Below are positions 1 to 42,011 of a stretch of DNA of 42,011 nt, piece by piece; position 1 is the first letter of the stretch; each line of letters starts with the position of its first letter. The translations under genes were made by a program, and so were the position numbers. The notes beneath the pieces were generated by a model. The model saw nothing but the letters and a program-made list of their open reading frames with translations, ran no database searches and was not told the origin of the DNA. The stretch lies in the NCBI GenBank assembly GCA_001628005.1, contig LUQU01000084.1, forward strand, positions 1 to 42,011. The letters run 5' to 3'. Source of the DNA: SAR86 cluster bacterium REDSEA-S09_B4. Lineage in GTDB: Bacteria > Pseudomonadota > Gammaproteobacteria > Magnimaribacterales > Magnimaribacteraceae.

Positions 1-710
1 TAAAAATATCCACGGTTGAGCATCTACTTTCAGCCATGGCTGGATTGGGAATTGATAATGCTTACGTGGAAGTGAATGCAGCAGAAATACCGATTATGGA
101 TGGAAGCGCAGGACCATTTGTTTTTTTAATTCAATCCGCAGGAATAGATGAACAACAAAAACCAAAAAAGTTTATACGCATCAAAGAGAAAGTAAGGGTT
201 GAATTTAATGACGCCTGGGCTGAAGTATCCCCTTTTGATGGCTTCAAAGTAACCTTCACCATGATTTATAACCATCCGGTTCATAAAAAACACCCCAATG
301 TAGCATCCGTTAATTTCAATAGCACATCTTTTGTTAAGGAAGTTTCAAGAGCTAGAACTTTTGGTCTAATGAAAGATATGGAAATGCTGAATGAAGAAAA
401 TCTAGCTTTAGGTGCGAGTATGAAAAATGCCATTGCCATTGGAGACGATGAAATTCTTAACGAAGAAGGCATAAGGTTTGAAGATGAAATGGTTAAACAT
501 AAAATTCTGGATGTAATCGGAGATTTATATTTACTGGGACATAACTTAGTGGGTTCTTTTGAGGGCTATAAATCTGGCCATACAGTTAATAATGCTCTTT
601 TGAGAGAATTAATTTCTAGACCTGAGGCTTGGGAAATCCTTTCTTATGATGACCCTAAAAGTTCACCAATAACCTATTTAGACCCGATAATAGACCCCAG
701 TCTTGGATAA
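1..710 (+). CDS. lpxC: UDP-3-O-acyl-N-acetylglucosamine deacetylase, 5'-truncated by window edge
   Basis: This enzyme performs the committed step of lipid A synthesis, zinc-dependent deacetylation of UDP-3-O-acyl-GlcNAc in the cytoplasm. The open frame runs to the left edge (first full codon at base 3), so the N-terminal part is missing. The visible piece starts inside the STVEH motif (bases 9-23), which supplies a catalytic Glu and a zinc His. Further on are [12 protein letters not shown], the zinc motif [11 protein letters not shown] and the catalytic-His motif YKSGHTVNN. An ATG at base 36 is internal, because the STVEH motif lies upstream of it in frame. About 236 residues remain of a family that is usually near 300. 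It is followed by secA, as in many gammaproteobacteria, but with no secM between them. Confidence 0.95.
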
Positions 711-731
711 TTTCTGATCCTTATTCAGAAA
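711..731 (+). other. Stem-loop between lpxC and secA
   Basis: TTTCTGA (711-717) and TCAGAAA (725-731) are perfect 7-bp arms around a 7-base loop, starting at the base after the lpxC stop. No T-run follows, so it does not look like an intrinsic terminator. It could stabilise the lpxC transcript end or affect secA expression. The 64-base gap has no room for a SecM-like arrest peptide. Confidence 0.4.
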
Positions 732-774
732 ATAATCCCTACAAGTTGTAAAATTTACCTGAGAATTTAAAGCA

Positions 775-3477
775 ATGAGTATTTTTGGAAAAATTTTTAG
801 TTCAAAAACTGGCAAGAAACTAAAGAAAATCGAGCCTTTAGTTAAATCTATTAACAAATTAGAAGAGAATTTTTCTGCATTAAGTGATTCTGAATTAGCA
901 GACCTGAGGGAAGATTTTATTAAAAGATATCAGTCTGAAGAAAGTCTAGATGATTTGCTATCGGAGGCCTTTGCTGTCACTAGAGAAGTTGCGAAAAGAA
1001 AGCTTAATCTTCGCCATTTCGATTGCCAACTATTAGGCGGAATAGCTTTACATAATTGTCAAATTGCTGAAATGGCAACTGGTGAAGGAAAAACTTTGGT
1101 GGCTACTCTTCCTGCTTATCTCAATTCTTTTACAGAAAGGAAAGTTGTATTAGTAACTGTAAACGATTATTTGGCTAAACGAGATGCAGAATGGATGAAA
1201 CCAATTTATGAAGGTCTAGGCATGACAGTAGCTTTTATTGTATCGGGTCAGGGCTTGGAAGAAAGGAAAGCTGCATATGAAGCAGATGTTATCTATGCAA
1301 CCAATAATGAACTTGGTTTTGATTTTTTGAGAAATAATATGGCCATAAGTCAAGAAGAAAGAGTCATGACAGACTTTTACTTTGCAATTGTTGATGAAGT
1401 GGATTCCATCTTAATTGATGAAGCAAGAACCCCATTGGTTATCTCAGGTGCAGCAGAAGATACATCAAAGATCTATACCCAAATAGCTAGATTTATCCCC
1501 GAACTTAAACAACAGGAAGTCTCAGAAGATGAAGAAGGCAACAAGGTGATTAAAGAAGAGGGACACTTCTTAATTGATGAGAAGTCTAGACAAGTAGAAT
1601 TAACTGAATTGGGTCATGATCATGTTGAGAAGTTATTGCAATCTGCTGACATGCTCAACGAACAGAAAAGTTTATATTCTTCAGCGAACTTAAGACTTCT
1701 TCACTACATTCAATCCTCTCTAAGAGCTCACTTCTTATTCCAAAAGGATGTAGATTATTTAGTTCAAGAAAATCAAATAGTTCTAATAGACGATAATACA
1801 GGCAGAGCTATGCCCGGTAGACGACTGGGGGATGGACTTCATCAAGCGATAGAACAAAAAGAAGGTGTTCCTATTCAACTGGAAAGTCAAACTCTAGCTT
1901 CATGCACCTTTCAGAACTATTTTAGGCAGTACGAAAAATTAGCTGGAATGACAGGAACTGCGAGTACTGAGTCTCAGGAATTCATGGAAATATATAACCT
2001 TTCAGTTCTTGAAATCCCCACTAACCAGCCAATGATAAGAGAAGATAACAATGATGTAGTCTATTTAACCGAAAAAGAAAAGTTTGAGGCAGTCGTCAAA
2101 GAAATAGAGGAATTCAGAAATAAGGGAAATCCAGTGTTAGTTGGAACTGCTTCTTTAGAAAGTTCAGAAATTGTTTCAAACCTTTTAAAACAAAAAAATA
2201 TTAATCACCAAGTTTTAAATGCCAAAAATCATGCGAGAGAAGCTGAAATAATTGCACAAGCAGGTCAATCTGGAATTGTAACCATAGCCACCAATATGGC
2301 AGGAAGAGGAACGGATATTGTCTTGGGTGGTAATTGGGAAGCGGAACTTGGGAAGCAAGAAGGCGGAAATAATATTTCCAAAGAAAAAATATATTCTGAC
2401 TGGCAAGAAAGAAATAAAAAGGTAATAGATTGCGGTGGTTTGCATGTTATAGGAACTGAAAGAAACGAATCCAGAAGGATAGACAATCAATTAAGAGGAA
2501 GGTCTGGGAGACAAGGCGATCCGGGTTCATCTAAATTCTATCTCTCATTAGAAGATTCTTTAATGAGAATCTTTGCTTCTGACCAAGTAAAGAACATGAT
2601 GCAGGGTTTGGGATTGGAAGACGGCGAAGCAATAGAGCACAGAATGCTTAGCGGAGCTATACAAAGAGCTCAGAAACGCGTTGAAGGCAGGAACTTTGAT
2701 ATAAGGAAATTGCTTCTTGAATACGATGATATGGCTAACGAACAGAGACAGATAGTTTATTCGCAAAGAAATTCTGTACTGGAATCTGCAGATATAAGTG
2801 AATTACTAGACTCCATGAGACAAACCGTAATTGAAAATGAAATTAGTGAGTTTATTCCTGAACAAGTACCGGTTCTGCAGTGGGATATCAAAGGATTGGA
2901 GACATCAGTTCATAATAACTTTGGCCTCCAGATACCTTTACAAGAGTGGTTAGAGAGCGATTCCAATTTAAATGAACAGGATATTAGTGAAAAAATATAT
3001 TCTGCAGCTACTGCCAGCTACAGGGCTAAAGGAGAGACCATTGGTCCGGTTATGAGGGATTTTGAAAAACAAATTCTTCTTCAAATAATTGATAACGCTT
3101 GGAAAGAACATTTAGGAGCAGTTGATTACTTAAGGCAAGGAATTGGATTGAGAAGTTATGGTAGTAGGAATCCAAAGTTGGAATTCAGAAAAGAATCCTT
3201 CGCCTTATTTGAGGAGTTACTTGAAAATATCAGAGCAGAGGCTACAAGATTTTTAGCAAGGGTCGAGATAGAAGTCGATGCTCCAGAAGAACTAGAGAGA
3301 ATCCAAAAATTGGGAAGAAAGAAGACAGTAGAACATCAAAATACAGAGTCTGCATTTAGCTCTGATGAACCTGAAAAAAAATCCCAGCCACAAAGTCCTC
3401 AATCGCAAGAACAAGGCAATAGAAGGCTCAGAAGATACGAAGCCAAGATGGCGAGAAAAAACGCTAACAAGAAATAA
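775..3477 (+). CDS. secA: Preprotein translocase ATPase SecA, lacking the C-terminal zinc domain
   Basis: SecA is the ATPase motor that pushes unfolded preproteins through SecYEG. The 900-residue product has Walker A ATGEGKTLVA (G103-T107), the Walker B region VDEVDSILIDEA, the preprotein-crosslinking region, the TNMAGRGTDI helicase motif and QLRGRSGRQGDPGSS, all expected of SecA. The C-terminus is unusual. After a Gln/Ser/Glu-rich linker it ends in a short basic tail (RRLRRYEAKMARKNANKK), with none of the CxCxSGxxYxxCH cysteines that bind zinc and SecB in E. coli SecA. The stop at 3475-3477 is clear and argJ begins 11 bases later, so no cysteine motif lies just beyond a frameshift. ATG at 775 is the only plausible start. 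Confidence 0.97.
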   Translation: MSIFGKIFSSKTGKKLKKIEPLVKSINKLEENFSALSDSELADLREDFIKRYQSEESLDDLLSEAFAVTREVAKRKLNLRHFDCQLLGGIALHNCQIAEMATGEGKTLVATLPAYLNSFTERKVVLVTVNDYLAKRDAEWMKPIYEGLGMTVAFIVSGQGLEERKAAYEADVIYATNNELGFDFLRNNMAISQEERVMTDFYFAIVDEVDSILIDEARTPLVISGAAEDTSKIYTQIARFIPELKQQEVSEDEEGNKVIKEEGHFLIDEKSRQVELTELGHDHVEKLLQSADMLNEQKSLYSSANLRLLHYIQSSLRAHFLFQKDVDYLVQENQIVLIDDNTGRAMPGRRLGDGLHQAIEQKEGVPIQLESQTLASCTFQNYFRQYEKLAGMTGTASTESQEFMEIYNLSVLEIPTNQPMIREDNNDVVYLTEKEKFEAVVKEIEEFRNKGNPVLVGTASLESSEIVSNLLKQKNINHQVLNAKNHAREAEIIAQAGQSGIVTIATNMAGRGTDIVLGGNWEAELGKQEGGNNISKEKIYSDWQERNKKVIDCGGLHVIGTERNESRRIDNQLRGRSGRQGDPGSSKFYLSLEDSLMRIFASDQVKNMMQGLGLEDGEAIEHRMLSGAIQRAQKRVEGRNFDIRKLLLEYDDMANEQRQIVYSQRNSVLESADISELLDSMRQTVIENEISEFIPEQVPVLQWDIKGLETSVHNNFGLQIPLQEWLESDSNLNEQDISEKIYSAATASYRAKGETIGPVMRDFEKQILLQIIDNAWKEHLGAVDYLRQGIGLRSYGSRNPKLEFRKESFALFEELLENIRAEATRFLARVEIEVDAPEELERIQKLGRKKTVEHQNTESAFSSDEPEKKSQPQSPQSQEQGNRRLRRYEAKMARKNANKK

Positions 3478-3488
3478 AATTTAGATAT

Positions 3489-4685
3489 ATGGCAACTATA
3501 CAAAATATAGAAGGCGTTGAATTGTCTAGTTCCTCGAGCAATTCTCGTTATGGCAAAAGGGATGATAGTGTCGTCATAAAACTAGAAAGTAAGGCTAATA
3601 TTAGTTGTAAGTTTACGAGCAATGCCTTTCAAGCTGCGCCTGTAATAATAGCCAAAAAGCATCTACAGAATGGAAGCAATAAAGAAAAAATTCTTTTAAT
3701 CAATGCAGGAAACGCAAATGCAGGTAATGGTAAATCAGGCGAGCTGGATGCCCTTAAATGCTGTAAAGAAATTTCTGAGTATGCAGATCTTAACACTGAA
3801 GATGTATTGCCTTTTTCTACTGGCATTATAGGTGAGCCCCTGAATGCAGAAGAGCATATAACAGCATTTAAAAAGGCTTACAGTTCATTAAAACCCACAA
3901 ATTGGAGAAAAGCAGCCAAGGCAATACTAACTACTGATACTAAAATTAAGCTGGTTTCTAAAACTTTAGTTAAAGGAAAAAAGAGTATCAATATCACTGG
4001 CTTCGCAAAAGGATCTGGAATGATAAGACCAGACTTTGCTACTCTCTTAAGCTTTGTATTTACTGATGCAGATATAAATCAATCGCTTCTGCATAAATTA
4101 CATAATGAAGCTCTATCAGAAAGCTTTGAACGAATTACTGTCGATGGAGATACATCTCCGAATGACTCCTCAGTGTTAGTAGCTACAGGTAAATCAGGCA
4201 TCAAAGTAAGAAGTAAATCAAAAGAAATAAAAAAATTTCAACAAGAGCTAGTGCAATTATTTCAATCTTTAGCCCAAGACATTATTAGAGATGCAGAAGG
4301 AGCAAAGAAGGAAATTGAGATCAAAATAGAGAAAGCAAGAAATAAGACTGTGGCTAGAGACGTGGCTTTTACAATTGCACACTCGCCTTTAGTAAAAACA
4401 GCAATGTATGGAAATGATGCCAATTGGGGAAGAATTCTAGCGGCCGTTGGAAGAGCTGACAGTATTTCTGATATCGCAAAAGTTTCCATTAAATTAAATG
4501 ACACTCCCTTAGTTACCAGGGGTTCGAGAGACCCTAAGCACAGCGAAATGAAGGCTTCAAAATCTGTAAAATCTAAGAAAGTAGTAATAAGGGTTATTCT
4601 AAATGAGGGTAAAGATAGTTTCTCTGTTCTCACTTCAGACCTGACTGAAGATTACGTCTTGATTAACAGTAACTACCGAAGCTAG
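3489..4685 (+). CDS. argJ: Bifunctional glutamate N-acetyltransferase / amino-acid acetyltransferase (ornithine acetyltransferase)
   Basis: ArgJ moves the acetyl group from N-acetylornithine to glutamate, recycling it in arginine biosynthesis. The 398-residue length fits the family. The self-cleavage region is present as KGSGMIRPDFATLLSF, with the expected scissile Ala184-Thr185 bond and Thr185 as the new nucleophile. The downstream VDGDTSPNDSS and GNDANWGRI motifs are typical, and the C-terminus EDYVLINSNYRS matches the usual DYVRINxxYRT-type ending. It lies 11 bases after secA and 2 bases before the next gene, so it probably shares a transcript with both. An autonomous bifunctional role, rather than ornithine-only activity, is inferred from the family. 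Confidence 0.93.
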   Translation: MATIQNIEGVELSSSSSNSRYGKRDDSVVIKLESKANISCKFTSNAFQAAPVIIAKKHLQNGSNKEKILLINAGNANAGNGKSGELDALKCCKEISEYADLNTEDVLPFSTGIIGEPLNAEEHITAFKKAYSSLKPTNWRKAAKAILTTDTKIKLVSKTLVKGKKSINITGFAKGSGMIRPDFATLLSFVFTDADINQSLLHKLHNEALSESFERITVDGDTSPNDSSVLVATGKSGIKVRSKSKEIKKFQQELVQLFQSLAQDIIRDAEGAKKEIEIKIEKARNKTVARDVAFTIAHSPLVKTAMYGNDANWGRILAAVGRADSISDIAKVSIKLNDTPLVTRGSRDPKHSEMKASKSVKSKKVVIRVILNEGKDSFSVLTSDLTEDYVLINSNYRS

Positions 4686-4687
4686 GA

Positions 4688-5251
4688 ATGGATCTACCCA
4701 GAATATATCCGATTACGCCTGAAACAGATACCTCCGAAAAACTGCTTACTGCAATTTCAAGATCAGCTTCAAATAATGTTTCTGTATTTCAATACAGAAG
4801 GAAGACTCTTGACGAATCTAAGGTTAAAGAGGAATTAGATTTGTTAGAAACTATTACTGCTGAATTCAATATATCAGTCATAATCAATTCTTATCATCAA
4901 AGTAACCTGATAAGTAGATTTTCTGGCTTACATCTAACCGGCATAGATTTAAAGGACTCAACCAAAAGACCAGTGGAAAAGAATAAATTTTTTGGCATTT
5001 CCTGTCACGACTACGAAGATATTAAGAAAGCAGAAATTTTAGATGCAGATTACATATTTCTGTCTCCGGTAAATAAAACTTCTTCGCATCAAAATCAAAA
5101 ACCTATGGGCTGGAAGAAATTCTCTGCATTAACGAAAGAAACTAAGCTGCCAGTCTATGCACTGGGTGGGTTAGGAAAAGAAGACTTATTAAAAGCTGAA
5201 GAAAATGGCGCCTATGGTATTGCTGGAATTAGCAGATTTTGGTCTTACTAA
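4688..5251 (+). CDS. Stand-alone ThiE/TenI-like domain protein (partner domain of the MutT-ThiE fusion, without Nudix part)
   Basis: The 187-residue product is a TIM-barrel TMP-synthase/TenI-like domain. Seen are FQYRRK near residue 36, GLHLTGIDL, the loop [19 protein letters not shown] and PVYALGGLG. The SPV-x-(T/K)-TSSH...GW loop resembles the C-terminal ThiE-like domain that gammaproteobacteria fuse to a MutT Nudix hydrolase at this same locus (argJ side, next to coaE/yacG). Here there is no Nudix box and no upstream room for one: argJ ends 2 bases before the ATG. The role of this domain is not established even in the fusion. True thiamine phosphate synthase activity is possible but less likely than a TenI-like role. 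Its stop interlocks with that of the opposing yacG. Confidence 0.75.
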
Positions 5252-5439
5252 TGCTTTGTTATTTCCTCTAAATCCTCTTCCGAGTCAAATAAAGAACTTC
5301 CGGCTATTTTATTTCTTTCACTAGCCCAAGATCCTAGATCTAAAAGCTGACATCTCTTCGAGCAGAAAGGTTTGTATGTATTGCCCTCTTTCCACTCAAC
5401 TGGGGTTTTGCATTGTGGGCAATTTACTTTTTTTTTCAT
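5248..5439 (-). CDS. yacG: Zinc-binding DNA gyrase inhibitor YacG
   Basis: This 63-residue protein has the paired zinc-finger cysteines CPQC and CSKRC, then the typical [16 protein letters not shown] segment of YacG. The family binds GyrB and inhibits gyrase. The acidic tail (EEDLEEI) is also common. The start ATG overlaps the coaE stop as ATGA, so the two are probably translationally coupled. The stop codon (TAG, 5250-5248 on the minus strand) overlaps the TAA of the convergent ThiE-like gene inside the four bases CTAA. Confidence 0.92.
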
Positions 5440-6029
5440 TCGACCATCTGAAGATATTTCTCATGTAACTCTTCAACTTTTTTTTCCAATTCTTCTATCG
5501 TGCCTGTATTAACCAAAACATCGTCTGCTTTTTCTAGCCTCTTCTCTCTTTCCATTTGGGCTGAAACCATTTGTTCAACTTGATCAGTAGAAACTTCATC
5601 TCTCTCTGCGGTTCTTTCAACTTGCACTTCCTTAGGCACATCAACAACCACTACTCTGGCACACATTTCTTGAGAATTGGTCTCTAACAATAAAGGTGCT
5701 ACGAATAAAGTGTAGGGGCTGGTGGATTCTGCAATTTCCTTAGCTATCTGTTCCCCTATTCTTGGGTGAAGAACAGACTCAAGCCATTTTCTTTCTGCAG
5801 CATCTGAAGCGATAATTTCTCTAAGTTTAGTTCGATCTAATTGCCCATCGCCTGCAATAATTTCTGAACCAAAATGTGATTCAATTTCTTTAAGCGTTGG
5901 CATCCCTGGTTCCACAACTGTTCTTGAAGCAACATCAGCATCTACAACCGTTATACCAAGTGAAGCGAATTTATCTGAAGCAACCGACTTGCCACTTCCG
6001 ATGCCTCCAGTAAGTCCAATAATTAACAT
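5436..6029 (-). CDS. coaE: Dephospho-CoA kinase
   Basis: CoaE phosphorylates dephospho-CoA, the last step of coenzyme A synthesis. The N-terminus [18 protein letters not shown] is a canonical P-loop. It is followed by VVDADVASR (the DAD motif), ESVLHPRIG, and the lid with [15 protein letters not shown]. The 197-residue length is normal for a bacterial CoaE. It precedes yacG with an ATGA overlap, the usual gammaproteobacterial pairing. Confidence 0.95.
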
Positions 6030-6072
6030 AGGAAGATGGTATCAGATAGAAAATGCTTTTTCTTTCAAAACG

Positions 6073-6903
6073 CTAAAGAGATTTCAAGAATTTGATAGCT
6101 TCCTCAGCAAAAATATCATTCCTGTCACCGGCTATCATGTGTGCTGCTTTTTCAATTTCTACAAATTTTGCATGACTGATCACCGACAAGAAATAGTCTA
6201 CATCTTCCATAGTAACGACATCACTTAGAGCACCTCTTATCAATAAAGCAGGAATAGTTACTTTTTCAGCAGCTTTTAATTGAAGATCAAAGTAGCCCCT
6301 ATCTCTTGAGCCCGGTCTTCTTCGAATAAATCTGGGATCCCAGTGCCAGTAATATCTTCCATCATCTTTCAATCTAAGATTCTTTTTTAATCCCTCTGGG
6401 TCTTTTGGTTGTTTTCGATGAGGTAAATAATCCGAAATAGATTTCGCTGCATCCTCTAAAGAATCAAAGCCTTGTTCACCTGATAACATGAAACTGACGA
6501 TCCGGTCTGAACCAACTGGATCTGGATAAATTCCTATATCAACCATAATAAGAGCTGTACATAAATTTGAATTAATTTCATCTCCAGCCAATGCTAAAGA
6601 AGCCATACCCCCCAAAGAAGCACCAACTAGCCTTGCTGGCTGTCCTATCTCATTAATAACAGAGACTAAATCATCTTTATAAGCTCTGATTGAATAATCA
6701 CCATCTGCGTCCCATTCACTGTCACCATGACCCCTTAAATCTAAAGCAACGGAATGGTAGCCAGCTTCCGCTAATTTTTTTCCGGTTTCTCCCCAAGCGT
6801 GTCTGGTTTGACCCCCTCCGTGCAATAAGATGACCAATTCTTGGTTATTAGAACCCCAAACGTCCGCTGCTATCTTTATGTCTCCGTGTCCTTTAAAGTG
6901 CAT
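6073..6903 (-). CDS. Alpha/beta-fold hydrolase
   Basis: This is a 276-residue soluble hydrolase. The oxyanion-hole segment is VILLHGGGQTRHAW, followed by LDLRGHGDS. The nucleophile elbow is VGASLGG with Ser96, and the catalytic His is His255 in EKAAHMIAG. The acid is probably the Asp near GALSDVV. It has no signal peptide and is therefore cytoplasmic. The substrate is unknown: related proteins include esterases, epoxide hydrolases and C-C hydrolases. The ATG at 6903 has a weak AGGA about 11 bases upstream. It diverges from the Nramp-like gene across a 77-base gap and runs toward coaE. Confidence 0.85.
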   Translation of the reverse strand: MHFKGHGDIKIAADVWGSNNQELVILLHGGGQTRHAWGETGKKLAEAGYHSVALDLRGHGDSEWDADGDYSIRAYKDDLVSVINEIGQPARLVGASLGGMASLALAGDEINSNLCTALIMVDIGIYPDPVGSDRIVSFMLSGEQGFDSLEDAAKSISDYLPHRKQPKDPEGLKKNLRLKDDGRYYWHWDPRFIRRRPGSRDRGYFDLQLKAAEKVTIPALLIRGALSDVVTMEDVDYFLSVISHAKFVEIEKAAHMIAGDRNDIFAEEAIKFLKSL

Positions 6904-6980
6904 GTATATAGTGATCCTGCTAAAAAATTGTGGATTGTTTCATAAAATAGTACAAAATCCATCAATAAAGATTTCCCAAT

Positions 6981-8294
6981 ATGATACAAGCACCTAAGAC
7001 CTTCATTCAACGCCTAAAATATGTGGGTCCAAGCGTTATAGTTGTCGGAAGTGTCGTAGGCAGTGGAGAGTTAGTTTTAACATCCCTTTTAGGTGCCGCA
7101 GCAGGTTTTGCTTTCCTCTGGTGGGTGATATTTAGCACCATTAGTAAATCCATTGTACAAGCGGAAATTGCCAGGTATGTAATCGTTACTAAGAAAACTT
7201 TTTTAGAAAGTTTTTCTGAAATTCCCGGTCCCAGCACGAAAATAGGACAAAAAAAATCTTCTTGGGCTGTCTGGATTCTGCTTTTGGGGGCAATCCCAGC
7301 TTTAGCTGGGGGTGGAGGTATTATAGGTTCTGCCGCTGAAGCTGCGAACATCTTGGTTCCTTTTTTTTCACCCGGCTGGTGGGTAGTCATTCTAAGTTTA
7401 GTAACTTCTGGAATACTGTTTTGGGGTTCATACAAATCTTTAGAAAAAGTAATGCTCACCATTGTCATTGCTTTCTCAGCTATAACTTTAATTATCTCCA
7501 TAGCCATTCAATCTACAGAATACCAAGTTAGTTTTGACCAGCTGGCCTATGGTTTTTCTTTTGATTTTCCATTTGAATATTTAGCTCTAGCACTAGCTGT
7601 ATACGGCTACACAGGAATAAACTCTGGAGAGATTATGGCCTACTCATACTGGTGCCTTGAAAAGGGATATGGAAAAGAAGCTGACGCCGATAAAGGAAAC
7701 ATAAAAACATGGATCAAAGTCATGCAAACAGATGTTTGGGCCACCTTATTTTTTATGGTGCTAGGTACTTTGCCATTTTTTATTCTAGGCGCAGCGGTTC
7801 TTCACCCTCTTGACCTTTATCCACCGCCTAACGGGGACTTAATATCTACTCTCACCAACATGTTTACTGAAGTCTTGGGTAGTTGGGCAAAATGGATGTT
7901 TCTTATAGGTGGATTTTTTATATTGTTTTCAACAACTTTATCGGGAGTTGCTGCACAGACCAGAGTTCTGCCAGATTACTTATTAGTTTTAGGAATAATA
8001 AAAGAAAAAAAAATTACTCGGCTATCTTTAACCAGAGCCTTTGCTTGTATAGTCCCAATCATTAGTGGAACTATTTATTTCCTTTTTCCGAATCCAGTAA
8101 GTCTATTATTAATAGCGGGTATATGGGCAGCTCTAGTTCTGCCTTTAATAAATGCTATAGCTATTTATTTAGTGAGTAAGCTAGAACCAGATCTCCAACC
8201 AAAATTAGGTATAAAAGTATTTCTCTGGGTAACTTTAGTACTTCTAGTTCTTTTAGCTCTACTTGTGTCCTACAATGTACTGATAGGTTTTTAA
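6981..8294 (+). CDS. Nramp-like (SLC11-type) membrane transporter with altered metal-site motifs
   Basis: The 437-residue protein is very hydrophobic, with about 11 membrane spans. The N-terminal VGPSVIVVGSVVGSGELVLTS segment and the ALAVYGYTGINSGEIMAYSYW segment match the TM1 and TM6 regions of the Nramp/natural-resistance family. Canonical Mn/Fe transporters carry DPGN in TM1 and MPH in TM6. Here the corresponding positions read GSGE (residues 27-30), and no MPH is present. The cargo is therefore probably not classic Mn2+ or Fe2+. A Mg/Al-type or non-metal substrate is possible and cannot be read from sequence. It is followed closely by a flavin oxidoreductase on the same strand. Confidence 0.75.
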   Translation: MIQAPKTFIQRLKYVGPSVIVVGSVVGSGELVLTSLLGAAAGFAFLWWVIFSTISKSIVQAEIARYVIVTKKTFLESFSEIPGPSTKIGQKKSSWAVWILLLGAIPALAGGGGIIGSAAEAANILVPFFSPGWWVVILSLVTSGILFWGSYKSLEKVMLTIVIAFSAITLIISIAIQSTEYQVSFDQLAYGFSFDFPFEYLALALAVYGYTGINSGEIMAYSYWCLEKGYGKEADADKGNIKTWIKVMQTDVWATLFFMVLGTLPFFILGAAVLHPLDLYPPPNGDLISTLTNMFTEVLGSWAKWMFLIGGFFILFSTTLSGVAAQTRVLPDYLLVLGIIKEKKITRLSLTRAFACIVPIISGTIYFLFPNPVSLLLIAGIWAALVLPLINAIAIYLVSKLEPDLQPKLGIKVFLWVTLVLLVLLALLVSYNVLIGF

Positions 8295-8328
8295 AATTAT
8301 TTAAGTTAGTAGCCATAGGGGGGAAGAA

Positions 8329-9606
8329 ATGAAATTTGGAATCTTTTATGAACATCAATTACCCAGACCTTGGAAAGAAAATGATGAACTAAAACTTTAT
8401 CAAGATGCATTGGATCAAGTGGAACTGGCAGACAACCTTGGAATAGATTATGTCTGGGAAGTAGAACATCACTTTTTAGAAGAATATGCCCACTCTTCTG
8501 CTCCTGAAGTTTTTTTAGCCGCTTGCTCACAACGTACTAAGAATATCCGCCTAGGGCATGGAATTAAACTAATGCCACCCAACTACAACCATCCCGCAAG
8601 AGTAGCAGAGGAAGTAGCCACTCTAGATTTGGTTTCGAATGGCAGAGTAGAGTTTGGAACAGGAGAATCTTCCTCTTTGGCGGAACTGGGAGGATTCAAA
8701 ATTCCGGTTGAAGAAAAAAGGAACCAATGGCTAGAAGCGGTTGAGCAGACTTGCAATATGATGGCTATGGAGCCTTATCCGGGCTACGAAGGTGAGTATT
8801 TTTCTATGCCTTGTAGAAATGTCGTACCCAAGCCTTTGCAAAGACCCCACCCTCCTCTATGGGTAGCTTGTTCAAATAGAGAGACAATTAAATTGGCTGC
8901 TAGACTTGGTATTGGTGCCCTGACCTTTGCTTTCGTAGACCCGGATGAAGCTAAACTATGGGTCGATGATTACTACAAGATTTTAAAAGAAGAATGTGTC
9001 CCCATCGGGCACACCATAAATCCGAATATTGCTATGGTCACTTCCTTCGGTTGTCATAAAGATCACGACGAAGCAGTAAGAAGAATGCAAGAAGGTTTTC
9101 AGTTCTTTAGTTACGGACTTGGTCATCACTATGTATTCGGCATTAATAAGCCAGGCAGGACTAATATTTGGGAAGATTTTCAAAAAAATATAATAAAAAC
9201 AGAAGGTAAATCAATACTACATATGAAGGTACCTCCTAAAGCTGAAACCCCTGGAATTGGTACCCCTGAAGAGCTGACTACCTACCTAAAAAAATTCGAA
9301 AAAACTGGAGTAGACCAAGTAACCTTCATTCAACAAGGTGGACGAAATAAACATGAACACATTTGTGAGGCTCTTGAGCTCTTCGCGTCAGATGTTATGC
9401 CTGAATTTAAAGAAAGGGAATCTGCTAGAGAAAAGGAAAAAATGGAAGAGTTAGCTCCTTACTTAAAAGAAGCGATGAAACGAAAAAAATGGATGGCAGA
9501 ATTAAAAGATGATGAAATACCCAATGTAGAAGCTCTTGGTCGTCAGATTATAGAAGAATCAAAAAATAAAGAAGTAGCCAATAAGAAGAAGAAAACGGCA
9601 GTTTAA
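8329..9606 (+). CDS. LLM-class (luciferase-like) flavin-dependent oxidoreductase
   Basis: This 425-residue TIM-barrel protein belongs to the bacterial luciferase-like monooxygenase family, which uses reduced FMN or F420. Seen are the N-terminal MKFGIFYEHQLPRPW, EVEHHFLEEYAHSSAPEVF, RLGHGIKLMPP, HPARVAEEVATLDLVSNGR, and FGTGESSS, all family hallmarks. After about residue 370 comes a charged, lysine-rich helical tail (ending NKKKKTAV) beyond the usual barrel. A strong purine-rich site (AGGGGGGAAG) precedes the ATG. It sits 32 bases upstream of the aminotransferase and is probably cotranscribed. The substrate is unknown. Confidence 0.88.
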   Translation: MKFGIFYEHQLPRPWKENDELKLYQDALDQVELADNLGIDYVWEVEHHFLEEYAHSSAPEVFLAACSQRTKNIRLGHGIKLMPPNYNHPARVAEEVATLDLVSNGRVEFGTGESSSLAELGGFKIPVEEKRNQWLEAVEQTCNMMAMEPYPGYEGEYFSMPCRNVVPKPLQRPHPPLWVACSNRETIKLAARLGIGALTFAFVDPDEAKLWVDDYYKILKEECVPIGHTINPNIAMVTSFGCHKDHDEAVRRMQEGFQFFSYGLGHHYVFGINKPGRTNIWEDFQKNIIKTEGKSILHMKVPPKAETPGIGTPEELTTYLKKFEKTGVDQVTFIQQGGRNKHEHICEALELFASDVMPEFKERESAREKEKMEELAPYLKEAMKRKKWMAELKDDEIPNVEALGRQIIEESKNKEVANKKKKTAV

Positions 9607-9638
9607 AACAGTTTCAATAATTAATTTTTTTAAGAGAA

Positions 9639-10952
9639 ATGATTAAATGGCCTTTCCTTCCAAAAGATGCGGGTCTAAACATAGTAAAAACTGAAGGTGC
9701 TTATCTTTACACTCCTGAAAGAAAAAAAATTCTAGATGCTGCTAGTGGAGCAATTGTTAACAATATAGGCTACGGTAGAGAGGAAGTAGCTGAAGCAATA
9801 AAGGAAGCTTCTCTTAATAATACTTATGTTCTACCTCCCTTTTTAACTCCTGAAAGAGAAGAACTATTAGATGAATTAAGAAACCACTGGTTACCTTCAC
9901 ATTTAACTCGAATACATTTATCTTCTGGTGGTTCAGAAGCTAATGAATCTGCAGTTAAGCTAGCTATTCAATTCCAAGCCAGCAGAGGCAAACCAGAAAA
10001 AAATATCATCCTGACGAGATCTCTCTCTTACCACGGAACAACCCTCAATATGTCAGGAATATCTGGTCATACAGCAAGAAAGAGAGGTTTAGAGAGTTAT
10101 GTTCCAGCTCCTAGCACAATTGAAACGCCCTACCCTTTAAGGTGTCCGTTAGGAAGCTTTCATCCTGAAGCAAAAAACTATTACCTCGATAACTTAAAAG
10201 AAGTAATTAAAGCCCAAGGGCCAAACAATATTGCTGCTTTACTGATGGAACCGATTAACGGATCAAGTGGGGGAGCCATTTACCCTCCTGAAGGTTATTG
10301 GGAGGAAGCTCAAGAAATCTTGAAGGAAAATGACATCCTACTAATTGCCGATGAGGTGATGACAGGGTTTGGTAGAACCGGTGTCGATTTTTCCAGCAAC
10401 TTTTATAACCTCAGACCCGATATCCTAGTCGCCGGTAAAGGAATGGCTGCGGGTTATGCCGCAATTTCAGGAACATATAGTACTAATGAAATAGCAGATT
10501 CAATTTTGAAAGCGGGTTATGAGGTCATGTTCCATACCTTCGCAGCTCTACCACAGTCTTGCGCTGCCTCTACTACTGTACTCAAAATACTCCGAAGAGA
10601 AAATTTGTGTGAAAGAGTTAACCCACTGGGAGATCAGTTAAAGCAAAAACTCTTATCCGAATTGGGACAACATCCTTTAGTTGCAGAAATAAGGGGCCAA
10701 GGCTTACTTATTGGAGTTGAGATAGTCAAAGAAAAAGAAGGCCTTATCAGTTTTGATGAGAAAGAAAAGATTACCAATCAAATTGTTGGTAAAGGCCTAG
10801 AAAACGGAGTTTTCTTCTATCCTGGAGGGACCGGAGAATACAGAGACATAATCTGCCTAGGTCCTGCTTTTATTATCAATGATGATGATATTGATCTTAT
10901 GGTTAGTTCACTGAAGAAAAGTCTGGATTACGTAAAATCTAAATATTTATGA
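9639..10952 (+). CDS. Class III pyridoxal-phosphate aminotransferase
   Basis: This 437-residue fold-type I aminotransferase of the class III (omega-aminotransferase) group has the cofactor motif DEVMTGFGRTG (Asp238) and the Schiff-base lysine Lys267 in LVAGKGMAAGYA. SSGGSEANESAVKLA and SYHGTT are the phosphate-binding and aromatic-stacking segments. It follows the flavin oxidoreductase by 32 bases and ends before a strong intrinsic terminator. Class III members act on omega-amino acids, diamines, taurine or beta-alanine. The substrate here cannot be fixed. The pairing with an FMN oxygenase suggests oxidation plus transamination of a small amine or amino-sulfonate, which is inference. Confidence 0.9.
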   Translation: MIKWPFLPKDAGLNIVKTEGAYLYTPERKKILDAASGAIVNNIGYGREEVAEAIKEASLNNTYVLPPFLTPEREELLDELRNHWLPSHLTRIHLSSGGSEANESAVKLAIQFQASRGKPEKNIILTRSLSYHGTTLNMSGISGHTARKRGLESYVPAPSTIETPYPLRCPLGSFHPEAKNYYLDNLKEVIKAQGPNNIAALLMEPINGSSGGAIYPPEGYWEEAQEILKENDILLIADEVMTGFGRTGVDFSSNFYNLRPDILVAGKGMAAGYAAISGTYSTNEIADSILKAGYEVMFHTFAALPQSCAASTTVLKILRRENLCERVNPLGDQLKQKLLSELGQHPLVAEIRGQGLLIGVEIVKEKEGLISFDEKEKITNQIVGKGLENGVFFYPGGTGEYRDIICLGPAFIINDDDIDLMVSSLKKSLDYVKSKYL

Positions 10953-10997
10953 TTAACTTTCCTTACAAAGTTGGGAGAGTATGAGGGAAGCACACGA

Positions 10998-11030
10998 TAA
11001 AAAAAACCTGCCTTAAGGCAGGTTTTTTTC
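10998..11030. terminator. Bidirectional intrinsic terminator
   Basis: CCTGCC (11007-11012) and GGCAGG (11017-11022) form a GC stem around a TTAA loop. It is flanked by an A-run on the left and a T7 run on the right, so it works on both strands. It lies between the convergent ends of the aminotransferase (+) and the TonB receptor (-) and should end both transcripts. Confidence 0.92.
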
Positions 11031-11046
11031 TCTTCTTTTATATAGA

Positions 11047-13974
11047 TTAGTCAAATTTATATGTAAAGCCGATGCCTGCCATACGTGGTAGGGTTGGAGC
11101 TATGGACCTTTGGTATCCTTGGTCCTCGCCTTGACGCCACATATTCCTGACACCAATCACATTTTGAACATTATTTACAAAAGCCATAATTTCTAAATCT
11201 TGTTCATTATTAGTCCAAGTAGCCTTTAAGTCCATCCTGCTAAAATCAGGTGACTTATCTATAGCTATTTGGCTATCGTCCCAATTTATACTGGAAGTCC
11301 AGGAATAAGTTACAAGATAATCAATGGTTCCCCCTAATGCATCCTTCGTTAAATTTGCATAAAAAGCCATCTTGCTCTTAGGAATCCTGAGCATTTGTAG
11401 TCCCTTTATAGGTACATTTCGCTCAGAAATCGAATACAAGGAAGTAGGCGACTCAGGGTTATTTACATCAATAACGCCAATGTTTCCAGTAGGCTGGATA
11501 TATTCTTCAGAATAGGAAGCATCTGTATAACTGGCATTTCCTCCAATCACAAGATCCGCATTTGGCGCATATATGAAGTCCATTTCAACACCATTTGTAT
11601 CAGCTTCTGGAAAGCCTTGAACAGAAGTACCGGTTCCACCCAGGAAACTCGCTGTTGTCATTTGCGCGTGTATATTCTCATAAACATATTTATAAATTGA
11701 TGCATTGATTTGCAATTGGCCATCTAAATGAGTCCCTTTATACCCTAACTCGGTTGACAGAACTTCTTCCTGGTCATAGCTGGGGAAGGGAGAGAAGTAA
11801 CCCAAATTAAAACCACCAGCTCTATACCCAGTAGTATTAGAAAGATACCAGAGGACATTATCTGTTGGTGAGTAATCAACATTTACACGCCAAGTAACAT
11901 CTTCAAAATCTCTCTCCATCGCCCTGTAAATAGAACGACTCATTGGAATACCCCTCAAACGAACATGTTCATTACCAGTTGGCGTACCGTCAGCATTAAG
12001 CGCTCCAGTGGCTACATTATATGCATACAGACCAGCTGGGGTTAACTGAGATTCTTGGTAAAGAAAAAGGTTCTCTTGTGCAACCTTCTGATCTTCGTGC
12101 CAGGAAGCTCCAACCGTTATTGCCCAAGTATCATTTATCTGAGCTTCAGTCTGGATATAAACTGCGTAAGCGTCCGTCTTATTTTCAGTTTGCCAAATAA
12201 AGGTCGTTCCTGGTGTAATCGGTCCATTGCTAACAGAACCTCCAACATCTCCAGTCCAAGGACCTTCCAAGAAGCATACTGATGTTAAATGAGGGTCACT
12301 GAAATCAGGAGTAGGCACCAAGCCAAACAGATCAACTATGCCACAACCCACATCGCGGGCTGAATAAATTCCAACTTGGGTTTGAGAAGCTCCCACTACA
12401 GGATCGGTACCTAGTGTTGGACCAAACAGTCCAACGCCTGCCGGAAGACCTAAAGGACTAGCATCTCTTCCAGCTACATACCAATCAAGGAAAGGGCTAC
12501 CGATAGTAGGTAATCCGGTAGCTCCTAAAATTCCATAATTGGCTGCACCAGATCGTTGCGTTCCGGCTCCAGGCCCAGTGTCAGTCCAGAAATCTAAGTC
12601 TTGATCAATTTCATTATGGTATTCGAATAATCCGAATATTACGTTCCAATTGTCAGTAATATCCCAAAAAACCTGTACCTCGTTCTGCCAGTTCTCATTT
12701 TCTTGTTCAGCATAAAACTGTTCATCTAAGACTATGTTACCTGTTAAGTCATTATCTGTGATACGGGTATAAAGATAATCTGTATAAGCTCCGATGTACT
12801 TAAGGGTAAGTTTATCATTTATGTCCCATGCTAAGTTTATGGTACCGGCTGAATGATTAAAATATTCATCATTCATACCGTTAGTAGCTACTTTCAAGTC
12901 AGTGCCCTTTAATTTAGGAACTGATTTTCCATCTCCAAATGTTGTGGCATCTAGAATGCCTTGATCGTATCCATAAGCGTAGTTTGGATCAGCAAAACCA
13001 CTTCCGATAGCGTCTACCCCGGGCACTATGAACTGACCATATCTAGCTATATCATTGTGGTTAAAAGAATGAATTGTCATTCCAGTAACAGGACAAAGGG
13101 GATTCGTTCTGTCAAATAAGGTAGCACAAGCGGCTACAGTAGGATCAACTTGACGGTAGCCATGAGCCATCAAATTATTAGGTCTGCTATTGCTACCATA
13201 TTGACTGGTTACAATAGCTCCAGCACCTTGTGCTCCACCGAGAATTCTTCCATAACTTCTTGCATTAGCTCTGAAATCAGCTGTGAAGTTATCATTTTCC
13301 CAACGAAGTGCTATGGTGTGGTTTTCATCATCATAACTGTCCAGATCTTCATGTCCTGCCAAGTCTTCGATGGTTCCACCCCTGATACGATGTGTAGTTA
13401 TTAATCTCGCACTTAGATTGTCTGTTAAAGGCCCATTGAGAAAAGCATATACCTCCGCTGTTCCATAGCTTCCAGTAATGGTTTTAATCTCTGCTGCAAA
13501 CTCTTGTGAAGGCCTGTTAGTAATAAAATTAACTGCACCTCCAATACTATTTCTTCCGTACAAGGTTCCTTGCGGTCCACGAAGTACTTCAATTCTTGCA
13601 ATATCATAAAGAGCGTTATCAGTTGAGGCTATACCAAAGTCCTCTGAATAAGCTCCATCTTGGTATGTACCAATACCCGGGTCTCCTCCCAGTGCTCTAA
13701 AAACCCTACCTATTCCCCTAATTGAAATATCATAGGGCTGAATAGTTGTAGCAGGAATAAAATTCTGCAAATCCTCTTGGTTCCTTAGATTTAAAGTTTC
13801 GATTAATGATTCATCAAAAGCTGTTATAGAAATGGCGGTGTCCATAATCGAAGCTTCACGTTTTTCTGCCGTGACTATTACTTCTTCAATACCGCCCCTG
13901 TTTTCATCCTCGTCTGCAGAAAAGACAGGAAATACCAAACCAGTTGCTATTATCAAATATAGAAATTTTTTCAT
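11047..13974 (-). CDS. TonB-dependent outer-membrane receptor
   Basis: This large ligand-gated outer-membrane barrel imports its substrate using TonB energy. With the start at 13974 it has 975 residues. It opens with a signal peptide (MKKFLYLIIATGLVFPVFSA) and then a TonB-box-like EEVIVTAEKREASIMDT. The plug has DISIRGIGR and RIEVLRGPQGTLYGRNSIGGAVNFIT. The C-terminus GIGFTYKFD is a typical final barrel strand. The frame extends 12 bases further to a TTG, but GGGGAG (13980-13985) sits just upstream of the ATG and favours 13974. Cysteines and long loops lie in the barrel half. The substrate is unknown; relatives in marine gammaproteobacteria are often annotated for siderophores, vitamins or oligosaccharides. 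Confidence 0.95.
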   Translation of the reverse strand: MKKFLYLIIATGLVFPVFSADEDENRGGIEEVIVTAEKREASIMDTAISITAFDESLIETLNLRNQEDLQNFIPATTIQPYDISIRGIGRVFRALGGDPGIGTYQDGAYSEDFGIASTDNALYDIARIEVLRGPQGTLYGRNSIGGAVNFITNRPSQEFAAEIKTITGSYGTAEVYAFLNGPLTDNLSARLITTHRIRGGTIEDLAGHEDLDSYDDENHTIALRWENDNFTADFRANARSYGRILGGAQGAGAIVTSQYGSNSRPNNLMAHGYRQVDPTVAACATLFDRTNPLCPVTGMTIHSFNHNDIARYGQFIVPGVDAIGSGFADPNYAYGYDQGILDATTFGDGKSVPKLKGTDLKVATNGMNDEYFNHSAGTINLAWDINDKLTLKYIGAYTDYLYTRITDNDLTGNIVLDEQFYAEQENENWQNEVQVFWDITDNWNVIFGLFEYHNEIDQDLDFWTDTGPGAGTQRSGAANYGILGATGLPTIGSPFLDWYVAGRDASPLGLPAGVGLFGPTLGTDPVVGASQTQVGIYSARDVGCGIVDLFGLVPTPDFSDPHLTSVCFLEGPWTGDVGGSVSNGPITPGTTFIWQTENKTDAYAVYIQTEAQINDTWAITVGASWHEDQKVAQENLFLYQESQLTPAGLYAYNVATGALNADGTPTGNEHVRLRGIPMSRSIYRAMERDFEDVTWRVNVDYSPTDNVLWYLSNTTGYRAGGFNLGYFSPFPSYDQEEVLSTELGYKGTHLDGQLQINASIYKYVYENIHAQMTTASFLGGTGTSVQGFPEADTNGVEMDFIYAPNADLVIGGNASYTDASYSEEYIQPTGNIGVIDVNNPESPTSLYSISERNVPIKGLQMLRIPKSKMAFYANLTKDALGGTIDYLVTYSWTSSINWDDSQIAIDKSPDFSRMDLKATWTNNEQDLEIMAFVNNVQNVIGVRNMWRQGEDQGYQRSIAPTLPRMAGIGFTYKFD

Positions 13975-14021
13975 GTTTCTCCCCAAAAAATAAAAAACTT
14001 AGCAAAAGCTCCAAAAAAACT

Positions 14022-14083
14022 AGTTTTTGCTCATATATATGTGTGAACTTACTACTTATAAGCCCTAGATACAAGTTTTTGCT
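14022..14083. repeat. Two 10-bp direct repeats upstream of the TonB receptor
   Basis: AGTTTTTGCT occurs at 14022-14031 and again at 14074-14083, 52 bases apart. The near-complement AGCAAAAGCT lies at 14001-14010. All sit between the receptor start and the tRNA gene. They overlap a 14-bp palindrome (14015-14028). They may be regulator sites for the receptor, but the AT-rich composition makes chance plausible. Confidence 0.35.
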
Positions 14084-14104
14084 TAAAAAAGTACCTGTTA
14101 AATT

Positions 14105-14180
14105 TGGTGGAGCCAGTCGGGATCGAACCGACGACCTCCTGGATGCAAACCAGACGCTCTCCCAGCTGAGCTATGGCCCC
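14105..14180 (-). tRNA. tRNA-Ala (anticodon TGC)
   Basis: Read on the minus strand, 76 bases fold as a complete tRNA. The acceptor stem GGGGCCA pairs with TGGCTCC, including one G-T pair. The D arm is AGCTCAGCTGGGAGAGC. The anticodon stem TCTGG/CCAGG encloses the loop TTTGCAT with anticodon TGC. The T arm carries GGTTCGATCCC, and CCA is encoded at the 3' end. The sequence is close to E. coli tRNA-Ala(UGC). It stands alone here rather than in an rRNA operon. Confidence 0.97.
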
Positions 14181-14252
14181 AAAAAGGATGCGTAGGTTAA
14201 CAAAAACCAAGTAAATATGTAATCAGTTTAGTCTGTAGGCCTTCTACTTTAA

Positions 14253-14936
14253 CTAAGAATCACTGCCAGATATTGTTGATAAGACTTTTTCTAAAGTATC
14301 TTTCTGGTCTAATTCCTTTGTTAGTTTGTAGTGAGGGTGGCCTAATGTAGCTAAATCAGTAGCAACTTCCATAGCTCTACTTGATAAATCTTCTTTATCA
14401 ACTACCTCGTCTAAATACCCTGCCTTAATTGAGTCCTCTATATTGTAAGCTTCAGCGTTTAATATGGCTCTGTACCAATGTGCCTTAGCAATTCTCGATC
14501 TAGAAATCTCCAAGATTGGAGTAGGAATGGACATGTTATTTCTAGTTTCGTTTGCTTGAACTATGAACTCACCCTTAACTCCGACACGATAATCAGCACA
14601 ACAAAGCATAAAAGCCCCTAGGGCAATTGCGTGACCGCTGCAAGATGCCACGACCGGTCTTGGAAAACTGAAAACTCTGGCTAAAAGCCTAAAACCACCG
14701 GAAGCCATTTTAGACATGGCATCGGTGTCCCCTCCCTGCATAACTTTAAGGTCAAAGCCAGCAGAAAACATACCCTCTTTTCCTTGAATCAATAAGCACC
14801 CCTTATCTTCTGGAACTTCATCTAAAAGCGCATTAAGTTGTTCAATCATTGCGGGTGAAAAAACATTAACTTTACCGTCATCCAATGTAATAACTGAAAC
14901 ATCCCCATCTTTTTTTAATGTTGCTAAATCTGTCAT
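14253..14936 (-). CDS. Crotonase-fold enoyl-CoA hydratase/isomerase family protein
   Basis: This 227-residue crotonase-superfamily protein has the first oxyanion-hole segment GKEGMFSAGFDLKVM and the second SGHAIALGAFMLCCADYR. These hold an acyl-CoA thioester. It is shorter than a classic hydratase (about 260) and lacks the usual pair of Glu residues of true enoyl-CoA hydratases in the expected places. Isomerase, hydrolase or another CoA activity is therefore possible. AAGGAAAA lies upstream of the ATG. It is divergent from the SDR across 84 bases. Confidence 0.85.
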   Translation of the reverse strand: MTDLATLKKDGDVSVITLDDGKVNVFSPAMIEQLNALLDEVPEDKGCLLIQGKEGMFSAGFDLKVMQGGDTDAMSKMASGGFRLLARVFSFPRPVVASCSGHAIALGAFMLCCADYRVGVKGEFIVQANETRNNMSIPTPILEISRSRIAKAHWYRAILNAEAYNIEDSIKAGYLDEVVDKEDLSSRAMEVATDLATLGHPHYKLTKELDQKDTLEKVLSTISGSDS

Positions 14937-15020
14937 CTCAATTTTTTCCTTAAAGTTTTGATTGGATATCCTAGCACTTAGCTTAATATGAAAAAATAAT
15001 TTAGACTAATTTTCTTAACA

Positions 15021-15800
15021 ATGGCCAAACTTACTAAACTATCTAGATCCGTCGAAGGAAAGGTTGCCTTAATTACCGGTGCAGGCAATGGAATGGGAAG
15101 AGCAACCGCTTTTGTTTTTGCTGAAGCAGGAGCTAAGGTTGTGGTTTCAGACATTAACGAAAAGCAAATTGATGAAGTTGCCAAAGAAATTGGTTCTTCA
15201 GAAGGGACTTGTCTCAAACAAGTTTTAGATGTTACCAATCAAGAAAATATAAACGAAGGCATAACTAATGTAATCAAAGAGTTTGGTCAGTTAGACATAC
15301 TTGTAAATAATGCAGGGATATCGATTCCGACAACTATTGATGATGAAAATTATGAGGAAAGCTGGGATAAGACTTTTGACGTTCTTCTTAAAGGTCAGGT
15401 AAATTTAATTAGAGCTGCCCTCCCTTTTATTAGGGAATCTGATTGCGCAAGAATAGTTAATATTTCTTCCACTGAGGGTATGGGTGCTACCCCCAGAATT
15501 AGCCCATACACTTCTGCAAAGCATGGCGTTATTGGTTTGACTAGATCTTTAGCTGCTGAACTTGGATCACAGGGGATTACAGTCAATTGTATTTGTCCAG
15601 GTCCTATCAATACCACTATGACAGCAGCTATACCTACAGAGGATAAACAAATTTATGCCAGACGAAGAGTACCTTTAAAAAGGTATGGAGAACCAGAAGA
15701 AGTGGCACATATGACTTTGAGCCTGTGCTTACCGGCAGCTTCATTTGTAAATGGCGCTGTTTTGCCTGTGGATGGAGGGCTATCAATCAAGAGAGCCTAA
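15021..15800 (+). CDS. Short-chain dehydrogenase/reductase (SDR)
   Basis: This is a 259-residue NAD(P)-dependent oxidoreductase. The cofactor motif is TGAGNGMGRA, with a following Asp in VVSDIN that favours NAD over NADP. NNAG, the catalytic Ser in NISSTEG, and the YTSAKHG catalytic Tyr/Lys are all present. The C-terminal FVNGAVLPVDGG is the usual SDR ending. It is 15 bases upstream of the M28 peptidase on the same strand and may share its transcript. The substrate is not evident. Confidence 0.92.
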   Translation: MAKLTKLSRSVEGKVALITGAGNGMGRATAFVFAEAGAKVVVSDINEKQIDEVAKEIGSSEGTCLKQVLDVTNQENINEGITNVIKEFGQLDILVNNAGISIPTTIDDENYEESWDKTFDVLLKGQVNLIRAALPFIRESDCARIVNISSTEGMGATPRISPYTSAKHGVIGLTRSLAAELGSQGITVNCICPGPINTTMTAAIPTEDKQIYARRRVPLKRYGEPEEVAHMTLSLCLPAASFVNGAVLPVDGGLSIKRA

Positions 15801-15815
15801 CCTAAGGAGATACTA

Positions 15816-17435
15816 ATGAAACTTTTATTCTTAATTTTAATATCTTTATTTATTCAAGGTTGCGACCAACCAGCCAACGAGATTAAAGAAGCTAACCTTC
15901 ACAAACATATAAAAATCCTTGCCTCTGATGAATTCGAAGGCAGAAGTCCTGGTAGCCAAGGCGGAGAAAAAACAAAGCTGTATCTCAAAAACGAATTCCA
16001 AAAAATGGGACTACCCTCAATAAAAGGTGATTATTACTTAGAAGTTCCTCTCAGTAAGATGACAGTCAATTTGGATAGTTCCTTTTTGTCTATTACTAAA
16101 AATGATCAACCGCGAATACTTAAACCTGGATCTGAATCCGTCTATTGGACTAAAAGAGTGGTTGAAGGTGTGTCGGTAAGATCTAGTGAATTAGTCTTTG
16201 TTGGTTATGGAATAGTAGCTCCTGAATACGGTTGGAATGATTACAAAAACCTAGATGTAAAAGGAAAAACTGCAGTAATGCTAATAAATGATCCGGGTTT
16301 CTGGACCGAAGACCCCAAGCTCTTTAATGGTAAGTCCATGACCTATTACGGAAGATGGACTTATAAGTTTGAGGAAGCTGCAAGGCAGGGAGCTGAAGCT
16401 GTTTTAATCATTCATGACACAGCCCCAGCGGCTTACCCTTGGCAAGTTGTTGAAACAAGTTGGTCTGGAAAGCAAATAGACCTCAAACGAGAAGATATGG
16501 GAAAAAGCCGGATTAAAGTTGAAGCTTGGATTACCAGTGAAGTGGCAGAAGACCTTTTTAATGAAGCTAATCTCGATTTAAATGCTCTGAAGCAAAATGC
16601 ACTGAAGGCTGACTTTCAATATGTAGAAATGACTGGCTTAACATTAGATGCAGCTCTCATTAATAAAGTTGAGTTCTCTATCTCCCATAACGTTGCTGCA
16701 GTAAAAAATGGTTATAAAAAACCTAATGAATATATTCTTATGATGGCTCATTGGGATCACTTAGGAATCAAAGAAGAGGAATCTGGAGACAATATCTACA
16801 ATGGTGCTGTTGACAACGCATCCGGTACAGCTGGGTTGTTAGAATTAGCTAATTACTTTAGTACAGTTGAGTCAGAAAGGTCTCTTTTGTTTTTAGCAGT
16901 TACGGCGGAAGAATCAGGTCTGCTAGGATCTGAATACTTTGCAGAATACCCCCCTGTAAAATTATCAAATATAGTTGCCGGCTATAATTTTGATGCTGTT
17001 CTGCCGGTAGGAAAAACTAAGGATGTAATAGTAGTAGGACACGGAGCTTCAGAATTGGAAGATATCCTCAAAGTTGAACTCGATAAAGTAGGTAAATACA
17101 TAATCCCAGATCCACTACCTGAAAAAGGATTTTTCTATCGTTCAGACCATATAAGTTTAGCTAAAAAAGGAGTTCCAGTACTTTATGCAGACGGTGGTTT
17201 TGATAAGGTCGACGGAGGCATGGAAGCAGGAAGGGTTTTTGCCGATGAATACACTGCGAAACATTATCATCAAGCATCGGATGAATACGATCCCAACTGG
17301 GATTTGAGTGGCTTTGCTGACCAATTAACCATAACTGCGAACATGGTTAAATATCTGGCCGATTCAGATACATGGCCTAAGTGGTATGAAGGCAATGAGT
17401 TTAAGCGGATTAGAGAAGAATCTCGCAATCAATAA
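15816..17435 (+). CDS. M28-family zinc metallopeptidase, lipoprotein, with PA-like insert
   Basis: This exported peptidase has a short lipoprotein signal, MKLLFLILISLFIQGC, whose IQGC is the lipobox; Cys16 would be lipidated. A region around residues 120-200 resembles a protease-associated (PA) domain. The M28 zinc site follows as MMAHWDHLG, GAVDNASGTAGLLELA, TAEESGLLGSEYFAEYP, FDAV and FYRSDHISLAKKG, giving the expected His, Asp, Glu, Glu and His ligands. The 539-residue length fits M28 enzymes with a PA insert. AAGGAGAT precedes the ATG. It probably degrades peptides in the periplasm. Confidence 0.93.
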   Translation: MKLLFLILISLFIQGCDQPANEIKEANLHKHIKILASDEFEGRSPGSQGGEKTKLYLKNEFQKMGLPSIKGDYYLEVPLSKMTVNLDSSFLSITKNDQPRILKPGSESVYWTKRVVEGVSVRSSELVFVGYGIVAPEYGWNDYKNLDVKGKTAVMLINDPGFWTEDPKLFNGKSMTYYGRWTYKFEEAARQGAEAVLIIHDTAPAAYPWQVVETSWSGKQIDLKREDMGKSRIKVEAWITSEVAEDLFNEANLDLNALKQNALKADFQYVEMTGLTLDAALINKVEFSISHNVAAVKNGYKKPNEYILMMAHWDHLGIKEEESGDNIYNGAVDNASGTAGLLELANYFSTVESERSLLFLAVTAEESGLLGSEYFAEYPPVKLSNIVAGYNFDAVLPVGKTKDVIVVGHGASELEDILKVELDKVGKYIIPDPLPEKGFFYRSDHISLAKKGVPVLYADGGFDKVDGGMEAGRVFADEYTAKHYHQASDEYDPNWDLSGFADQLTITANMVKYLADSDTWPKWYEGNEFKRIREESRNQ

Positions 17436-17479
17436 ACTGTTTATTTCATATTCCCTATATTTAAGATCAAACTTTAAGC

Positions 17480-18457
17480 ATGAAAAAGAAGATTATTATT
17501 GATACAGATCCTGCAATGGGAACAAAAGGCGGAGATCCTGAAGACTGCTTTGCCATAATGATGGCTTTCAATTCACCTGAGCTAGAAATTCTTGGTATCA
17601 CAACCGTTCAAGGTAATGTTCCTGTTGAAAGAGGCTACAGTAATGCAGCCTACTTAATTGAACAATTCAAAAAAGACATACCTCTTAGATCCGGACCGCC
17701 TAATACATTCAACAAAAACAGAAATGAAGAAAGAATGTGGCTAAGTCAAAGAAAAGAGATGGAACAAATAACGCCATTAGTGAAACCTGATAAGGGTGAG
17801 GAGGATGCTGCAAGGTTCATTTATAAAACCTGCAAAGAAAATTCGGGAGAGGTAGAGCTAGTAACTATTGGACCGCTAACAAATATAGCTATTACATTGA
17901 AAGAATTCCCGGATGTCACTAACCATATTAATAGCATTACTATGATGGCTGGTTCAGCCAAGGTACCTGGCAATATAACTCCTGCAGCTGAGTTTAATGT
18001 CTGGGCTGATCCAGAAGCTGCAGACATGGTTTTTAGATCCGGTATACCGATTACCATGATCCCACTAGATGTTTGCCATAAAACTAGAATGAGTAAAGAA
18101 GAAATGATCTCTATAGGAGAGAATAAACATCCTTTCTGCCATTTTGTTAAAGAGTCAGTAGAGCCCTGGATAAATGTTAGAAGTGACCTTGTCAGTGATG
18201 AAGGTCTCCACTTGTACGATTCTTTGGCTATGGCCAGTGTCTTCAAACCTGAAATGTTAACTTTTGAAGATGCTCATGTTAGCGTTGAAACTCAAGGTCG
18301 CTATACTTCTGGAGAAACTGTCTGTGAATTCAATGAATCAATTTTTGGTAAGGTCTTAAACTTAAAGCCTAATACCAAAGTCGCGCTGGAATTAGATGTA
18401 GATAAATTTAACCAATTGTTTAATGAACGAGTTATTGATTATCTAAAATCACTTTGA
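17480..18457 (+). CDS. Nucleoside hydrolase (inosine/uridine-preferring family), variant active site
   Basis: Members hydrolyse the N-glycosidic bond of ribonucleosides to give ribose plus a base. The 325-residue protein opens with IIIDTDPAMGTKGGDPEDCFAI, an expanded form of the calcium-binding DTDPGxDDxxA motif with several extra residues. ILGITTVQGN, LVTIGPLTNIA, AAEFNVWADPEAADMVF and MIPLDVCHKT follow, as expected. Near the C-terminus the usual HDPLAVA reads YDSLAMA, so the common active-site His is Tyr. It is convergent with ribokinase, a natural consumer of its ribose. Confidence 0.9.
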   Translation: MKKKIIIDTDPAMGTKGGDPEDCFAIMMAFNSPELEILGITTVQGNVPVERGYSNAAYLIEQFKKDIPLRSGPPNTFNKNRNEERMWLSQRKEMEQITPLVKPDKGEEDAARFIYKTCKENSGEVELVTIGPLTNIAITLKEFPDVTNHINSITMMAGSAKVPGNITPAAEFNVWADPEAADMVFRSGIPITMIPLDVCHKTRMSKEEMISIGENKHPFCHFVKESVEPWINVRSDLVSDEGLHLYDSLAMASVFKPEMLTFEDAHVSVETQGRYTSGETVCEFNESIFGKVLNLKPNTKVALELDVDKFNQLFNERVIDYLKSL

Positions 18458-18491
18458 ATTTTTCATTCCTAACGAAATCAAATTAAATAAT

Positions 18492-19400
18492 TTAATTAAA
18501 GTTCACAACCTCTTCAATTGTTGGCATAGATGCTGCGGCACCTTTTCTTGTAACTGAAATTGCTGCGGATTTATTTGCAAATTCGCACGATTCTTTTAAG
18601 GACTTACCCTTTAACAAAGAAAAAGTTAAGGCCCCAATGAAACAATCACCTGAGCCTACTGTATCTATGGCTTTAACTGAATGTCCTTCAATGTAATCCA
18701 TAGTTTTATTTTTATAACAAACTAAACCCCTTTCTCCTAAAGTAACAATTAAAGAAGACTTATCATCAATATCTAAGGAAGTTATTTTTTCTTTTAAGCC
18801 ATCTAGATCTAGGGATTTAGAAGTTTCTATGCCTAGAAAAAGAGAGAATTCTAGTTCGTTAAAAACTAAAACATCTGTGTGTGCAAGAAGTTTCTTGCTT
18901 GGCATTCTAAATGGGGCAACATTCAAAATAGTCAGGCAGTTTTTGTCTTTTGAATTAACAAAAAATTTCTCTACTTCTTCGGTATTTACTTCCATTTGAC
19001 TAACAACTAATTTGGCTTCTTTTAAACTCGCAGAATTAACTTGTTTATGGCTTGTTGATTTATTTGCTCCTGGAACATAAATTATTTGATTCTCAGAATT
19101 CTCAAAAACGTTGATGAGTGCAGTTCCCGTTTTTTCATCAACTGAACCGAGCATAGAAAGATCAAGACCTTCGTTTAAAAGAGCTGAGGTAAGTTCTTCA
19201 CCAAAAGCATCTTTGCCAACATTGCCCGCAAAAGAAACGGAAGCACCCAATCTTGATAAAGCTACTGCTTGATTTGCGCCCTTTCCTCCTAAAAAGGTTT
19301 GTACACTCTGTCCCTCTAAGGTCTCTCCCTCTTTAGGGGGCCTGGGGAGGTAGACAACCTGATCTAGATTTACACCTCCAAAGACAATTATTTCAGACAT
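18492..19400 (-). CDS. rbsK: Ribokinase (PfkB family)
   Basis: This kinase phosphorylates ribose to ribose 5-phosphate. It has 302 residues, with the substrate motif GGKGANQAVALSRLG and the catalytic/anion-hole motif DTVGSGDCFIGAL. NLDQVVYLPRPPKEGETLEG is the typical N-terminal ribokinase lid segment. PfkB relatives with other sugar or nucleoside substrates are possible, but the GGKGANQA signature is most typical of ribokinase. It lies 3 bases downstream of the ADP-ribosylglycohydrolase and faces the nucleoside hydrolase. Confidence 0.88.
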   Translation of the reverse strand: MSEIIVFGGVNLDQVVYLPRPPKEGETLEGQSVQTFLGGKGANQAVALSRLGASVSFAGNVGKDAFGEELTSALLNEGLDLSMLGSVDEKTGTALINVFENSENQIIYVPGANKSTSHKQVNSASLKEAKLVVSQMEVNTEEVEKFFVNSKDKNCLTILNVAPFRMPSKKLLAHTDVLVFNELEFSLFLGIETSKSLDLDGLKEKITSLDIDDKSSLIVTLGERGLVCYKNKTMDYIEGHSVKAIDTVGSGDCFIGALTFSLLKGKSLKESCEFANKSAAISVTRKGAAASMPTIEEVVNFN

Positions 19401-19403
19401 AAA

Positions 19404-20471
19404 TTAAGGACTTTTATCCTCAAGATCCGAAAATTTTGTTACTAATGAAGTTGTTCTTTCAATCAGATCCTCTAAAGCTAATTCTCCTAATCCAGAAATA
19501 GTTGTACAAACTCGTCCTTGCCAAGGTTCATGCCATTTAGAGGGAATTTCTGCCTTATGGAGGCCCATTAAACCCCCCACAGTAGCTCCGTTGCAGTCAG
19601 TATCCCACCCCGCTGTGACGGCTTCTCCTACTGCTGAATCATAATCTTCAAACGACAAAAAAGCCCAAACAACTAGTGCAAGATTATTTAAGCTATGGAC
19701 TGGAGACATATCTTGGTACTTTTCCAAAATAGGGAGGAAATTTTTATTCATATTGTCAATACCAAGTTGTACAGCCTCTAATGTCTCGGTGCTCTTATCA
19801 ATGTATTCTAGGGCAGCTTCAACGGCTGACAATTTGTTCTCATGCATGGGAATTAAAGCCCCCAAGGCTGCAATAAATGCTGAACATTCAACCCCATTCC
19901 TTCTGTGAGAAAGCATAGCGTCTTGTCTTGCTAGACCCGAAGCTAAACCTGGTTTCCCGGGTAACACCCAGCCATAGAGATCTATTCTTATCTGAGCGCC
20001 TATCCAATCATTGAATTTATTATCATTGATATCAGTTATCTCAAACTTCTTTGGACCACCAACTTGAAATTCCATGTCTGCGTACTTCAAAATGTTACGG
20101 TAAGCTTCTCTCTCGGCCGTCCAAGTTGCTCCTGCAGGCAACATATTCAACCAAGTTCTTGCCACATCTTCGCTCTTTAATTCTAATCCGTATCTCTCTA
20201 GCATCATCAAACATAAAACTGTGTAAGTTATGTCATCATCAATTTCAGCTTTTTCTATTTTGCCCTTCATGCATTTCTTGTTTATTCCTCTTATATAGTC
20301 ATGCTCCACAGAGTTAATGTAGTCCCTTAGGGGAAAAGACTGAGCTTCGTTCAAAAAAGCATTCAATTTCTCATAGCCTTCTCTCATTGACAGGCCTTCC
20401 ACCGGCTTTCCTAGTAAGCAACCCGATATTCTTCCTTGCCAAGCTGCTGTAATCCTTTTTTCCATATCCAT
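19404..20471 (-). CDS. ADP-ribosylglycohydrolase (DraG/ARH) family protein
   Basis: This 355-residue protein belongs to the DraG/ARH fold, dinuclear Mg/Mn enzymes that cleave bonds to ADP-ribose or related nucleotides. Seen are the N-terminal GRISGCLLGKPVEG, the metal motif EIDDDITYT, and the C-terminal metal motif AGWDTDCNGATVGGLMG. AGGAAAA precedes the start ATG at 20471, supporting MDMEKR as the N-terminus. It is the first gene of a pair with ribokinase 3 bases downstream. Salvage of ADP-ribose-like or nucleoside compounds, rather than regulation of nitrogenase, is inferred from the neighbours. Confidence 0.9.
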   Translation of the reverse strand: MDMEKRITAAWQGRISGCLLGKPVEGLSMREGYEKLNAFLNEAQSFPLRDYINSVEHDYIRGINKKCMKGKIEKAEIDDDITYTVLCLMMLERYGLELKSEDVARTWLNMLPAGATWTAEREAYRNILKYADMEFQVGGPKKFEITDINDNKFNDWIGAQIRIDLYGWVLPGKPGLASGLARQDAMLSHRRNGVECSAFIAALGALIPMHENKLSAVEAALEYIDKSTETLEAVQLGIDNMNKNFLPILEKYQDMSPVHSLNNLALVVWAFLSFEDYDSAVGEAVTAGWDTDCNGATVGGLMGLHKAEIPSKWHEPWQGRVCTTISGLGELALEDLIERTTSLVTKFSDLEDKSP

Positions 20472-20487
20472 AATTTTTCCTATCTAT

Positions 20488-21030
20488 CTATAACTCTTTC
20501 TCTTCGTCAGCCGAGACCAATTCGTCTTCAAAGGACAGTGTACTGATATCCTCTATCCTATCTATAAAAAGCTTACCGAACAGATGATCCAACTCATGCT
20601 GAAATACAGTTGCCAAAAAATCTTCTGCGATAATGGATTTCTCTTTAGCTGATTCATCTAAGTAATCGATCTGCACTTTTCTAGGTCTAAATACTACTCC
20701 ACGTAAACCAGGCACACTCAAACAACCCTCCCAAAAGCCCTGTAAGGTCTCATCTAATAAAGTTATCTTAGGATTAAAAATGATAATCTCTTCAAACTCT
20801 TCAGCTTCAGGGTATCTCTCGTTATCTTCTTCAATTCTAATAACAGCCAATTGTTTAGAGACCCCTATCTGAGGTGCGGCTAGCCCTATTCCACCATACT
20901 CTTCCATAGTGTCCCACATACTCTGAATCAATTCATTGGTCTCATCGGAAGTTATTTCTTCTGATTCAAATGGTAGGGCTGGTTCTCGAAGAAGAGGATT
21001 ACCCATTTTTAGTATTTTACGTATCGTCAA
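20488..21030 (-). CDS. def: Peptide deformylase (TTG start)
   Basis: Def removes the formyl group from nascent proteins. The 180-residue product carries the three signature motifs: GIGLAAPQIG, EGCLSVPG (metal Cys) and FQHELDHLFGKLF (His-Glu-His metal site). The start at 21030 is a TTG. The upstream frame has a stop four codons earlier, and the next in-frame ATG would remove the conserved first strand TIRKIL. AAAAAGAG lies a few bases before it. A minus-strand TATAAT is found about 20 bases upstream. It is divergent from the amidase. Confidence 0.93.
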   Translation of the reverse strand: MTIRKILKMGNPLLREPALPFESEEITSDETNELIQSMWDTMEEYGGIGLAAPQIGVSKQLAVIRIEEDNERYPEAEEFEEIIIFNPKITLLDETLQGFWEGCLSVPGLRGVVFRPRKVQIDYLDESAKEKSIIAEDFLATVFQHELDHLFGKLFIDRIEDISTLSFEDELVSADEEKEL

Positions 21031-21049
21031 TTTGTGCTCTTTTTAGATC

Positions 21050-21055
21050 ATTATA
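21050..21055 (-). promoter_or_regulatory. Candidate -10 element of the def promoter
   Basis: On the minus strand these bases read TATAAT, a perfect -10 hexamer, about 20 bases before the TTG start of def. The matching -35 is poor (TTAATC at 21073-21078, 17-base spacer). The predicted leader is around a dozen bases. Confidence 0.5.
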
Positions 21056-21116
21056 CAAATAACCTTTCCCTTGATTAAAAGTCTGTGGGTGATAGATTAA
21101 GTGGAGGAGAAAAAAA

Positions 21117-22568
21117 ATGATATATAAGAATACACATGAATTAGTAGACCTTATAAAGAACAAAGAATTATCGTCAGTAGAGCTCTTAGAAGCTTTATTA
21201 AAAAGAGTTGAACAAGTAAACCCAGATCTTAATGCTGTGGTGGCCTTGGATGCAGACAGAGCGATGGATAAAGCTAAAAAGGCAGATGAAGCTGTTTCCA
21301 AGGGCGAAGACATGGGGCCACTGCATGGCCTGCCCATGACCATCAAGGATGCATACTCCGTTGAGGGAATGGTCTCCACAGGCGGAAACCCTGCTTGGAA
21401 AGACAATGTCCCTGAAAAAAATGCTGAAGCGGTACAGCACTTGGTGGATGCCGGGGCAATTATTTTTGGAAAAACCAATGTGCCTTTGAATTCTTCTGAT
21501 ATACAAAGTTATAACGAAATCTATGGAGTAACTAATAACCCTTGGAATCTTGAAAGAACACCAGGAGGTTCGTCAGGTGGATCTGCTGCCTCGCTGGCTT
21601 CTGGCATGTCGCCTCTGGAACTAGGTTCGGATATTGGTGGCTCAATTAGAACTCCAGCTCACTTTTGTGGACTCTATGGTCATAAGCCAAGTTACAATAT
21701 TGTTTCAGAAGTAGGACACCTACCTCCTCCTCCGGGTCATATCTCTACCGGCAATGGCTTGTCTGTAGCCGGTCCATTAGCCAGATCACCTGAAGACATA
21801 GAAATTGCGATGGACATTGTGGCCGCCCCGCAGGGACAAGATAATATTGCTTGGAGTTTCAAACTTCCTGAAGCAAGATCAAATAAAATTGAAGATCTAA
21901 AGATAGCTGTCTGGCCCGAGGAAGATTATGCTGAGGTGGATTCTGAAACTTCTAAACTAATATCAGCTACTGTGGAAGATTTAAAATCGGCTGGAGCAAA
22001 TATTGAAAACGCAACTCCTCCATTCTCTTTTAAAGATTCAGATGATGTGTACAGCAAGCTACTTAATCCGCTCATGGTAGCGGGCGCTCCTCAAGAGACT
22101 CTTGATACCATTGATGAGATTGCTAAAACTGTAGAAGACGACGATATGTCTTCAATGGCAAAAACAGCTAGAGGTGCTACTTTGCTTTACAGAGATTGGG
22201 TTTTAGTTAACGCTAAGAGGCAATTTATGAGACAACAATGGAGAGCATTTTTTGAAAATTATGACGTAATTTTATGCCCTGTTTGCGTTCAGCCAGCCCT
22301 TAAACATGATCACAGACCTTTTCATGAGAGAAGTTTGAAGATCAATGGTAAAGAAAGAGAGTACTGGGATTCAACTCTATGGGCAGGTCCGGCTGTTATG
22401 GCTAACCTTCCAAGTACAAGCACTCCCATAGGTCTAACAGAGTCAGGCTTACCTGTTGGACTTCAAGTAACTGGACCATATTTAGAAGACAAGACCTGCA
22501 TAGAGGTTTCTAAAATGATAAGAGATGTGCGAGGTGGCTTTAGAATCCCACCAGGTTATGAGATATAA
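21117..22568 (+). CDS. Amidase signature family amidohydrolase
   Basis: This 483-residue amidase-signature enzyme has the Ser-Ser-Lys triad: the Lys in MTIKDAYSV, the cis-Ser in the Gly/Ser-rich GGSSGGSAASLASG, and the nucleophilic Ser in SDIGGSIRTPAHFCG. GGAGGAG lies at the right distance before the ATG. The family hydrolyses a wide range of amides. It is not evidently GatA, since no GatB or GatC gene is nearby, so a catabolic amidase is the better call. No signal peptide is seen. Confidence 0.9.
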   Translation: MIYKNTHELVDLIKNKELSSVELLEALLKRVEQVNPDLNAVVALDADRAMDKAKKADEAVSKGEDMGPLHGLPMTIKDAYSVEGMVSTGGNPAWKDNVPEKNAEAVQHLVDAGAIIFGKTNVPLNSSDIQSYNEIYGVTNNPWNLERTPGGSSGGSAASLASGMSPLELGSDIGGSIRTPAHFCGLYGHKPSYNIVSEVGHLPPPPGHISTGNGLSVAGPLARSPEDIEIAMDIVAAPQGQDNIAWSFKLPEARSNKIEDLKIAVWPEEDYAEVDSETSKLISATVEDLKSAGANIENATPPFSFKDSDDVYSKLLNPLMVAGAPQETLDTIDEIAKTVEDDDMSSMAKTARGATLLYRDWVLVNAKRQFMRQQWRAFFENYDVILCPVCVQPALKHDHRPFHERSLKINGKEREYWDSTLWAGPAVMANLPSTSTPIGLTESGLPVGLQVTGPYLEDKTCIEVSKMIRDVRGGFRIPPGYEI

Positions 22569-22623
22569 ATAAAAGGAAAAAATAGGTTAGTAGAAAGCTA
22601 AATTTAACTTTTCAGTAAAGAGT

Positions 22624-22642
22624 AATGAGAAGTGATCTCATT
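22624..22642. promoter_or_regulatory. 7-bp inverted repeat upstream of the CDGSH gene
   Basis: AATGAGA (22624-22630) and TCTCATT (22636-22642) are perfect arms around AGTGA, giving a 19-base operator-sized palindrome. It lies 60 bases before the start of an iron-sulfur protein gene, so an iron-responsive regulator is conceivable. No T-run follows, which argues against a terminator for the amidase. Confidence 0.35.
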
Positions 22643-22701
22643 CTCATCGGGATTTTGCAGGTTTAGAGTATGTTATCTTGCTTTTTTTACAGGAGGAGAA
22701 A

Positions 22702-22941
22702 ATGTCTGAACCCAAAATTGCACAAAAATTTCCTTATAAAGAAGCCGTTGTAACTGATAAAAGCTACTATTGGTGTCGATGCGGTCAAAGTTCTAAACAA
22801 CCGTTTTGCGACGGGTCACATGAAGGAACTGACTTCTTACCAGAAAAAGTAACTTTTGAAGAAAATAAAGAAGTTTATTTTTGCGGCTGTAAAAACAGTT
22901 CAAATGGAGCCTTTTGCGACGGGACCCATAAAAACTTATAA
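22702..22941 (+). CDS. Small dual-CDGSH iron-sulfur domain protein
   Basis: The 79-residue protein has two CDGSH-type (mitoNEET-like) motifs, CRCGQSSKQPFCDGSH and CGCKNSSNGAFCDGTH. Each provides three Cys and one His for a [2Fe-2S] cluster, so the protein should bind two clusters. A frame extension to a TTG at 22678 is less likely than the ATG at 22702, which has a full AGGAGG at 22691-22696. Its function is probably electron transfer or Fe-S handling. It ends 4 bases before the convergent glyoxalase II gene. Confidence 0.92.
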   Translation: MSEPKIAQKFPYKEAVVTDKSYYWCRCGQSSKQPFCDGSHEGTDFLPEKVTFEENKEVYFCGCKNSSNGAFCDGTHKNL

Positions 22942-22945
22942 CTCT

Positions 22946-23740
22946 TTACCAGCTGTTTCTTAGTTCTCTTAGTTTAAGAAATACCTCTTTTGGGGAGGGT
23001 TGGTCTGACATATCTGTAAAAGCTTCTTGAAGCTTCGAAATCACAGTAGGGTTTGTAAGACGGAAAAAAGTATTAATTTCTTTTTCCTTCTTAAGACTGG
23101 TAACCAAGGGTTTTTCAGGATCATGAGAGACTTCCAATTCTCTTTTTAGCTCCAAAGCAACTTGATTATCTGGTTCACGATCTAAAGTGAAACCTAGGTT
23201 ATTGGTTATGTAATCGTGACCAGGGTAGATTAAAGTGTTATCAGCTAGTTTCTCTAATTGAGAAACGAAAGTTTCATAAAGTTCTTCAGGATGCCCTCCT
23301 CCGCTACAGTTTCCAGCTCCAGCATTAAATAATGTATCGCCTGAGAATAGAGCGGGCGTGTCTGTTTTTGAAAGTAGGCATATATGACTCATGGTGTGGC
23401 CTGGGGTATCTAGAGCTAATAATTCCACTGACTTCCCCACCTTAACAACATCACCTGCAATCAGCCCTTGATCCATTCCTTCGATTTTTCCATGTGCGTT
23501 TTGGTGTGCGATCAATTTAGCTCCCGTAGCTTCAATCACGGCATGATTACCACCGGTGTGATCACCATGTTCATGTGTATTAAGTATCTGAGTTATCTCC
23601 CAGCCGCTTTCTTTCGCTCTGGATAAACACTTTTCGTAATCCAAGGGATCTATCGCTAGAGTTTCACCGGTTTCAGGGCAAGCTATTAGGTAATTAAAAT
23701 TACGATAGGCATTACCAGTCCAAATTTGTTCTATATGCAT
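22946..23740 (-). CDS. gloB: Hydroxyacylglutathione hydrolase (glyoxalase II)
   Basis: This 264-residue metallo-beta-lactamase-fold hydrolase releases D-lactate from S-lactoylglutathione. The metal motif is THEHGDHTGG. DTPGHTMSHICLL, FSGDTLFNAGAGNCSGG and YPGHDYITNN supply the remaining ligands in the order typical of GloB. The C-terminal FFRLTNPTV-like segment, with Arg in the substrate-binding domain, also fits. It lies 2 bases downstream of the outer-membrane protein gene on the same strand. Confidence 0.92.
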   Translation of the reverse strand: MHIEQIWTGNAYRNFNYLIACPETGETLAIDPLDYEKCLSRAKESGWEITQILNTHEHGDHTGGNHAVIEATGAKLIAHQNAHGKIEGMDQGLIAGDVVKVGKSVELLALDTPGHTMSHICLLSKTDTPALFSGDTLFNAGAGNCSGGGHPEELYETFVSQLEKLADNTLIYPGHDYITNNLGFTLDREPDNQVALELKRELEVSHDPEKPLVTSLKKEKEINTFFRLTNPTVISKLQEAFTDMSDQPSPKEVFLKLRELRNSW

Positions 23741-23742
23741 TT

Positions 23743-24393
23743 TTAAAGTTTATAACGAAAACCAATTGTATAGGAATTTCCTGAACTACTTTTATCTGCA
23801 GCTTCTATAACAAATGCTATGTTTTCGCTGTAATTCCTGACAGTCTTAAAACCAAAGATACTTTCCGTATCCTCTCCTAGACCATATTTTGTTTCAAGGG
23901 TATTAGGGTCTATCTCTATCTCTGCTTGCTTGCTTCTATCAAAGAAAATATTTGCTTCCCAGCCTTCAGAATCTCCAAATCTAAGCCCACCTACTAAGTT
24001 AATGTCTGTACTAGATTTAATGTCACCTGCTTGGTCTATTAACTCCCATTTCTTAGGTCCTAACTCGACGTAAAAATCCAAGAATTTTGCGAATTCGAAA
24101 TCTAATTTCTTATAACTTGCTTTTTTAAATATGTCAGCAATTGAGTAATGAATACCCAAACGTAATGACTCTGAATTCTTTTCATATTCTGAACCTTTAA
24201 TCTGATAATCGGATCTTTCAGCAGAACCACTTAAATAAAAACCCGCAGGTAACCATAGTGAACCCTCTAAAGTCGCCCCTTTAGAGTCTCCATCGTTGTA
24301 CGAAAGACCCAAATAAGAGTAAGAAAATTCTTCATCTTCAGACAAAAGACAAAAAGGAACTATCAAAAGGCACAAAACAAGAGTTTTTCTCAT
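23743..24393 (-). CDS. Small outer-membrane beta-barrel protein, unknown function
   Basis: The 216-residue product starts with a signal peptide (MRKTLVLCLLIVPFCLLS) and then shows alternating hydrophobic/polar strands such as YLGLSYND and LRLGIHYSI. It ends with YTIGFRYKL, a typical final barrel strand. The frame continues to an ATG at 24417, but GGGGAGG lies just before the ATG at 24393 and the signal peptide begins there. It is not recognised as a named family. It may form an 8-to-10-strand barrel. Confidence 0.75.
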   Translation of the reverse strand: MRKTLVLCLLIVPFCLLSEDEEFSYSYLGLSYNDGDSKGATLEGSLWLPAGFYLSGSAERSDYQIKGSEYEKNSESLRLGIHYSIADIFKKASYKKLDFEFAKFLDFYVELGPKKWELIDQAGDIKSSTDINLVGGLRFGDSEGWEANIFFDRSKQAEIEIDPNTLETKYGLGEDTESIFGFKTVRNYSENIAFVIEAADKSSSGNSYTIGFRYKL

Positions 24394-24463
24394 GATCCCT
24401 CCCCAGAAAAAGGGCATTGTAAAGAAAAAATCTAAAGAACTGAAATTTCAGCTCTCTTACCCC

Positions 24464-24500
24464 TAAAAACAATTGAATCTAAATGTTATTTTAGACAATT
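24464..24500 (-). terminator. Probable intrinsic terminator of the copper amine oxidase gene
   Basis: Read on the minus strand, AATTG-TCTAAA pairs with TTTAGA-TT-CAATT around a 6-base loop, with a 2-base bulge. It is followed by GTTTTTA. The hairpin overlaps the stop codon of the oxidase gene. It is AT-rich and so only moderately strong. Confidence 0.5.
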
Positions 24501-26406
24501 AGTTTTCTTTATTTGATTTGCTGTTTCCTTTACAAGTGGGGGGGAGATTTATCGTTGGATTTTTATCAAAAAAACCGACAGGTATAAGGTGGAACCCACA
24601 ATATTCTACGGGCATTACTGGCCAATCTTCAGGTCTTGGTACATGCGTTAGACCAAAGGTATGCCACATGACCAAGTCACCATTACTTATGTCTCTGTCT
24701 TTGGAAGTAAGATCTTCTAAACCACCTTGTCCGGAATGCATTACTGGGTGAGCACCTCCAGCATATTGTTCGTCTTCATTAAATGGAGTTGCCCATAAAT
24801 TATGTTTAGCAAAAGACGCCCGTATACCTGGTGGTGAATCTGGATGGGCTAGAAGACTCGGTGTATTCCCAGGCAACAGCTTATATCCCACAGGAAGTCC
24901 TACGGAATTAATTTTTTCAGGATTTGTTACTTTCCAAACTCTACTTGAAGAAGGTGAAATATCTCTCTTGGCTTCCTTCTCCTTCTTTAAATGCGTAGTT
25001 ACATTTTTTAATTGCATGCCATTAGGATTGTCTTCACTTACAGGCAAAGCAACGACTTCACTCTCATGTAATTGATTAATACCTCCATCTAAATCCCAAT
25101 CTAACCTGACACAAAACAAATGCTGATGTAATGGTGAGACTAATTCTTCAGTAATCTTTAAGTCTTGTTCGGGGTTGTGCAGCTTTTCATCGAAAGCGCT
25201 TATACCAACTATTCCAGTAAGTTTCATTTCAACTTGAATCGTGCCATCTAAATACAGATACCAAAACATTCCGTAATCATAGTTTCCTATAGTAGAAATA
25301 GAGCTCACGACTAATCTTCTTGATCTCCTTACTTCAGTAGGAATAAAATTATTGAAATCCACATGTTTCCATTGAATTCCAAAATCTTCTTCATGAATAC
25401 AAATGGCATTCTCAATAAAATTTACAGAGCCATCAAATGTAAGAATATTTGCGTCTAAATAATGAATTTCTCCAACACAATCGCATCCCAGAGTTAAAGA
25501 ATTTGTTAAGTTTCCAAATCCGTATTCAGTTCCGTCATGAACAGCCTTCCAGCTATGCATGGGGTCTGCTGAACCATAAGGAACTACCATATCGGATAGA
25601 GATGCACGATGAAGGATAGGTCTTTCATTTAAAGAAACTTGATGCAAAACAGGGCCCTCAACTGGATGGATGGATGCTCTTAGTTGCCAACCTTCCCATG
25701 AAATTTGATTGCCTTCCACTTCAAAGCCAGTACCTTCAGGTTGAGTTATTTCAATTGGCTTAGGTTGTTCTCTAAATTCAGACTGGGACTCTGCATCATA
25801 CCTTGCATGTGCCTTGGGTACTGGGACAACACCAAAATCCTCAACACAGGTAACCTCTTTAAGAGTTAAATCAACGTGCGATATTACACCCTGTATTGGT
25901 TTTGCATACGCGTTATCTGTTTCATTTTCTTTGAGAAAAGAAATAGTTCTCATTGCTCTATGCCCTGGTTTAATGGATTCGTGTACTACTCCTCCAGCTG
26001 GCCATGGATCTATCTGGACAAGGTCTAAATTCGTGACATCCCTTTTTTTGAGAGCATCTTGATACTCTTTGTTTTGTTTGGTTAGTACAGTTGCCAAGCC
26101 AACTTCTGCGAAACTATAAGCTGCCTGAGCTTCATTAGGTAATCTTTCTAAAGCGGTTACCTGTTCCTTCTTCAGATCTATAGAAGCTACAAAACCTCCA
26201 TCTGGATTAGAATCAACTCCAATAATTTTTACAGATCTATCAAACTCTTCTCCTTCCTTATAACTCCTAACAGATTCTTTGCTTGGTTCAACTAAAGTTA
26301 CATTGATAAACAAAGTGTTTTCATCTGATTCGTCATGTGCTCTATATAAGTCAACAGCCTTGTTTATCTCATCAGCAGTCAAGCTATCTAGGGGATGTGT
26401 AGTCAT
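24499..26406 (-). CDS. Copper-containing primary-amine oxidase (TPQ enzyme), cytoplasmic
   Basis: These enzymes convert primary amines to aldehydes, ammonia and H2O2, using copper and a self-made topaquinone. The 635-residue length matches bacterial copper amine oxidases. The cofactor motif NYDY is at residues 375-378, with Tyr376 as topaquinone precursor. The active-site base is probably Asp291 in HDGTEYGFGN. Copper His ligands are His427 and His429 (LHQHLF), with a third likely in THVPRPEDWPVMP. No signal peptide is seen, so it is probably cytoplasmic, unlike periplasmic tyramine oxidase of E. coli. An N-terminal D2/D3-like region precedes the catalytic domain. Confidence 0.93.
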   Translation of the reverse strand: MTTHPLDSLTADEINKAVDLYRAHDESDENTLFINVTLVEPSKESVRSYKEGEEFDRSVKIIGVDSNPDGGFVASIDLKKEQVTALERLPNEAQAAYSFAEVGLATVLTKQNKEYQDALKKRDVTNLDLVQIDPWPAGGVVHESIKPGHRAMRTISFLKENETDNAYAKPIQGVISHVDLTLKEVTCVEDFGVVPVPKAHARYDAESQSEFREQPKPIEITQPEGTGFEVEGNQISWEGWQLRASIHPVEGPVLHQVSLNERPILHRASLSDMVVPYGSADPMHSWKAVHDGTEYGFGNLTNSLTLGCDCVGEIHYLDANILTFDGSVNFIENAICIHEEDFGIQWKHVDFNNFIPTEVRRSRRLVVSSISTIGNYDYGMFWYLYLDGTIQVEMKLTGIVGISAFDEKLHNPEQDLKITEELVSPLHQHLFCVRLDWDLDGGINQLHESEVVALPVSEDNPNGMQLKNVTTHLKKEKEAKRDISPSSSRVWKVTNPEKINSVGLPVGYKLLPGNTPSLLAHPDSPPGIRASFAKHNLWATPFNEDEQYAGGAHPVMHSGQGGLEDLTSKDRDISNGDLVMWHTFGLTHVPRPEDWPVMPVEYCGFHLIPVGFFDKNPTINLPPTCKGNSKSNKEN

Positions 26407-26433
26407 TCTTATTCCTTTTATTTACTTTTTATC

Positions 26434-27441
26434 TTAGTCACTAAAATTTACCTTGGCAATAACTGGAAAATGGTCTGAAACCCCTTCCATAGAAACTGCA
26501 TCAAACCCTTTTGGTTTAGAAGAATCTTTAAAAGCATTACTTTGATTTATCAATACATCTATAGAGAGGGTGTTGAAGCTTACTCCTCGTCCTTTGGAAA
26601 CCAATATAGCGTCTAAAAAAGACCAGTCATCTCTGGGTTCGTAATAATACGTTCCTTTACATTTTGTGCAGCCTTGTTGATGAGACACATACCAGATTTT
26701 TGACTGGTCCTTAAAAGTCCCTAATTCCGTTTCTTCTTCTGAGGTTACATTAAAATCTCCCATCGCCACAGCAGGATCATTGTGAGCGTTCAGTAAACTT
26801 TCTAAATGAATGAAAGCATCGTTTCTCATCACAGAATCAAGAAACGGCGCTGGAAAATGCACACTGTAAACTCTGAGAGTCTTCCCTGATAACTCTATCT
26901 GGGCTTCTAGAATAGGCCTCGTGTCCTTTGTTGGGAAACCAGGAGAAAATTCTATGAAATGAAGCTTCGATCTTTTTATCGGAAATTTAGAAATAATAGC
27001 GCTATCTATACCTCGATAATCCTTACCTTCCAATAAAACAAAATCTAAATAACCCAAAGGTTCCAATTCATTATATAAATCTCTCAAAACGTTGATATTT
27101 TCAATTTCTTGAAATGCAATAATATCCGCCCCATTAGGACCAAAAGAAGAAACCACTTTGGCTATATTTAATATTTTTTTTGTTTTAGCTTCCTCATTCC
27201 AATCTAAGTAAAGGCATTCGTCCCGCCATTTTTTTACTTCGATTTTTTTGCAATGACCCTTGTGATAAGAACCGCGCTTAAAGGAGGCTGGTAGAAATGC
27301 TTTGTCGTCTTTCCCTATATCATCTTTGTTATCAAAAAGGTTCTCAACGTTGTAAGACATTAATGATATTTCTTCAGCAGCCAGTGGAAAAGTAAACAGT
27401 AAGCTGATAAAAAAAATGGCTGTTATGGATTTAGTTCCCAT
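26434..27441 (-). CDS. Secreted endonuclease/exonuclease/phosphatase-family hydrolase
   Basis: The 335-residue protein begins with a signal peptide (MGTKSITAIFFISLLFTFPLAAEE). The EEP fold follows: MSYNVENLFDNKDD, IAFQEIENINVL, MGDFNV and a C-terminal SDHFPV, supplying the metal and catalytic residues. Such exported proteins cut DNA/RNA or hydrolyse phosphoesters and help marine bacteria gain phosphate. A CPKC-like CTKC pair is also present. It overlaps the upstream SGNH-like gene by 11 bases, indicating one operon. Confidence 0.87.
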   Translation of the reverse strand: MGTKSITAIFFISLLFTFPLAAEEISLMSYNVENLFDNKDDIGKDDKAFLPASFKRGSYHKGHCKKIEVKKWRDECLYLDWNEEAKTKKILNIAKVVSSFGPNGADIIAFQEIENINVLRDLYNELEPLGYLDFVLLEGKDYRGIDSAIISKFPIKRSKLHFIEFSPGFPTKDTRPILEAQIELSGKTLRVYSVHFPAPFLDSVMRNDAFIHLESLLNAHNDPAVAMGDFNVTSEEETELGTFKDQSKIWYVSHQQGCTKCKGTYYYEPRDDWSFLDAILVSKGRGVSFNTLSIDVLINQSNAFKDSSKPKGFDAVSMEGVSDHFPVIAKVNFSD

Positions 27442-28231
27442 AATATTCTTGATGGGTAGCCCAAGCTATTTTTTGTAAATTTAGCGCAATTTTTTTATCC
27501 AGATCAAAGGTGTAAGTAATGCCAACGGGTGAAGTCTGAAATATAGAAGCAAACATCACGCAGGCAGAAAGATAAGTTCCTGCCTTACTGGGGTGCCTGT
27601 TATCTGGATGGTATAAGTTAATTTCCGGGTAGGTCTTCATTGAATTTTTATAAGCTAAGCCGACAGGTGTTACTAAAACATTATTTTTGTTCCCGGCTGA
27701 TGTGTATTCTTCAGCTAATTGCTTAGTCATCTCTGGCTTATCCTTATAAGCCCAAGTCATCATAAATACTGGTTCTATGTCGTTCTTTTTTAAAAGATTA
27801 CTGTGCTTTTCTGCAAACTCGTAAAACAAATCCTTTCTTTCTGGGTGAATTGGGCACTGACTACAGTCCTGCATAATAGCCATGTTAAAACCCGTAAAAT
27901 CATATTTATTAAGAACATTTTTTGAATTAATTGAAAAAGAACCAATATTTGGATTTTTAATATAAGAATTCACATCGTGCCAACTTAACGAAGAGCCATT
28001 AATCGTAATTAATCTTATTTTGTGTCCTTTACCAAGTTCTTCGGTAGCTCGAATGAGTCTTACTAAAGGATTGTGAACTCCATTGTTGTAATACATAAAG
28101 CTATTTCCGATCATCAATATTGATTTAGGATTCTCGCTCTTAGGTTCTTTAACAGCTGGTGTCACTGAAGAAAATACTGTCGAAAGTTGAAATAACAAGA
28201 TAAGGGTTATGGAAATTCTCATTAATATCAT
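27431..28231 (-). CDS. Secreted SGNH/GDSL-like hydrolase
   Basis: The 266-residue protein has an N-terminal signal peptide (RISITLILLFQLSTVFSS). It then has block I ILMIGNSFMYYNNG, where the Ser replaces the GDS nucleophile, and near the end YHPDNRHPSKAGTYL, which supplies the Asp-x-x-His pair. The fold resembles the SGNH/DUF4886 group, esterase-like enzymes. The start at 28231 is tentative; another ATG at 28222 gives MRISITLIL. It overlaps the EEP gene by 11 bases. The two may act together on exported lipid or nucleotide substrates. Confidence 0.75.
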   Translation of the reverse strand: MILMRISITLILLFQLSTVFSSVTPAVKEPKSENPKSILMIGNSFMYYNNGVHNPLVRLIRATEELGKGHKIRLITINGSSLSWHDVNSYIKNPNIGSFSINSKNVLNKYDFTGFNMAIMQDCSQCPIHPERKDLFYEFAEKHSNLLKKNDIEPVFMMTWAYKDKPEMTKQLAEEYTSAGNKNNVLVTPVGLAYKNSMKTYPEINLYHPDNRHPSKAGTYLSACVMFASIFQTSPVGITYTFDLDKKIALNLQKIAWATHQEYYGN

Positions 28232-28245
28232 TTAAATACTTTATC

Positions 28246-28279
28246 TATCTTTGCTATCGTTAGTAGAATAACAAAGATA
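28246..28279. repeat. 8-bp inverted repeat in the divergent region
   Basis: TATCTTTG (28246-28253) and CAAAGATA (28272-28279) are perfect arms with an 18-base spacer, lying between the SGNH gene (-) and the enoyl-CoA hydratase gene (+). The geometry suits a dimeric regulator. No regulator gene is nearby. Confidence 0.35.
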
Positions 28280-28298
28280 ATAAATGGGGAGAAATATA

Positions 28299-29120
28299 AT
28301 GAGTAAAATCGATACAGGAACACAAGAATTACTTGCTTCAAAAGAAAATGGTGTAGGAATACTAACCATGAACAGGCCAGAAGCAAGAAACGCTATGTCC
28401 GGTGAAATGAATGCTGCCATGCAAGAAATGCTGGCTCAATTTGAAGCTGATACAGAAATACGTTGTGTAGTTTTAACAGGAGCTGGAAAAGGATTCTGCG
28501 CGGGTGGAGATGTTAAAGGAATGGCCGCTTCTGGCGACGGCACAGTTGGAACAAATACTATTGATTCAGCGATACACAGACAAAGAGTGCATCAAAGAGC
28601 AACTTCAGGAAAACTTTTTAAGATGCCAAAACCTACTTTAGCTTCTTTACCGGGAGCAGCAGCGGGTGCTGGACTTTCCTATGCTTTGGCATGTGATTTA
28701 AGAATTATGGCCAGCAATGCCATTCTAACTACTGCCTTTGCAAGGGTTGGATTTTCAGGCGATTACGGCGGCAGTTACTTTATGACGCAACTAATTGGTT
28801 CTGCTAAGGCCAGAGAGCTCTATTATCTTTCCGAAAGAGTAAGTGCTGAAGAAGCTTTAAATTTAGGTTTAACAAATTGGATTTGTGAGCCAGAAGAGCT
28901 TGAAGAAAAAACTATGGAGATCGCTCTGCGATTAGCTAACGGACCTTCAGTGGCATACAGGTACATGAAAGAAAACCTTAACAGAGCTATGTCTGGAGAA
29001 GTTGATGATTGCCTAGATTTGGAAGCAACCCATCATATCCATTGCGGTCAAACAGAAGATCATAGAAATGCAACCAAAGCATTTGTAGAAAAAAAAGAAC
29101 CCGTTTTTAAAGGAAAATAA
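28299..29120 (+). CDS. Enoyl-CoA hydratase/isomerase family protein
   Basis: This 273-residue crotonase-fold protein has TMNRPEARNAMSG, the first oxyanion segment GFCAGGDVKGM and the second LPGAAAGAGLSYALACDLRIM. It probably hydrates an unsaturated acyl-CoA in beta-oxidation or a related ring or side-chain pathway. The longer frame from 28284 contains GGGGAG within its first codons, so the ATG at 28299, with that sequence as its ribosome-binding site, is preferred. It is followed 11 bases later by an esterase gene on the same strand. Confidence 0.9.
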   Translation: MSKIDTGTQELLASKENGVGILTMNRPEARNAMSGEMNAAMQEMLAQFEADTEIRCVVLTGAGKGFCAGGDVKGMAASGDGTVGTNTIDSAIHRQRVHQRATSGKLFKMPKPTLASLPGAAAGAGLSYALACDLRIMASNAILTTAFARVGFSGDYGGSYFMTQLIGSAKARELYYLSERVSAEEALNLGLTNWICEPEELEEKTMEIALRLANGPSVAYRYMKENLNRAMSGEVDDCLDLEATHHIHCGQTEDHRNATKAFVEKKEPVFKGK

Positions 29121-29131
29121 AAAGGATAAAG

Positions 29132-30178
29132 ATGACGAATAAAATTAAAGACGATCCCAGAATTGATAAACGACTAAAAGCTGTTTTCGGAGACATCCCG
29201 GTAGACAGTGTCATGGATTCTGTGGCTCAAACTCGTGATGAAATACTGGAAGAACAAAATTCAGAAGCAGCCCAACAAGGAAAAGATGTTATGCAGATGA
29301 TTAACAATTCTCCACATTACAAAGAAGTTATGCCTGAGGAGGGTCTGGTTACAGCTACCAAAGAATTTACTTCCCAACCGGACGGTAACACCATCAAAAT
29401 TCAATACATTAGACCTGACTCAGATGAAACATTGCCTTGCATCTACTACATTCATGGTGGAGGGATGATGGTTAGCTCTTGTTTTGATGAGCTTTATGCA
29501 GCTTGGGGAAGATGCATAGCTAGACAAGGGGTAGCAGTTGCCATGGTTGATTTTAGAAATTGCATGTGGGCTTCTTCGGCACCTGAAGTTGCTCCATTTC
29601 CAGCTGGACTCAATGATTGTGTATCAGGAATCAAATGGGTGCACGAAAATTCAGATGACTTAAATATTGATAAGGGGAAAATCGTAATAGCTGGGGAAAG
29701 TGGTGGAGGAAATCTAACTTTGGCTACGGGACTGAAACTCAACCAGGATGGAGATATAGGAATAGTTAAAGGACTTTATGCCTTATGTCCTTATATTGCA
29801 GGTTATTGGCCTTTACCCGAAAACCCTTCCTCCGAAGAAAACGAGGGGATATTGTTAAGTCTTCATTCGGAAACCAACAAGTCCTTCGGAGCAATTATTT
29901 ATGGTATCGAGGAGTATCACAATAAAAACCCACTTGCTTGGCCAAGTTTTGCCTCTGTTGAAGATGTAAAAGGACTTCCTAAAACTTATATTATCGTGAA
30001 CGAATGTGATCCATTAAGGGATGAAGGGGTAAACTTCTATCGATTGTTGCGAGAAGCTGATGTCGAAGCTCAGTGTCGACAAGTTATGGGGTCTATCCAT
30101 GGTACGGAGATTTTCTTGGGACTACCGGAAGTAAGTGATGAGACAGCGATGAGTATCGCGAATTTTGTAAAAAACTAA
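29132..30178 (+). CDS. HSL-type alpha/beta hydrolase (lipase/esterase)
   Basis: The 348-residue protein has the hormone-sensitive-lipase-family oxyanion motif YYIHGGGMM and the nucleophile motif IAGESGGGN. An acid in NECDPLRDEG and a late His in SIHGTEIF complete the triad. There is no signal peptide, so it should act on short-chain or bulky esters in the cytoplasm. AAAGGAT lies before the ATG. The stop codon interlocks with that of the convergent GST gene. Confidence 0.9.
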   Translation: MTNKIKDDPRIDKRLKAVFGDIPVDSVMDSVAQTRDEILEEQNSEAAQQGKDVMQMINNSPHYKEVMPEEGLVTATKEFTSQPDGNTIKIQYIRPDSDETLPCIYYIHGGGMMVSSCFDELYAAWGRCIARQGVAVAMVDFRNCMWASSAPEVAPFPAGLNDCVSGIKWVHENSDDLNIDKGKIVIAGESGGGNLTLATGLKLNQDGDIGIVKGLYALCPYIAGYWPLPENPSSEENEGILLSLHSETNKSFGAIIYGIEEYHNKNPLAWPSFASVEDVKGLPKTYIIVNECDPLRDEGVNFYRLLREADVEAQCRQVMGSIHGTEIFLGLPEVSDETAMSIANFVKN

Positions 30179-30900
30179 TTTCTGTCCAAATTCTTGTTTG
30201 AAGCAATGGTAGAGCCTGATGAAGCATATTGGGCTTTTCTTTCTTCACTCCACTGATCTATTTCTTCCTTCGGCACTCCATAGGCCAATCCTCTTCCTAC
30301 AGCCGGTCTTGATCTGACTCTTTCCACCCAATCAACAATTTGAGGATATTTTGTTATGTTGATTTTGCTCCATTTCCAACCCCTAACCCAAGGGTATATA
30401 GCAATGTCCGCTATCGTAAAATTATTACTACATATGAATTTATGCTTAGACAATTGACCGTCCATAACTTTGAGTAAACGATTTGCTTCAGTTCCAAACC
30501 TTTCTAAAGGATGTGACTTTAAAGATTCATCAATATCATCCATGTACCGGGTATAACTTAATTTATTACCAAAGACGGGTCCCAAATTGGCAACCTGCCA
30601 ATACAACCAAGGTAAAACTTCCCATTTCGAATGATCATTTGGCAAAAGGCTGGTTGGGTATTTTTCAGCTAGATATTGGAGGATTGCACCACTTTCCATA
30701 ATGCTAGTTTCACCGTCAATTAACACGGGAATTTTCTGATTGGGATTATGTTTAATGAATTTCTCAGTAAATTGTTCCCCTTTTTGTAGATTTATACTTT
30801 TAACTTTAATATCTGGTAGATCGACGCCTGCTTCAATTAATTCCTCCAGCATAATGTTAACTTTCCAGCCGTTAGGAGTTGGGGAAGTCCACAATTGCAT
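30175..30900 (-). CDS. Glutathione S-transferase family protein
   Basis: The 241-residue protein has a thioredoxin-fold N-terminal domain, including SPTPNGWKVNIMLEEL and NPNQKIPVLID (cis-Pro). GETSIMESGAILQYLAEKYP binds the glutathione gamma-glutamyl group. A helical C-terminal domain follows with FTIADIAIYPWVRGW. It resembles the YfcG/YghU (Nu-like) disulfide-bond oxidoreductases. Its role here may be handling electrophilic intermediates from the neighbouring oxidation genes, which is inference. Confidence 0.9.
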   Translation of the reverse strand: MQLWTSPTPNGWKVNIMLEELIEAGVDLPDIKVKSINLQKGEQFTEKFIKHNPNQKIPVLIDGETSIMESGAILQYLAEKYPTSLLPNDHSKWEVLPWLYWQVANLGPVFGNKLSYTRYMDDIDESLKSHPLERFGTEANRLLKVMDGQLSKHKFICSNNFTIADIAIYPWVRGWKWSKINITKYPQIVDWVERVRSRPAVGRGLAYGVPKEEIDQWSEERKAQYASSGSTIASNKNLDRN

Positions 30901-30923
30901 ATTACTTTTTTAACCTCCCAGAA

Positions 30924-31787
30924 TTATTGGTCTTCTATTTTTAGAACTTTACATGCATTTCCGCGTAGAAACTTTGGCCAAACTTCATCTTTGAAAGTAA
31001 CATTTTGCATATCTGTCATGATCCTTTCTAATGAAAGACCTATTGGAAAATAGCCGGCATAAATTACTTTATCGGCTCCTCTAGTATTTGCGTAATCTAT
31101 AATTTCTTTTGGGTAATATTTAGGAGCAAAAGCCGAAGTGGAATAATAAAGATTTGGCCATTTCAACATCAACTTAACCGCAAGATCTACCCAGGGCTCA
31201 CAGCCATGTCGTGTAACAAAAACTAACTCAGGAAAATCGTACATTACCTTATCAATTCGCTCCACGTGTTGCGGCCACATAGGTAATCGGGGTCCGGGTA
31301 CACCGGCACAGGAAAAAATTGGAACATCGAGTTCTACACATTTGTCATAGATCGGATACATAAGTTCATCATCAATACCAACTTGAGGATCGAAACCTGA
31401 ATTAAAAGCTCCGAATGACCGCACACCAAACTCCTCGTACTGGCGCACCATGTTTCGAATACCTTCCTTACCTTTATTAGGATCAACACTCCCTTGTGCT
31501 ACAAACCGATCTGAATGGGTTTTAAGCGCTTCAAGGCTGACATCTCCACCTGCTCCAATAAGACCAATTTCTATGCCAAATCTATCCATCTCATGCAAAG
31601 TTACCGAGATGGGATCTTTGTTCCCATATAGTTCTTTAGGAACATTTTTAAACATATATTCAACCGGAAAATCCAGATCAGTGGATCCGTCTTTTAGTTG
31701 TTTGCGGATGAAATCGTATTGAGAAAAATCATTGGCTGGGAAGCCGATCATGGTATCAACTATCCCAATGCCTTTAGGCATAGTCAT
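30924..31787 (-). CDS. ACMSD-like amidohydrolase-family protein with degenerate metal site
   Basis: This 287-residue TIM-barrel protein belongs to the amidohydrolase-2 group. It has VCAGVPGPRLP-like, VFVTRHGCEPWVDLAVKL and WPNLYYSTSAFAPKYYPKE segments. The usual N-terminal HxH is absent: the strand reads GIVDTMIGFP. The late Asp of the GSDxP motif is Tyr, in IYAGYFPIG. It may therefore not bind metal in the standard way. It follows a second amidohydrolase with a 2-base gap, so they are one transcriptional unit. Enzymes of this group decarboxylate or hydrolyse ring-cleavage products. Confidence 0.85.
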   Translation of the reverse strand: MTMPKGIGIVDTMIGFPANDFSQYDFIRKQLKDGSTDLDFPVEYMFKNVPKELYGNKDPISVTLHEMDRFGIEIGLIGAGGDVSLEALKTHSDRFVAQGSVDPNKGKEGIRNMVRQYEEFGVRSFGAFNSGFDPQVGIDDELMYPIYDKCVELDVPIFSCAGVPGPRLPMWPQHVERIDKVMYDFPELVFVTRHGCEPWVDLAVKLMLKWPNLYYSTSAFAPKYYPKEIIDYANTRGADKVIYAGYFPIGLSLERIMTDMQNVTFKDEVWPKFLRGNACKVLKIEDQ

Positions 31788-31789
31788 AA

Positions 31790-33016
31790 CTATCCCTCAC
31801 TGGGTTGATTGAACAGAGCATTCCGAAAAATAACCCCGGTAGCATCAGCTGGAATTTCTTCTCGAGCTAATGGTTGATCAACTTGACTTGGTGTAGGTCC
31901 ATATTGATTGGCTAAAGGTCGTAATTTTTCTAGGTCAAAGTTGTATAGTTGAGCAGCGTTTTCACCCAGGAGCAAACGACGATCTGTTTCGGATATATCA
32001 TTAAACGTTAGACGAAGCGATTCTAGATTGTATGGAAAAGTCCCCTCATAATGGGGGTAGTCATTCCCCCAAAGGACTCGCTCTACACCAATTTTATCGA
32101 TACCATCTAGTTCTGCTTTACTGGGAAAGCTAGCTCCATACCAACAATTACGTTGAGCATATACACTGGGTAATTCTTTTAAAACCCATTCACCTTCATA
32201 ATGCATTTCTCCTATTGCTCCAAACTCTATACCTAAATGGATACCATCCAGTTGAGCTAACATCGGAGCTACCCAAGAGCAGCCCGACTCGGTAAGTATG
32301 TACTTCAACTTACTAAAGCGCTCGAATACACCACTCATCAAAAGATGACGGAAACCTGCCTGACAATAGAAAGTTACTTCTGAAATCCATAAAGCTTCTC
32401 CAACCAGACTATTGCCGTACCTAGGAGAACCTTGACCTGAATGTTGGTTTATCACAAGATCATGGTCTTGAATGGCCGCAAAAAGTTTATCCCAAGAAGG
32501 GTCGTATAATGGAGTAAGCCACTCACAATCTGGAGGAATGAGAGGTAATAACACACCGCCGCGTAAGTTTGCTTTTGCTATAAACTCAATATCCTTTACT
32601 GCCTCATCCATATCGTTGGGTAAAATCAAACCAACTCCAGCCCGCCGCTCAGGGTCTTCTGCACAAAAATCTTTGAGCCAACGATTATGAGCTCTAATAC
32701 CCTCTAAACAGAGTTTGTATTCTTCGGGCGATGGGGGTTGAGCCGTAACTATGCTTTTCTTAAAAAAAGGAGGCACCGTGTTGGGAAAGACAACCTCACC
32801 TACTACTCCTTGACTATTTTGGTCCTTGGTACGGATATCCAAATCCCAATTACGCATTTTCTTTTCCGCGTAATGTTCTTGGGATGGATTCTTATAGCCT
32901 CCTCTCCATTCATCGAATTGATCTCGATATTTAGGATCTAGATAATCCCTATATTGAGCGTGACTGCCACCGGCATGGGTGTCTGCAGTAATAAGTATGT
33001 AAGGTTCCTTGCTCAT
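31790..33016 (-). CDS. Amidohydrolase family (ACMSD-like) protein
   Basis: This 408-residue protein of the amidohydrolase-2 clan has LITADTHAGG near the N-terminus (a partial metal motif), VINQHSGQGSPRYG mid-protein, a TESGCSWV segment and LWGNDYPHYEGTFP near the C-terminus, which keeps the conserved Asp. It is therefore more likely to be metal-active than its downstream neighbour. It has no signal peptide. Possible activities are decarboxylation or C-C hydrolysis of an aromatic or ring-derived acid. It lies 47 bases downstream of the P450 gene and is probably cotranscribed. Confidence 0.88.
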   Translation of the reverse strand: MSKEPYILITADTHAGGSHAQYRDYLDPKYRDQFDEWRGGYKNPSQEHYAEKKMRNWDLDIRTKDQNSQGVVGEVVFPNTVPPFFKKSIVTAQPPSPEEYKLCLEGIRAHNRWLKDFCAEDPERRAGVGLILPNDMDEAVKDIEFIAKANLRGGVLLPLIPPDCEWLTPLYDPSWDKLFAAIQDHDLVINQHSGQGSPRYGNSLVGEALWISEVTFYCQAGFRHLLMSGVFERFSKLKYILTESGCSWVAPMLAQLDGIHLGIEFGAIGEMHYEGEWVLKELPSVYAQRNCWYGASFPSKAELDGIDKIGVERVLWGNDYPHYEGTFPYNLESLRLTFNDISETDRRLLLGENAAQLYNFDLEKLRPLANQYGPTPSQVDQPLAREEIPADATGVIFRNALFNQPSEG

Positions 33017-33063
33017 CTTGGCTATTCTATCACTCAGTAAATAAGCGTTATATCAGAAGAATA

Positions 33064-34335
33064 TTAACCAGAATAATGTACATTCATGTGCTTTATGCTG
33101 TTCAGAAAATTTGATCTCATCCTTTTGACCTCTCCTTTTACTTCAAAATCAGGGAATCGTTTAAGCATTTCTTCTATGCAGACTGTAAGTTGAATCTCTG
33201 CAAGTCGCCACCCAATACATAAATGTTGGCCATAACCAAAACTTAAATGACGTGGACCATCTCTAGTGACTTTAAAAGAAAATGGATCTTCCCATTTGTC
33301 TTCATCACGATTACCGGACATGTACCAAAGAACCAGCCTGTCTCCTTTTTTGATATTTTTATCTCGAAGTTCAACATCTTCAAGAGCTGTGCGAGCCATG
33401 TAGATTACCGGATGTACCCAACGAATAATTTCATCCACAGCGTTACTTATGATAGATGGATCTTTAAGTAATTTTTGTCTTTCTTCTGGATGTTGGCTTA
33501 ATGCAAGAACACCACCACTAATAGAATTACGAGTTGTTTCATTACCAGCAACTATTAAAAGAATGAAGGCAGATATGTAATCATTAATACTAGTTAATTT
33601 ACCTTCAACTTCAGTATTGGCGAGCATAGAAATAAGATCATCTCCAGGCTCTTCACGACGTTTTTGATGCAAATCTAGAGCGTACTGATATAACTCAGTG
33701 AGTGCTGTAACAACATGATCAGTGTCTAATCGCATATCTGGATCATCGCCTCCTATTATGACATTGGACCACTCAAGTAACTTGGTTCTATCTTCCTGGT
33801 CAACACCAAAAAGTTCTGCAAGCATCTGAATGGGTAATTCCGCTGCTACTGAAGATATAAATTCACATTCTCCTCTACCCTCCAGCTGGTTGAGAATGTC
33901 AACACAACGTTCGCGAATATGAGGAGTTAGATTTGATAGTTTTTTTGGAGAGAATCCAGGTGCTACCATGTGTCTATGCTTAGTATGAATAGGAGGATCC
34001 ATCTGGATCATACTGTCACCTGCCTCTAGTATATTTAAATCTTTAAACTTACTTTGTACTCCTTTAGATCTAGAAATATTACGCAGACGACGAGTCTCTT
34101 GTGATGGAAAAGTAATTCCTCCATGTACTCTATCTGAACTGAATAATTGTGGGTTTTTTGATACAAACTGAATGTCATCGTACTTGGTAATTGACCAAAA
34201 CCCAGAACCATCTTCTGTTTCTGGACACCAAGCAACTGGATCTTCCTTTCGAAGTTCTGAAAATATTTCATGGACCGCATCCTGATCCTGAAAGGTTTCA
34301 GCTCGAGATAATGAAATTTTGGTTTCGATGTTCAA
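33064..34335 (-). CDS. Cytochrome P450 (CYP125/124/142-like), TTG start
   Basis: This 423-residue soluble P450 has the I-helix oxygen motif AGNET (263-267), ExxR as E302-IIR305, and the haem loop FGYGQHLCIG with the ligand Cys373. HTKHRHMVAPGFSPKKL and the C-terminal RSNFLNSIKHMNV recall the CYP124/125/142 group, which oxidise sterol side chains and branched lipids; the true substrate is unknown. No ferredoxin or reductase gene is in the window. The start is TTG at 34335, because no suitable in-frame ATG is near. Minus-strand TATAAT lies about 47 bases upstream. Confidence 0.93.
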   Translation of the reverse strand: MNIETKISLSRAETFQDQDAVHEIFSELRKEDPVAWCPETEDGSGFWSITKYDDIQFVSKNPQLFSSDRVHGGITFPSQETRRLRNISRSKGVQSKFKDLNILEAGDSMIQMDPPIHTKHRHMVAPGFSPKKLSNLTPHIRERCVDILNQLEGRGECEFISSVAAELPIQMLAELFGVDQEDRTKLLEWSNVIIGGDDPDMRLDTDHVVTALTELYQYALDLHQKRREEPGDDLISMLANTEVEGKLTSINDYISAFILLIVAGNETTRNSISGGVLALSQHPEERQKLLKDPSIISNAVDEIIRWVHPVIYMARTALEDVELRDKNIKKGDRLVLWYMSGNRDEDKWEDPFSFKVTRDGPRHLSFGYGQHLCIGWRLAEIQLTVCIEEMLKRFPDFEVKGEVKRMRSNFLNSIKHMNVHYSG

Positions 34336-34381
34336 ATTACATTTAGTAAATCTTCATTATTAATATTTAAGATACTCTTTT

Positions 34382-34387
34382 ATTATA
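34382..34387 (-). promoter_or_regulatory. Candidate -10 element of the P450-amidohydrolase operon
   Basis: On the minus strand these bases read TATAAT, a perfect -10, in the 79-base gap between the PhyH stop and the P450 start. The -35 is weak. The leader would be about 40 bases. The gap is extremely AT-rich, so chance occurrence is possible. Confidence 0.4.
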
Positions 34388-34414
34388 AAAATAACACTGA
34401 AAAAAAAATATTAA

Positions 34415-35293
34415 TTACTCAGGCGAGTAGTCTACTTCTTTTTTAATTCGTTTAGAGTGAAGCTTATTCCTCTGTTTAAGGTACTCATCTTCAACACTGC
34501 CTTCTCCATATCTATTTATTAATTCTTGTCTTGGATCAGAGGCAAAAATGTGACCTGCGCCCTTACACAACTTAAACCCTAAGATGTTTTGAAGTTCTTC
34601 AGGAAAAGTCATCATTCTTTCGGGATTAATGCCCAACATAAGGTTTTCCTGTTGTCGCATTGAACCATTGCAATAATTGATAGTTAAGGCCCATCTAATT
34701 TTATCCGTAGTATTTGCTCCTGCACCGTGGTAACAAGTGCCCACCACAAAAGCAATACTTCCTGCTGGCATTTCTAAGGAAATTGTTTTGTAGTCTTCTC
34801 CCAGGACTGGATCGTGATCCCAATTGTTACTTTCAGGAACCACTAAGGTGGCTCCGTTTTCATGAGTAAAATCAGACAGTGCCCACATAGTATTGCAAAC
34901 CAAATTGGGATGCGGCCTAGGGAATTGATATACCCCATCATCTACATGAAGCATTTGAGATTCTTCTCCGGGTCCAATTACTGCACTTCCCATAGTCGAT
35001 AAAAGAAAATCATCTCCTAATACATGGGGGAGAACTGACATCACACCTGAATGTATGGCAACTTGCTGCCATATATCAGCGTCATTTAATAAATCGAACC
35101 AACGTCTAGTTACAAAGCCTGTAAATGGTCCAGGGGGAATATCTCCTCCGGGTCTAACAGACTCCAGTCTTTCTAATTCGTTAAGAACCTGAATTCTAAA
35201 TTCGTCGTCTATCACTCCTTCCATGATTGAATAGCCTTGTTCAGCTATTTCAGAAGCGTGATTTAATATTTCTTTTTCAGACAGTTGACGCAC
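34415..35293 (-). CDS. PhyH-family Fe(II)/2-oxoglutarate dioxygenase, paired with HD protein
   Basis: The 292-residue protein has the iron triad His116-x-Asp118 (MLHVDDGVY) and a distal His189 in CYHGAGANTTDKIRW, with Arg200 placed to bind 2-oxoglutarate. The start is GTG at 35293. It begins 3 bases after the stop of the HD gene, with no good ribosome-binding site of its own, so translational coupling is likely. In known organophosphonate pathways, a PhyH-type enzyme (PhnY) hydroxylates next to phosphorus and an HD oxygenase (PhnZ) then cleaves the bond. The arrangement here matches that, but the substrate is inferred only. Confidence 0.9.
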   Translation of the reverse strand: MRQLSEKEILNHASEIAEQGYSIMEGVIDDEFRIQVLNELERLESVRPGGDIPPGPFTGFVTRRWFDLLNDADIWQQVAIHSGVMSVLPHVLGDDFLLSTMGSAVIGPGEESQMLHVDDGVYQFPRPHPNLVCNTMWALSDFTHENGATLVVPESNNWDHDPVLGEDYKTISLEMPAGSIAFVVGTCYHGAGANTTDKIRWALTINYCNGSMRQQENLMLGINPERMMTFPEELQNILGFKLCKGAGHIFASDPRQELINRYGEGSVEDEYLKQRNKLHSKRIKKEVDYSPE

Positions 35294-35296
35294 AAG

Positions 35297-35836
35297 CTAG
35301 GCTTGTTGGGGTGCTCCAAAAAATTGTTCAATCAGAGGTTTAAAACTTTCTAAGCTATCTACCTCAAATTCAGGATCAAAAGCCTGTTGGTCCCAGTCAT
35401 CAGTGAATTCAGTGGCTTTGGCATACCAAGGCTCATCCTCGTATTGTTTTCGTAGATCCGTTGGCTTATCCATGTAGTGATAATAATGCTCACCCTGAAA
35501 ATCTTGGTGTGTCCTAATAATATGGTAAGCGTCTTCGCTGACATATGGCTTAATAATTTCTGCACAGATTTCACCGTGTCCAATAACACTAATCACCTTG
35601 CCGATATCATGTATTAAGCTGATTAAAACCATTTCATCACTGGCATTAGCATTTCTTGCCATCGTGGCTGTTTGTAAGCAATGGTGAAGTTGGTTTACAG
35701 CAAATCCCCCTGTAAAACCCTCTAGTTGTTCAAGCATTCCGATGACTCTATTTGGCATATCCACTATATGCGGAAGGTGTTCAGCACCAATATGCTCCCA
35801 ATCCTCTTTAGTACCTTTGTCCATTCGAGTAAACAT
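35297..35836 (-). CDS. HD-domain protein, candidate PhnZ/TmpB-like mixed-valent diiron oxygenase
   Basis: With the start at 35836 (AAAGGGGG eight bases upstream) the product has 179 residues. The frame goes on to 35923 but adds a non-conserved stretch. HD ligands are spaced as His52 (QLHHCLQTA), His76-Asp77 (LIHDIGK), His87 (IGHGEI), His110 (RTHQDFQG) and an Asp in TDDWDQQAFDP. That six-ligand set and the VNQL-x-H-x-LQ segment recall PhnZ and related HD oxygenases, which split C-P bonds, rather than ordinary HD phosphohydrolases. A plain phosphohydrolase remains possible. It is the first gene of a pair with the PhyH dioxygenase. Confidence 0.8.
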   Translation of the reverse strand: MFTRMDKGTKEDWEHIGAEHLPHIVDMPNRVIGMLEQLEGFTGGFAVNQLHHCLQTATMARNANASDEMVLISLIHDIGKVISVIGHGEICAEIIKPYVSEDAYHIIRTHQDFQGEHYYHYMDKPTDLRKQYEDEPWYAKATEFTDDWDQQAFDPEFEVDSLESFKPLIEQFFGAPQQA

Positions 35837-35864
35837 AAAAAAACCCCCTTTAAAAACTGACTTT

Positions 35865-35890
35865 GGAATAATGTTAAGGAATAATGTTAA
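35865..35890. repeat. Exact 13-bp tandem repeat in divergent promoter region
   Basis: GGAATAATGTTAA occurs twice in direct succession (35865-35877 and 35878-35890). On the minus strand, copy 2 places TATTCC 17 bases after TTGTCA (35901-35906), a possible -10/-35 pair for the HD gene. The repeat therefore duplicates the putative -10. The two copies could also be adjacent regulator half-sites. Confidence 0.7.
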
Positions 35891-35900
35891 TACCATTTTC

Positions 35901-35906
35901 TGACAA
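35901..35906 (-). promoter_or_regulatory. Candidate -35 element of the HD-PhyH operon
   Basis: Minus strand TTGTCA matches TTGACA at 5 of 6 positions. It is 17 bases from TATTCC (35878-35883) within the tandem repeat. That -10 is poor (about 3 of 6), so a regulator may be needed. Confidence 0.35.
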
Positions 35907-35919
35907 GTACAATGGAGAA

Positions 35920-35974
35920 CCATCTAACAAATATCGATAACTAAGGAAAAATGATTATAAATTTGGTTAGATGG
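35920..35974. promoter_or_regulatory. 9-bp perfect inverted repeat before the CaiB pair
   Basis: CCATCTAAC (35920-35928) and GTTAGATGG (35966-35974) are exact inverse arms separated by 37 bases. The right arm ends 4 bases before the CaiB start codon, covering its ribosome-binding region. It could be an operator pair that bends DNA, or an RNA hairpin hiding the start site if transcription begins upstream of the left arm. Confidence 0.55.
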
Positions 35975-35978
35975 GATT

Positions 35979-37085
35979 ATGGCTAAGGCATTAGAGGGAT
36001 TAAGTGTAGTAGATATTAGCGGTTCTGTTAGTACTGAGTATTGTTCTAAAATTTTTTCTGATTACGGTGCTGAAGTCATAAACCTTGAACCAGAATCAGG
36101 TTTTGAGACCCGCAAAATTCCTCCCTTTATAAGTGGGAAAAACGATAGTGCCATGCATGCTTATCTCAATACAAATAAGCTTAGCATCGTTAGAGACAAG
36201 CTCGAAAAAGGGTCTATTAAGGAGTTGGTTTCTAATGCTGACTTAGTTCTAAGCAATGGAGAGAACTCAGAACTATCTGCATACTCTAAAGGCGTTTTGT
36301 CTGAAATTAGTTGGTACGGCAAAGACGGAGATTACGAAAACTTCGTCGGCACAGATGCTCAATGTTTTGCTTTAAACGGAATGCTTCGCGGTCTCGGTGC
36401 AATTGAAGGACCGCCTATTATCCCAACCGGTTATCAAGCTCAAATATTAGGCGGAATGGCCGCCTTCGCAGGAAGTTTAGGGCAAGTTTTAGGCTTTGAA
36501 TTGGGAAACAATAAAATCCCTACTTTGTTGGAGACAAGTATCTTTGAAACTTGTCTGTGTCTTACTGAGGTGGGGGCCGTTTCATTTTTCAATACAGGAT
36601 TGGAAGGAAGAAGGCTGGGTGTTAATAGGTTTGCTCCTACTTACCCTTTGGGTGTTTTTCCTTGTAAAGAAGGATGGATAGGCTTAACGGTTCTTACCCC
36701 CAGTCAATGGCATGCCTTTTGTAAGTTACTAAACATGGAGCAATTTGCTTTTGTTCCTGAATACCAAACTTCTTTAGGAAGATTACAGGCCATAGAGATA
36801 ATAGAGCCTGTTATTCAAGAAAGTTTATTAACTTTTTCTTCCAAAGATCTCTTTTACAAAGCCCAAGAGCAAAAAATACCTTTGGCAAGAGTTCCAACTA
36901 TGGAAGAACTTCTAAATGTAGACCAGTTTTTAGAACGAGAAGCCTTCACTTCAGCAATTTTGCCAGATGAAACTAGGTTAACAGTTCCTAGTATCCCTTT
37001 TAGATTAATGGATACCCCCCCTTCCTTAGGAGGCAACGTTGCCAAATTAGGAGAACATACCGAGAGTTTTATCTATGACAAGTAA
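35979..37085 (+). CDS. CaiB/BaiF-type class III CoA-transferase subunit (first)
   Basis: This 368-residue protein of the CaiB/BaiF family begins ALEGLSVVDISGSVSTEYCSKIFSDYGAEVINLEP, the typical nucleotide-like CoA-binding start. The following segments (GLTVLTPSQWHAFC, EYQTSLGRL) keep the interlocking-ring fold. The catalytic acid region is divergent: the aligned segment reads LLETSIFETCL, with a Glu where formyl-CoA transferase has Asp. It overlaps the next gene by 11 bases, so the two are probably heteromeric partners. Family members move CoA between carboxylic acids such as succinate and an aryl or alkyl acid. Confidence 0.85.
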   Translation: MAKALEGLSVVDISGSVSTEYCSKIFSDYGAEVINLEPESGFETRKIPPFISGKNDSAMHAYLNTNKLSIVRDKLEKGSIKELVSNADLVLSNGENSELSAYSKGVLSEISWYGKDGDYENFVGTDAQCFALNGMLRGLGAIEGPPIIPTGYQAQILGGMAAFAGSLGQVLGFELGNNKIPTLLETSIFETCLCLTEVGAVSFFNTGLEGRRLGVNRFAPTYPLGVFPCKEGWIGLTVLTPSQWHAFCKLLNMEQFAFVPEYQTSLGRLQAIEIIEPVIQESLLTFSSKDLFYKAQEQKIPLARVPTMEELLNVDQFLEREAFTSAILPDETRLTVPSIPFRLMDTPPSLGGNVAKLGEHTESFIYDK

Positions 37086-38310
37086 TCGCCCTCTACACGG
37101 AATACGTATTATTGACTTAAGCATGGGTTGGGCAGGACCTTTGGCTGCAAGGAACTTAGCGGACTTGGGTGCAGATGTAATCAAAGTTGAGAGTTGTGAA
37201 AACTTTGACTGGTGGCGAAGCTGGGAAGCAACCCAGGAATGGATTGATGAGGATGGTGCAGAAAAATCACCTGCTTTTAATTCAATCAATCGAAATAATA
37301 GAAATATCACTCTGGATTTATCTAATCCTAAGGGAAGGGAATTGCTTCTTAGATTAGTCAGAACAGCTAATGCAGTAATGGAAAATTTCTCTGGAAGTGT
37401 TTTGCCTAAACTAAACCTCAGTTACGACGTCTTTAAAAAAGAAAAGGAAGACATTATTTTACTTTCCATGCATGCCTTTGGATCAACTGGACCTTGGAAA
37501 ATGTTTAGAGCATATGGCTCTACGGTTGAACAATCATCCGGATTACCTCATGTAAATGGCGTAGCATCAGATCCCCCTATGATGCACCACATAGCTTATG
37601 GGGATGCGGTAGCAGGTTTAAATGGAGTTTCAGCTCTTTTGGTCGCATTAAGACACCAGGCAAAGACAGGCAAGGGACAATTCATAGACTTGTCACAAGT
37701 TGAATCACTCTTTCCATTGGTTGCGCATGGTATTACTGAATTTACAGCCAATGGTAAAGAACCTTCAAGAAATGGAAATAAGTCTAAATTTTTTGCTCCT
37801 AATGGAGTGTATCCTTGCGAGGGAGAAGACAAATGGATTGTTATTCAAGTTTTAAATGAAGATCAGTGGTTGAGTTTTCAGAAAGTGGTTGGTGCACCTT
37901 TAAAAGACTATGGGGATCTTAAGGATAGACTCTCAAGGCTTGAAGATCTTGATAAAGCAATCAGCGAATGGACCTCTTCGAAGGAATCTCAAAGACTAAT
38001 GTATGTTTTGCAGGCAGCTAAAATACCTGCAGCATCGACCCACACCATGCCTACCCTGCTTAATGATCCACATCTTAATTCTAGAAACTTTTGGCAATGG
38101 CTAGACCGAGCGGTAGTCGGCAATCAACCAAACCCTTCAGCTCCTTTTAGAGTTAATGGAAACAGGCTTCCTATTAACACTCCTGCCCCTACTCTTGGAC
38201 AACACAATCAAGAAGTACTTACAGAAATCCTAGAATTGAATCAAACGGAAATAGATCAACTTGAAGAAATCGGTATTATAGGAACCAAGCCTAAAATGCC
38301 CTCTTCATAA
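37075..38310 (+). CDS. CaiB/BaiF-type class III CoA-transferase subunit (second)
   Basis: The 411-residue protein has LHGIRIIDLSMGWAGPLAARNLADLGADVIKVE, NRNNRNITLDLSNPKGRELLLRLV, GFGSTGPW-like AFGSTGPW, and GKGQFIDLSQVESLF, all strong CaiB/BaiF marks. It starts inside the end of the first subunit (ATG 11 bases before the end of that stop), implying tight translational coupling. It would activate an acid as a CoA thioester, probably for the hydratase-type enzymes encoded nearby. It ends 4 bases before the stop of the convergent PhyH gene. Confidence 0.9.
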   Translation: MTSNRPLHGIRIIDLSMGWAGPLAARNLADLGADVIKVESCENFDWWRSWEATQEWIDEDGAEKSPAFNSINRNNRNITLDLSNPKGRELLLRLVRTANAVMENFSGSVLPKLNLSYDVFKKEKEDIILLSMHAFGSTGPWKMFRAYGSTVEQSSGLPHVNGVASDPPMMHHIAYGDAVAGLNGVSALLVALRHQAKTGKGQFIDLSQVESLFPLVAHGITEFTANGKEPSRNGNKSKFFAPNGVYPCEGEDKWIVIQVLNEDQWLSFQKVVGAPLKDYGDLKDRLSRLEDLDKAISEWTSSKESQRLMYVLQAAKIPAASTHTMPTLLNDPHLNSRNFWQWLDRAVVGNQPNPSAPFRVNGNRLPINTPAPTLGQHNQEVLTEILELNQTEIDQLEEIGIIGTKPKMPSS

Positions 38311-38314
38311 AATT

Positions 38315-39511
38315 TTATTTTGTTTTAGCTGACTCTCTGGCTCTTTTCACTGCTTCCCTTACAGTGTATTTCTTCTTCAGTTCCTTTTTGGAAGATTTGC
38401 CTGACAATTCTCTGACCCTTTCATACTCTCCCTTATCGTAGGCTGTTCTAAATTGCTTAATGCTGCCCCATTGATCTCCTACTCTGCCAGGAGCCCCTAA
38501 ACCAAAGCCTTCGATGGTTGCGCCATACGTCAAAGCTTGTAATCCGATTCTATGTAATAGTTTTGGACTGGCATTTTCTAAAACATCAGGCGCAACTGAA
38601 ATTACCCAATTTTCTTGGGTTCGAGTCCATGCTTTTACATTACTCATGGTAGCTACAAACCTTTGTTTATCGGTTCTATTAACACCCGTGCCATGCAACA
38701 TTCTTCCGTCAAAAAGCATTACGGTTCCGGCCTTTGCCTCTAAATTAATGGCTGGAGGAAGTTTACCTACCTTACCACCACTCCCTGCTTCAATAAGTAT
38801 CCTATGACTGCCTGGAATAACTAGAGTCCCACCATTTTTTTCATTAATGTCTTGCGGAATGTACATCGTATTAAACAAAGCAGGTGCTTCTTCAGTAACC
38901 CATGGAAGCAAGGGTCCTTGATCGATATGCAAACCTTGTGGATACCCGCCAGGGTCAGATCCGTTGGAAAGAAAGCTGTGACATATCCAACCCTTACCCA
39001 GAGTTTCATCCATGATTTGTTCAATAACAGGGCCTGCTTGTACCGCTTCAGTATTTTGTTCGATACATTGAGCAAAGACCTCTCCTTTATTGATTAAAGT
39101 ATTTATGTATTGCCCTGAAGGAGTTGGTTGGTCAACGCCTGCTAATCTCTCACCTTCGGCTTGATCAAGTAGCCGATTGAGAAAACGATCGCACTGTTCC
39201 TTTGACATAGCATCTTCAATTAAACAAAAACCCCATTTCTTGATGTCCTTTCTCATTTGTTTAATGTCTTTGGTGGCTTTGGGTAAATCAAATTCCTTCC
39301 AATAATCATGTTTCCTGGCAACGGTGGTATCCCAGTACATACCTGTACCCCATTCAAGTGGTTTTTTAATATCCGGTGGCATTAGCCAGGGGTTATTCTC
39401 GAAAATAGAACGGAAAGGTTCTCCAGATCTTAGGAAGTCTCTATAAATCTGTTGGTCGTGAGGAGAATTTTCTTCTACATACTCCTCGGTAAACTCTATT
39501 GGTACTTTCAT
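38315..39511 (-). CDS. PhyH-family Fe(II)/2-oxoglutarate dioxygenase (398 aa)
   Basis: The longest of the three PhyH paralogues. The iron ligands are His195-x-Asp197 (GLHIDQGPLLPW) and His273 (DGRMLHGTGVNRTDKQR), with Arg284 as the likely 2-oxoglutarate anchor. An N-terminal extension of about 90 residues precedes the core, and a basic tail ends the protein. The substrate is unknown. It lies 43 bases downstream of another PhyH gene on the same strand, and so is probably in its operon. Confidence 0.92.
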   Translation of the reverse strand: MKVPIEFTEEYVEENSPHDQQIYRDFLRSGEPFRSIFENNPWLMPPDIKKPLEWGTGMYWDTTVARKHDYWKEFDLPKATKDIKQMRKDIKKWGFCLIEDAMSKEQCDRFLNRLLDQAEGERLAGVDQPTPSGQYINTLINKGEVFAQCIEQNTEAVQAGPVIEQIMDETLGKGWICHSFLSNGSDPGGYPQGLHIDQGPLLPWVTEEAPALFNTMYIPQDINEKNGGTLVIPGSHRILIEAGSGGKVGKLPPAINLEAKAGTVMLFDGRMLHGTGVNRTDKQRFVATMSNVKAWTRTQENWVISVAPDVLENASPKLLHRIGLQALTYGATIEGFGLGAPGRVGDQWGSIKQFRTAYDKGEYERVRELSGKSSKKELKKKYTVREAVKRARESAKTK

Positions 39512-39554
39512 GTTTAATTTAAGGATTAATGTTCTTTAATTTATCTGTAATTAT

Positions 39555-40511
39555 TTAATCTATCAACTTTTGAGATCTCGCCATTTCATCAGAATATGTC
39601 TCTGGTGCAGTATTCAAATCTTCAGACCAATCTTGCCACATGTTGTCTTGGGGTGGTTTGGCCCTATTTTCATCTAAGTCTTTTTTTATAAAGTCTCCCA
39701 GAACTGCAAGTCTCATTTTGTTGGAATAGTTGTGGCCTGCCATATGTGCTAGTCGATGATGCCAGAGGACCACATCTCCTTCTGAGCCGCAACAATCAAC
39801 AGGTTTGGTATCTTCCATCACCTTTTTAATTTCCTCTTCATAGGCCTCTGACTGAATAATTCCTTTATAAGATGGCAAGTGCTCGTAATAAGCAATTCTT
39901 GGTTGGTCATATTGCATTTGAAATGTTGGATAAAGTCTTTTATGTGAACCTGGCCAAACCTTGAAAGCTCCTCCATTGGGAAGTACATCATCGATTAATC
40001 CAACCAGACTTAAGTTAAAAGGATGCCCATCACTATGACAAAAGTCAGGTTCTTTTTCTTTGTCCCCATACGGGAGAGTTGCGTAGATACCCCTAGCCCC
40101 CTCATTATCCAAGGCTGGATCAACAGGGCCTCCTGGCCAAGCTGCTCCATGTTGACCCATGGTTTTCCCTCCTACCTTCGGTTTAACTAAAGTATCTTTG
40201 CCTAAAAGCTCTTCTGCTATTTGTTGTAAGGCCTCTGAATAGACAAGATCAATCATTAACTGATCAGTCCCTATTGATCTAAGTTGCCACTTATATCCTT
40301 GCCGAAGATTTGTTACATCTTCTTCCAAATCATTTTCAATAAATGGGCCTACATGAGTCGAAGGGTCTTCTCTCTTAATATTCGTTTCTTTGGGTAAAGA
40401 TGACCAAAGTAAATCACGTGCTTTCTCACAAAGGTCAGGGTCAAGAATCTTTGGAAGTATTATGTATCCATTGACTTTAAAAAAAGAAAGTTGTTCTTGA
40501 TTGAGGATCAC
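39555..40511 (-). CDS. PhyH-family Fe(II)/2-oxoglutarate dioxygenase (318 aa), GTG start
   Basis: The iron ligands are His159-x-Asp161 (FCHSDGHPFN) and a distal His256 within HHRLAHMAGHNYSNKMR, with Arg267 as the likely 2-oxoglutarate anchor. LPNGGAFKVWPGSH is a typical PhyH core strand. The start is GTG at 40511, and the stop of the upstream membrane-protein gene is inside it (GTGA), so the two are translationally coupled. This coupling suggests its substrate may come through, or be held in, the membrane. Confidence 0.9.
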   Translation of the reverse strand: MILNQEQLSFFKVNGYIILPKILDPDLCEKARDLLWSSLPKETNIKREDPSTHVGPFIENDLEEDVTNLRQGYKWQLRSIGTDQLMIDLVYSEALQQIAEELLGKDTLVKPKVGGKTMGQHGAAWPGGPVDPALDNEGARGIYATLPYGDKEKEPDFCHSDGHPFNLSLVGLIDDVLPNGGAFKVWPGSHKRLYPTFQMQYDQPRIAYYEHLPSYKGIIQSEAYEEEIKKVMEDTKPVDCCGSEGDVVLWHHRLAHMAGHNYSNKMRLAVLGDFIKKDLDENRAKPPQDNMWQDWSEDLNTAPETYSDEMARSQKLID

Positions 40512-40951
40512 TTCGCTTGTCGGATAGATAATAAAAAGGCTACCAAAGTAATAGGAAATAACAGATAAACACCTATTTGCCCAGGTGGTATGACAGGTAA
40601 AGGCTTAACAGTTATAAGAATAATTCCCAAAAGCTGATCTATCCCTACTACCAAAAGAAAAATTGGTATCAAAGTTCTCCATCTAAAAACGATCAACCAA
40701 GCCAATACTGCTTGAATCAAATGGTATTTCCCATAAACACCAAAACCGGTGATGATGCTTTGGACAGCTCCTTCGGGGTAAGTTTCTAAAGGCAAGCCTG
40801 CAATAATTCCCGAGCCCCCATCAGGAGCAAAATAATGAACCACACCACGAAAAGTAAACATACAAGATAATAGCACTAGATAATAAAGAGAAACCTTAGA
40901 GCCTGAATAGCTATTATTTGGCTGAGGAAGAACTGTTGACCAATTAAACAT
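40508..40951 (-). CDS. Small four-span inner-membrane protein, unknown function
   Basis: The 147-residue protein has about four hydrophobic segments (for example VSLYYLVLLSCMFTF, LIQAVLAWLIVF, LIPIFLLVVGI and YLLFPITLVAFLLS). A loop includes HYFAPDGGSG. It is not recognised as a named family, though it recalls small DUF4345/DoxX-like proteins. Its stop overlaps the GTG of the PhyH gene by 4 bases, so the two are made together. It diverges from the second membrane-protein gene, with the palindrome ACCTATAGGT (40973-40982) between them. Confidence 0.7.
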   Translation of the reverse strand: MFNWSTVLPQPNNSYSGSKVSLYYLVLLSCMFTFRGVVHYFAPDGGSGIIAGLPLETYPEGAVQSIITGFGVYGKYHLIQAVLAWLIVFRWRTLIPIFLLVVGIDQLLGIILITVKPLPVIPPGQIGVYLLFPITLVAFLLSIRQAK

Positions 40952-40972
40952 GATCTTCTAATGTACCCCAAA

Positions 40973-40982
40973 ACCTATAGGT
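40973..40982. promoter_or_regulatory. 10-bp palindrome between two divergent membrane-protein genes
   Basis: ACCTATAGGT is a perfect palindrome in the 68-base divergent gap, 22 bases from the 147-residue gene start and 38 bases from the other. It may be an operator or only a coincidence. Confidence 0.3.
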
Positions 40983-41019
40983 CTGGGAAGACTTCAACCT
41001 CCCTAATTAGAGAAATAGA

Positions 41020-41994
41020 TTGAGCACATCTGAAAGTCCAGAAGTAAATCCTAAAAAGTCTAGTAGGATCGGAAAGATCTTGTTATTTGGGATAGCTATA
41101 GCGTGTTTTTACTATATCTATACCCGATTAAATGGAGCTGCCTTAAGAGAAGGCATGACGTTGATCGAATACATGTTAGTTGTTTTTGCAGCGGTAAACT
41201 GGATTCCATGGCTATTAATGATGACCGGTTACTGTCTATTCTATTTTTCCATAGACACATTAATCATAACTAGAGCACTTAATTGGTTTATTAAAGATAT
41301 TAAATACACAGATATTTTGCCTATCCGAGCCAGTGCTTACATCATCTCCATGTTTAATGAGCAAATTGGGAAAGGCGCGATGGCCTTTTACTTAAACAGA
41401 CGTGATCAGGTACCTGGATGGGAAGTTACTTCATTAATGCTGTTCATAATGTTTTGTGAAATATTTTATTTATTAGTTTGGGCAACCATAGGTTTTTCTA
41501 TTGGCGGTCAAGATTTACCTGAAGTATTTGGGTTGGTTCAATATATTGCTATTGGTGGAGCATTATTTTTTATCCTTTGGGTATTTTTCTTTCGAGGACC
41601 TTTATTTCAGAACAACAGAATAAGAAATTTAGAAATTTTTCATGCCTTCAGATTAGCTAAGCTCAAACATTACGGAGCTTTTTTCTTACTGAGGTCACCC
41701 TTATTAATTGCAGCTGTATTTGTTTACTCGACAGCATTGGGCTTCTTTGGTGTGCAAGTATCTTCAATGACCCTACTTCCTCTTCTTCCAGTAATATTTT
41801 TCGCTGCGACAGTTCCTACCCCAATGCGAGCTGCCGCTATAACCTCTTGGATAATTCTTTTCCCTGAGAATGAAGGGGAAATGGCAGCTTTTGGTTTCTT
41901 ACAACATAACTTTTTTATTTTATTCAATGCAGTAATAGGTCTAATGTTTCTTCCCAGAGCTAATAAAGAATTATTTGGTAATAAATCAAATTAA
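41020..41994 (+). CDS. Multi-span membrane protein, possibly lysylphosphatidylglycerol-synthase/UPF0104-like
   Basis: The 324-residue protein has a polar N-terminus, then about eight membrane spans. The internal ADxxx-like SAYIISMFNEQIGKGAMAFYLNRR segment and ATVPTPMRAAAITS resemble lipid-flippase-type UPF0104/LPG-synthase integral domains. That link is weak. The start is TTG at 41020: an in-frame stop lies at 41008-41010 and no earlier ATG exists. It ends 17 bases before the window edge, complete. Confidence 0.65.
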   Translation: MSTSESPEVNPKKSSRIGKILLFGIAIACFYYIYTRLNGAALREGMTLIEYMLVVFAAVNWIPWLLMMTGYCLFYFSIDTLIITRALNWFIKDIKYTDILPIRASAYIISMFNEQIGKGAMAFYLNRRDQVPGWEVTSLMLFIMFCEIFYLLVWATIGFSIGGQDLPEVFGLVQYIAIGGALFFILWVFFFRGPLFQNNRIRNLEIFHAFRLAKLKHYGAFFLLRSPLLIAAVFVYSTALGFFGVQVSSMTLLPLLPVIFFAATVPTPMRAAAITSWIILFPENEGEMAAFGFLQHNFFILFNAVIGLMFLPRANKELFGNKSN

Positions 41995-42011
41995 GTGAAG
42001 ATCTCTTTTAC

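Follow-up and report, generated by a model that had tools for sequence, protein, structure and literature searches.

A SAR86 gene pair encoding a putative HD-domain oxygenase of the FQ-HD family and a PhyH-type dioxygenase

The window, a 42,011-nucleotide stretch of DNA from a SAR86 cluster bacterium, carries on its minus strand a gene (35297..35836) for a 179-aa HD-domain protein, P0001, which sequence, profiles, fold and alignment mark as a putative mixed-valent diiron oxygenase of clade I of a family that we call FQ-HD. Translation is assigned to the ATG at 35836, with the stop codon at 35297; the longest mechanical ORF would add 29 codons, and all 53 relatives share residues F2 and M5 of the 179-aa version. 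A Shine-Dalgarno-like sequence (AAAGGGGG, 35844..35851, minus strand) lies 7 bases ahead of this start codon. Three bases (CTT) separate the HD stop codon from the GTG, at 35293, that begins the next gene (34415..35293, minus strand), whose stop codon ends at 34415 and whose product, P0002, is a 292-aa Fe(II)/2-oxoglutarate (2OG) dioxygenase of the PhyH type. P0002 matches PF05721 with 82.6 bits (cut-off 22) and retains H116-x-D118, H189 and the distal R200, placing it within the PhyH Fe(II)/2OG family. Inspection of the sequence before the P0002 GTG revealed no Shine-Dalgarno motif, in agreement with the original prediction of a dioxygenase gene that follows the HD gene after 3 bases and lacks a clear ribosome site, and the short gap without such a site suggests that translation of the two genes is coupled. 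Each protein has many relatives and a match to a curated family, which shows that the two ORFs do not exist by chance.

The same-strand run continues with possible operon members: a cytochrome P450 gene (33064..34335), 79 bases downstream of the PhyH gene, and two genes for Amidohydro_2 (PF04909) proteins (31790..33016 and 30924..31787), before it ends with a gene whose product appears GST-like by inspection (30175..30900); the gaps from the P450 gene onward are 47, 2 and 23 bases. The segment 30922-33353, comprising the 3' part of the P450 gene and both amidohydrolase genes, is 89.6% identical at the DNA level to a contig from another genus (G005), whereas three same-genus genomes contained nothing that matched the first amidohydrolase at E 1e-60. 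We therefore regard the P450-amidohydrolase block as an accessory region, one that has probably been exchanged. Divergent from the HD gene are two plus-strand genes for CoA-transferase family III proteins (35979..37085 and 37075..38310); in two genomes of the same genus a counterpart of the first likewise adjoins the HD gene. Further PhyH-type proteins are encoded at 38315-39511 and 39555-40511, within 6 kb of the HD-PhyH pair, and the former has a 70% relative near an HD gene of another genome (L016, G004). A copper amine oxidase type protein is encoded at 24499-26406 (764 bits; NCBI primary-amine oxidase cut-off, 651). A promoter scan returned fewer sites than shuffled sequence did, and a terminator scan gave results close to those from shuffles, so we drew on neither.

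HD-domain oxygenases have the published motif H...HD...H...H...D (PMC8177086), and P0001 contains H52, H76, D77, H87, H110 and D149, the full six-ligand diiron-type set that had been predicted for it. All six are invariant in 95 of 95 FQ-HD representatives and line up with their counterparts in 12 TmpB/Phn-HD proteins, with no variation in any of the 107 aligned sequences; MAFFT alignments were chosen for this comparison because hhalign profile alignment misplaced the fifth ligand of TmpB. P0001 matches the HD profile PF01966 with 27.7 bits and the MIOX profile PF05153 with 26.0 bits (cut-off 25), the latter as a partial match that spans only model positions 57-96 of 249. In Foldseek searches, the predicted model of P0001 (pLDDT 95) was closest to PhnZ (E 1.6e-6), TmpB (2.5e-5) and MIOX (0.022), with hydrolases at 0.55 or worse, and VIA structure comparison gave the same order (Z 18.7, 18.0 and 12.6, respectively), with HD hydrolases and all other structures at or below 9.1. 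The overlap with the PhnZ and TmpB folds covers ~150 residues. MIOX, PhnZ and TmpB are the three HD-domain oxygenases counted in a 2020 review of HD-domain proteins (PMC8177086). The fold ranking, in which PhnZ and TmpB stand nearest and phosphohydrolases far below, gives good support to the class “HD oxygenase” for P0001, though a fold does not show activity.

Judged by sequence, P0001 falls in a discrete family that lacks a curated name, here FQ-HD. A profile built from 13 relatives separated family members (at least 187 bits) from other HD proteins (at most 43 bits) across 369 gammaproteobacterial genomes, of which 28 contain the family (30 were tallied and 2 weak matches left out); among 398 Pseudomonadota genomes sampled, 59 contain it. 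Orthologues of the window's HD gene occur at ~65-77% identity in many SAR86-type genomes. A quick tree has three main clades, and since many of its forks are open we used only the large groups: clade I contains the window HD gene with those of SAR86/SAR92-type bacteria and Acidimicrobiales, most of the dioxygenase-paired HD genes fall in clade II, and clade III includes the window genome's own second FQ-HD paralogue (C1:40404-40931, 35% identity). That paralogue (G000; L002, L170) is flanked by genes for a GH3 glycosidase and an FAD-linked oxidase, and at four clade III loci (L104, L195, L206 and L214) a class II aldolase/adducin-type gene lies 10-38 bases from the HD gene. Literature searches, whose coverage did not extend to most subscription journals, returned no paper on FQ-HD and no biochemistry for any member; FQ-HD is a widespread and apparently unstudied offshoot within a small family of enzymes.

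The residues around the ligands differ between FQ-HD and the phosphonate-type enzymes. At positions 42, 45, 80, 114, 146 and 153 (window numbering), all 12 TmpB/Phn-HD sequences have Y, E, H, K, R and K. From their conservation in these 12 sequences, those outside the YxxE loop are presumed to bind the phosphonate substrate. None of the 95 FQ-HD representatives carries the TmpB/Phn-HD residue at position 45, 80, 114, 146 or 153. In their place, 93/95 have F or Y at position 45, all 95 have Q at position 114 and F at position 153, and neither R at position 146 nor H at position 80 occurs in any of the 95. Position 80, the third residue after the HD pair, is instead D in 75/95 and K in 17/17 clade I members, and a lysine in this place is also found in MIOX (HDLGK). 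With the glutamate at position 45 absent from every representative, the YxxE loop before the first ligand histidine, typical of PhnZ and TmpB (PMC8177086), is gone from the family (0/95 in the alignment).

Pairing with 2OG dioxygenases is a feature of the family at large. Among the FQ-HD genes in the set of 95 representatives that have a same-strand upstream neighbor, 16 of 54 are directly preceded by a 2OG dioxygenase gene, compared with 3 of 520 other genes at the same loci (Fisher p 3e-15), a count that relies on dioxygenase profiles built from the neighbors of HD genes and in which related loci are partly dependent. The upstream-dioxygenase trait takes at least 14 changes on the FQ-HD tree. 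Partners are of the PhyH or TauD/butyrobetaine-dioxygenase type (ten confirmed by Pfam as PF05721 or PF02668), the gaps between partner and HD gene range from -35 to 57 bases where gene ends are clear, and a divergent LysR-type gene often stands beside the paired loci. The recurrence of a 2OG dioxygenase gene ahead of FQ-HD genes fits a “hydroxylate, then cleave” logic, so the two-oxygenase logic of the original prediction is borne out by gene order in the family, although the exact pair in the window is not conserved.

At four FQ-HD loci (L106, L144, L145 and L226) a choline-type binding protein is encoded alongside, a hint that quaternary amines are substrates for some members, and on plasmid pF045_1 genes for a TmpA-like dioxygenase, an FQ-HD protein, a choline-type binding protein, choline dehydrogenase and aldehyde dehydrogenase form a single run (L106:2857-8519) that is a candidate quaternary-amine catabolic cluster. 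At L226, which lies outside clades I and II, the gene for a TauD protein (5592-6833) overlaps by 4 bases that of a non-TmpB HD protein (5017-5595), and the TauD protein exceeds the NCBI cut-off for TmpA (422.5 vs 400); either the TmpA label may cover too much or the L226 HD protein may act on the same phosphonate, and given this score some FQ-HD relatives may have a phosphonate substrate.

Most SAR86, SAR92 and Acidimicrobiales members of clade I have no dioxygenase gene adjoining the HD gene, and their neighbors differ by lineage (GMC oxidoreductase with peptidase S51, alanine dehydrogenase, serine acetyltransferase, DAO-type FAD oxidoreductase, or CoA transferase), so the idea of a single conserved clade I operon was dropped. 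In Acidimicrobiales, a gene for the DAO-type FAD oxidoreductase is found near the clade I HD gene at nine loci (L052, L054, L055, L057-L059, L063, L065 and L067), with a CoA-transferase gene near several; a link of this oxidoreductase to the phosphonate protein HpnW is weak (21.6 bits vs 285.1).

The original prediction likened the pair to the PhnY/PhnZ and TmpA/TmpB systems and proposed cleavage of a C-P or related bond, perhaps in a new substrate. A PhnZ/TmpB-like enzyme that cleaves the C-P bond of a new phosphonate would account for PhnZ and TmpB being the closest folds to P0001, for the same two-gene logic and for the TmpA-like dioxygenases beside some relatives, one of them above the TmpA cut-off. 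However, all 95 representatives lack the YxxE loop as well as the H, K, R and K of phosphonate-type enzymes, and comparison with curated sequence models, while it ranked HD oxygenases best, left P0001 far below every phosphonate-family cut-off (36.8 of 214.6 bits for TIGR03276, 31.8 of 300 for PhnZ1 and 25.1 of 300 for TmpB). The window's own genome (88% complete, and other transporters exist) yielded no match to the phosphonate-binding protein PF12974 and no detectable TmpB or Phn-HD gene, and P0002 matched no NCBIfam model at E up to 1, those for PhnY and TmpA included. In addition, ten sampled genomes have an FQ-HD gene besides one for TmpB/Phn-HD, indicating that these are not one gene under two names. 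C-P cleavage by P0001 is therefore disfavored, and we give it very little credence; with the phosphonate-type pocket residues missing, P0001 probably cuts another bond. It is also improbable, if less so, that P0001 is an ordinary HD phosphohydrolase acting on a nucleotide or phosphomonoester. The PF01966 match and the annotation of relatives as “phosphohydrolase” or “HD domain-containing protein” agree with that assignment, as does the presence of a diiron site in some HD hydrolases (PMC8177086), but both structure comparisons put hydrolases far behind PhnZ, TmpB and MIOX, HD oxygenases are also the top-ranked curated sequence models, and a phosphohydrolase would have no evident reason to be paired repeatedly with 2OG dioxygenases.

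A further question is whether P0002 works with P0001. The original prediction named a lack of conserved pairing in related genomes as evidence against itself, and in part this is what we found: the HD orthologues mostly have other neighbors, and 34 family genomes contain no orthologue of P0002 (best identity, 41%). Among 70 loci of P0001 orthologues surveyed for a conserved PhyH neighbor, those of the SAR86 type have none except one PhyH of another subfamily, and in two same-genus genomes (G001 and G003; L074 and L077) the match breaks off within the HD gene, after residue 164 in one and 74 in the other, apparently because the contig ends there, which hides the downstream side from this survey. 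Nor is P0002 a close relative of the clade II PhyH partners, and it is encoded downstream of its HD gene, whereas the family's partners are upstream. P0001 might act alone, like MIOX, on a substrate that is already hydroxylated, with the PhyH gene belonging functionally to the P450/amidohydrolase block and lying next to the HD gene by chance. This possibility, a sub-case of our preferred explanation without the P0002 link, has about one chance in three in our estimation. It agrees with the scarcity of dioxygenase neighbors in clade I, with the MIOX-like lysine after HD in all 17 clade I members (the rest of the family has mostly Asp, and TmpB/Phn-HD has His) and with the accessory nature of the downstream block, P0002 being as patchy in its distribution as the first amidohydrolase. 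The suggested translational coupling of the two genes argues against it, as does a PhyH gene 47 bases upstream of a clade I HD gene in G004 (L171), although the product of that gene is only 30% identical to P0002 and not an orthologue. That P0002 feeds P0001 is a tentative proposal, to which we would give a little less than even odds.

Alongside the observed ligands, predicted fold, missing phosphonate-type residues and family-wide gene pairing, we favor the reading that P0001 is an FQ-HD oxygenase acting on something other than a phosphonate, with a probability of roughly 0.6. P0001 would resemble MIOX, PhnZ and TmpB in using O2 and a mixed-valent Fe(II)/Fe(III) center, its diiron content and activity being presumed from these resemblances. 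Its substrate, not a phosphonate, would carry a hydroxyl group, and the bond cleaved oxidatively, most likely C-C, would adjoin the hydroxylated carbon. In many FQ-HD relatives the hydroxyl could plausibly be added by the 2OG dioxygenase encoded immediately upstream, and in the window genome P0002 may do so for P0001. The original prediction is partly supported: it named the right kind of enzyme and a two-gene logic that is real, while its phosphonate reading and pair-specific conservation are unsupported. As a common, discrete family that has the fold and ligands of HD oxygenases, a different pocket and many links to 2OG dioxygenases, FQ-HD is a target for the discovery of a new cleavage reaction. 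“PhyH plus HD” need not signal phosphonate use, a point that matters for surveys of marine phosphorus cycling.

For P0002, the nearest solved sequences are SwnH1 and SwnH2, fungal PhyH-type dioxygenases (61-66 bits), which are distant and whose substrate is not transferable to P0002. MIOX resembles P0001 in fold and, with its HDxGK lysine, resembles clade I in particular, and its profile match to P0001 just passes the cut-off, but solved MIOX chains have 250-289 aa, compared with 179, and the match is local. Phn-HD (TIGR03276) is the top curated sequence match by score, although over 40 residues only, and it coexists with FQ-HD in the same genomes. TmpB shares the fold and the six ligands with P0001, and its partner TmpA is mirrored in the TmpA-like TauD dioxygenases beside some FQ-HD relatives; the TmpB pocket residues, however, are replaced in P0001, and the partner in the window is of the PhyH type and downstream of the HD gene. 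PhnZ, which acts with PhnY, differs from P0001 in the same pocket residues, is 24% identical to it in the structural alignment and gives local sequence matches over ~50 residues, yet it is the closest solved fold (2.9 Å over 153 residues), and it has in common with P0001 and the FQ-HD family the same six ligands and a 2OG dioxygenase partner.
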